Part shown: one piece after another, positions 1-37,713 of the stretch
How the letters are laid out: each line of letters opens with the position of its first letter
Position numbering within the stretch: position 1 is the stretch's first letter
Assembly (NCBI GenBank): GCA_015206805.1
Contig: JADEZP010000010.1
Span: 1 to 37,713 of the forward strand
Direction of reading: 5' to 3'
DNA length: 37,713 nt
Source: Quinella sp. 1Q7
GTDB lineage: Bacteria; Bacillota; Negativicutes; Selenomonadales; Selenomonadaceae
Notes under the pieces: generated by a model
What the model was told of the DNA's origin: nothing
Database searches by the model: none
Seen by the model: only the letters and a program-made list of their open reading frames with translations
Position numbers and translations under genes: made by a program

Positions 1-377
1 AAAATTTTTTTGAAGACCGACGCCGACACAAACGGCAAATCCAGCGGAAAGTAGATTATGCTGTCCGCGTCCTTGATGATTCGATTCGCCATTTCGTAGC
101 CCGAAGTCGTCACGACCGACACGAGGATTGGCGATTTTGGAAATTCGCGGCGGAATTCTTTAATCAGCGGGCTTGTCGCGACGATTTCGCCGACTGACGC
201 CGCGTGTACCCATATGCAATTTTTTTTCGCCACGGGGTCGAGTGCGCCCTTCGGGAAGAAGCCGAAGCTTTGACGGATTCGCTCCACGAAGCCGCGCTCG
301 CGTATCGAACGAATCATGAACACCGGGATAATCAGTATCACGACGAGTATCGCCGCCAAGTTGTAAAGTAATTGCAA
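1..377 (-). CDS. waaA: 3-deoxy-D-manno-octulosonic acid (Kdo) transferase WaaA/KdtA, N-terminal part (runs off the left edge)
   Basis: Too short for a routine ORF call, but reading the minus strand from a TTG at 377 gives about 125 residues: a hydrophobic N-terminal segment (residues 2-19, LYNLAAILVVILIIPVF) followed by the WaaA signature IWVHAASVGE near residue 60 and a VSVVTTSGYEMA stretch. WaaA transfers Kdo from CMP-Kdo to the lipid A precursor on the inner face of the cytoplasmic membrane. That fits the Kdo genes at 22-27 kb. An AGGAG lies 8 bases before the TTG and an extended -10 promoter is just upstream. The C-terminal sugar-nucleotide-binding half is outside the window, so completeness cannot be judged. 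Family call is confident; the TTG start is likely because no ATG follows the RBS. Confidence 0.88.
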   Translation of the reverse strand, partial: MQLLYNLAAILVVILIIPVFMIRSIRERGFVERIRQSFGFFPKGALDPVAKKNCIWVHAASVGEIVATSPLIKEFRREFPKSPILVSVVTTSGYEMANRIIKDADSIIYFPLDLPFVSASVFKKI

Positions 378-408
378 TGAACGCGCTCCTTAACTAAAAA
401 TTTTGTCG

Positions 409-417
409 ATTATAACA
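409..417 (-). promoter_or_regulatory. Extended -10 promoter of waaA
   Basis: On the minus strand TGTTATAAT (TGn plus a perfect TATAAT) lies about 32 bases upstream of the waaA start. No good -35 is visible because the upstream bases form the T-tract of the cydB terminator. An extended -10 can work without a -35. Inferred from motif only. Confidence 0.5.
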
Positions 418-424
418 CAGCGCA

Positions 425-455
425 CAAAAAAAATCTGCCGCCCGCAAGCGACAGA
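425..455 (-). terminator. Rho-independent terminator of the cyd operon
   Basis: Just after the cydB stop the minus strand reads TCTGTCGC, a six-base loop, then GCGGCAGA, an 8-bp stem with one G-U pair, followed by eight T. It separates cydB from waaA. Confidence 0.75.
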
Positions 456-474
456 CAAAAATTTTCTTAACGAT

Positions 475-1488
475 TCAGTGATAGTGCACGTCGGCGGGCG
501 TCACGCGCTCCTTGAAGACTTTGTACGTCCACGCCTGATAGCAAAGGACAATCGGCACGAAAATCGCCGCAGCTATCGTCATGAGCGTCAAGGTGTGCGG
601 CGTCGACGCGGCGTTGTAAATGTTCAAGCTCCAATCGGGCATGATACTCGACACCATCAGGCGCGGAAACAACGCGTTGAAAAAGCCGATCGTCAGGAAC
701 GCAATGCCCAATGTCGACGAAAGAAACGCCTTGCAACCGCAACCGGCATATGCGCCCGCGCAACTCGCAATCAGCGCGGCGACCGTGAAGCCCAAGAAAA
801 ATACCGTGCTTAACTTTGCAAGGATGTCCGTCTCTGCGAAAGCGAAGCCCGCGAATAGCGCGAACGCAATCAACGCCGACACGCCCAAGCAAACGCTTTT
901 TTTGCGGATGTCTTCAAGCAAACTCTTGTCCGCGATTTTTATCAGCAAGAAATTCGCGCCGTGGAATGCGAACAACAACACGAAGAATATTCCGCCGAAC
1001 AGCGCGCACGGATTGAGCAGGTCGAAGAAATGTCCCGTGAAATGCATCTGATAATCTATCGGCAAGCCGCGCAGGAGATTGACGACTGCCACGCCCCACA
1101 GCAACGCCGGCACGAAACTCCCGAACATAATGCCGAAGTCCCAAAAGTTTACCCAGTCCGACGCTTGAAATTTCCCGCGCAGTTCAAACGCCACGCCGCG
1201 CATAATCAACGCGAGCAACATAAGGAACAACGCGAGGTAAAACGTGCTGAACATCGTCGCGTAGACGTGCGGGAAGGCAGCGAACGTCGCGCCGCCCGCC
1301 GTTATCATCCAAACTTCGTTGCCATCCCACACAGGACCGATTGCGCGGACGAATTGCGCGCGTTCGTTTTTCGGGCGACCCGCCATCATCATGCCGACGC
1401 CGTAATCGAAGCCCTCAAGGATAAAAAAGCCCGTGAACAGCACCGTTATCAAGATAAACCAAACGATATTTAAATCCACAATCCTCAC
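475..1488 (-). CDS. cydB: Cytochrome bd ubiquinol oxidase subunit II (CydB)
   Basis: 337 residues, the usual length of CydB. It starts with the family N-terminus (LNIVWFILITVLFTGFFILEG), continues EGFDYGVGMM and WDGNEVWMITAGGATFAAFP, and has about nine hydrophobic segments. CydB pairs with CydA in the membrane to form a quinol oxidase that reduces oxygen to water at high affinity without pumping protons. In an anaerobe or microaerophile this mainly removes oxygen. It is the last gene of cydA - small protein - cydB, three bases after the small gene, and is followed by a hairpin terminator. Nothing looks broken. Confidence 0.96.
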   Translation of the reverse strand: MRIVDLNIVWFILITVLFTGFFILEGFDYGVGMMMAGRPKNERAQFVRAIGPVWDGNEVWMITAGGATFAAFPHVYATMFSTFYLALFLMLLALIMRGVAFELRGKFQASDWVNFWDFGIMFGSFVPALLWGVAVVNLLRGLPIDYQMHFTGHFFDLLNPCALFGGIFFVLLFAFHGANFLLIKIADKSLLEDIRKKSVCLGVSALIAFALFAGFAFAETDILAKLSTVFFLGFTVAALIASCAGAYAGCGCKAFLSSTLGIAFLTIGFFNALFPRLMVSSIMPDWSLNIYNAASTPHTLTLMTIAAAIFVPIVLCYQAWTYKVFKERVTPADVHYH

Positions 1489-1491
1489 CCC

Positions 1492-1764
1492 TCAGTGCGA
1501 CAAGATGGAATACATGACGGTCACTGCAATGGTGGCGACGCCGATAATCGTTGCGACGGACAAATTGCGGACGTGCTTGCCCATGCCGTCAATTTTTGCG
1601 TCCAGATTAGCTTGCATGGTTTTCATGTCTTGCCGAAGTTCCATAATCTCAGCCGCCCGCTGATTGTCACGGTCGCGCATCTCTTGCATAAACGATTTGA
1701 AAACAGCTTCAAGGGTGTCAACGCGTTTTTCGACTTCGACAATCCGTTTTTCTTGCTTAGACAT
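1492..1764 (-). CDS. Small coiled-coil, C-terminally anchored membrane protein inside the cyd operon
   Basis: 90 residues from the ATG at 1764, which has GAGGAG a few bases upstream; the longer reading frame upstream is only an overlap with cydA. Residues 5-60 are highly charged with heptad-like spacing (VEKRVDTLEAVFKSFM, ELRQDMKTMQANLDAKIDG), so a coiled coil is likely. Residues 69-88 (SVATIIGVATIAVTVMYSIL) form one membrane helix near the C-terminus. This layout resembles XhlA-type phage haemolysin proteins, but that similarity is structural only. It lies 5 bases after cydA and 3 bases before cydB, so it is co-transcribed with both oxidase subunits. It is larger than the usual accessory peptide CydX (about 30-40 residues) and not recognisably related to it. 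Function unknown; a role in oxidase assembly or stability is inference from position. Confidence 0.8.
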   Translation of the reverse strand: MSKQEKRIVEVEKRVDTLEAVFKSFMQEMRDRDNQRAAEIMELRQDMKTMQANLDAKIDGMGKHVRNLSVATIIGVATIAVTVMYSILSH

Positions 1765-1769
1765 GACAA

Positions 1770-3137
1770 TCACTCCTCTTCGGTGATTTTCGTCCGCCGA
1801 ATGAACATGACCGCCGCGAAGACCGCAAGCACCGCAAGGAACAAATAAATCGCCGTGAAACCGACCAAAGTTATAAAGACCTCGCCCGCCGACAAGTTCG
1901 GGCTGACTGCGACCGCTGTCTTTTGCAAGCCGACGACGATCCACGGCTGTCGACCCGCCTCCGCAATGTACCAGCCCGCCGAATTCGCGACGAACGGTAT
2001 CGGCAACAACAGCGGCATCATTTTCAAGCAACACAGGTGCTCGTAAATTTTGTCGCGGCAGAAAAAGACCAAGACGCCCGTCACGAAGACGATAAACAAA
2101 AGCGCGCCGCCCGCGCCGACCATCGCGCGAAAGCTCCAGAACATGCCGCGCACGTCATTGGGAATGTAGTAGCCGCTGCCGTATTTTTCTTGCGCCTCGC
2201 GTTGCAAGTCGTTAATGCCCTTGACTTCGCCGCTGAACGAGTTGTGCACCATGAACGTAAACATTTTCGGGATAAGAATTTCGGAATCGTTGCGGCGCGC
2301 CTCCTGATTGATATCGGCGACGACGGCGAACGGCGCGGGATCTTCCGTCTCCCACAGAGCCTCGAACGACGCCAATTTCATCGGGTTAGCCTCGGCAAGA
2401 TATTGCGCGTGCATGTGCCCCGAACCCATGACGCCCAACGTGCCGAGCATCGTGTAAAGCACTGCGCGGCGGAGCGTCCGAACAAACATTTCGCGCGACA
2501 CGTCGTCGGTTGCGATTTTCCACGCGCTCACGACGATAACCAGAAAGCCGCCCGTGGTTATGCCGGCAAAGAACGTGTGCGAAAATTCGCCGAAGACGTA
2601 AGGATTTGTAACGAGTTCCAAAAAATCCGTCATGACGGCGCGCCCGTCCTCAATCGCGTAGCCGACGGGGTGTTGCATGAACGAGTTGGCGACCAGAATC
2701 CAGAACGCCGACAGGTTGCTGCCGAAAGCGACAATCCAAATGCACAGGCAGTGAAATTTTTCGCTGAGCTTGTCCCAACCGAAAATCCACAAACCGATAA
2801 ACGTCGATTCAATGAAAAATGCCGTCAAAGCCTCCAGCGCGAGCGGCGCGCCGAAGATGTCGCCCATGAAGCGTGCGTATTCCGACCAGTTCATGCCGAA
2901 GTGAAATTCCTGCACGATGCCCGTCACGACGCCCATTGCGAAATTTATCAGGAAGATCGTCCCGAAGAACTTAACCAGCTTTTTGAGCTTGATGCGCTCC
3001 TCGTAACTGCCGCTGTTGACGTACCACATTTCAAGCAGCGCGACGAAGATTGACAGCCCCAACGTCACGGGCACGAACAAAAAATGATAGATCGTTGTTA
3101 TTGCGAACTGCAGTCGCGATAAAATCAGTGCGTCCAT
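1770..3137 (-). CDS. cydA: Cytochrome bd ubiquinol oxidase subunit I (CydA)
   Basis: 455 residues with an ATG start behind GGGGAAGTGAC. Family marks are the N-terminus [14 protein letters not shown] (His18, expected haem b595 ligand), [12 protein letters not shown] with the conserved acidic residues, [10 protein letters not shown] (second His ligand), and [12 protein letters not shown] near residue 390. It carries the three haems and the quinol site and works with CydB. At 455 residues it is shorter than E. coli CydA (about 520), so the quinol-binding Q-loop is of the short type common in Firmicutes. First gene of the operon. An inverted-repeat-bounded stretch lies immediately upstream, so the promoter is either within it or in the 27 bases between. 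Confidence 0.96.
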
Positions 3138-3164
3138 AAAGTCACTTCCCCTCGCAAAAAAAAT

Positions 3165-3526
3165 CGTTGCGCATTACGTCTTACGCATTAAAAGAGCGTC
3201 GCCTATTCGCCGACAGCCCGAAGGCCGCCGACTCAACGAATCAGTCATCAAACAAGTTTTTGCCGTGACTTGTGGAGGCGTGTTGAAGTTTTGCGAAATT
3301 GTGCATTGTTGAGCTGAGCTTTGTCGTTTGGGTGAATCGGCGTTTTATCGGGATGAAGTTTAAAGTCGAATCTAACGGGCGCGTTCGTCCGACTGCTCAT
3401 GAAATGCTCTCTTTGACCCGAAAGCGCAGGTACTTTCTTTAGCCTGAAAGCGGGCGTGCAGCCTCTCAGTTCATCTGCACCTGAACCGACTTCGCTCAAT
3501 CAATGCGCAAGACGTAATGCGCAACG
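3165..3526. repeat. 362-bp segment bounded by a near-perfect 25-bp inverted repeat
   Basis: 3165-3189 and 3502-3526 are reverse complements at 24 of 25 positions; the key core is GCGCATTACGTCTT and its complement. The segment fills the gap between cydA and the next gene. It holds local hairpins (for example GTGCAG...CTGCAC around 3457-3480) and an open frame at 3248-3499 on the minus strand that lacks an RBS and starts only with TTG, so I do not call it a gene. Possible readings are a small mobile element (MITE-like) or a structured leader. No transposase is present. Confidence 0.6.
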
Positions 3527-3533
3527 TTCAGAT

Positions 3534-4157
3534 TCACTTGCTGACGAATTCTTCGAGAATTTCAAGCGCGCCGGCGTGTGCGTCGAAGGGCAACTTGTAA
3601 TCGACCTTCGTTTCAATCAGCGCGGCGTCAATGTCGTTGGAAACTTTGTCGGCCGTCGTCTGCAACTTCTTGATGAGTTTGCGCACGCGGTTGCGGTCAA
3701 AGTCAATCGTCGTGACGCGTTCAATGTCGTAGCGGTACGTGGTCTGGTTGCCTTCCTTGTTGAAGACGTAACCGACGCCCGCATTTTTCTGCAACAGGCC
3801 GGAACTTTGGAATTGACGCAAGCCGCGCAAAGTTTCGCAGGCGGCGTGACGTTTCTTGTTGACATCGACGGCACTGTCCAAATCGAACTTCAGAGACTTC
3901 TTCGCCGCGTGAATTGCCCGCGCAAGTTTTTCGCGCTCGTCAATCAGCCGCAGATAGAATTCAATGACTTTGTCGGGCGGAAACTTGTTGTCGACGACGA
4001 TGTTGATATTTTCGTCGGGCTGACCTTCGGCGGCCTTGGAACGGAAATGCTTTTCGGTGACGCTGGTCAAATTCTTTTCGTCATCAAGGTAGCCGCTCAC
4101 GAAGTCGAAAAGTTTTTCGATTTTGTTTTGCGCTTGGAACGCTTCTTTGAGATTCAC
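3534..4157 (-). CDS. Hypothetical helical protein, 207 residues
   Basis: I do not recognise this family. The GTG at 4157 is chosen because GGGAGTGAG lies 8 bases upstream and the extension before it is an unlikely coding sequence that runs through the promoter. The protein starts VNLKEAFQAQNKIEKLFDFV. It is charged, mostly helical and soluble in appearance, with no signal peptide or membrane segment. The middle (about residues 85-140) is rich in Lys/Glu, with AIHAAKKSLKFDLDSAVDVN. The C-terminal half has a motif TTIDFDRNRVRKLIKKLQTTADKVSNDID that could be a coiled coil. It appears monocistronic with its own promoter (4192-4220). Function unknown. Confidence 0.7.
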   Translation of the reverse strand: MNLKEAFQAQNKIEKLFDFVSGYLDDEKNLTSVTEKHFRSKAAEGQPDENINIVVDNKFPPDKVIEFYLRLIDEREKLARAIHAAKKSLKFDLDSAVDVNKKRHAACETLRGLRQFQSSGLLQKNAGVGYVFNKEGNQTTYRYDIERVTTIDFDRNRVRKLIKKLQTTADKVSNDIDAALIETKVDYKLPFDAHAGALEILEEFVSK

Positions 4158-4191
4158 GGCACTCACTCCCACAAAAAATATTTTCAAGCGC

Positions 4192-4220
4192 ATTAAACCA
4201 TAAATCGCCGCCGTTGACAA
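4192..4220 (-). promoter_or_regulatory. Promoter of the 3534-4157 gene
   Basis: Minus strand TTGTCA (4220-4215), 17-base spacer, TTTAAT (4197-4192), about 35 bases before the GTG start. Good spacing and near-consensus hexamers. Motif evidence only. Confidence 0.55.
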
Positions 4221-4231
4221 CGTAATTTGCA

Positions 4232-4260
4232 ACAAAAAAACGGGAGTCGCCAAACTCCCG
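4232..4260 (-). terminator. Rho-independent terminator after the SDR gene
   Basis: CGGGAGT, six-base loop, ACTCCCG, with a T-run on the minus-strand side (A-run 4233-4240 on the plus strand). It lies 20 bases beyond the SDR stop and ends the 7394-4281 operon. Confidence 0.85.
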
Positions 4261-4280
4261 CAGAAAAAATTTTCGGCGCG

Positions 4281-5057
4281 TCACTCGAACGAGCCGACGA
4301 CATAGCCGCCGTCGACGAAGAAATTTTGTCCCGTGATTAATGCGGCGCGTTCGCTCAACAGAAACAGAATCATGCCCGCCACGTCGAACGGTGTGCTCAA
4401 GCCCAAAAGGTGCCGCGAAAGAAGTTTGTCGCTCTCCGCGAAAAGTTCGTTCTGCAACATTTCGGTCTTGACGATTGCCGGCGCGACGGAATTGATTCGA
4501 TGTTTGCCGCGCACAAGTTCCGACGCGAACGACTTGACCGCCGTTTGAATTGCCGCTTTTGCCGCCGAATACGCGAACAAACTTTTGCCCGCGAAGTCGC
4601 CCGCGATTGAACTCATCACCACGAACGACGAACCTTCAAGCGCGAATCTTTTGCGCGTCGACGCCTGAACGAAGTTGACCGCGCCCCAAAAGCTTGTATC
4701 GAAGATTTTGTGCGCAAGTTGCACGTCGAAGGCGTTTAAAGGCGTCAAACCCCAAATGCCCGCCGTGTAAACTCCGCCGTTGATTTTGCCGACCGCGCTT
4801 GTGAAGTTTTCGAGTACCGCCGACCACTCGTCCGCCGTCGCTGTCGTGACGTCGAGTTGTTCGGTGAAAATCCGCGGCGGATGTTTAATCAAGCTGACGG
4901 GCGAAGCTTGTCGCAGGGCGTCGAGTCGCTCCAAATTCCTGCCGATAGCCAGGACGTTCGCGCCGCTGCGTGACAGTTCAAGGGCAACCTGCCGCCCGAT
5001 ACCGCTTGAAGCACCGACGACGACGAAGTTTTTCCTGCCGAAATCAAAGGTCACCAT
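4281..5057 (-). CDS. Short-chain dehydrogenase/reductase (SDR), classical type
   Basis: 258 residues. The nucleotide-binding GASSGIG is at residues 15-21. The usual NNAG is replaced by the variant YTAG near residue 98. The catalytic set is Ser (VMSSIAG), Tyr and Lys (YSAAKAA), with the C-terminal GQNFFVDGGYVVG typical of FabG-like enzymes. It should oxidise or reduce a hydroxyl/keto group with NAD(P)H. It is the last gene of a cassette with an acyltransferase, an acyl carrier protein and a two-part UxaA-type lyase. The carrier protein suggests an acyl-ACP or an activated sugar acid as substrate, but this is inference. The start ATG has GGAGATAATC upstream, and 12 bases separate it from the gene before. 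Confidence 0.85.
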   Translation of the reverse strand: MVTFDFGRKNFVVVGASSGIGRQVALELSRSGANVLAIGRNLERLDALRQASPVSLIKHPPRIFTEQLDVTTATADEWSAVLENFTSAVGKINGGVYTAGIWGLTPLNAFDVQLAHKIFDTSFWGAVNFVQASTRKRFALEGSSFVVMSSIAGDFAGKSLFAYSAAKAAIQTAVKSFASELVRGKHRINSVAPAIVKTEMLQNELFAESDKLLSRHLLGLSTPFDVAGMILFLLSERAALITGQNFFVDGGYVVGSFE

Positions 5058-5069
5058 GATTATCTCCCG

Positions 5070-6230
5070 TCAAACGAATCTGCAGACGTGGTCAACCGCG
5101 ACGTCCGAAAAGCCGTAAGCCTCCGCCTTCGTGAGCCGACCGTTGAGCACGTCAGAAATTTTTTCCAGCAACAAATTGCCCGCGCCGTCAATCGTCAACG
5201 TGCCGTCCAAAATTCCGCTCAAGTTCACGTCGAGATTGTCTTCCATGCGCGAAAAAGTTTGGGCGTTGGCGGTGACTTTGAGCACGGGAACAATCGCGTT
5301 GCCCGTCGGCGTGCCGCGTCCCGTCGTGAAGACAATCGCGTTGCAACCCGCCGCAACCATCGACGTGACCGAAGAAATGTCGTAACCCGCCGTGTCCATG
5401 ACAATCGCGCCGCGTTTCGTGGGACGTTGTGCTTGCTCCAAAACTTCGACAATAGGACGCGTGCCGCCCTTGCGAATACAGCCGAGACTTTTTTCGTCAA
5501 TGGTCGACAGTCCGCCGAATTTGTTTCCGGGCGTCGGTTGACCTGCGCGACAATCTTGCCCCGCCGCTTTAAGGTGAGCTTCGTAGTCCGCGCAGATTTG
5601 GATTATGCGGTTGTGAAGTTCGGGAGTCGCCGCGCGCCGCGCAAGGACGTGTTCGCCGCCGATCCACTCAATCGATTCGCTCATCAGCGTGGACGCGCCC
5701 AAGTCGACAAGTTTGTCGCTCAGCTCGCCGACCGCAGGATTTGACGCGATGCCGCTTGTCGCGTCGGAGCCGCCGCACTCGATGCCAAGCAACAGTTCCG
5801 ATATGTCGCAAAGTTCTTTTTGTTGAAGAGCCGCCTCCGCCGCCAAGTCGCGCGCCGCACGCACAGCGCGTTCAATCGTCTTGAGGGTGCCGCCTTCCTC
5901 TTGAATGCCGAACGACACGACGGGCTTGCCGGTCATTGCTTGAATCTTGCCGCGCAGTTTTGCATGGGGAACGGTCTCGCAACCCAAGCCGATTATGACG
6001 ACGCCGTAGACGTTGGGATTGCACGCGAAGCCCGTCAAGATTTTTTGCGACAGCTCGGTATTGGCGGCGACGTCCGAACAGCCCGTGTTGAAAATGATGT
6101 TGACTGCGCCGCGCACTTGACTTGCGACGATTCGCGCGGTCTCGCTGCCGCAAGCGCACGTCGGCAAAATCAGCACGTGGTTGCGAATGCCTGCGCGGCC
6201 ATCACTGCGTTTATATCCGTAAAAGTTCAT
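5070..6230 (-). CDS. UxaA/GarD-family lyase, large (C-terminal domain) subunit, SuyB-like
   Basis: 386 residues. The start MNFYGYKRSDGRAGIRNHVLILP is the signature of the large domain of altronate/galactarate dehydratases and of the beta subunit of (2R)-sulfolactate sulfo-lyase. Further marks are NTGCSD, GLGCETVP, LGIECGGSDATSGIASNPAVG and TTGRGTPTGNAIVPVLKVTAN. Conserved Cys residues fit the metal or Fe-S site of the family. These enzymes remove water (or sulfite) from a hydroxy acid. In UxaA the small and large domains are fused; here they are separate genes nine bases apart, as in SuyA/SuyB. Substrate cannot be told from sequence; association with an acyl carrier protein is unusual. Confidence 0.85.
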   Translation of the reverse strand: MNFYGYKRSDGRAGIRNHVLILPTCACGSETARIVASQVRGAVNIIFNTGCSDVAANTELSQKILTGFACNPNVYGVVIIGLGCETVPHAKLRGKIQAMTGKPVVSFGIQEEGGTLKTIERAVRAARDLAAEAALQQKELCDISELLLGIECGGSDATSGIASNPAVGELSDKLVDLGASTLMSESIEWIGGEHVLARRAATPELHNRIIQICADYEAHLKAAGQDCRAGQPTPGNKFGGLSTIDEKSLGCIRKGGTRPIVEVLEQAQRPTKRGAIVMDTAGYDISSVTSMVAAGCNAIVFTTGRGTPTGNAIVPVLKVTANAQTFSRMEDNLDVNLSGILDGTLTIDGAGNLLLEKISDVLNGRLTKAEAYGFSDVAVDHVCRFV

Positions 6231-6239
6231 GTTATCGCC

Positions 6240-6524
6240 TCAAATCATTTCGCATTGATAATCGCGCGGGACGCTGAAAATATTTTCGTGCGAAACCCAA
6301 CCGCCCGCCGCAATGTCCGTTGCCGCCTCGCCGATGACTTCGCCGTACTTGAAAACCTTGTCGCCCTTGCCAATCGGACGGAGCGCAACCTTGTGCCAAA
6401 TCGGGATGTCTTCGACGCAAACGATTTCGCCGCCGCCGAGGATTTTAATCGTGTCGCCTTTGACGGCGGCAGTTGTGCACGTCGCGACGTTGTCCTTGCC
6501 GTCAAGCAAAATCGCGTTGGTCAT
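6240..6524 (-). CDS. UxaA/SuyA-type SAF-domain small subunit
   Basis: 94 residues from the ATG at 6524, which overlaps the stop of the acyl carrier gene (ATGA). The longer upstream frame is shadow. The SAF domain marks are EDIPIWHKVALRPIGKGDKVFKYGEVIG at residues 38-65 and IAAGGWVSHENIF at 71-83; IPxxHKVAL is typical of altronate dehydratase N-terminal domains and of SuyA. It should form the lid or partner of the large subunit encoded nine bases downstream. The tight overlap with the acyl carrier gene indicates translational coupling, so carrier and lyase are probably made together. Confidence 0.87.
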   Translation of the reverse strand: MTNAILLDGKDNVATCTTAAVKGDTIKILGGGEIVCVEDIPIWHKVALRPIGKGDKVFKYGEVIGEAATDIAAGGWVSHENIFSVPRDYQCEMI

Positions 6525-6748
6525 TGCGCGTCGCCTCCCGCCAGCTTGAACAAGTCGCCGACAGTCTGCGCGGCTTTGATTTGTTCGGGCGAAACTTTTT
6601 GGCTCTGCGTCGTGTTGCAAAACGAAAAGAACGACACCATGCTTAACGAGTCCCAATCGTCCACGTCCGCGAGTTTCGTCGACAAGTCGAGCGCGGCTTC
6701 CGTGTCCATCAGTTCAGTGAGTTTCGCGATAAATTTTTCTGCCGTCAT
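6521..6748 (-). CDS. Stand-alone acyl carrier protein
   Basis: 75 residues from the ATG at 6748 with AGGAGG upstream; a longer frame begins seven codons earlier but would run over that RBS. The motif VDDWDSLSMVSFF gives the Asp-Ser-Leu site where Ser would carry 4'-phosphopantetheine. Size, acidity and helical pattern fit an ACP. It is not next to fatty-acid synthesis genes, so it is probably a dedicated carrier for this cassette. It sits between a PglD-like acyltransferase and the SAF subunit and overlaps the latter by four bases. No acyl-ACP ligase or ketosynthase is visible nearby, so how it is loaded is unknown. Confidence 0.85.
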   Translation of the reverse strand: MTAEKFIAKLTELMDTEAALDLSTKLADVDDWDSLSMVSFFSFCNTTQSQKVSPEQIKAAQTVGDLFKLAGGDAQ

Positions 6749-6758
6749 GATTTTCCTC

Positions 6759-7394
6759 CTAAATTTCAATAGCCGGGTTGCCGAAGACGGTTGCGCCTGC
6801 GCGGACTTTTTTTAGCACGACGGAGCCTGCGCCGACAGTTGCGCCGTCGCCGACCTTTGCCTTGGGCAGGACGAGCGCACCGCTGCCAATCAAAACTTCC
6901 GCGCCGACTTGAGCTTTGCCGGCGATGTTGGCTTGCGGCATGACGCATGAATATTTGCCGACGTGCGCGTCGTGACCGATAATCGCCATTGCGTTGACGG
7001 CAACGAAGTCGTCGAGCCGGGCTTTGTCGCCTATGCAAACGTGCGGAGCGATTATCACGCCGCGACCGAGTTTAACCGTGGGCATGACGTAAGCAAGCGT
7101 GCTTATGACGTTCACGAATTCGCCGCCGCGCGCCAAAATTTTTTCGGACAAAACCTTTCGAGCTTTGGGCGTGCCGACCGCGCAGGCAAACACGTCGTCC
7201 GCGCAGATTTTGTAACCGTCAACGTCGCCGAGGACGGGCGCGGGCAACAATTCGTATTCAGTCGCCGTAAGCTTAACGTCGCCGTCGAGAAAGCCTTTAA
7301 CCTGCCAATCGACACCGAAGCCTGCGGATTTTTGCGCGTGCCAAAAAATTTCGCGGGCAAAGCCGCCGCAACCGATTATTATCAAATTTTTCAT
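6759..7394 (-). CDS. PglD/NeuD-like sugar O- or N-acyltransferase (left-handed beta-helix)
   Basis: 211 residues. The N-terminal Rossmann-like part starts MKNLIIIGCGGFAREIFWHAQ, typical of the NeuD/PglD family. From about residue 100 hexapeptide repeats form the beta-helix: VKLGRGVIIAPHVCIGDKARLDD, NAMAIIGHDAHVG (catalytic His), IAGKAQVGAEVLIGSGALVLP, GDGATVGAGSVV. Members transfer acetyl or longer acyl groups from CoA or ACP to sugars for surface glycans. With an ACP gene directly downstream, acyl-ACP is a plausible donor (inference). Start ATG at 7394 has AAGGAG upstream. The preceding leader holds a small ORF and a repeat copy. Confidence 0.88.
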   Translation of the reverse strand: MKNLIIIGCGGFAREIFWHAQKSAGFGVDWQVKGFLDGDVKLTATEYELLPAPVLGDVDGYKICADDVFACAVGTPKARKVLSEKILARGGEFVNVISTLAYVMPTVKLGRGVIIAPHVCIGDKARLDDFVAVNAMAIIGHDAHVGKYSCVMPQANIAGKAQVGAEVLIGSGALVLPKAKVGDGATVGAGSVVLKKVRAGATVFGNPAIEI

Positions 7395-7429
7395 GAATCC
7401 GGCTCCTTAAAAATTATGAAGTTAGCAAT

Positions 7430-7511
7430 GCGCAGCGTTGCGTTTCGACGCGGTGACCAACTCAGAATCATGAACGGCACGGCGCGACTACAGGATGCAA
7501 CGTCACGTTGC
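7430..7511 (+). repeat. Repeat element fragment E (right end), in the leader of the acyltransferase operon
   Basis: Ends in the palindrome GCAACGTCACGTTGC at 7497-7511, preceded by GGCGCGACTACAGGAT, which matches the right end of the full element at 28947-29145 (GGCGCGTCAACAGGAT). The left hairpin is absent, so this is a partial copy; the left limit is approximate. Confidence 0.7.
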
Positions 7512-7518
7512 TTTTCAT
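7468..7518 (-). other. Small leader ORF or remnant of a gene start: MKSNVTLHPVVAPCRS
   Basis: Downstream of a good promoter the minus strand has AGGAG, 9 bases, then an ATG and 16 sense codons before TGA. Most of the peptide is read from repeat fragment E. Either it is a short leader peptide or it is the start of a lost first gene of the operon, cut by the repeat. The RBS and the promoter argue that something is or was translated here; the peptide itself has no recognised function. Confidence 0.45.
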
Positions 7519-7537
7519 GGTCTCAACTCCTAAAGCG

Positions 7538-7565
7538 ATTGTATCACAAAAAAAATCGTTGGCAA
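7538..7565 (-). promoter_or_regulatory. Promoter of the acyltransferase-ACP-lyase-SDR operon
   Basis: Minus strand TTGCCA (7565-7560), 16-base spacer, TACAAT (7543-7538), preceded by TGTGA. The same TGTGATACAAT occurs before the chemotaxis receptor gene. It is divergent from the aldo/keto reductase promoter. Confidence 0.6.
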
Positions 7566-7576
7566 CGAAAATCTTG

Positions 7577-7607
7577 TTGACTTCGAGCCGCTCCAAGCTG
7601 ATACAAT
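7577..7607 (+). promoter_or_regulatory. Promoter of the aldo/keto reductase gene
   Basis: TTGACT (7577-7582), 19-base spacer, TACAAT (7602-7607), then GGAGGTG and the ATG at 7627. The leader would be very short. The spacer is longer than ideal, so the exact -35 is uncertain. Confidence 0.5.
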
Positions 7608-7626
7608 CTGCGCGGAGGTGTTTCAA

Positions 7627-8634
7627 ATGAAGACACGGAAATTGCGCGACTTGACGGTCTCGGCAGTCGGCATGGGTTGCATGGGTTTCAGTCACGGCTA
7701 CGGCGCGTGCCCGCCCGAAAGCGAATCGATTCGGCTCATGCGTTCGGCTTACGAGGATTACGGTTGCACGTTTTTCGACACGGCGGAAGTCTACGCGGCT
7801 TACGAAAACGAAATTCTCGTCGGCAAAGCTCTCAAGCCCATTCGCGACAAAATCGTTCTCGCGACGAAATTTATGCCCGAAATTTTTTTGCCGGGTCAGG
7901 AAATTCCCGAAGGCAAAACGTCGCGGCGCGGACTTCGCAACGCCGTCGAAAATTCGCTCAAGCGACTGCAGACTGACCATATCGATTTGTATTACGAACA
8001 TCGCGTGCCGCCGAATCGTGACGTGGCGGAAGTCGCGACTTGGATGGGCGAACTCATTGCCGAGGGAAAAATTTTGGCGTGGGGCGTTTCCGAGGCGACA
8101 CCCGAACAAATTCGCCGCGCCCATTCCGTCACGCCGCTGACCGCCGTGCAAAGCGAATATTCAATCATGGAGCGTTACGTTGAGTCTGAAGTCCTGCCGC
8201 TGTGCAAAGAACTCAATATCGGATTCGTCGCGTATTCGCCGATGGCGGGCGGATTTTTAAGCGGCAAATACACTTCGCAGACGAAATTCACGGGCGACGA
8301 CGTGCGCCGCGTTATCACGCGCTACAATCCAGAAAATATGGACGCCAATCAAAAATTGCTCGACCTGCTGAAAAAATTCGCCGCCGACAGAAATTGCACG
8401 CCCGCACAAATTTCGCTAGCGTGGATGATGTGCAAAAATGATTTCGTCGTGCCGATACCGGGTATGCGTCGCGATGAGCGGCTCCGCGAAAATTTCGGCG
8501 CGGCGGACATTGAATTGAGCGGCGACGAACTCGCGGAACTTGAGCTTGCGCTGTCGAAAATTGCCATTCACGGCGACAGGAAAGATTCGGACATTCAAAA
8601 GCTCGGCACGATTAAGACCGTCGCCACGCACTGA
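7627..8634 (+). CDS. Aldo/keto reductase
   Basis: 335 residues from the ATG at 7627; GGAGGTG lies six bases upstream, and a GTG three codons earlier is part of that RBS. The catalytic tetrad is visible: Asp51 and Tyr56 (FFDTAEVY), Lys81 (LATKF), His125 (YYEHR). Later marks are the NADPH-pocket VAYSPMAGGFLSGKY and IPGMRRDERLRENFGAA. The enzyme reduces aldehydes or ketones with NADPH. The start KTRKLRDLTVSAVGMGCMGFS matches the AKR subfamily of YhdN/YajO-like proteins. It is 13 bases upstream of rsmB and probably co-transcribed. Substrate unknown. Confidence 0.93.
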   Translation: MKTRKLRDLTVSAVGMGCMGFSHGYGACPPESESIRLMRSAYEDYGCTFFDTAEVYAAYENEILVGKALKPIRDKIVLATKFMPEIFLPGQEIPEGKTSRRGLRNAVENSLKRLQTDHIDLYYEHRVPPNRDVAEVATWMGELIAEGKILAWGVSEATPEQIRRAHSVTPLTAVQSEYSIMERYVESEVLPLCKELNIGFVAYSPMAGGFLSGKYTSQTKFTGDDVRRVITRYNPENMDANQKLLDLLKKFAADRNCTPAQISLAWMMCKNDFVVPIPGMRRDERLRENFGAADIELSGDELAELELALSKIAIHGDRKDSDIQKLGTIKTVATH

Positions 8635-8647
8635 ACGGAGGCGCACC

Positions 8648-9937
8648 TTGGACAACGTCAGACTTGCGGCGACGAAAATTTTATACGACGTATCGGCGAA
8701 CGGCGCGTGGGCGAACGTGTCATTGGCGCAAACTTTGCGGCGCGAAAAATTCGGCGACCTCGACAGAAAATTTTGCACGGAGCTGGTTTACGGCGCGGTA
8801 AAGGCGGGCGCGTCGCTCGACTGGAAAATTTCGCGCTACTTGAGCCGCCCGCTCGAACGTGTCGACGAAAAAATTTTGGCGGTATTGCGCGTCGGCATGT
8901 ACCAAATTTTTTTCCTCGACCGCGTGCCGAATTCGGCGGCAGTCAACGAATCGGTGGAGCTGTCGAAAAAATTTTGCGGGCTCGGCGCGTCGAAGTTCAT
9001 CAACGGCGTAATGCGTGCGGCAGTTCGCGACCCCGACAAATCAAAATTTCCGACGGGCGACGACCTTCAATCGCTGGCGTTGCGGACGTTCCATCCTGCG
9101 TGGCTGGTTGAGTTGTTCGCGGCAGAATTCGGGCTCGACGCGACGAAACGACTGCTCGACTTCGACAACACAAATCCGCCGCTTTGCCTGCGCGTGAACA
9201 CATTGCGCACGACCCGCGAAAAAATTTTACTCGCGCTGAAAAAAATCGGCGTATCGGCGGAGGCGTCGACACTCGCGCCCGAAGGCATCATCTGCCGCGA
9301 ACACGGCGCACTTGATAAATTTCAACCGTTGCGCGACGGACTTTGCCAAGTGCAAGACGAAAGTTCCATGACGGCGGCGCGACTGCTCGACCCGAAGCCC
9401 GGCGAATTCGTGATTGACGCCTGCGCGGCACCGGGCGGCAAATCGACGCACATCGCGGAGCTGATGGAAAATCGCGGACGAATCGTCGCGGCGGACATCT
9501 ACCCGACGAAGCTCGAACACATCGCGCAAAATTCGGAACGTCTCGGCATAAAAATAATTGAGCCGTTACTTTCGGACGCGCGCGAACTCGGCGACAAATT
9601 CCCCGCGCAAGCTGACAGGGTGCTTGTCGACGCGCCGTGTTCGGGATTGGGCGTATTGCGTCGGAAGGCAGATTTACGTTGGCGCAAATCGCTCGACGAG
9701 GTGCAGGCTTTGCCGACGTTGCAGTTGGAAATTTTGGCGGGTGCGGCAAAATCGCTCAAGGTCGGCGGCACATTGGTTTACGGCACCTGCACGATATTGC
9801 GGCGCGAAAATGCTGCGGTCGTCGAAAATTTTTTGGCGGCTCACAAAAATTTTGACCTCGTCGAAACGAAAACATTCTTGCCGCACGAGACGGGCACCGA
9901 CGGATTTTTTGCGGCGAAACTGATTCGCACGGCATGA
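8648..9937 (+). CDS. rsmB: 16S rRNA (cytosine-967 C5) methyltransferase RsmB
   Basis: 429 residues from a TTG at 8648 with GGAGG six bases upstream; the longer open frame extends back into the reductase gene and is not used. Residues 1-130 form the NusB-like RNA-binding domain (LAATKILYDVSANGAWAN, AVKAGASLDWKISRYL). The methyltransferase domain has the SAM motif DACAAPGGKSTHIAELM, the catalytic DAPCSGLGVLRRKADLRWRK and the second Cys in YGTCTI (commonly YSTCT). It methylates C967 of 16S rRNA. In many Firmicutes it lies near fmt and def; here it follows an aldo/keto reductase instead. Confidence 0.94.
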   Translation: MDNVRLAATKILYDVSANGAWANVSLAQTLRREKFGDLDRKFCTELVYGAVKAGASLDWKISRYLSRPLERVDEKILAVLRVGMYQIFFLDRVPNSAAVNESVELSKKFCGLGASKFINGVMRAAVRDPDKSKFPTGDDLQSLALRTFHPAWLVELFAAEFGLDATKRLLDFDNTNPPLCLRVNTLRTTREKILLALKKIGVSAEASTLAPEGIICREHGALDKFQPLRDGLCQVQDESSMTAARLLDPKPGEFVIDACAAPGGKSTHIAELMENRGRIVAADIYPTKLEHIAQNSERLGIKIIEPLLSDARELGDKFPAQADRVLVDAPCSGLGVLRRKADLRWRKSLDEVQALPTLQLEILAGAAKSLKVGGTLVYGTCTILRRENAAVVENFLAAHKNFDLVETKTFLPHETGTDGFFAAKLIRTA

Positions 9938-9958
9938 AATTTGAACCGCGACGCCCGC

Positions 9959-10147
9959 CGCGTAATTTGGACCGCGCATGGACGCGCGGTCCCATCGCCG
10001 CGCTGAAACAGGATGTTTCAATGCGGCGAACGTGCGGCTTCGGGTCGGCTCAACGTTGCGGCAATTACTACCAACGCTCCGCGCGTAGCGGGGTCTTTTC
10101 TCTTTGCTACTTTCTCTTTGGACAAGCAAAGAGAAAGTAGATCCTAA
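9959..10147 (+). repeat. Hairpin-rich repeat after rsmB (copy 1; copy 2 follows prmC)
   Basis: Starts CGCGTAATTTG, then a perfect hairpin at 9969-9992 (GGACCGCGC, loop ATGGAC, GCGCGGTCC), and ends with a 14-bp perfect hairpin at 10107-10140 (CTACTTTCTCTTTG, loop, complement) followed by GTAGATCCTAA. The same start, the same ATGGAC loop and the same AAAGTAGATTCTAA end recur at 37389-37472, with a shorter centre. No T-run follows, so these are probably repeats rather than simple terminators. Confidence 0.7.
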
Positions 10148-10152
10148 AACTT

Positions 10153-10483
10153 AAATTCAGTTGAACACTTGGAACGGCGCGACGTCCTGTTGCCGCAACG
10201 AAAACCGCCGCCGCCGGCTTTTGAACACGCAAAAAAAATCTTACAAACTCAAATTCAGCTGAACGATTTGATATGGCGCGACGTCCTGTTGCCGCAACGA
10301 AAACCACCGCCGCCGGCTTTTGAACACGCAAAGAAAATCTTACAAACTCAAATTCAGCTGAACACTTGGAACGGCGCGACGTCCTGTTGCCGCAACGAAA
10401 ACCGCCGCCGCCGGCTTTTGAACACGCAAAGAAAATCCTACAAACTCAAATTCAGCTGAACGATTTGATACGGCGCGCCGCAG
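10153..10483. repeat. Tandem repeat, three 98-99-bp units plus a partial fourth, upstream of the ftsZ paralogue
   Basis: Units begin AAATTCAG at 10153, 10251, 10350 and 10448 and are nearly identical. Units 1 and 3 carry GAACACTTGGAACGG while units 2 and 4 carry GAACGATTTGATAYGG, so the array looks like a duplicated dimer. Each unit holds the small palindrome GTTGCCGCAAC. Open frames cross the array on both strands, but with only synonymous-looking repeats and no RBS I do not call a gene. The 618 bases between rsmB and the ftsZ paralogue are filled by this array and the hairpin repeat before it. Confidence 0.9.
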
Positions 10484-10555
10484 TCAACTCAATGAAGGAA
10501 ATTAACTTCGCGCGTCGAAACTTAGCAAAAAATTTTTCGGAAAGGAACGAACGAC

Positions 10556-11740
10556 ATGGGGGCTAACGATGCGGCAATCAAGGAGGCGTTAAAAAAACTT
10601 CGCCTTAACCGTGAGAGGCAACGGGCTCAAGAGGACGCGGCGATTAAAAAAGCCCTCGTCACGATAAAAGTTATCGGCGTGGGCGGCGGCGGCAACAGCG
10701 TCCTAAAGCGCATTGCCGACAGCGATTTTCTTGCGATTGATCTTGTCGCGGTCAATACCGACACGCACGCGTTGAGCTTTTCCAACACGCAAAAAATTCG
10801 TGCGGTGCAAATCGGTGCGCAAATCACCAAAGGTCGCGGCACGGGCGGCAACGTCGCACTCGGCGAACAGGCGGCTAAAAACGACTCCGAACGGCTCAAG
10901 GAGATGATGACCGGTGCGGATATGATTTTCATTACGGCGGGCATGGGCGGCGGCACAGGCACCGGCGCGGCTCCGATTGTCGCGCGACTTGCCAAGGAAA
11001 TGGGCATGTTGACTGTCGGCGTCGTCACCGTTCCGTTCAGCTTCGAAGGTCGCCGCAAGCAACGTATCGCCAACGAAGGTATCGTCAAAATGCAGTCGTA
11101 CATGGACGCGTTGATTGTCGTCAAAAACGATAACCTCATGAAGTTGCCCGAAAATCAAAACCTGTCAATGGTCGACGCCTTCCGCGCCGCCGATTCCGTC
11201 CTGCGGCAGGCAATTCGTTGCGTCGCCGAGCTGATTCTGACAATCGGCGTGATTAACGTCGACTTCGCCGATATGACGACAATCTTCCGCCAAAGCGAAT
11301 CAAGCGACGCATTGTTGGGTATCGGTCGTAGCAATATCAGCGCGGTTAAAGCCGTGCAGGAGGCGATTCAAAGTCCGCTCATCGACAAATCGCTCAAGGG
11401 CGCGCGCGGCATTATCCTAAACATCACGGGCGACGAGACGCTTCCGATTCACGACGTCAACGCCGCCGCAAGTTACATCTTCAGTCAAACCGAAGACGAC
11501 GTAAACATCATTTTGGGAACGGTCATCGATAAAAATATGAACGGCATGATTCAAGCGACGATTATCGCCACGGACTTCGCCGACAGCCTTGCGCTCAAGT
11601 CGCCGACAATCGACGTGCCGCAATCGACGGTTACCGTGTCGAAGGGCTTCAACTTCAATCCGCCGCAACCGCCGCCTAAGCCGCAAAGTCCGTTCCAAAT
11701 GCCGACGTTCACTTTCCATCGACGGGACGACAAATCATGA
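10556..11740 (+). CDS. Divergent FtsZ (tubulin-like GTPase) paralogue
   Basis: 394 residues; AAGGAACG lies upstream of the ATG. The GTPase core is clear: VIGVGGGGNSVLKRI (about residues 39-53), VAVNTD, the tubulin signature ITAGMGGGTGTGAAP (about 123-137), and the T7 catalytic loop NVDFADMTTIF. Two things differ from ordinary FtsZ: a charged N-terminal extension of about 35 residues with an internal repeat (DAAIKEALKKLRLNRER / DAAIKKALVTIK), and a T3 loop GRGTGGNVALG where GLGAGGNPEIG is usual. The tail is short and Pro-rich, ending QMPTFTFHRR, which could stand in for the FtsA/SepF-binding peptide. No ftsA or other division gene is nearby, so I read it as a second copy; the main ftsZ would be elsewhere. 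Filament formation or a cargo-specific role is inference. Confidence 0.88.
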   Translation: MGANDAAIKEALKKLRLNRERQRAQEDAAIKKALVTIKVIGVGGGGNSVLKRIADSDFLAIDLVAVNTDTHALSFSNTQKIRAVQIGAQITKGRGTGGNVALGEQAAKNDSERLKEMMTGADMIFITAGMGGGTGTGAAPIVARLAKEMGMLTVGVVTVPFSFEGRRKQRIANEGIVKMQSYMDALIVVKNDNLMKLPENQNLSMVDAFRAADSVLRQAIRCVAELILTIGVINVDFADMTTIFRQSESSDALLGIGRSNISAVKAVQEAIQSPLIDKSLKGARGIILNITGDETLPIHDVNAAASYIFSQTEDDVNIILGTVIDKNMNGMIQATIIATDFADSLALKSPTIDVPQSTVTVSKGFNFNPPQPPPKPQSPFQMPTFTFHRRDDKS

Positions 11741-11742
11741 TT

Positions 11743-11891
11743 GACGACAATTTTCAGCGGGTCGCTTTAAAAGCGACGGAACAGCGGGTGTTCTATCCGA
11801 CGTTTCGACGACCGCAATTTGTTGCCGCGATTAAACGTTGTGCAAAATTTTTACGGGAGTCAACAATCTTATGGACGACAATTTTCAGCGG
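11743..11891 (+). repeat. Repeat element G (11761-11873) flanked by an 18-bp direct repeat
   Basis: The 18-mer GACGACAATTTTCAGCGG occurs at 11743-11760 and again at 11874-11891. Between them lies a 113-bp insert that begins exactly with the palindrome GTCGCTTTAAAAGCGAC, the left end of the element family, followed by GGAACAG. The ftsZ stop overlaps ATGATTGACGAC, so tcdA probably once began there in an ATGA overlap. The insert pushed it out of frame and the downstream copy of the duplicated sequence now provides the tcdA start. Confidence 0.8.
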
Positions 11892-12554
11892 CTCAAGATT
11901 TTAATCGGCGCGGAGAATTTTTCCAAGCTGACATGCGCGACGGTCGCGGTGTTCGGAATTGGCGGCGTCGGCTCATTCGCGGCGGAGGCATTGGCGCGTT
12001 CGGGAGTCGGTCGCCTGATTTTGATTGACGCCGATAACATCGACGCGACGAACATCAATCGTCAACTGCACGCGCTCACGACGACAATCGGTCGCTCAAA
12101 GGTCGAAGTCATGCGCGAACGACTGCAACAAATAAATCCTGCGGCGACGGTCGACACGGTACAGAAATTTCTTTTGCCGTGCGAAAGTGCCGAGGATTTT
12201 TTTGTTTGCCGATATGATTACGTCGTCGACGCGATTGACACGCTGACTGCGAAAATTTTTCTGGTCGAGGAGTGCACGCGGCGCGACGTGAAAATTATTT
12301 CGAGCATGGGCGCGGGCAACAAACTTGACGCGACGCGCTTCCGAGTGTCTGACGTGTTCCAAACGTCGGTTGACCCCGTGGCAAAGATTATGCGCAAAAA
12401 ACTTCGCGAACGCGGCATAAATCGCCTGAAGGTCGTCTGGTCGGACGAAATTCCGCGCCCCGTGCAGGGCGTTATCGGCAGTACAGCCTTTGTGCCGAGC
12501 GTCGCGGGATTGATTATGGCGGGCGAAGTCGTCAACGATTTAATCAGCGAATGA
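11871..12554 (+). CDS. tcdA: tRNA threonylcarbamoyladenosine dehydratase TcdA (CsdL/YgdL, E1-like)
   Basis: 227 residues from the ATG at 11871 (GGGAG upstream, spacing slightly long). The E1/ThiF fold is clear: VAVFGIGGVGSFAAEALARSGVG (ATP-binding), LIDADNIDATNINRQLHAL, YVVDAIDTLTAKIFLVEEC, and ISSMGAGNKLDATRF. The motifs fit TcdA, which cyclises t6A37 of tRNA to ct6A using ATP. The protein starts MDDNFQRLKILIGAENF, where the family often begins with a Phe-rich helix. Its first codons are the duplicated flank of repeat G, so the original start was probably upstream at 11737. The 3' end overlaps the convergent csoR by 11 bases. Confidence 0.93.
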   Translation: MDDNFQRLKILIGAENFSKLTCATVAVFGIGGVGSFAAEALARSGVGRLILIDADNIDATNINRQLHALTTTIGRSKVEVMRERLQQINPAATVDTVQKFLLPCESAEDFFVCRYDYVVDAIDTLTAKIFLVEECTRRDVKIISSMGAGNKLDATRFRVSDVFQTSVDPVAKIMRKKLRERGINRLKVVWSDEIPRPVQGVIGSTAFVPSVAGLIMAGEVVNDLISE

Positions 12555-12858
12555 ACTGTTCGATTGCCTTGTTGAGCTTTTCAATTTCGGCAGTGTCGCC
12601 CGTCTTGACCGCGTCAACAATGCAATGTTCAATGTGATCTTTCAAGATGATTCGCCCGACGGCTTTAATGGCGGCGTCGACGGCTGACAGCTGAATCAAA
12701 ACTTCGCTGCAGTCGCGCCCGTCCTCAATCATGCGTTTCGTCGATTCAAGGTGCCCGATAAGCCGCGCCATACGATTCAAAACCGCCTTGGTTTGCGTAT
12801 GCGTGTGGCTGTGCTTAATGACCGTGCCGTCGGGCAAAGTGTGTTCGTGTTCGTGCAT
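12544..12858 (-). CDS. CsoR/RcnR-family metal-sensing repressor with His-rich leader
   Basis: 104 residues; CGGAGG lies upstream of the ATG. The DUF156 helical domain is recognisable: RMARLIGHLESTKRMIEDGRDCSEVLIQLSAVDAAIKAVGRIILKDHIEHCI. The ligand pattern Cys (GRDC), His and Cys (DHIEHC) matches copper-sensing CsoR. The first 22 residues (HEHEHTLPDGTVIKHSHTHTQ) are an added His-rich metal-binding stretch. CsoR proteins release DNA when they bind Cu(I). No copper exporter or chaperone gene is next to it; its neighbours are tcdA (tail to tail) and a small basic protein, so its target is elsewhere or its own promoter. Confidence 0.9.
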   Translation of the reverse strand: MHEHEHTLPDGTVIKHSHTHTQTKAVLNRMARLIGHLESTKRMIEDGRDCSEVLIQLSAVDAAIKAVGRIILKDHIEHCIVDAVKTGDTAEIEKLNKAIEQFIR

Positions 12859-12877
12859 AAAGCGTCCTCCGTTAATC

Positions 12878-12906
12878 TTGACGGTTCAATAAAAATTTGT
12901 TACAGT
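12878..12906 (+). promoter_or_regulatory. Promoter of the 57-residue protein gene
   Basis: TTGACG (12878-12883), 17-base spacer, TACAGT (12901-12906), close to the consensus. It is divergent from csoR, whose start is 20 bases away, so CsoR could bind here (inference). Confidence 0.65.
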
Positions 12907-12924
12907 TCCCGCGAGGTGATTGTT

Positions 12925-13098
12925 ATGGCAAAAATGAGCTCAACCATGGCGGAAAAACTCAAGGGTATGGCGCGCAACCTTAAGGACGAAGCCGACTCCA
13001 AAGGCAGCATGAAAAAAATCAGCGACACCATCAAAAGCCGCACAGCCGGTCGCAAAAAAGATACGGACGGCGCGAAAGCCTCCGGTCGCAAAGATTGA
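12925..13098 (+). CDS. Small basic protein of unknown function, 57 residues
   Basis: ATG at 12925 with GAGGTGATT upstream; it is a complete transcription unit with promoter (12878-12906) and terminator (13106-13136). The sequence starts MAKMSSTMAEKLKGMARNL, is rich in Lys, Ser, Ala and Asp, lacks Cys and aromatic residues, and looks helical then disordered (SGRKKDTDGAKASGRKD-like tail). The first half resembles the amphipathic CsbD-like or stress-related small proteins only in composition, so I do not assign a family. The divergent neighbour is csoR. The well-formed expression signals argue that it is a real gene. Confidence 0.72.
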   Translation: MAKMSSTMAEKLKGMARNLKDEADSKGSMKKISDTIKSRTAGRKKDTDGAKASGRKD

Positions 13099-13105
13099 CT
13101 CAACG

Positions 13106-13136
13106 GCGGTCTCGACAATCGGGACTGCTTTTTTAT
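13106..13136 (+). terminator. Rho-independent terminator of the 57-residue protein gene
   Basis: GCGGTCTCGA, loop CAA, TCGGGACTGC: a 10-bp stem with two G-U pairs, followed by six T. It lies 8 bases after the stop. Confidence 0.85.
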
Positions 13137-13140
13137 TGCG

Positions 13141-13338
13141 TTATACGTTGAAGCGGAAGTAAGTGACGTCGCCGTCCTGCATGATGTAATCCTTGCCCTC
13201 AAGTCGCACAAGACCTTTGTCGCGGGCGGCGGCGATTGAGCCGAGCCGAATCAAATCGTCGTAGTTGACAATTTCCGCGCGAATGAAGCCGCGTTCAATG
13301 TCGCTGTGAATTTTACCTGCCGCCTTGAGTGCAGGTGT
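13141..13338 (-). pseudogene. Duplicated 3' end of ychF (about 66 codons)
   Basis: This segment repeats 13351-13548 at an offset of 210 bases, including the stop codon. It encodes the last part of the YchF TGS domain ([20 protein letters not shown] onward) but has no start. The copies differ at several mostly silent sites (for example ATGATG/ATTATG, ATCCTT/ATCTTT), so the duplication is not recent or is not an assembly error of identical reads. It lies directly after ychF and could not be translated unless read through. Confidence 0.85.
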
Positions 13339-13350
13339 GCGACAAATTGT

Positions 13351-14448
13351 TTACACGTTGAAGCGGAAGTAAGTGACGTCGCCGTCCTGCATTATGTAAT
13401 CTTTGCCCTCAAGGCGCACAAGTCCTTTGTCGCGGGCGGCGGCGATTGAGCCGAGCCGAATCAAATCGTCGTAGTTGACAATTTCCGCGCGAATGAAGCC
13501 GCGTTCAATGTCGCTGTGAATTTTGCCCGCCGCCTTGACTGCGGGCGTACCCTTTGCAATCGTCCACGCGCGGCACTCGTCGGGACCCGCCGTCAGGAAC
13601 GTCATCAAGCCGAGCAGGTCGAACGCCGCGTGAATCAATCTGTCAAGCCCCGAAGCCGAAAGTCCCAAATCCGCCAAAAATTCTTGCGCCTCGTCCGCGT
13701 CAAGTTCGGCAATTTCTTCCTCGACCTTCGCGCAAATGACGACGACTTGAGCACCTTCCGACGCCGCGAGTTCACGAACTTTTTTGACGTGGGAATTTTC
13801 AGCGGCAAGCTCCGATTCGGCGACGTTGGCGACGTAAAGCGTCGGCTTGAGCGTCAACAGATTCGCGTCGCGTATCGCCGCAAGTTCGTCGTCCGTCAAG
13901 TTCAGTCCTCGCGCAGGTTTTGCGGCGTCGAGAGAATTTTTGACGCGCTCCAAAATTTCCGACTCAAACCGCGCCTCCTTGCTACCCGACTTCAAAAGTT
14001 TTGCGACCTTCGCAAGCCGCTTGTCGACGACCTCCAAATCCGCAAGGCAAAGTTCCGTTTGTATGGTGTCGATGTCGCGCAGTGGGTCAATCGTGTCGGC
14101 GACGTGCGTAATGTTCCCGTCCTCGAAACAGCGCACGACGTGGGCAATGGCGTCGACTTGGCGGATGTGTTCCAAAAATTTGTTGCCGAGACCTTCGCCC
14201 TTCGACGCGCCTTTGACAAGCCCCGCAATGTCCACGAAACGAACACTTGCGGGCGTCGTCTTCTTGGAGTTGTAAAGTTTCGTCAGCACGTCAAGCCGAC
14301 CGTCAGGCACCGCCACGACTCCGACATTCGGCTCAATGGTGCAGAACGGATAATTCGCCGCCTCCGCGCCCGCACGAGTTATCGCATTAAAAAGCGTCGA
14401 CTTGCCGACATTGGGCAAACCGACGATACCGACTTCAAGGTTGCTCAT
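13351..14448 (-). CDS. ychF: Ribosome-binding ATPase YchF (Obg family)
   Basis: 365 residues, the usual length. G1 GLPNVGKSTLFNAIT at residues 10-24, G3 DIAGLVKGASKGEGLGN, and the family-specific G4 variant NVAES (NxxE in place of NKxD), which gives ATP rather than GTP preference. A coiled-coil insertion lies around residues 120-200 and a C-terminal TGS domain ends [20 protein letters not shown]...[18 protein letters not shown]. YchF binds the ribosome and takes part in stress responses and start-site choice. The ATG follows GGAGG. The 3' end is duplicated just downstream. Confidence 0.96.
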   Translation of the reverse strand: MSNLEVGIVGLPNVGKSTLFNAITRAGAEAANYPFCTIEPNVGVVAVPDGRLDVLTKLYNSKKTTPASVRFVDIAGLVKGASKGEGLGNKFLEHIRQVDAIAHVVRCFEDGNITHVADTIDPLRDIDTIQTELCLADLEVVDKRLAKVAKLLKSGSKEARFESEILERVKNSLDAAKPARGLNLTDDELAAIRDANLLTLKPTLYVANVAESELAAENSHVKKVRELAASEGAQVVVICAKVEEEIAELDADEAQEFLADLGLSASGLDRLIHAAFDLLGLMTFLTAGPDECRAWTIAKGTPAVKAAGKIHSDIERGFIRAEIVNYDDLIRLGSIAAARDKGLVRLEGKDYIMQDGDVTYFRFNV

Positions 14449-14496
14449 GAAATTTTTCCTCCGAAAGTTTTTTATGCAGTCTACGGCAGGACGTTG

Positions 14497-15073
14497 TCGC
14501 TGTCAAGGCGAATAGCTCAAGCCAATCAAAGTACAGCGAAACTTCGGACAGCTTGCTTGCGCTGACGTTCAAAAATTTTGAAGTGATTGTCGTCGACGAT
14601 TGCTCCACCGACTCAAGCTCACGTCGCTGAAGAAACATTCGGGCGGCGCAACCGATCCGTTCAATTATTTGACGGGCGAAAAAATTTTCGTGACCGCTCC
14701 GCTGATTTGGCAGGACAATTTCGAGGAGCGGCTCAAATTTTTTTCGCAACGCAAGCTGATTTGGAATTACTGGGTGCAACTGATTCGCCGCGACTTCATA
14801 ATCGAAAACTCTATTAAAGCCGTCGGCGTCGTCCCGAACGTCATCTATCACTATCGACAGCGCAAAGATTCGCTCGTGCACAAAAACTATGACGTTGCAA
14901 AATTTCTGACTTCGCGGGCAACGATGCTTGCGGAAAGCGTTCGGCACCTTGACGATTTTTTGAGCGGCAGGGAATTTTTTTCGCGCCGCCCCGATTTGAA
15001 ATACCTGCTGTTCGACACGTCGACGCAACGACGAATCGCCGAACTTGAAGCCGCATTGAAAGCGCGTAAGTGA
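14497..15073 (+). pseudogene. Decayed family-2 glycosyltransferase
   Basis: Two pieces of one gene remain. The first, about 14530-14617, reads ETSDSLLALTFKNFEVIVVDDCSTDSS, the N-terminal donor-binding part of GT2 enzymes, with the DD-type motif. The second, from 14606 to 15073 in another frame, reads LKLTSLKKHSGG, then VTAPLIWQDNFEERLKFFSQ, YWVQLIRRDFII and a C-terminal helical part ending IAELEAALKARK. The central catalytic stretch is missing, and short homology (CTCAAGCTCA-like) at the joint suggests a deletion. No start codon with RBS remains. It probably belonged to a surface-glycan pathway. Confidence 0.75.
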
Positions 15074-15084
15074 CAAAAAATTTC

Positions 15085-15220
15085 CCCGCCGCTCGATTGA
15101 GTGACGGGGGCAACGTGACGTTGCATCCAATTGTCACGTCCAATCAATGACAAGCGTAAGCAATCGCCGCGCATTTAACGTTGTGCAAAAAATATCCCGC
15201 CGCTCGATTGAGTGACGGGG
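15085..15220 (-). repeat. Repeat element H (15110-15195) inside a duplicated terminator hairpin
   Basis: A 25-bp hairpin sequence (CCCGCCGCTCGATTGAGTGA plus CGGGG) is present at 15085-15109 and again at 15196-15220. Between them is an 86-bp insert that starts with GCAACGTGACGTTGC, the element's right end in reverse orientation, and continues with sequence matching the right half of the full element at 28947 (GCGCGGCGATTGCTT on the minus strand). The left-end hairpin is missing. Confidence 0.78.
15187..15220 (-). terminator. Terminator of the envelope operon (after rnhB)
   Basis: Minus strand CCCCGTCACTC, loop AATC, GAGCGGCGGG, followed by ATATTTTTT. It begins six bases beyond the rnhB stop. 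The copy at 15085-15109 would serve the decayed glycosyltransferase on the plus strand. Confidence 0.78.
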
Positions 15221-15225
15221 ATTTT

Positions 15226-15873
15226 TTATTGCTTGAGACTTTTGACGGGATTAAACGAGCGTCGATGAATCGGCGTCGGACCGTGCTTTTCAATGGCGGC
15301 AATGTGTTCAGCCGTGCCGTAACCGCGATTGTGCTCGAAACCGTATTCGGGATAATCGACAGCCCAACGGTCGGCAAGACGGTCGCGGGTGACTTTGGCG
15401 ATAATCGACGCGGCGGCGATTGATGCGCTTAACGCGTCGCCGTGAATGATTGAGCGCGTGGAAATTTTGTCGCCGAAGTCAACTTTCATGGCGTCGGTCA
15501 AGACGAATTCGGGTTGCACGTTCAAGCCGGCGACGGCGCGTTTCATGCCCTCAAGCGTCGCGCGGTAGATGTTGAGCGTGTCAATCTCCGCAACGTCGAC
15601 GGCAACGACACTCCAGCTGATTGCCGCCGAAATAATTTCGTCGTAAAGCGTTTCGCGGACTTTGGCGGAAATTTTTTTTGAGTCGTTGAGCCGCTCCAGA
15701 TACAAATCGCCGGGCAAAATTACTGCGGCAACGACGACTGCTCCGACCAATGAGCCGCGACCCGCCTCGTCGACGCCCGCAATCAAATTGTAACCGTCGG
15801 CACGCGCCCTGTCCTCGAAGTCGTAAAGTTTTTGGACTCGCTCCATGTCCGCCGCGACGGAAAATTTTTTCAC
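15226..15873 (-). CDS. rnhB: Ribonuclease HII
   Basis: 215 residues from a GTG at 15873 with GAGGTGAG upstream, five bases after the lptF stop; the longer frame upstream lies inside lptF. The metal-binding acidic residues are visible: Asp-Glu in AGVDEAGRGSLVGAVV, Asp in VLTDAMKVD and the C-terminal HGDALSASIAAASIIAKVTRD. RNase HII cuts RNA in RNA/DNA hybrids and removes single misincorporated ribonucleotides. It is the last gene of the long lpt/kds operon and is followed by a terminator. Confidence 0.95.
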   Translation of the reverse strand: MKKFSVAADMERVQKLYDFEDRARADGYNLIAGVDEAGRGSLVGAVVVAAVILPGDLYLERLNDSKKISAKVRETLYDEIISAAISWSVVAVDVAEIDTLNIYRATLEGMKRAVAGLNVQPEFVLTDAMKVDFGDKISTRSIIHGDALSASIAAASIIAKVTRDRLADRWAVDYPEYGFEHNRGYGTAEHIAAIEKHGPTPIHRRSFNPVKSLKQ

Positions 15874-15878
15874 GACAC

Positions 15879-16973
15879 TCACCTCGACGCGCGATAAATC
15901 AGCACAATTCCCGACAACAAGCCTATGACGTTCGGTATCCACACGGCGTAAATCGGCGGTATCGCTCCCGAACGAGCAATGGCGTTGGCAAGCGTCATTA
16001 CCGCGTAATACAGGAAAATTATCACGACGCTCAACGCGAAGCCCATTGACGACGGCGTCCGCGTCGGCTGAAGTCCGAGCGGCACTCCGATAAGCGCGAA
16101 GATTAAACTTGCCATCGGGACGGTGATTCGCTGATAAAGTTCCGTTTCAAGTTTGCTTGTGTTGGCGTATTGCGACTTCATGATTGCGATTTGCGCTTTT
16201 AGTTCGCTCATGGTGAGTTCTTCGGTCTTCTTCTGTTCGCGGACGATTTGGCGCGGGCTGGCATTTATCGGCAGAATTTGGCGGTCGAATTTCATTGTAT
16301 GCGTGCGCTGGTCGTCGGCAAGGTCGTAAATCATTCCGTCGTGCATAATCCATTTTTCGTCGCGCCACTCGGCGAAAGTCGCGTTCTCGACGTGAGTAAC
16401 TTTGCCCTCCTCGTCGAAAACCTGCATCGTCACGCCCTCCAAAATTTCGTCGCTCGCCTTGTATTCGCGGGCGTAAATGAGCCGTTGCATTTTGCCGCCG
16501 GTAATTTCCTTAACGATTATGTGGTCTTGCGACTTGAGCTCGGTGTTGCCCTGAATTTCGTAGTAGACGACGTTGTTGTAAGCGGTGTTCGCCCACGGCA
16601 CGACGTGTTCGTTGAAAAGTATCGCGCAGATTGTGACAATGACGCCCAAAAAAATTGCGGGCGCGGCGATTCGGCTGAAGCTTATTCCGCAAGACTTCAT
16701 TGCGGTAATTTCGCTGGAGCTCGACAGCCGCCCGAAAGTCAACAGCGTCGCAAGGAGCATTGACATCGGGAACGTCCACATGATGATATTCGGCAAGCCG
16801 TAGACGAAAATTTTTATCACGGAAGATAAACTCGCGCCGTAATCGGTGATGTAACGCGCAATTCTGAACAGCGTGCCCGAACCGATAAAGACCGCCGTAA
16901 ACGCGCAAATTGCGAACAGGAACGCGAAGACGACCTCCTGAAAAATGTATCTGTCAAGTATCCTGATACGCAT
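15879..16973 (-). CDS. lptF: LPS export permease LptF/LptG (YjgP/YjgQ family)
   Basis: 364 residues. Start MRIRILDRYIFQEVVFAFLFAICAF is typical of the family. There are three membrane segments in the first 130 residues, a periplasmic beta-jellyroll region at about 130-270 (KEITGGKMQRLIYAREY, MHDGMIYDL), then three C-terminal helices with PMASLIFALIGVPLGLQPTRT. It forms the transmembrane part of the LptB2FG exporter that extracts LPS from the inner membrane. Only one such gene is here, so it may act as a homodimer, as proposed for other Negativicutes (established for gene counts, inferred here). lptB is 27 bases upstream and rnhB five bases downstream. Confidence 0.93.
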   Translation of the reverse strand: MRIRILDRYIFQEVVFAFLFAICAFTAVFIGSGTLFRIARYITDYGASLSSVIKIFVYGLPNIIMWTFPMSMLLATLLTFGRLSSSSEITAMKSCGISFSRIAAPAIFLGVIVTICAILFNEHVVPWANTAYNNVVYYEIQGNTELKSQDHIIVKEITGGKMQRLIYAREYKASDEILEGVTMQVFDEEGKVTHVENATFAEWRDEKWIMHDGMIYDLADDQRTHTMKFDRQILPINASPRQIVREQKKTEELTMSELKAQIAIMKSQYANTSKLETELYQRITVPMASLIFALIGVPLGLQPTRTPSSMGFALSVVIIFLYYAVMTLANAIARSGAIPPIYAVWIPNVIGLLSGIVLIYRASR

Positions 16974-17000
16974 CCGAAAACCTCCGTGATAAGCTGTACG

Positions 17001-17720
17001 TTACAATGTGAAGTTGCTGCCGAGATAAAATTTCTTGGCAATGTCGCTGGTGGCAATTTCGTCGGCGGAGCCTTCAAGCAAAATTTTGCCCTCGTTCAAG
17101 ATGTAAGCGCGGTCGACGATATGCAAAGTTTCGCGGACGTTGTGGTCGGTGATTAAAATTCCCATGCCGCGTTTGCGCAAGTATTTGATAATTTCTTGAA
17201 TGTCGGCGACAGCCAACGGGTCGACGCCCGCAAACGGCTCGTCCAGCAGAATAAATTTCGGCTCAAGTGCAAGGCACCGCGCAATTTCCACGCGCCGCCG
17301 TTCGCCGCCAGAAAGTTCCGTACCCTTGCGCTTTTCGACGTGACGTATGCTGAATTCGCGCAGGAGTTCGTTGAGTTTCTTTTTACGTTCGGCTTTGGAA
17401 AGGTTGAGCGTCTCCAAAATCGCCATAATGTTTTCGGCGACGGTCAGCTTGCGGAAAATCGACGCCTCCTGCGTAAGGTAACTTATGCCCAACTCTGCGC
17501 GGCGGTACATCGGCAACTTTGAAATGTTCACGTCCGAAATGAACACGTCGCCCGAATCGGGACGTTCAAGCCCGACCATCATGTAAAACGACGTTGTCTT
17601 GCCCGCGCCGTTCGGACCGAGTAAGCCGACAATTTCGCCCGTCTCCACGCGCAACGAAACTTTGTTGACGACGACGCGCCCTTTGAACGCCTTGACCAAG
17701 TCGCGTGCCTCAAGATTCAT
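17001..17720 (-). CDS. lptB: LPS export ABC transporter ATP-binding protein LptB
   Basis: 239 residues from the ATG at 17720, which overlaps the end of lptA by 11 bases; this start gives the family length. Walker [11 protein letters not shown]-loop LTQEASIF, signature [16 protein letters not shown], Walker [14 protein letters not shown] and switch His in ITDHNVRE are all present. [16 protein letters not shown] is typical of LptB. It powers LPS extraction with LptF and sends LPS along LptC and LptA. Tight overlap with lptA indicates coupled translation. Confidence 0.96.
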
Positions 17721-18666
17721 GATTCGTCGCCTCGTCGGAAGTATTGGCGGGATCAATCGTCACGGTTTTATCGTCGGCGGATTTTTCGTCGGGCACAGTT
17801 TTATCGGCGGCAGGTTGAGTTTCGTCGAAAGGCTTATCGCTCGTGACGGGCGCAGTTTTATCGTCGGCAGGTTTATCGGCGGGCTTTGGATTTTTCGTCG
17901 CCTCGAACGCCGCGTTGAATTCGTCAAGCTTACCTGCGGGCGCGGCGGACGCTTGCAAATTCCCGTCGTCGGCAAGGTAAACAGTGACTCTGTTGCCGCG
18001 AATGGTGTTGTTGTCTTGATAAGCCCACGCGTTGCCGCTAAGGACGGCTTTGCCCTCCTGCTTGCCGTCGTAGTCGATTTGGTCGCCGCCCGCCTCCATG
18101 TTGCGCGCCGTGCTCACGAGATGCGCATTTCCTCTGCCGACGTAGCGTTCGTCGTCAAGCCAACCTTCCATTTGGTCGGCGGTGAAGGTGCCCTCGACGC
18201 GACTTTCGGCAATGCCGCCGTTCGGAATGACGACGTGTTTGCGGTCGTCGGGGAAGTAATCGATATGTTCGCCCGTGAAAGTGCGCGTGTCGCCGTCGGG
18301 ATATTTTTCGCCGGGCGCGACATTTTGCGTGGCGATAACATTGCCGTCCGCGAACATGTGACCTTGACCGTTGCTTGCAAGCGCGTTGCAGGTTATGCGC
18401 ATGTCTTCGCGCACGACAATCACGTTGCCGATAAGGTGCGCCTCTTTGCTGTTGACGTTGAACATCGCGTGTAAGCCCGTCGCCTTCGTCGGACCGTGCT
18501 TGAGCAAAACGTTTCCTTCCGCCGTGACAATGCCCGTGTTCATGTCGTATTCAATGGCGTCGGCGTTCACTTCGGAAGGTTGGTCGTCCTTTTCAGCCGC
18601 AGTCGCAACCGATGTCACGAGCATCGCCGCCGTCAATGCCGCGCAGATTTTTTTAACTGTCGTCAT
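17710..18666 (-). CDS. lptA: LptA/OstA-like periplasmic LPS transport protein with acidic repeat tail
   Basis: 318 residues from the ATG at 18666 (GGGAG upstream). Residues 1-25 are a signal peptide ([20 protein letters not shown]). Residues 35-240 hold OstA-type beta-jellyroll repeats: [78 protein letters not shown]. This is longer than E. coli LptA (about 185) and probably has two jellyroll units. The last 60-70 residues are a low-complexity tail rich in Pro, Ala, Asp, Lys and Thr with repeats of [13 protein letters not shown]. The tail is presumably disordered and periplasmic. It bridges LptC to the outer membrane. An FkbM-like gene separates it from lptC. Confidence 0.9.
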
Positions 18667-18699
18667 CTGCAAAACTCCCAAAAAATTTTTATGTGATAC

Positions 18700-19512
18700 T
18701 CAACACGTTGTTGAACCGCCTGTTCCAAAAGCCCAACGGAATATCTGACGAACTGGTGAATTCGGCTCGTCAATCGGCAACGGAAGCAACAAATTCGCGT
18801 CGTCGGCAAGCTGATAATTCGCCGTCTTGACGTATGTCAGCTCCAAAACGTCGGGCACCAAAATTTTGTCGTCCAAAATCATAAACGCGCCGCAATTGTT
18901 CGCGTGCACGTGCACCAACGAATGAGTCCGATTGATTTTGCTGATACAAGCCAACGTCGCGTTCATGACGCTTTGATCTTTCGGCGCAATCAAGTCGTGG
19001 AATTCGAAAACCATTTGGTCGAAGCGGCTCAAAAGCTCGGACGATATCGTCGCAAGAAAACTCCACTCCGCGCCCTCGACATCCATCTTGAGAATCATAT
19101 TGTCGCAGTCCGCGTGCCCGTTGACGCCGATAAAATGTTCCAGCGTGTTCAATAAGTGCTCCTTGAATTCAAAGCCGGCAATGCCTTCGCGGAAGAAATG
19201 AAACTTCGGATGCGTGGCGGGCAATGCGTCAATCGTCGGGTCGTACATGAAAATTTCGTAGCCGCGCGCCGCCATTACCGCATCCCACGAAACGTCGTCA
19301 CTTATGCCGAACGAATAGGCGATAGCACCCCCTTCCGAAGCGTTGAAGTTGTCGACCATGATATAGCCGCCGTCGTTGTGATTGCCGACGCGGACGAAAT
19401 TTTTGCCGACGACTTTTTTCACGGTGAGCCGCGAACGGAGCTGTTCATAATAACTTGCGGTCGCGTTTATTTTGGTCAGTAGAGAAAGCGGATTGAATAC
19501 GGTTATGTTCAT
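18700..19512 (-). CDS. FkbM-like methyltransferase domain protein inside the lpt operon
   Basis: 270 residues from the ATG at 19512 (GGAGGACTT upstream). The N-terminal part reads RVGNHNDGGYIMVDNF, followed by a Rossmann-like YSFGISDDVSWDAVMAARGYEIFMYDPTIDALP (SAM-pocket-like acidic Asp) and the family motif NMILKMDVEGAEWSFLATI at about 150-170. It resembles the FkbM-type methyltransferases found in surface-glycan clusters. The canonical G-rich SAM loop is weak, so activity cannot be assured. It sits between lptC and lptA, normally adjacent genes, with 33 bases to lptA and 16 to lptC. A role in modifying LPS sugars is inference from position. No signal peptide. Confidence 0.72.
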   Translation of the reverse strand: MNITVFNPLSLLTKINATASYYEQLRSRLTVKKVVGKNFVRVGNHNDGGYIMVDNFNASEGGAIAYSFGISDDVSWDAVMAARGYEIFMYDPTIDALPATHPKFHFFREGIAGFEFKEHLLNTLEHFIGVNGHADCDNMILKMDVEGAEWSFLATISSELLSRFDQMVFEFHDLIAPKDQSVMNATLACISKINRTHSLVHVHANNCGAFMILDDKILVPDVLELTYVKTANYQLADDANLLLPLPIDEPNSPVRQIFRWAFGTGGSTTC

Positions 19513-19528
19513 TGCAAGTCCTCCAAAA

Positions 19529-20095
19529 TTATTCGGCAGGCTCGTCGTCTTTGACGCCCTTGAGAACTTTTGCGTTGCCGAGCAGTCCGAAATGTTTAAA
19601 GTTGTCGTTGGAATAGGCGGTGTCGCCGTAAGCGCGCATGTCGTCTTTGGAGATTTTGACGTTGCCCGTGGCGATAAGTTTTTCCTCGTCGGCAATCCAC
19701 TCAAGTTGATCGCTCGTGAGTTTCGCGCCGTCGGTGTTCGTGACGACAACATCGCCCTCGACGTGAATCAAGCTGCCGTTTTGATAATAAATGCCCGTCT
19801 TCGCCGTAAGCTCCCAGGATTTTTCTTCGTCGTGCTGAAAAAATTTCCCGTGAATGCCGTCAAGCTCAATGTTCTGCGTGATTGTGTCCATGCGGATTTT
19901 GTCGCAGGTCAGCTCCCAAAGTATGACGCCGTCTTTTTCCTCGGTGATAGTGTTGCCCTCGTATTCCATGACGGTCGGCGGCGTGACGTGTTCAATCGGC
20001 GGCGGAGTGTCGGGCGTAGTGCGCACAACCCATACGATTAGGCACACAAAAAAAATTATTGCCGTCGCCGTCAAAATTTTTGCTCGCGTGCTCAT
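19529..20095 (-). CDS. lptC: LPS export protein LptC
   Basis: 188 residues. One N-terminal membrane helix (residues 6-25, ILTATAIIFFVCLIVWVV) anchors a periplasmic jellyroll: YEGNTITEEKDGVILWELTCDKIRMD, GIHGKFFQHDEEKSWELTAKTGIYYQ, VEGDVVVTNTDGAKLTSDQLEW, ATGNVKISKDDMRAYGDTAYSND. LptC takes LPS from LptB2FG and passes it to LptA. The ATG overlaps the lpxL stop as ATGA, so the two are translationally coupled. Confidence 0.92.
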   Translation of the reverse strand: MSTRAKILTATAIIFFVCLIVWVVRTTPDTPPPIEHVTPPTVMEYEGNTITEEKDGVILWELTCDKIRMDTITQNIELDGIHGKFFQHDEEKSWELTAKTGIYYQNGSLIHVEGDVVVTNTDGAKLTSDQLEWIADEEKLIATGNVKISKDDMRAYGDTAYSNDNFKHFGLLGNAKVLKGVKDDEPAE

Positions 20096-21015
20096 TTCGT
20101 ATCCTCCGAAGATTTTCGCCGCACCCTCACGGTGTGGTGTTTGTTAGTTTTTTGTTGTTCGGGCGGCGTATTCCAACGCTTTTGGAACCACAGCCATTGC
20201 GTCGGGTTTTCGCGAATGACGTCCTCCAAAATTTTCGTCATCTGCTCGGTGAAGCGCAACAAGTCGGCGTCGGTATCGCCTGTGTCCTCGAAGTGCAGGG
20301 GCTTGCCGATTTTGACGAGGTGTCGCCCGTTTTCCTGCCGAATGATGAACGCGGGCACGACGGGTGCGCTGAAACGTCTGGAAAAAACTGCCGGACCGAG
20401 CGGCGTCGACGCAGTCTTGCCCAAAAATTTTATGAACGCGCCGCCGGGACCTGCGTCTTGGTCGGCAAGGAAGCCCAAAATTTTTCCGTCCTTGAGCGCA
20501 CGTCCCGCCGCCCGAAGTTCGTTTGTGCCGCGATTGAAAATTTCGACGTGAATTGTCGCCCGCAGGTCGTCGAGTGCCCGCGAATATTCCGCATTCGGCT
20601 GGAGCTTTGCAATCGCCGTGACGGGCATTCCGTTGAGTGTGAACGCCGCGCTAAGCCACTCCCACGTGCCGATATGCCCCGTCAACACGACGACGCCGTT
20701 GCCTTCCATAAGTGCCATGCGCATTCGCTCAAGGTGATCAATTTCAATGTACTGCGACAGATTCTGTTCGTTGAGGTTCGGCATGTACAGGATGTCCAGC
20801 ATGTTCCGCGCCAAATTTACGAACGATTCGCGCACGAGTTTACGCGCCTCCGACTCCGTGACGTTGAGCGCGGGCATCATCTGCGCAATCGCACGTTCAC
20901 GCTGTTTTTTGACGAGCAGGTAATACAAATTCCCCAGCACCCGCCCCAACGCCAAAAGCGCGTCGTAGGGCAACAGCCGAATTATTTTGCTCATCATCAT
21001 CAGCGTGTGGTAAAG
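20092..21015 (-). CDS. LpxL/HtrB-type lipid A late acyltransferase
   Basis: 307 residues from the ATG at 21015 with CGGAGG upstream; twelve codons of open frame before it are not used. The catalytic motif HxxxxE is GHIGTWEW at about residue 113, with FLADQDAGPGGAFIKFLGKTASTPLG and AFIIRQENGRH later, as in lysophospholipid acyltransferases of the LpxL/LpxM family. It has an N-terminal helix that anchors it to the inner membrane. It would add a secondary acyl chain to Kdo-lipid A. Its place directly before lptC fits completion of lipid A before export. The C-terminal 20 residues are basic. Which LpxL/M specificity it has cannot be told. Confidence 0.9.
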   Translation of the reverse strand, partial: LYHTLMMMSKIIRLLPYDALLALGRVLGNLYYLLVKKQRERAIAQMMPALNVTESEARKLVRESFVNLARNMLDILYMPNLNEQNLSQYIEIDHLERMRMALMEGNGVVVLTGHIGTWEWLSAAFTLNGMPVTAIAKLQPNAEYSRALDDLRATIHVEIFNRGTNELRAAGRALKDGKILGFLADQDAGPGGAFIKFLGKTASTPLGPAVFSRRFSAPVVPAFIIRQENGRHLVKIGKPLHFEDTGDTDADLLRFTEQMTKILEDVIRENPTQWLWFQKRWNTPPEQQKTNKHHTVRVRRKSSEDTK

Positions 21016-21034
21016 CATTGCAACCTCCGAAAAG

Positions 21035-22219
21035 TCAATCGTCGGCGACAAGCATAACGTTATCGCCCAAAATGTAACAGCCGCTGCGCGTCGGCATCGG
21101 GAAATTCAGTTCCGCCGCCAAATCAACAATCTCACGGCAGAAAATATCTTTGTCGGCATTGAGCACGCACGAAACTTTGTAGTTGAAGGATTCGCGCCGA
21201 TATTGCTCAACGTCGAAAATTTTGGCGAAGTCGTCGAGCTTGCCCAACATCTCAAACGTCAAAAGCGTCCGCAAACATTTCTGGCAGGTGCCGCAGTTTG
21301 AAGCGTCCTCCGTGTGGCTTGCGCAGACGTACAGAAATTTTCGGGCAATGTCCCAATCGGCAAGCTTGACGACCTTGTCAATGCGGCGATATTGGCAACC
21401 GTCCAAAATAATTTCCGTGCGCTCCGTTTGAATCAGCGGCAGGAAAAACGATTCTCCGAAGCCCGCCAAATCGTGGCAATCGAATTCGACGCCGCAACGC
21501 TTAATCTCTCCGTAGCTGTAACTGCCCGCAATGTAGTAGCGTCGGACGGCGTTTTGCATGGCAAGCACGCAGGCGAACGTCGCGAAGAAAATAAACGTCT
21601 CCTTTGATTCGGCGGGCTTGAGCCGGTGCAGATTCGTGTCGACGAAAATTATCGGCAAGCCCAATTCCGCCGCACATGTCGCGCCGTGCCGAAAATTATT
21701 TCGCGCCGCCGTCGCAGTGAACGGGTCGGCGAAGTAGCCGTTTGCGCCGCAGTTGAAGAAGAACAGCGCGTTGATTCGGTAGTCGGGATCGTCTTCGCGA
21801 ATGAAACGGTCGTAAACGGTCGACAGCGAATCCGCTCCGCAAGAAATTCCCGCGCCGATTAAATTGCCCGTCGCCGCCGTTGAGGTGAATCCGTCGACGA
21901 TAATTTTCACGGGCGAGAATTCGTCGGAGTAGTCGCACAGAATTTTTTGCGTGTAGTTCGTCAGATTTTTGTAAAGCCGCTTGGAGACGTTGCCGCGAAT
22001 TCGCAGGTCAGTCTTATGGAACATCGCCGAATGAAGCGCGACGAGCATAAACGAATCATACGCGTCGTCGACGAGCATTCCGCCGAAATTCGCGTCGACC
22101 TCAAGATAAAGTTTGTCGGCGGGCGCGGGAATTTTCATGCCGATAAATTTTATGTCTGCCTCAAGCCGAGTCGTTCCCGACCGCGTGTTGTAACGGCGCA
22201 GTCCCGAAAGTTCAATCAT
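21035..22219 (-). CDS. PP-loop (QueC/ExsB-like) protein of unknown role in the Kdo/LPS operon
   Basis: 394 residues. The motif GAGISCGADSLSTVYDRFI near residue 120 resembles the PP-loop SGGxDS of N-type ATP pyrophosphatases but with Cys-Gly-Ala in place of Gly-Gly-x. The cluster NCGTCQKCLRTLLTFEMLGKL near residue 310 is a CxxCxxC zinc-type site with the RT-E-L context known from QueC-like proteins of polysaccharide loci. The first 100 residues (LEVDANFGGMLVDDAYDSFMLVAL) look like a separate beta domain. PP-loop enzymes adenylate a carboxyl or carbonyl group. It lies between lpxL (19 bases) and kdsC (12 bases). Modification of a surface sugar acid is a reasonable guess; no function is known to me. 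Confidence 0.68.
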   Translation of the reverse strand: MIELSGLRRYNTRSGTTRLEADIKFIGMKIPAPADKLYLEVDANFGGMLVDDAYDSFMLVALHSAMFHKTDLRIRGNVSKRLYKNLTNYTQKILCDYSDEFSPVKIIVDGFTSTAATGNLIGAGISCGADSLSTVYDRFIREDDPDYRINALFFFNCGANGYFADPFTATAARNNFRHGATCAAELGLPIIFVDTNLHRLKPAESKETFIFFATFACVLAMQNAVRRYYIAGSYSYGEIKRCGVEFDCHDLAGFGESFFLPLIQTERTEIILDGCQYRRIDKVVKLADWDIARKFLYVCASHTEDASNCGTCQKCLRTLLTFEMLGKLDDFAKIFDVEQYRRESFNYKVSCVLNADKDIFCREIVDLAAELNFPMPTRSGCYILGDNVMLVADD

Positions 22220-22231
22220 GTTGAAAGTCTC

Positions 22232-22804
22232 CTACTGATTCATTGCCGAAAGTTCCTTGTCGTCGAATTCGGGCGTGGTGTAGCGTTCGATAATGCCCTG
22301 CCAAAATCCTTTTGACTTCAAAATAAATTCTACGACTTCGCGAACGGCACCGTGCCCGCCGAAATTATTCGCGACGAAATGCGCACGCTCGACGACATCC
22401 TGCGCGGCGTCGCCGACTGCGGCGCGGAAGCCGACTTGCACGAACACGGGCAGATCAATCAAATCGTCGGCAACGTAGCAAATTTCGTCGTCCGTCAAAT
22501 TGAATTGCGACTTGAGTTTTTTGTAGGCGTCGCGTTTGTTCATTTGCCCCTGCATGACGGCATCGACCTTGAGTTCGGCGGCGCGGTAAGTCGTCATTGC
22601 GGAAGTCCTGCCGGTGATTATCGCGGTCTTCAAGCCGCACGAACGGGCAAGCACCATTCCGAAGCCGTCGCGGCAATGAAACGCCTTGAACAGTTCGCCG
22701 TGAGCACCGTGATAAATTCCGCCGTCGGTAAGCACGCCGTCCACGTCGAAAATTATCAGCTGAACGCGTCGCGCCCTGTCGAAGGCGTCGCCCGAAATTT
22801 TCAT
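22232..22804 (-). CDS. kdsC: 3-deoxy-manno-octulosonate-8-phosphatase KdsC
   Basis: 190 residues, as usual. HAD motif I is IIFDVDGVLTDGGIYH (DxDxV/T), motif II AIITGR, and the motif III/IV region KRDAYKKLKSQF and DEICYVADDLIDLPVF; VGDAAQDVVERAHFVA follows. It removes the phosphate of Kdo-8-phosphate made by KdsA. It lies one base after kdsD. There is no cap domain, as in the KdsC class of tetrameric C0 HADs. Confidence 0.96.
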   Translation of the reverse strand: MKISGDAFDRARRVQLIIFDVDGVLTDGGIYHGAHGELFKAFHCRDGFGMVLARSCGLKTAIITGRTSAMTTYRAAELKVDAVMQGQMNKRDAYKKLKSQFNLTDDEICYVADDLIDLPVFVQVGFRAAVGDAAQDVVERAHFVANNFGGHGAVREVVEFILKSKGFWQGIIERYTTPEFDDKELSAMNQ

Positions 22805-22805
22805 G

Positions 22806-23774
22806 TCAAACCACTCCTTGGCGCAAAAGGTCCGTCAAGTGAATCATTCCGACGGGGAAGTTGTTATCGTCGATGACGGGCAAAACGGTCACGGGGCGCG
22901 GCTTATGTTTCTCCATGACGGAAAGTGCCGCCGCCGCAAGTTTGTCCGCGCTGATGATAAGCGGCTGTGTGAACATGATGTGTTCGACGGGCTCATCAAT
23001 GAAACTGCGCGATTTTTCCAGCGCGCGACGAATTATGCCGTCCGTGACAAGTCCGACAAATTTGTTGTGCTCGTCGACGACGGACACTGCGCCCAAACCT
23101 TTTGCGGTCATTTCAAACAGCGCGTCCTTAGCCGTAGCTCCGACGGTGACAATCGGGTTGTCGTCGCCGCGATGCATTACGTCGCCGACGGTGAGCAAAA
23201 GTTTCCTGCCCAATGCGCCGCCGGGGTGGAACAGCGCGAAGTCGCTCGACGTGAAGTTGCGCTCGTCCATCAACGCCATTGCAAGCGCGTCGCCCATTGC
23301 AAGAGTCGCGGTCGTCGACGCGGTCGGCGCAAGTCCCAACGTGCAAGCCTCGCGCTCGACGCCGATGTCGATAAAATAATCGCAGTTCTTGCCCAGCGTG
23401 GATGTCCGCTTGCCGCACATGGCGATAATTTCCGCGCCGATACGCCGCACGACGGGCAGGATGTTGACAATTTCGGACGACTCGCCGCTGTTCGATATGG
23501 CAATCAAAATGTCGCGCTCGGTCAACATTCCCAAATCGCCGTGATAAGCTTCGGCGGGGTGCATGAAAAATGACGGCGTGCCCGTCGATGATAACGTCGC
23601 CGCAATTTTCCTGCCGATGTGCCCCGACTTGCCGATACCCGTCACTGCCACGCGTCCGCGACAGCTCATGATTGACTGCGCCGCCGCAATGAATTCGTCG
23701 TCGACGCGTTCAATCAGAGCCTCGACCGCTGCCGCCTCAATCCGCAAAGTTTCAATCGCTTTGTCTTTAATCAT
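22806..23774 (-). CDS. kdsD: Arabinose-5-phosphate isomerase KdsD (KpsF/GutQ)
   Basis: 322 residues. The SIS domain has [24 protein letters not shown] and [16 protein letters not shown] (residues 40-85), with ISNSGESSE. Two CBS domains follow: [23 protein letters not shown] and [27 protein letters not shown]. It converts ribulose-5-phosphate to arabinose-5-phosphate, the substrate of KdsA. Its start overlaps the kdsA stop by four bases (ATGA). Confidence 0.96.
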
Positions 23775-24598
23775 ACGTCCTCCAAAGTTTTCAGTGCCGC
23801 GTGAATTTTCAGCGCGCCCGCCAAAAGTTTTTCCAAGTTGTCAAGCGCAATCATGTTCGCGCCGTCCGAAAGACCTTCCGCGGGATTGTCGTGCACCTCA
23901 AGGAACAAACCGTCCACTCCGACCGCCACTGCCGCCCGAACAAGATATTCGACGAATTCGCGCTGACCGCCCGACGACGTTCCCGCGCCGCCGGGAAGTT
24001 GGATGCTGTGTGTGCCGTCGAAAATCACGGGGCAACCGAATCCGCGCATTATCGGCAAGCCGCGCATATCGACGACCAGATTGTTGTAGCCGAAACTCGT
24101 GCCGCGCTCCGTGAGCAAAATTTTTTCGGTGCCCGCCGACTTGAGCTTGTCGACGACGTTGCCCATATCGCGTGCGGAAAGGAACTGCGCCTTTTTGACG
24201 TTGACGACTTTGCCCGTCTGCGCGGCGGCAAGGAGCAAATCAGTCTGCCTGCAAAGGAACGCGGGTATCTGCAAAATGTCGACGACTTCGGCGACGGGCG
24301 CGGCTTGATAAGGCTCGTGAATGTCCGTGACAATCGGAACGTTCAGTTCGCGCTTAATCGCCGCCAAAATCTTCAAGCCCTCCGCAAGACCGGGTCCGCG
24401 ATAACTTTTTATCGACGAACGATTTGCCTTGTCGAACGACGCCTTAAAAATGTACGGCATGTTCAAACGTGCGGCAATGTCCTTTGCGCACCGCCCAATC
24501 ATCAAACTGCGTTCGTAACCTTCAAGCACGCAAGGTCCCGCCATAAGGACGAGACTGCCGCCGCCGAATTCAATGTTGCCGACTTTAACGATATTCAT
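23771..24598 (-). CDS. kdsA: Kdo-8-phosphate synthase KdsA (probably metal-dependent type)
   Basis: 275 residues. The start [24 protein letters not shown] puts a Cys (Cys23) where metal-dependent KdsA, such as the Aquifex enzyme, has its metal-binding Cys; the metal-free E. coli type has Asn there. Other marks are [33 protein letters not shown] (metal His) and FLEVHDNP (metal Asp, Glu). It condenses arabinose-5-phosphate with phosphoenolpyruvate. kdsD is downstream and overlaps it. The metal class is inferred from these residues. An upstream 26-base gap holds its RBS. Confidence 0.95.
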
Positions 24599-24624
24599 GT
24601 TGCCACCTCAATCCATGACGGCAA

Positions 24625-26061
24625 TTAGCAAGCCTCTGCCGTCGATAAAGTAATTCGGTTATGTTCATCTTCAAGCACGTGAAAATCTTCCGCCTGCAAA
24701 CCGAACAAATTTCGGACATGCGGCGCGATACTGCGTTCGCCCAAAAAAATCGGCGGTTTTTGTCTTAGGATTGGTAAGAAATTTTTCGTGAAGGATTTGA
24801 AAAAATTCAGCGACGGTTTTTGGTCGGAAGAGACGGGCTTTCGTTCCAAAACACTCAAAAATTCTTCACGGTACGCGGGATTTTCCTCCAACAACAGCCG
24901 CCAACCGTCCGCGTAAATTTCTACAAGTGCTTGTCTCATCCGATTTAAATTGTCGGGACTTATGCTTATCGCCGCCTCGTTAGTTCCGTATTGCAAGCCG
25001 AACTTTGGTTGCGAGCCACATAGCGACAAAATTTGCGTCGGATGTTGCGGAACGTAAGTGCCCGCGCCGAGTTCTTGTGCCGCAACGGAAATTGCCATAT
25101 CCTCCCCGACGAGTTTGTACTTACCGCGCCACGGCTTGGCAAGCACTCGCGACAAATATTCCCGCTCAAAAAACCACGAGTGCCCGACAAAATCAACGGC
25201 GCAAGTTTTCCGATTCGGAACATACCAGCCCGCGTTGAATTTGTCTTGCGGATAGCTTTCGGGTTTTTTTATCAACACGCCGTTCGTTCCGAATACGCCG
25301 CGTTGTTGCATCATGTTCACGTGACAATTTTCAAACCAGCGTGCGCCGGGAATTGTGTCGTCGTCGAACAGGCAAACGTATGGCGACTTGCAAACGTCCT
25401 CGGCAAATTCAAAACGTTTCCAGACGCCGCCGTTCGTCGCGGAAATTTTGCAGGCGTCGAAGTCGGCAAGTATCCTGTCGTTGAGCTCAACCTTGAAATA
25501 GCCGTCGATGCCGTCCTGATACAGAAAAATTCTGCGCGGCGCGAGAGTCTGATTTTTCACGGCGTCGAGCTGTTGGCGCAAAACTTGCGGGCGTTTGTAG
25601 CACGTCAAGACAACGTCGACATCAATGGAAATTTTTTTGCGGTCGAACATCCAACAGCTTTGCAAGGCGTCATGCGTGCCGTCAATCATGTATTGGCGCG
25701 TAACGCGTTCGTGCGTCATAAGGTCGGTTGCGGAGCCGAAGTCGACGTAGCAGTTGTCGGGATTGTTTTTGTACAGCGCGACGATAATCACTTCCGACAG
25801 CGAACCTGCCGACACGACGTAAAGCAAATTTTTTTCGCGACCCGTCTCGTCAATGATTCGGCTGATTAAAGCGTCGAATTCGGTATCGTAAAATTTCACG
25901 CAGTCATCGCTTACGAAATAGTGTTTCTTGACGCGGAGCCGTCCGAAAGTTTTTCCCTTCCCGTGCCAATTTGTGATAAGTACGGCGTCGCACTCCAGCC
26001 GCGAAAAGTTTTCTGCAAACGTCTTGAAGTTCGCGCCAACCCAAATATTCGAGAACGTCAC
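24625..26061 (-). CDS. C-terminal part of a split gene: SP_1767-type domain remnant plus glycosyltransferase
   Basis: 478 residues from a GTG at 26061, which has no good RBS. The first 150 residues (TFSNIWVGANFKTFAENF, DAVLITNWHGKGKTFG, LLYVVSAGSLSEVIIVALYKNNP, YVDFGSATDLM, TRQYM) are the second half of a domain whose first half lies in the preceding frame at 25904-26359. The rest is a glycosyltransferase-like unit: DVDVVLTCYKRPQVLRQQLDAVKNQTL, IFLYQDGIDGYF, LFDDDTIPGARWFENC, FVGHSWFFEREYLSRV. The DDD suggests a GT-A fold nucleotide-sugar site. It would act in surface-glycan synthesis, with the Kdo genes on both sides. The split probably inactivates the first domain; the glycosyltransferase part might still be made if a restart exists. 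Confidence 0.72.
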   Translation of the reverse strand: MTFSNIWVGANFKTFAENFSRLECDAVLITNWHGKGKTFGRLRVKKHYFVSDDCVKFYDTEFDALISRIIDETGREKNLLYVVSAGSLSEVIIVALYKNNPDNCYVDFGSATDLMTHERVTRQYMIDGTHDALQSCWMFDRKKISIDVDVVLTCYKRPQVLRQQLDAVKNQTLAPRRIFLYQDGIDGYFKVELNDRILADFDACKISATNGGVWKRFEFAEDVCKSPYVCLFDDDTIPGARWFENCHVNMMQQRGVFGTNGVLIKKPESYPQDKFNAGWYVPNRKTCAVDFVGHSWFFEREYLSRVLAKPWRGKYKLVGEDMAISVAAQELGAGTYVPQHPTQILSLCGSQPKFGLQYGTNEAAISISPDNLNRMRQALVEIYADGWRLLLEENPAYREEFLSVLERKPVSSDQKPSLNFFKSFTKNFLPILRQKPPIFLGERSIAPHVRNLFGLQAEDFHVLEDEHNRITLSTAEAC

Positions 26062-26359
26062 GTTGGAAGTTTCCGTAATAGTAATTCGGCGCGTCGATGG
26101 TCAGCGAATCGCGAAGTGCCGCGCCCAAAGCCGTTTGTCCCGGACTTGTCCAACCGTCAATGTTGTTCATTTTGTAACCGAGCATCAAATTGTGTTCGCC
26201 GTCCGCATAGCGTGCAAGGGCAAAATTTTCGCCGCGCAGAATCTTGCGCCAAAATTTTTCGTACTCGTCGCGCAGGAAGATAATTTTGTCGTCGGCACGT
26301 GTCGCGTCCAAAGTCCAATGATTTTCCGCGTTGCATGTGATGAAAAATTTTTCGAGCAC
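25904..26359 (-). CDS. N-terminal part of the same split gene (frameshifted)
   Basis: 151 codons from a GTG at 26359 behind GGGAGGAAC, overlapping the kdsB stop region. Residues 1-97 look native: NAENHWTLDATRADDKIIFLRDEYEKFW, NFALARYADGEHNLMLGYKMNNIDGWTSPG, LTIDAPNYYYGNFQ. From about residue 99 the frame drifts into a random-looking, Arg-rich tail. Native sequence resumes at 26061 in another frame (TFSNIWVGAN), so about 20-25 codons of the family (a Cys-rich loop) appear to be missing at the joint. The joint coincides with AACGTCACGTTG at 26054-26065, which is the right end of the window's repeat family. Translation with the downstream part would need a frameshift. Confidence 0.6.
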   Translation of the reverse strand: MLEKFFITCNAENHWTLDATRADDKIIFLRDEYEKFWRKILRGENFALARYADGEHNLMLGYKMNNIDGWTSPGQTALGAALRDSLTIDAPNYYYGNFQRDVLEYLGWRELQDVCRKLFAAGVRRRTYHKLAREGKNFRTAPRQETLFRKR

Positions 26360-27094
26360 TTAAAGTTCCTCCCGCCGATAAATTTCGTTGACGCGTTGTA
26401 AATCTTCCGCAGTGTCGACGCCGATAAATCGACACGAACTTTTAATCACGCGGATGTTGAAGCCGTTTTCAAGGGCGCGAAGTTGCTCAAGGGATTCGGC
26501 TTGCTCAAGCGGCGTCGGCTCCATTTTGGCGTATGCGAGCAGAAAATTACGGCGGTAGGCGTAAATGCCGATATGTTTCATGACGGGCGACTTGCCGACG
26601 TTGCGAGGATACGGAATCAGCGAGCGCGAAAAGTACAACGCATTGCCGCGCAGGTCGACGACGACTTTAACGTTGTTCGGATTGGACATTTCGTCGGCGT
26701 CGGTGAGTTCCGTCGCGACGGTTGCCATTTGAAGCGTATCGTCGGCGGTGAATTCGGCGACAAGCTCATCAATCAGCGCGGGCTCAATCAACGGCTCGTC
26801 GCCCTGCACGTTGACGATAACGTCGGCGTCGGGATAATGTTCGGCGACTTCGGCAAGTCGGTCGGTGCCCGTCTTATGGTCGGCGCGAGTCATCATTGCC
26901 CGCCCCGAAAAATTTTCGACGGCTTGAAAAATTCGTTCGTCGTCCGTCGCGACGATAACGGCACTCACGGACGCGGCGCGACTTGCACGCTCCAGCACGC
27001 GACAAATCATCGGCACGCCGCAAATTTCTTTGAGCGGTTTGCCCGGCAGGCGCGTCGACGAATAACGCGCGGGGATAACGCAAATTGCATTCAT
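26360..27094 (-). CDS. kdsB: CMP-Kdo synthetase KdsB
   Basis: 244 residues from the ATG at 27094 (CGGAGGACAATC upstream); the longer open frame before it is not coding. Signature ICVIPARYSSTRLPGKPLKEICGVPMI (nucleotide binding), then VIVATDD, NVQGDEPLIEPALIDEL, and SRSLIPYPRNVG...KHIGIYAYRRNFLLAY. It activates Kdo as CMP-Kdo for WaaA. It is the first gene of the long envelope operon that runs to rnhB at 15226. Confidence 0.96.
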   Translation of the reverse strand: MNAICVIPARYSSTRLPGKPLKEICGVPMICRVLERASRAASVSAVIVATDDERIFQAVENFSGRAMMTRADHKTGTDRLAEVAEHYPDADVIVNVQGDEPLIEPALIDELVAEFTADDTLQMATVATELTDADEMSNPNNVKVVVDLRGNALYFSRSLIPYPRNVGKSPVMKHIGIYAYRRNFLLAYAKMEPTPLEQAESLEQLRALENGFNIRVIKSSCRFIGVDTAEDLQRVNEIYRREEL

Positions 27095-27181
27095 GATTGT
27101 CCTCCGAAAAATTTTTGCGATTATCTTAGCACAATCGCTACGGGGCGGCAAACGGCTTTTAATGGTTTTTTCAGACGAAAC

Positions 27182-27190
27182 TGCTATAGT
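27182..27190 (+). promoter_or_regulatory. Extended -10 promoter of ctpA
   Basis: TGCTATAGT (TGn plus TATAGT), about 33 bases before the ctpA ATG; only a weak -35 (TGGTTT near 27163) is visible. The divergent kdsB promoter probably lies in the same 128-base gap; a minus-strand GATAAT at 27125-27120 is a candidate -10. Confidence 0.45.
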
Positions 27191-27222
27191 TGCTGAAACT
27201 TTCGGCGAGAGGAGGTCACGCC

Positions 27223-28440
27223 ATGAAGAAGAAAATTTTCGCGGGAATAATCGTCGTCGCGTTGGCGAGCGCGACATTGACGGTGATGTTGATATGTTTG
27301 ATTCTGGGACTCAACATGAACAATGCCTTCGACATGGGCAGGTTTTTCGTCGCGATGCGATTTATTGAGGGCAATTACGTTCAGGAGGTCGAGCGGCGCA
27401 AATTAATCGACGGAGCAATCAGCGGCATGGTTGATTCACTCGGCGACCCGCATTCGATTTATCTTGCCCCGCAACTTTACAGCCAACTGCGTGCCGAAAC
27501 GAACGGCTCTTTCGGCGGAATCGGCGTTTACATGAGCTTCAAGAACGGCGGCGTACAAATCATGAACGTTATCCCCGACGGTCCCGGCGAACACGCGGGC
27601 TTGCTGGCGGGCGACGAAATTTTGGCTGTGGACGGTCAGCCCGTCGAAGAACTTTTGCCCGCCGAAGTCGCGCTGAAAATTCGCGGGCAAGTCGGCACGA
27701 ACGTTGAGCTGTTGATTCACCGCGAAGGCGCGGAAGATACGACGTACACTTTGACGCGCGAAATAATCAAAGATCATACCGTTGCGGGCGCAATGATTGA
27801 CGCCAGGCTCGGCTACATAAAAATTTCCAACTTCAGCAAAAATACGGGCGACGAATTCAAAGCGACGCTTGCCGAACTTGAGCGGTCGGGCATGAAAGGT
27901 TTCGTCCTCGATATGCGCAAAAATCCCGGCGGCGTCATTACAAGCTGCATTGAAGTCGCCCGCGAAATTGTTCCCGCAGGAACGATTGTTTCCGTCATCA
28001 AGCGCGACGGCTCCAAGGAAGTTTACACGTCCGATTTGGCGGCGGCGAAGTTCCCGATTGTCGTCCTGCTCGACAAATACAGCGCAAGCGCGGCTGAACT
28101 TTTGGCGGGCGCACTGCAGGACACGAAGGCGGCTTTGGTCGTCGGCGAAACTTCTTACGGCAAAGGCTCCGTGCAAACGCTCATTCCAATGGCTCACGAA
28201 GACGGCTTGAAACTCACCGTCGCGAAATATTACACGCCAAGCGGCAAATGCATTGACGGTGTCGGAATTGTGCCCGACGTGGAGATAACCTCGCCCGCCG
28301 AACCGCATCAAATGTACAACCTCGACCTTGACGCCGACGACGCTCAACTTACCACGGCGGAAGAAATTTTGACTCACCAGCTCGACTCGGGAAAAATTTT
28401 GTTCGACGATAATTCTTTGACGGCAAGCTTGAACGGCTGA
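27223..28440 (+). CDS. ctpA: C-terminal processing protease CtpA (S41 family)
   Basis: 405 residues from an ATG behind GAGGAGG. Residues 5-31 are a signal anchor (IFAGIIVVALASATLTVMLICLILGL). A PDZ domain follows at about 95-180 (FGGIGVYMSFKNGGVQIMNVIPDGPGEHAGLLAGDEILAVDG). The catalytic Ser is in LLDKYSASAAELLAGALQD and the Lys in GETSYGKGSVQTLIPM; the Ser-Lys pair is complete. It cleaves the C-termini of envelope proteins in the periplasm. It is transcribed away from the LPS operon and followed by a strong terminator. Confidence 0.94.
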   Translation: MKKKIFAGIIVVALASATLTVMLICLILGLNMNNAFDMGRFFVAMRFIEGNYVQEVERRKLIDGAISGMVDSLGDPHSIYLAPQLYSQLRAETNGSFGGIGVYMSFKNGGVQIMNVIPDGPGEHAGLLAGDEILAVDGQPVEELLPAEVALKIRGQVGTNVELLIHREGAEDTTYTLTREIIKDHTVAGAMIDARLGYIKISNFSKNTGDEFKATLAELERSGMKGFVLDMRKNPGGVITSCIEVAREIVPAGTIVSVIKRDGSKEVYTSDLAAAKFPIVVLLDKYSASAAELLAGALQDTKAALVVGETSYGKGSVQTLIPMAHEDGLKLTVAKYYTPSGKCIDGVGIVPDVEITSPAEPHQMYNLDLDADDAQLTTAEEILTHQLDSGKILFDDNSLTASLNG

Positions 28441-28456
28441 CACTCCCGCAAACAAA

Positions 28457-28495
28457 AAGCGGCGGGCTCGATTGAGCTCGTCGCTTAAATTTTTT
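28457..28495 (+). terminator. Terminator of ctpA
   Basis: AAGCGGCGGGCTC, loop GATT, GAGCTCGTCGCTT: a 13-bp stem with two G-U pairs, then AAATTTTTT. A-runs on the other side make it partly bidirectional. Confidence 0.85.
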
Positions 28496-28571
28496 ATCGA
28501 CTTCAAGCGCGGCGACAGACTTGCGGTCGTTAGTGACTTTGCCGCGTTAATTGGATGCAACGTCACGTTGC
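28496..28571 (+). repeat. Repeat element fragment D before the grpE-like fragment
   Basis: Right part of the element family: GCGGCGACAGACTTGCGG then GTTAATTGGATGCAACGTCACGTTGC, ending with the palindrome at 28557-28571. It matches element C (29727-29925) over its right third. The left hairpin is absent. Its ATG (28555) opens the frame of the next fragment, but without an RBS. Confidence 0.72.
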
Positions 28572-28902
28572 CGCCGCAGTCGATTTGCTCGTCGAAGGTT
28601 GGCGGCTCAATCGTTTCACGAAAAGTTTATTGACTGCCGACGACAAGCTCCGCCGAAAAATTTCCAACACCGCCGCACGTTTCGACAAACATTTTCGGTC
28701 GGCGACAGAAATTTTCGGGTTGGAGGTCGTGGACTTTACGGGCGCGGAATTCGACGCGGGCTTGCCGCTCACGCCGATAAATCTTGCGGACTTCGCGTCG
28801 GATGAAAATTTATTCGTCGAGTCGATGCTTGAGCCGACGATAAAGCTTGCGGGCTCGGCGCAGGTCATCAGACTCGGCACGGCAATTTTAGGGAGGCAGT
28901 GA
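28555..28902 (+). pseudogene. C-terminal fragment of a GrpE-like co-chaperone
   Basis: The open frame gives 115 codons; the native part starts about 28575 (VDLLVEGWRLNRFTKSLLTADDKLRRK). A C-terminal beta part follows: EIFGLEVVDFTGAEFDAGLPLTPINLADF, MLEPTIKLAGSAQVIRLGTAILG. The layout (helix then small beta wing, ending one base before an Hsp70 start) fits the GrpE-like proteins that accompany Hsp70-family genes in Firmicutes, but sequence similarity to classical GrpE is weak. The expected N-terminus is replaced by repeat fragment D, so it is probably truncated. The GGAGG at its end serves as RBS for the Hsp70 fragment. Confidence 0.5.
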
Positions 28903-28946
28903 TATGAAATTTTTTGTGGGCATTGACTTGGGCACGACCAACAGCG

Positions 28947-29145
28947 GCCGCTTTGAAAGCGGCGGAACAGTTGACGCGTTGCAACGTCCGAAATTTCAGC
29001 ACGCCGCCCGCGCCGCAACTTCACGATAAAAAATTTTTCAGCCGCTTGACAAACATCGGGCAATTTTTTTTGCGCCGATAAGCGCGGCGATTGCTTGCGG
29101 TTGTCAGACGCTTTGGCGCGTCAACAGGATGCCTCGTCACGTTGC
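28947..29145 (+). repeat. Repeat element A, full length (199 bp)
   Basis: Left end GCCGCTTTGAAAGCGGC (perfect 17-bp palindrome, 28947-28963) then GGAACAGTTG; right end GCCTCGTCACGTTGC (29131-29145). Internal blocks shared with element C include GCCCGCGCCGCAAC, AAAAAATTTTT and GACAAACRTCGGGC. Inserted after codon 14 of the Hsp70 gene, with loss of a large part of the gene. Confidence 0.85.
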
Positions 29146-29508
29146 TCGACAAGATACTGCTGAATGAATTCGTGGTGCCGTGGCTTGAAGAAAATTATTC
29201 GATGCCCGACGATAGCGGACGACGGCGATATTGTTACGGTCGACGCGGACGGCGAGGAAATTTATCTTGACATTGCGATTGACGGCGAAAGTTTTTCTGC
29301 GGCGATTGACGGGCTCATAACCAAGGCGATTGAAACTGCGCGGGCGACGCTTGCAAAGGCGGGCTTGACGGCGGGCGACATCAGCAAAATAATTTTTATC
29401 GGCAGACCCGTCAACTACAAACGGATTCGCGAACGCGTCGTTGCCGAGTTGAGCATTCCCGGCGATATTGAAGTCAACCCGATGACGGCTGTATCGGAGG
29501 GTGCGGCG

Positions 29509-29585
29509 GTCGCTTTAAAAGCGACGGAACAGCTGTCGCGTTGCAATTGCCGAAAAATTTCAGCCCACCAACCGCGCCGCAACAA
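29509..29585 (+). repeat. Repeat element fragment B (left end, about 75 bp)
   Basis: Left palindrome GTCGCTTTAAAAGCGAC (29509-29525) then GGAACAG and sequence matching element A up to CGCGCCGCAAC, where Hsp70 coding sequence resumes. The right half is missing. The Hsp70 frame changes across it. Confidence 0.78.
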
Positions 29586-29726
29586 AAGTACGTATTGCCG
29601 TCGTCTTGGGGCAGGAGCGCGACGGTTACACGTTTGAAATTTCGTCGGCTGACAGCGGCCGGAATTCGGGTATCATTGCGCTGAAAAATAAATTGCTCGT
29701 GACGGTGCCGCTTCACAATTGCGGGA

Positions 29727-29925
29727 GCCGCTTTAAAAGCGGCGGAACAGTTGGCGCGTCAAACGTTGCTAAAATTTTAACTTACTGCCCGCGCCGCAAC
29801 GTCCGAAAAAATTTTTGGTTGCTCGACAAACGTCGGGCGATTTTTGTTTGCGATAATCAAACACGGCGACTGACTGCGGCGGTCAAAATGTCGGACGCGA
29901 CCATTGGATGCAACGTCCACGTTGC
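29727..29925 (+). repeat. Repeat element C, full length (199 bp)
   Basis: Left palindrome GCCGCTTTAAAAGCGGC (29727-29743) then GGAACAGTTG; right end ATTGGATGCAACGTCCACGT with GCAACGTCCACGTTGC at 29910-29925. Same length as element A. An open frame passes through it and rejoins the Hsp70 frame. Confidence 0.85.
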
Positions 29926-30655
29926 CGCGCTGAAAATTTCCGGCACGGATTTTGAATTCGGCACGATTGTCGAGGGCGCGGAAATTATCTGCAACTATAC
30001 AATCGACGACGCGGGCTCAATCAAGCTTGAGGTCGACATTCCCGCCGTCGGAGAAGAATTCTACAAAAATTTTTATTCGCGCGAGGATGCGCAGATTGAC
30101 TTCAACCGCGACGTGTCCAAGCTCAATCGCGACGGCAAGGCGTTGATTGACAGCGTGCGCGAGTTGGGCAGGACGATTGACGATGACGGCGACGATTACG
30201 AAAAACTTCAGCGTGCGGGCGAGGTTGCGAGCACGGCGATTAGTGCCGACCGCTCAAGCCACGACGCCGAGGAGCTCAAGCACATTGAGGAAGACATCAC
30301 CGAAGCTAAAAAAATTTTGGCGGACATTCGTCAGCGCAACCGCCCGAACATCCGCCGCGACGATTTGGACGACTTGAACGATTACTTCGAGTCTTACGCT
30401 AAAAATTTTGCCGAGCCGCAGGAAATTGCGCAGATTGAAAAACTTTTGGCGCGTGCCGAAACTTTGATTGAACGCGACGATTCCGCCTTCGAGGATACGG
30501 TTGATGAAATTCGCGGCTTGTGTTGGAAGGCGATTTTCTTCCGCGACGACGAATACGCCGTTTACATGTTCAACGACATGATTAAGCACCCCGAACACAG
30601 CGAAGACGCGCTTTTGACCGCAAATATCATCAAAGGTTGAGGCGGTGGGCACGCC

Positions 30656-30991
30656 GTGACTTTTGACGAAAATCCCTTCCGCGTGCTGAACGTTTCGATT
30701 TACGACGACAAGGCGACGATTATTGAGCGGGCGCGGGACATCTTGCTCAATCCGCGCAAACGCATTGCCGCCGAAATGCGCTATTTCGACGAGGTGGACA
30801 TTGAAAATTTATTCGCGCTTGCCGCCGACGAAATTCGCGACCAAATCAATGCGGCGCGTGCGAAGTCGAAATTCCCCGCCGTGCAAGACGTTGCCGCCAT
30901 CAAAGACGAGCTCAAAAATATTCGTGACGATGTGCGCGGAATTGTTCAAGACACGCTCAAGGCAATGACTCACGCTAAGCGCGCCAAATAA
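30656..30991 (+). CDS. Hsp70-associated hypothetical protein, N-terminal part (possibly truncated)
   Basis: 111 residues from a GTG at 30656 with GAGGCGG upstream, 15 bases after the Hsp70 remnant. It begins VTFDENPFRVLNVSIYDDKATIIERA, a J-domain-like opening (NPFRVLNVS) seen in Firmicute proteins encoded next to short Hsp70s, then ILLNPRKRIAAEMRYF and a helical part INAARAKSKFPAVQDVAAIKDELK. A HPD motif of true J-domains is absent. The step from IIERA to RDILLNP looks like an internal deletion relative to that type of protein. The related frame at 31005 probably was the rest of the same gene. Not secure as a functional gene. Confidence 0.55.
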   Translation: MTFDENPFRVLNVSIYDDKATIIERARDILLNPRKRIAAEMRYFDEVDIENLFALAADEIRDQINAARAKSKFPAVQDVAAIKDELKNIRDDVRGIVQDTLKAMTHAKRAK

Positions 30992-31004
30992 GAAAATCAT
31001 TTCG

Positions 31005-31649
31005 TTGCTGAACAAAATCAAAGTCAACGCTCACGCAAAATTTACGACGGAACTTGCCGCGCAGGTTAAAGCCTTCGCCGACGCAATCAGACCGCTCGAC
31101 AAATTTTCAATCGCGTTGAGAACGGAAGACTTCGCCGCGACGGAAAAAATTTTTTACGCCGTGCGCGACGTGGCGATTAATCTGCACAACGAAAAACATT
31201 TAATCAACGACCCGTTGATACTCACGCGCACGCTTGAGAAAAATTTTTCGTATCTGCCGCACCTTGCCGAGTTGATTCGCGAGGACGTGAATTTTCTGCA
31301 GGAGGCGCAGGCACGTCGTCCGACGCAAGACTTTATTGACGCGAAGTCGACACTTGACGCAATCTTGAAGGAGATTAACGACGGAGTCCGCTTTGAGGAA
31401 AATGCCGCGCAGATGAATTTGAAATTCTATCACGAGCAATTCAAGGCGGAACATGTGTTTACGTTAATTAGAGTAATAAATCATTCAGCTTGCAAGCCCG
31501 ACGAACTTAAAACTTTAAATGCCGTTGCGGCAATGATTTATCTTCGCATGGGGACGGCACTGACGTGGACTAACCGTGCGGAATTCGTGTTCGAGTTGTT
31601 CCAAAAGGCTTTGCCTTACGCCGAGGCTTCGGGCGACAATTCCTTTTGA
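31005..31649 (+). CDS. Hypothetical helical protein, probable C-terminal part of the frame-shifted neighbour
   Basis: 214 codons. The frame is open from about 30990 (KKIISLLNKIKVNAHAKF), immediately after the stop of the upstream gene and shifted by one base. There is no RBS before the TTG at 31005. It is helical and Asp/Glu/Ala-rich (AFADAIRPLDKFSIALRTEDFAATEKIF, DFIDAKSTLDAILKEINDG), with a TPR-like C-terminal stretch (FVFELFQKALPYAEASGDNSF) that may end early. No family recognised. Read with 30656-30991 it looks like one accessory gene of the Hsp70 operon that has lost its frame. It ends 14 bases from the convergent rlmN. Confidence 0.5.
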   Translation: MLNKIKVNAHAKFTTELAAQVKAFADAIRPLDKFSIALRTEDFAATEKIFYAVRDVAINLHNEKHLINDPLILTRTLEKNFSYLPHLAELIREDVNFLQEAQARRPTQDFIDAKSTLDAILKEINDGVRFEENAAQMNLKFYHEQFKAEHVFTLIRVINHSACKPDELKTLNAVAAMIYLRMGTALTWTNRAEFVFELFQKALPYAEASGDNSF

Positions 31650-31663
31650 CGCGCTAAAATTTT

Positions 31664-32701
31664 TCAGCGTGCAGAATTTCGGGCGCGAAGTTGACCGCAG
31701 GCGGCGTTGACATCCGCGCCCATTTCCTTGCGAATCGTCGCGCCGATACCGTGCGTGTTCAGGAAGTGGAAAAATTTTTTGACGGCGTTATTCGTCGGCG
31801 GACGGAAATTTCTTTCGTCGACGGGATTGAACGGAATCAGATTGACGTTGGCAAGTTGTCCGCCCAAAATTTTCGCAAGGCGTCGCGCGTGCTCCTCCGT
31901 GTCGTTGACGCCGCCGATCAAAATGTATTCGTAAGTGACGCGTCGCCCCGTGGCTTGCGCGTAATCGTCGCCGGCGGCAAGCAGACTTTTGAGCCCGAAG
32001 GCGGAATTAATCGGCATCAGCTCACTGCGCAACTTGTCGTCGGGCGCGTGCAGTGAAATCGACAGCGTGACGGGAATTTTTTCGTCGCGCAATTTTTTTA
32101 TGACGGGCACGACGCCGCACGTCGAGATTGTGATTTTGCGGAAGCTCATGCCGAGGCAATAATCTTCGTGCAACAGGCGCAGCATTTTAATCAGCGCGTC
32201 AAAATTCATCAGCGGCTCACCCGTGCCCATGACGACGACCGAATCAAGTTTGCGACCTTCGCCGCGCAAAAATTCGTCCGCAAAAAAAATTTCGCCGAGC
32301 AGCTCCGCCGCCGTCAAGTTCCGCTCAAGTCCGCGCAGTGTCGACGCGCAAAATGCACAGCCCATTTGACAGCCGACTTGGCTTGAAATGCAGACGCTGT
32401 TGCCGTAATCGTGGCGCATGATGACAATTTCGACCGCCGCGCCGTCCGCGAAGCCGAGCAAAAATTTCGTCGTCAAGCCGTCCGCCGAATCGAGCCGCGT
32501 CAAAAGTTCGGCAACCTTAATTTCAAAGCGCGTCTCCAGCTCCGCACGCAAAGTTTTGGGCAAATCGTTCATGTCGCCGAAATTTTTCACGCCGTGCTTG
32601 TAAATGTTCGCGGCAATTTGTTTCGCGCGGAATTTCGGCAACGGCGCGAGCTCCGACTTCAATTCGGCAAGCGTCAGCCCGAACAAATTTTTCCTGTTCA
32701 A
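31664..32701 (-). CDS. rlmN: Dual-specificity RNA methyltransferase RlmN
   Basis: 345 residues from a TTG at 32701 with GGGAG 8 bases upstream; the eleven codons before it are outside the RBS. The radical-SAM motif CxxxCxxC is CQMGCAFCAST at about 110; GTGEPLMNFDAL, ISTCGVVP, ISLHAPDDKLRSELMPIN and the C-terminal catalytic Cys in NAACGQL follow. It methylates A2503 of 23S rRNA and A37 of some tRNAs. The neighbour downstream is the convergent Hsp70 operon. Confidence 0.95.
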   Translation of the reverse strand: MNRKNLFGLTLAELKSELAPLPKFRAKQIAANIYKHGVKNFGDMNDLPKTLRAELETRFEIKVAELLTRLDSADGLTTKFLLGFADGAAVEIVIMRHDYGNSVCISSQVGCQMGCAFCASTLRGLERNLTAAELLGEIFFADEFLRGEGRKLDSVVVMGTGEPLMNFDALIKMLRLLHEDYCLGMSFRKITISTCGVVPVIKKLRDEKIPVTLSISLHAPDDKLRSELMPINSAFGLKSLLAAGDDYAQATGRRVTYEYILIGGVNDTEEHARRLAKILGGQLANVNLIPFNPVDERNFRPPTNNAVKKFFHFLNTHGIGATIRKEMGADVNAACGQLRARNSAR

Positions 32702-32730
32702 TGAATCATCTCCCAAAAATTTTTTTCGCG

Positions 32731-32755
32731 GCAACGGAATGTAATGTCACGTTGC
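32731..32755 (+). repeat. Repeat right-end fragment I
   Basis: GGAATGTAATGTCACGTTGC at 32736-32755 matches the right end of the element family with two changes in the palindrome. The 300-base gap between rlmN and the chemotaxis receptor holds this fragment, a terminator and a 19-bp tandem repeat; no gene is seen. Confidence 0.5.
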
Positions 32756-32860
32756 CCGTAATCGGTATCTACATCTGCGAACGTCGGCGCAAGTAGCAGG
32801 CGTTATCAACTCTTGCTTGCCCGCTAATCGGATTCATCAACCGGTTATGGCAAAACGAAG

Positions 32861-32893
32861 CCCCCGTCGGTTCATCAAGCCGTCGGGGGTTTT
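32861..32893. terminator. Terminator, probably bidirectional, after the chemotaxis receptor gene
   Basis: CCCCCGTCGG, loop TTCATCAAG, CCGTCGGGGG: a 10-bp stem with one mismatch, followed by TTTT on the plus strand and by CTTCGTTTT on the minus strand. It lies about 110 bases beyond the receptor gene stop. Confidence 0.65.
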
Positions 32894-32911
32894 CGTTTGG
32901 TGTTACAGTAC

Positions 32912-32949
32912 TAAGTATCACATATGGTTTTAAGTATCACATATGGTTT
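32912..32949. repeat. 19-bp tandem repeat, two copies plus a degenerate third
   Basis: TAAGTATCACATATGGTTT is present at 32912-32930 and 32931-32949, followed by the degenerate TTAAGTAGCACAC. Each unit contains CATATG. Could be a binding-site array or simple slippage product. Confidence 0.75.
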
Positions 32950-33004
32950 TCTTAAGTAGCACACTCAATTTAGCACAAGCGCAACCGTTTGTCAATCAGC
33001 GCGT

Positions 33005-34690
33005 TCACAGCTTGAATTGCGCGACTTCGCCCTGCATGTCGTTGGCAAGGTCGGAAAGCGTTTTGCTCGCGTCGGCAACCTCCTGCATCATTGCGGATTG
33101 TTCCTGCGTCGCCGCACTGATTGAGCCCGCGTTTTCGTTCGATTGATTTGCAATTTGTTTGACGTGCGCGACCTCCGACAAAATTTTTTCGCTGTCGACG
33201 TTGACCGCTCCGATATGTTCCATGCTCGCCGCGACGTTGACGTTGAGCTTGTCGACCTGCGCCTCAATGCCGCGGAAGGCGTCGCCCGTGTGCGCAACAG
33301 CCTCGCGACCGTCCGTGACGTTTTGCGTGCTTTGCTCAATCGACTCGACGGCGGACGCCGTGTCGCGCTGAATCGTCGCGATAAGTTGCGTAATGTTTTC
33401 AGCCGCCTTGCCCGACTGTTCGGCAAGCTTGCGAACTTCCTCCGCGACGACTGCAAAGCCGCGACCGTTTTCGCCCGCACGTGCCGCCTCAATCGCCGCA
33501 TTGAGCGCAAGCAAATTCGTCTGACCCGCAATTCCGCTAATCGTCTCGACAATCTGCCCGATTTCGTCAGACCGCTTGCCCAACTCGCCGACAATCTGCG
33601 CGGACGAATTCACCTGCGCGGCAATGTTTTCCATCATGTCAATCGCGGCGTCGACTTTGGCTTTGCCGACCGCAGTGTTGCTTGCAGTCTCGTGAGCGAC
33701 GGACTCCATTTGAGCGGCACTTTCGCGCAGGGCAACAATTTTGTCGCGCATATCGGAAATATTTTCTTCCAGCGCGTGAACAGTCCGTTGCTGTTCGACG
33801 GTGCCGTTCGTAAGCGTTTCCATGTTGCGGGCAACCGTCGTGATTGATTCGTTGGTCTGTTGCGTGCCGGCAGTAAGTTCGTGGCTCGACGCCGCGACGC
33901 GCTCGGAACATTCCGCAATTTTCGTAAGCAGGGCTTTAAGCCGATACTTCATGTCGTTGACGCTTTCGGCAAGCGCGCCGATTTCGTCGTCCGTGTGAAT
34001 GTCCACGTCGTTAATCCGCAGGTTGCCCGCCGAAATTTTTTTCATCGCGTCGACGACCGAATCAACCTGCCCGACCATTTTGCCGACAAAAAAATTCGAC
34101 GCAAGGATACACGCAATGACAATCACGACGACGGCAAGCGCAATCGACAGAATCAGTTGCTCGACGATATCGTCCATTTCGTGCACGCTCACGCCGACAA
34201 AAAGCATTCCGATTGTCTGACCCGTCGCGTCCTTGAGCGGCTGATACGCGGCGTAATGATCTTCGCCCATGACCGACGCTTTGCCGACGAAAAATTTCCC
34301 CTGCCGCAGGACGTTGTTTATGACGGCGTCGGAAGCCCGCGTGCCCGTTTGACGATTGCCCGCCGAATCTTTGACGGTCGTGGCGACGCGAGTATCTCCG
34401 TTGAACAGCGTGACCTGTGCGCCGCAAATGCCGCTCAAAAAGTCCGTGATTTCGTTGACGCCGTCAATCTGTTGCCCGCCCTTGAAAAGCGTCCCGTCGC
34501 GCAAAGTCCAGTCTCCGTTGTAGCGGCTGTTGAGAATTTCCGACAGCGATTGAACGTCGGCAGATGCCTTCATCTGCAATGCCTTCGCGAAACCCGCCTC
34601 CGCGCGCAAATAACCGATTATGCCCATAAGCACGCACGCGACAATTACAATCGCGTTGATTGCGAGGATAGATTTGGTTTTCAGTCCCAT
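33005..34690 (-). CDS. Methyl-accepting chemotaxis protein with a single extracellular Cache-type sensor
   Basis: 561 residues from the ATG at 34690 (GGAGGTACTCACCG upstream). TM1 is residues 8-26, the sensor runs about 30-185 ([48 protein letters not shown], a single-Cache pattern), TM2 about 185-207. HAMP follows ([29 protein letters not shown]), then the signalling domain with the hairpin tip [51 protein letters not shown]. It would report to CheA/CheW, none of which are here. The ligand is unknown; Cache sensors of this type often bind small organic acids. Its promoter carries the same TGTGATACAAT as the acyltransferase operon. Confidence 0.94.
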
Positions 34691-34722
34691 CGGTGAGTAC
34701 CTCCTCAAAAAACTTCGCGGGC

Positions 34723-34751
34723 ATTGTATCACAATTTCGATATGGCAACAA
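34723..34751 (-). promoter_or_regulatory. Promoter of the chemotaxis receptor gene
   Basis: Minus strand TTGTTG (34751-34746), 17-base spacer, TACAAT (34728-34723), preceded by TGTGA. About 33 bases before the ATG. Confidence 0.6.
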
Positions 34752-34787
34752 AAAAATTCCCGCCACTCACACCGAGCAACGGGAATT
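34751..34787 (-). terminator. Terminator of the CAP-domain gene
   Basis: Minus strand ATTCCCGTTGCTC, loop, GAGTGGCGGGAAT, with three G-U pairs, followed by a T-run. It begins right after the CAP gene stop and adjoins the chemotaxis receptor promoter. Confidence 0.8.
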
Positions 34788-34790
34788 TTT

Positions 34791-35294
34791 TTATCCGCGA
34801 AAATGTTGCACCCAGTAGTGCTTGTATTTCGACTTCGGCTGATAATAGTAGACGACGCCGAGCTCAAGATATTTCGGATTCAAAATGTTTTCGCGATGAG
34901 TTTCCGAGTCCATCCACGCTTGCACGACCTGTTGCGGCGAAGTTTGTCCGCCCGCCAAATTTTCGCCGAGGATATGTCCGCGTTGAGGCATTGCCGTGAA
35001 ACATTTCGAGCCGTTCGGGCGCGTGTGTGAAAATTTCGTCGGCAATTCCGTCGCCCGCACGTAAGCACTTGCCGCCAAATCGTTCGCGAACTTCAGCGGC
35101 GGCAATCCGACTTTGTTGCGCTCCTTGTTGACCAAACGCAAAACTTCCTGCGGAAAATTTTTGACGTTCGCCTGCAGTTGAGTACGTTGCGCCGCGTCCT
35201 GCATGATGATAATTTTTTGTGCCGCCTCAACGCTTGCAAAGGTTGCCGCCGCCAACAAAAGTAATGTCGCCACGCCAAACAAAATTTTTTTCAT
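34791..35294 (-). CDS. Secreted CAP-domain protein (SCP/PR-1, YkwD-like)
   Basis: 167 residues from the ATG at 35294 (GAGGTGATTGTC upstream; three codons of open frame before it are skipped). Residues 1-25 are a signal peptide ([24 protein letters not shown]). The CAP domain runs from about 45: [35 protein letters not shown] (metal His), [31 protein letters not shown] and [21 protein letters not shown]. Conserved His and Glu form the CAP cavity. The role of bacterial CAP proteins is unclear; secretion is predicted. It is monocistronic with its own promoter and terminator. Confidence 0.93.
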
Positions 35295-35345
35295 GACAAT
35301 CACCTCGCACGGATTTTACTTGCGCAGAATTAATCGCGCATTAAG

Positions 35346-35374
35346 ATTGTATTTCATTGCGCGCCGACATTCAA
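35346..35374 (-). promoter_or_regulatory. Promoter of the CAP-domain gene
   Basis: Minus strand TTGAAT (35374-35369), 17-base spacer, TACAAT (35351-35346), about 52 bases before the ATG. Confidence 0.6.
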
Positions 35375-35414
35375 TGACGCCGACGAAAATTTTTTCCGAT
35401 TGTGGCAAGGCGGC

Positions 35415-35441
35415 TTGTCGCGGCGGCGGCGGGTATGATAT
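35415..35441 (+). promoter_or_regulatory. Promoter of the TAXI binding-protein gene
   Basis: Extended -10 TGATATAAT (35433-35441), 15 bases after a weak -35 TTGTCG (35415-35420). The transcript leader to the ATG is about 45 bases. Confidence 0.65.
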
Positions 35442-35489
35442 AATTCGCCCGAAAATTTTTTCACAGACTTTGAGAGGAGTGTTTCAATC

Positions 35490-36446
35490 ATGAAATTACC
35501 CGGGCTTTTCAAAAGGGTAGTGACTGCCGTTTGCGCGTTGACGTTGGCAATCGGTATCGCGGGTTGCGGCGGCGGCGAAAAGGAACAATTCATCAACATC
35601 GCCACGGGCGGCACTGCGGGCACTTATTATCCAATCGGCGGAGCCATTGCCGAAGTCCTCAACAAAAACGGCATGAACGCTTCCGCACAATCAACGGGCG
35701 CGTCCGTCGCCAACATCAACATGCTCAAAGACAAACAGGTCGAACTTGCAATCGTTCAGAATGACATAACTTATTACGCTGTCAACGGGCTTGAGATGTT
35801 CAAGGAAAGCGGCAAGATCGAAAACCTTTCCGGTATCGCGTCGCTTTATCCCGAAACGTGCCAATTCATCGTCCGTGAAGACAGCGGCATTAAATCCATC
35901 AACGACCTTAAGGGCAAACGCGTTGCAGTCGGCGCGGCAGGTTCCGGTGCCGAAGCCAACGCCCGCCAAATTCTTGAGGCTTACGGAATCACTTACGACG
36001 ACGTGGAAGAACAATTCCTTTCCTTCGCCGAAGGTGCCTACGCAATCAAAGATAAAACCGTCGACGCCGCGTTCGTCACTGCAGGTTACCCGACAGCGTC
36101 CGTGCAAGATGTCGCCTCCCAAAACAAAATCCGTCTCCTGCCCGTCGGCGACGAGCAAATCAAAATCCTCACCGATAAATATCCGTTCTACACCAAGACC
36201 GTCGTCCCGAAAGGCGTTTATCAGGGCTTCGACGAGGAAGTTCAAACCGTCAGCGTTATGGCAATTCTCGTCTGCAACGACAAAATTGACGCGGCTCTCG
36301 GCGAAAAACTCACCAAGGCAGTTTTCGACAACGTAGACAAAATCGCGGCGGCTCACTCTGCCGGCAAGAACATCAAGAAAGAATCCGCGCTCACCGGCAT
36401 GGACTTCATCAAAATGAACGAGGGCGCGACCAAAGTTCTCAAGTAA
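35490..36446 (+). CDS. TAXI-family TRAP transporter substrate-binding lipoprotein
   Basis: 318 residues; GAGAGGAGTG precedes the ATG. The lipobox is IAGC, so Cys27 would be lipidated after a signal peptide (FKRVVTAVCALTLAIGIAGC). Mature start FINIATGGTAGTYYPIGGAIAEVLN is diagnostic of TAXI proteins; VQNDITYYAVNG, VAVGAAGSGAEANARQILEAYG and DAAFVTAGYPTASVQD follow. It binds a small organic substrate, often glutamate or a dicarboxylate, for a TRAP-type importer. No membrane subunits (TAXI 4TM-12TM) are adjacent; they are elsewhere or lost. Strong promoter. Confidence 0.95.
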   Translation: MKLPGLFKRVVTAVCALTLAIGIAGCGGGEKEQFINIATGGTAGTYYPIGGAIAEVLNKNGMNASAQSTGASVANINMLKDKQVELAIVQNDITYYAVNGLEMFKESGKIENLSGIASLYPETCQFIVREDSGIKSINDLKGKRVAVGAAGSGAEANARQILEAYGITYDDVEEQFLSFAEGAYAIKDKTVDAAFVTAGYPTASVQDVASQNKIRLLPVGDEQIKILTDKYPFYTKTVVPKGVYQGFDEEVQTVSVMAILVCNDKIDAALGEKLTKAVFDNVDKIAAAHSAGKNIKKESALTGMDFIKMNEGATKVLK

Positions 36447-36465
36447 GCTCACATCAAATCGAACG

Positions 36466-36513
36466 TTCAATGCGCAATGCGTTAAGGTCAATCCGCGACG
36501 GTTGCGCATTTTG
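36466..36513 (+). terminator. Possible terminator or repeat hairpin after the TAXI gene
   Basis: AATGCGCAA (36469-36477) and its complement TTGCGCATT (36502-36510) form a 9-bp stem with a 24-base loop, followed by TTTG only. The arm resembles those bounding the 3165-3526 segment. Weak as a terminator. Confidence 0.35.
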
Positions 36514-36545
36514 AATTTGCGGCGTAGTTTTCGGAGGTCGGTGCA

Positions 36546-37400
36546 ATGCGAACTGTGGCGGAAGTCTTGCGGGCGGCGACGGAACGTTTGACGGCGTCGG
36601 GTGTCGATTCGCCGCGACTTGACGCGGAAATTTTGTTGGCGCACGTGCTCGGTTGGCGGCGATTGACTTTGTACGTCGAGTCGGAAAAAATTTTGCCGCT
36701 CGAAAAAATTTTGCGCTTCAACGAATTAATCAGTCGGCGGCTTGAAAAAATTCCCGTGGCGTATCTGACGGGCACGCGTGAATTCATGGGCTTGAGCTTC
36801 GCGGTAAATGAGCACGTCTTAATCCCGCGCCCCGACACCGAAATTTTAACGGAAGGCGTCGGCGAATTCCTGCGCGGGCTCGGCAAGGCGTCGGTATCAT
36901 TCGCGGACTTAGGCACGGGCAGCGGAGCAATTTGCGTGTCAATTTTGAAGTTCGTCAAGAGTGCGCGAGCTTGCGCGGTCGACATATCGGCGGCGGCATT
37001 GGCGACGGCTCAACTCAACGCGGCAAAATTCCACGTCGACGATCGGGCGAAATTTTTTTGCGGAGACTTATTCGCGCCGCTGACGGGAAAAATTTTCGAC
37101 GCAGTCATATCGAATCCACCGTATATCCCGACGGGCGATTTGCCGTCACTGCAGGCGGAAGTCACTCACGAGCCGCGACTTGCCCTTGACGGCGGCGCGG
37201 ACGGCTTGAATTTTTATCGGCGAATAATTTTCGACGCACCGAACTTTTTGGCGGCGGGCGGACTTTTAGCGGTCGAGGTCGGTCACAATCAATCGACGGC
37301 GGTAAAAAATTTGCTTGCGGCTGACGGACGCTTTGCCCCTGCCGAAACGTGGCGGGACTTGTCGGGCATTGAACGGGTCGTTGCGGCACGCGTAATTTGA
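36546..37400 (+). CDS. prmC: Peptide chain release factor N5-glutamine methyltransferase PrmC (HemK)
   Basis: 284 residues from the ATG at 36546 with GGAGG upstream. An N-terminal helical domain (RTVAEVLRAATERLTASGVDSPRLDAEILLAHVLG) binds the release factor. The SAM domain has DLGTGSGAICVSILKF and the catalytic NPPYIP, after PVAYLTGTREFMGLSFAVNEHVLIPRPDTEILTE. It methylates the GGQ Gln of RF1 and RF2. In most Firmicutes prmC follows prfA; here it stands alone after the TAXI gene and before a repeat and an IS element. Confidence 0.95.
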   Translation: MRTVAEVLRAATERLTASGVDSPRLDAEILLAHVLGWRRLTLYVESEKILPLEKILRFNELISRRLEKIPVAYLTGTREFMGLSFAVNEHVLIPRPDTEILTEGVGEFLRGLGKASVSFADLGTGSGAICVSILKFVKSARACAVDISAAALATAQLNAAKFHVDDRAKFFCGDLFAPLTGKIFDAVISNPPYIPTGDLPSLQAEVTHEPRLALDGGADGLNFYRRIIFDAPNFLAAGGLLAVEVGHNQSTAVKNLLAADGRFAPAETWRDLSGIERVVAARVI

Positions 37401-37472
37401 GGCGCACATGGACGTGCGGCAACGTTGCAATAACCGCGATTCTTTCGCCGCCGAAAGAAAGTAGATTCTAAG
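37389..37472 (+). repeat. Hairpin-rich repeat after prmC (copy 2)
   Basis: Shares CGCGTAATTTG, the loop ATGGAC and the end AAAGAAAGTAGATTCTAA with the repeat after rsmB. The first stem here is CGCAC/GTGCG rather than GGACCGCGC/GCGCGGTCC, a compensatory change. A GCAACGTTGC palindrome is at 37419-37428. The first 12 bases lie inside the prmC coding end. Confidence 0.65.
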
Positions 37473-37481
37473 AACAGGTGT

Positions 37482-37713
37482 TCACAAACGCTTAAGTAAA
37501 GTGTGAATATGAGAAATTTTAATCAAAGTCTCAGCGGAAGATATTGTTAGCTCATAATTTTTGCTAAGTCGGCGGGAGTGATTGAGCCAGGCAAAAGTCC
37601 GCTCCACTATCCAGCGTTTTGGTAAGACTTGCCAGCCGTGCCCCTTAAGCTTCTTGCTGATTTCTACTCGCAAGCCGAAATATTTGTACGACTCGTAAAC
37701 GAAAGAGCCGCGA
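37482..37713 (-). mobile_element. IS5-family transposase, C-terminal part (element runs off the right edge)
   Basis: Reading the minus strand from the right edge gives about 76 residues to the stop at 37482: [19 protein letters not shown], then [20 protein letters not shown] and [20 protein letters not shown]. The [17 protein letters not shown]-type motif is the C-terminal DDE Glu region of IS5-family (IS427-like) transposases. The element end lies between the stop and about 37473, near AACAGGTGTTCACAAACGC. The rest is outside the window, so intactness is unknown. Confidence 0.88.

Follow-up and report, generated by a model that had tools for sequence, protein, structure and literature searches.

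Small mobile repeats in Quinella with one exact hairpin end and one ragged end

Short repeats ending in palindromes are scattered over a 37,713-bp stretch (1–37713; hereafter the window) of the Quinella sp. 1Q7 draft genome (G000; 2.58 Mb, 169 contigs), which raises the question of what the unit of these repeats is and how it moves. A sequence-only reading of the window had proposed a mobile family of 199-bp elements with a hairpin at each end. The present analysis showed that the repeats are real and mobile and that their unit differs from this 199-bp, two-hairpin element.

Elements A (28947–29145) and C (29727–29925) are indeed 199 bp each and are 75% identical over the whole length. When C was used as the query, only A and C were matched over the full length in G000, and the 199-bp element was rejected as the unit; the 199-bp copies are compound, whereas the usual copies have a single hairpin end, and hairpins at both ends are a property of the compound copies only. 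The usual repeat unit measures approximately 40–125 bp and has one exact hairpin end, which is either H1 (GGATGCAACGTCACGTTGC) or H2 (a hairpin whose arms covary, followed by GGAACAG). Read in its own orientation from the DNA preceding the right ends, the H1 unit consists of RCGCGGC, a variable segment of approximately 28 bases, CGCG, and, further on, GGATGCAACGTCACGTTGC. The H2 end reads G(C/T)CGCTTTnAAAGCG(G/A)C-GGAACAG where H1 units have GCAACGTGACGTTGC-ATCC, and the left (H2) units carry the same core as the H1 units in reverse complement, with a different hairpin. A and C each comprise one H2 unit and one H1 unit placed back to back, and B and the copy at 11761 are single H2 units. The sequence-only reading had not remarked on this relation between left and right units, nor on the flanking duplications and the gene losses described below.

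The pairing of the H2 arms was borne out by the sequences. Four copies of the 17-bp palindrome at the left end are present in the window (11761, 28947, 29509, and 29727; 0.14 expected), and over 55 H2 ends from the fetched loci the arms of this palindrome change jointly at pairs 1-17 (G-C 33, C-G 18, other 4) and 2-16 (C-G 45, T-A 8, T-G 2), as the sequence-only reading had noticed. Because the search pattern left the two arms free to vary independently, this pairing was not imposed by the search. The variation of H1 was too low to show covariation. In an alignment of 81 of the 105 non-redundant H1 copies, conservation was confined to the RCGCGGC, CGCG, and H1 boxes, and RNAalifold returned a CGCG/CGCG stem and the H1 hairpin, with a both-sides change at one pair in a single sequence; covariation support is therefore limited to the H2 arms. 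No conserved peptide was found in the copies, whose reading frames differ by eye, and no Rfam match was obtained at gathering thresholds in the window or in six loci.

Two further statements on the ends needed correction. The right end had been given as fixed, GCAACGTSACGTTGC, and this sequence is present exactly at 7497, 15110, and 28557 and with two mismatches at 29131 (in A) and 32741 (0.24 expected), but C has GCAACGTCCACGTTGC as its right end, which is one base longer and is missed by a GCAACGTSACGTTGC search. The left ends are not all preceded by GCG, since GGGA precedes C and CGG precedes the 11761 copy. In the fetched loci, 19 outward-facing hairpin pairs no more than 320 bp apart were found, many of them approximately 95 bp long, and none of the 19 had a flanking direct repeat. 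As a separate observation, the compound pairs of the copy-rich genome G010 sit within larger mosaics of palindromic modules, and intergenic mosaics of this kind surround 95-bp compound units in G010 and at two G000 loci (L056, L040, L107, L149, L200, L234, and others).

Outside A, B, and C, five copies were located in the window. A single H2-type unit (11761..11852, minus strand) lies at a gene border and is flanked on each side by a copy of approximately 39 bp, one ending at 11760 and the other starting at 11853. An H1-type unit at 15110..15182 (minus strand) has a duplicated flank of approximately 36–40 bp, which was also recorded as repeat D16 (15076–15109 and 15187–15220). The H1-type unit at 7423..7511 (plus strand) carries an extra hairpin preceding the core and, by eye, an 8-base flank repeat, CATGAAAA; another, 3′ of the preceding gene at 28503..28571 (plus strand), had no detected flanking duplication. 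The last copy is a short degenerate H1 end at 32726..32755 (plus strand).

A, B, and C lie in a broken Hsp70-like gene (28904..30640, plus strand), which was compared with the intact orthologue at L064. The left half of A is an H2-type unit (28947..29021, minus strand; inner limit approximate) with its hairpin at 28947–28963 and core GCCCGCGCCG at 29006, and the right half is an H1-type unit (29078..29145, plus strand) with the core from 29082 and the hairpin GCCTCGTCACGTTGC, with two mismatches, at 29131–29145. B is a single H2-type unit (29509..29584, minus strand; right limit approximate). In C, the H2-type left half (29727..29801, minus strand; inner limit approximate) has core GCCCGCGCCG at 29787, and the H1-type right half (29858..29925, plus strand) has the core from 29861 and the hairpin that is one base longer. 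Intact orthologues are found at L063, L064, and L065 (826–828 codons), and the four relatives of the gene found in named records come from metagenome genomes of Selenomonadaceae or Selenomonadales. Relative to L064, A replaces codons 15–206, B approximately 358–398, and C 443–553; codons 229–261 are also missing, with no element there. Since segments of L064 are missing where A, B, and C stand, insertion or later decay was accompanied by target loss at these sites.

The distribution of the H1 ends confirmed a dispersed, structured family confined to the genus among the genomes searched. With up to two mismatches allowed, GGATGCAACGTNACGTTGC gave 55 matches in G000 (38 exact), six of which were, by eye, the opposite strand of a hairpin already listed; the reversed control gave 0. 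Exact H1 ends were found in 38 of 66 genus genomes (0–107 matches per genome; G010 107, G022 51, G064 43, G014 19) and in 0 of the 314 other genomes of the class, which represent 101 other genera (380 genomes searched in all). When one mismatch was allowed, 14 of 41 relatives matched, every one within the genus. Copies are present elsewhere in the genome and in relatives, where their absence would have spoken against a mobile family. In the papers searched, which were mostly those outside subscription, no report of these ends or of such a family in this lineage was found, in agreement with the sequence-only reading, and a term search of PMC3733652 returned no match.

To describe the flanks, we use the arrangement U-X-E-X-V, where E is the element, X is the copied target, and U and V are the outer flanks. 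Each fetched locus was chosen for holding an end, and most come from G000 and G010; the set is therefore not random. In 100 of 227 distinct ends (82/172 for H1 and 18/55 for H2), the DNA adjoining the hairpin end was a direct copy of the DNA beyond the other end, compared with 44/2000 random positions in the same loci and 8/2000 positions lying 700 bp or more away from every hairpin; in the remaining 127, no duplication was found. Lengths were determined for 92 of the 100 duplication-positive copies, leaving out eight with another hairpin inside. X was 13–158 bp long (median 42), and its two copies were 94% identical. The distance from the hairpin to X was 50–126 bp in 76 of the 92 copies; 12 values of 40–41 bp lie at the search floor, and four exceeded 126 bp. 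Where no long repeat was present, exact 8-mers flanked 12 of 127 ends versus 70 of 3000 controls, which is a weak excess.

The two ends of the element were unlike each other. The hairpin end is exact and directly abuts the target, and the opposite end is ragged. The target base after H1 was C in 73% and G in 3% of 172 copies, and after H2 it was C or T in 89% of 55 copies, whereas no comparable base preference was found at the ragged end. By eye, X-E arrays of up to four elements were also seen: the elements of two arrays measure just 39 and 46 bp, one array has four elements at 64-bp spacing, one has two unlike elements alternating with a common X, and in another a differing element shares X.

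The copies of X differ from one another in a non-uniform manner. Mismatches rise from approximately 2% beside the hairpin to approximately 10% at the other side, and 45 of 62 pairs were skewed in this direction (p = 5e-4); six copies with a 1–2-base gap at the hairpin were left out, an omission that biases the test toward matches near the hairpin, and of the 86 used, pairs with fewer than 20 columns or without a mismatch were removed. At codon positions 1, 2, and 3, the mismatches numbered 36, 38, and 100, respectively (third position, 100/174). Upstream of genes, the stretch between the ragged end and X often appears leader-like by eye, and at one site in G005, the stretch ahead of the second X contains a leader and start codons resembling those of orthologues. 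Either the inserts bring leaders with them or gain them, or some sites came from recombination with another allele.

Filled and empty sites were compared, as had been suggested as a check. The 11761 copy is flanked by one gene and by the start of another, which is ThiF/HesA-like (named by eye). At this border, the element was absent and the gene start single in 9 of 14 orthologous loci (G015, G016, G021, G057, G062, G065, G069, G070, and G077). G005 and G010 each have an element of their own with its own duplication there, and the remaining three loci either differed in gene order or could not be resolved. Several of the nine empty loci have the genes overlapping in ATGA; after insertion at such an overlap, the first gene's stop is carried by one X and the second gene's start by the other. 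The duplicated border thus shows how both overlapping genes can be spared by an insertion. Furthermore, X was single in a relative at L048 (116 bp), L031 (15 bp), and L011, where only 71 bp of the second side could be aligned. At L043, a relative lacks the element, yet the filled site has no duplication.

The enzyme types searched do not explain the movement of the element. As had been remarked for the window, no enzyme was seen near the copies, and three loci examined for a cargo gene near or between the ends (L101, L040, and L056) hold ordinary genes. Y1_Tnp (PF01797) matched 7 of 60 genus genomes and gave no match in G000, G010 (107 exact H1), or G064 (43), all of them draft genomes. RVT_1 matched 19 of 60 genus genomes, with no match at E ≤ 10 in G064, G010, G078, or G081. 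DDE_Tnp_1 (PF01609) matched 8 of 14 genus genomes, including G000 and G010, and gave no match in G064 (43 H1 matches), G022 (51), or G014 (19). G064, which is 99% complete and has 43 exact H1 ends, had no RVT_1, Y1_Tnp, or DDE_Tnp_1 match, and duplication was present at only three of nine H1 ends in eight of its loci; the duplication lengths from this set, several of which lie on the 36-bp search floor, were left out of account. It is possible that the enzyme has been lost or is of an unlike type, and draft genomes may conceal enzymes. Several enzyme-related sequences were noted. Pieces of an RT-domain ORF in G000 (C136:33484–33678, L238) look, by eye, like a broken group II intron protein, and G022 has an intact-looking RT ORF. 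A 525-aa DDE transposase ORF lies on G000 contig C151 (L184), whose composition is unlike the rest by eye and which is possibly a contaminant. Weak DDE_Tnp_1 matches occur at 37521–37667 in the window and at other G000 contig ends, as if an insertion sequence had broken the assembly.

On this evidence, we give roughly even chances to the reading that the repeats are non-autonomous mobile elements inserting by a one-ended reaction that resembles target-primed retrotransposition, with an enzyme acting in trans. The one-ended behavior is held more confidently than the RNA step because no partner enzyme was found. A trans-acting enzyme would recognize the hairpin, as RNA or as a single strand, as the 3′ end of the element; this end would be joined to a nick at a preferred site at which the next base is C, and the other end would be completed at an unspecific second break some distance off. 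Depending on which side of the first break the second one falls, the target would be duplicated or deleted, and A, B, and C may represent the deletion outcome, although the target loss there could be later decay instead. In LINE/SINE target-primed reverse transcription, a 3′ stem-loop tail is used, and an exact hairpin end, a ragged end, a variable duplication (perhaps deletion), and a one-sided target preference together form the signature of target-primed insertion of SINEs with a stem-loop tail. By analogy, H1 and H2 may be two tails on interchangeable bodies. The exact 3′ end, variable 5′ end, and variable duplications of a SINE-like element were all found here; a partner reverse transcriptase was not, given the lack of RVT_1 matches at E ≤ 10 in the four copy-rich genomes named above. 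A full bacterial counterpart of LINE/SINE mobility, in which a 3′ hairpin tail would suffice for the enzyme, target-primed one-ended insertion would duplicate or delete the target, and the tails H1 and H2 would be exchanged on variable bodies, is a tentative proposal that we regard as doubtful. One-ended insertion is supported by the excess of duplications over both sets of random positions, by the base preference at the hairpin end alone, by the lengths of X and its distances from the hairpin, by the empty sites with a single X, by the core that H1 and H2 share, and by the range of copy number (0–107) within one genus. Against it stand the 127 of 227 ends without duplication, the L043 site, the missing RVT_1 matches, and the absence of flanking repeats from all 19 compound units; the non-uniform mismatches in X and the leader-like stretches past the ragged end are not predicted by simple insertion.

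Several other explanations were considered. MITEs have terminal inverted repeats and a short target duplication of fixed length. The possibility that the repeats derive, in the manner of MITEs, from a DDE insertion sequence whose target duplications are unusually long and variable seems to us unlikely: by eye, no terminal inverted repeats were seen and the ends differ, one being ragged, the target preference is one-sided, and the duplication, at 13–158 bp, is neither short nor fixed. The long variable duplication itself does agree with the IS1549 and IS1634 type, for which duplications of 8–514 bp give a precedent (PMC2266710, available part), and DDE_Tnp_1 is present in G000 and G010 among the eight matching genomes, but it was not matched in the copy-rich G064, G022, and G014, and the large transposase ORF of G000 is the one on the contig of unlike composition. 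Somewhat less probable still is recombination with a diverged allele, in which a donor fragment would be joined illegitimately at a C site (the hairpin end) and homologously in the neighboring gene, so that the gene border becomes duplicated. The polarity of the mismatches in X, their concentration at third codon positions, and the orthologue-like leader and start codons in G005, with similar leaders elsewhere by eye, favor this explanation. However, the polarity test omitted the hairpin-gap copies and so favored matches there, and approximately half of the changes would already be expected at third positions if one idle copy simply drifted after duplication. Moreover, recombination fails to explain the spread to many loci because the donor must already hold the element at the same locus.

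Two further explanations have very little probability in our view. IS200/IS605 elements insert without target duplication. Mobilization by a Y1 (HUH) enzyme, as palindromic elements of the IS200/IS605, PATE, or REP type, had been proposed by the sequence-only reading; the hairpin ends, the small size, the absence of coding capacity, and the Y1_Tnp matches in seven genus genomes agree with it, but the duplications at 100 of 227 ends are long, variable, and single in empty sites, and the search for a Y1 transposase gave no match in G000, G010, or G064. Given the long duplications and the lack of a Y1 match in G000, the IS200/IS605 reading is unsupported. An equally improbable account invokes no transposition at all, only tandem duplication or replication slippage at palindromes. 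The X-E arrays, including the four elements at 64-bp spacing, would suit it, but it is largely refuted by the empty sites with a single X and no element, and X-E-X without an intervening hairpin was present in 92 copies.

The nearest published behaviors found were those of YPAL/RU-2 of Yersinia and of IS1549/IS1634, as described in the available parts of PMC2229807 and PMC2266710, respectively. Like the present family, YPAL/RU-2 (168 bp) is a palindromic repeat of small size and high copy number that lacks the usual MITE ends, has variable target duplications, and is known from both empty and filled sites; compared by description, its duplications are 3–26 bp and its inverted repeats internal, whereas those found here are 13–158 bp with one terminal hairpin (PMC2229807, same part). 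The direct repeats of IS1549/IS1634 (8–514 bp) are long and variable, as in Quinella, and a 2008 review of that family stated that there was no mechanistic model to account for them (PMC2266710). IS1549 and IS1634 are autonomous DDE elements, whereas the present units have no gene and one ragged end, and some copy-rich genomes lack a DDE_Tnp_1 match. SINEs with a LINE-type 3′ stem-loop tail resemble the family in having a fixed hairpin 3′ end, a variable 5′ end, shared tails, and variable duplications or deletions, but they are eukaryotic and require reverse transcriptase, which was not found in several copy-rich Quinella genomes. The Y1-associated REP, BIME, and REPIN sequences likewise form high-copy palindromic modules in mosaics, unlike the present family in that its target duplications are long and Y1_Tnp had no match in G000. 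The family is valuable as a naturally occurring, high-copy collection for which empty sites exist and whose members are exact, with a target preference, at one end and ragged at the other; because these properties fall on separate ends, one-ended insertion becomes testable in bacteria.

Other repeated features were observed in the window. A 198-nt stretch occurs twice at 13141–13548 (95% identical, spacing 210), and a 137-nt stretch occurs three times at 10147–10480 with 98–99 nt spacing. Inverted arms of 34 nt at 3165–3526 (88% complementary, 294 nt apart) are ATGCGCAAGACGTAATGCGCAACG-like and unrelated to H1 or H2. The word AAAATTTT occurs 56 times in the window, compared with 0.25 in base-shuffled sequence, and TTTTAAAA occurs 0 times; AAAATTTT is strongly directional, within genes as well, and is perhaps an uptake or chromosome-organizing word.
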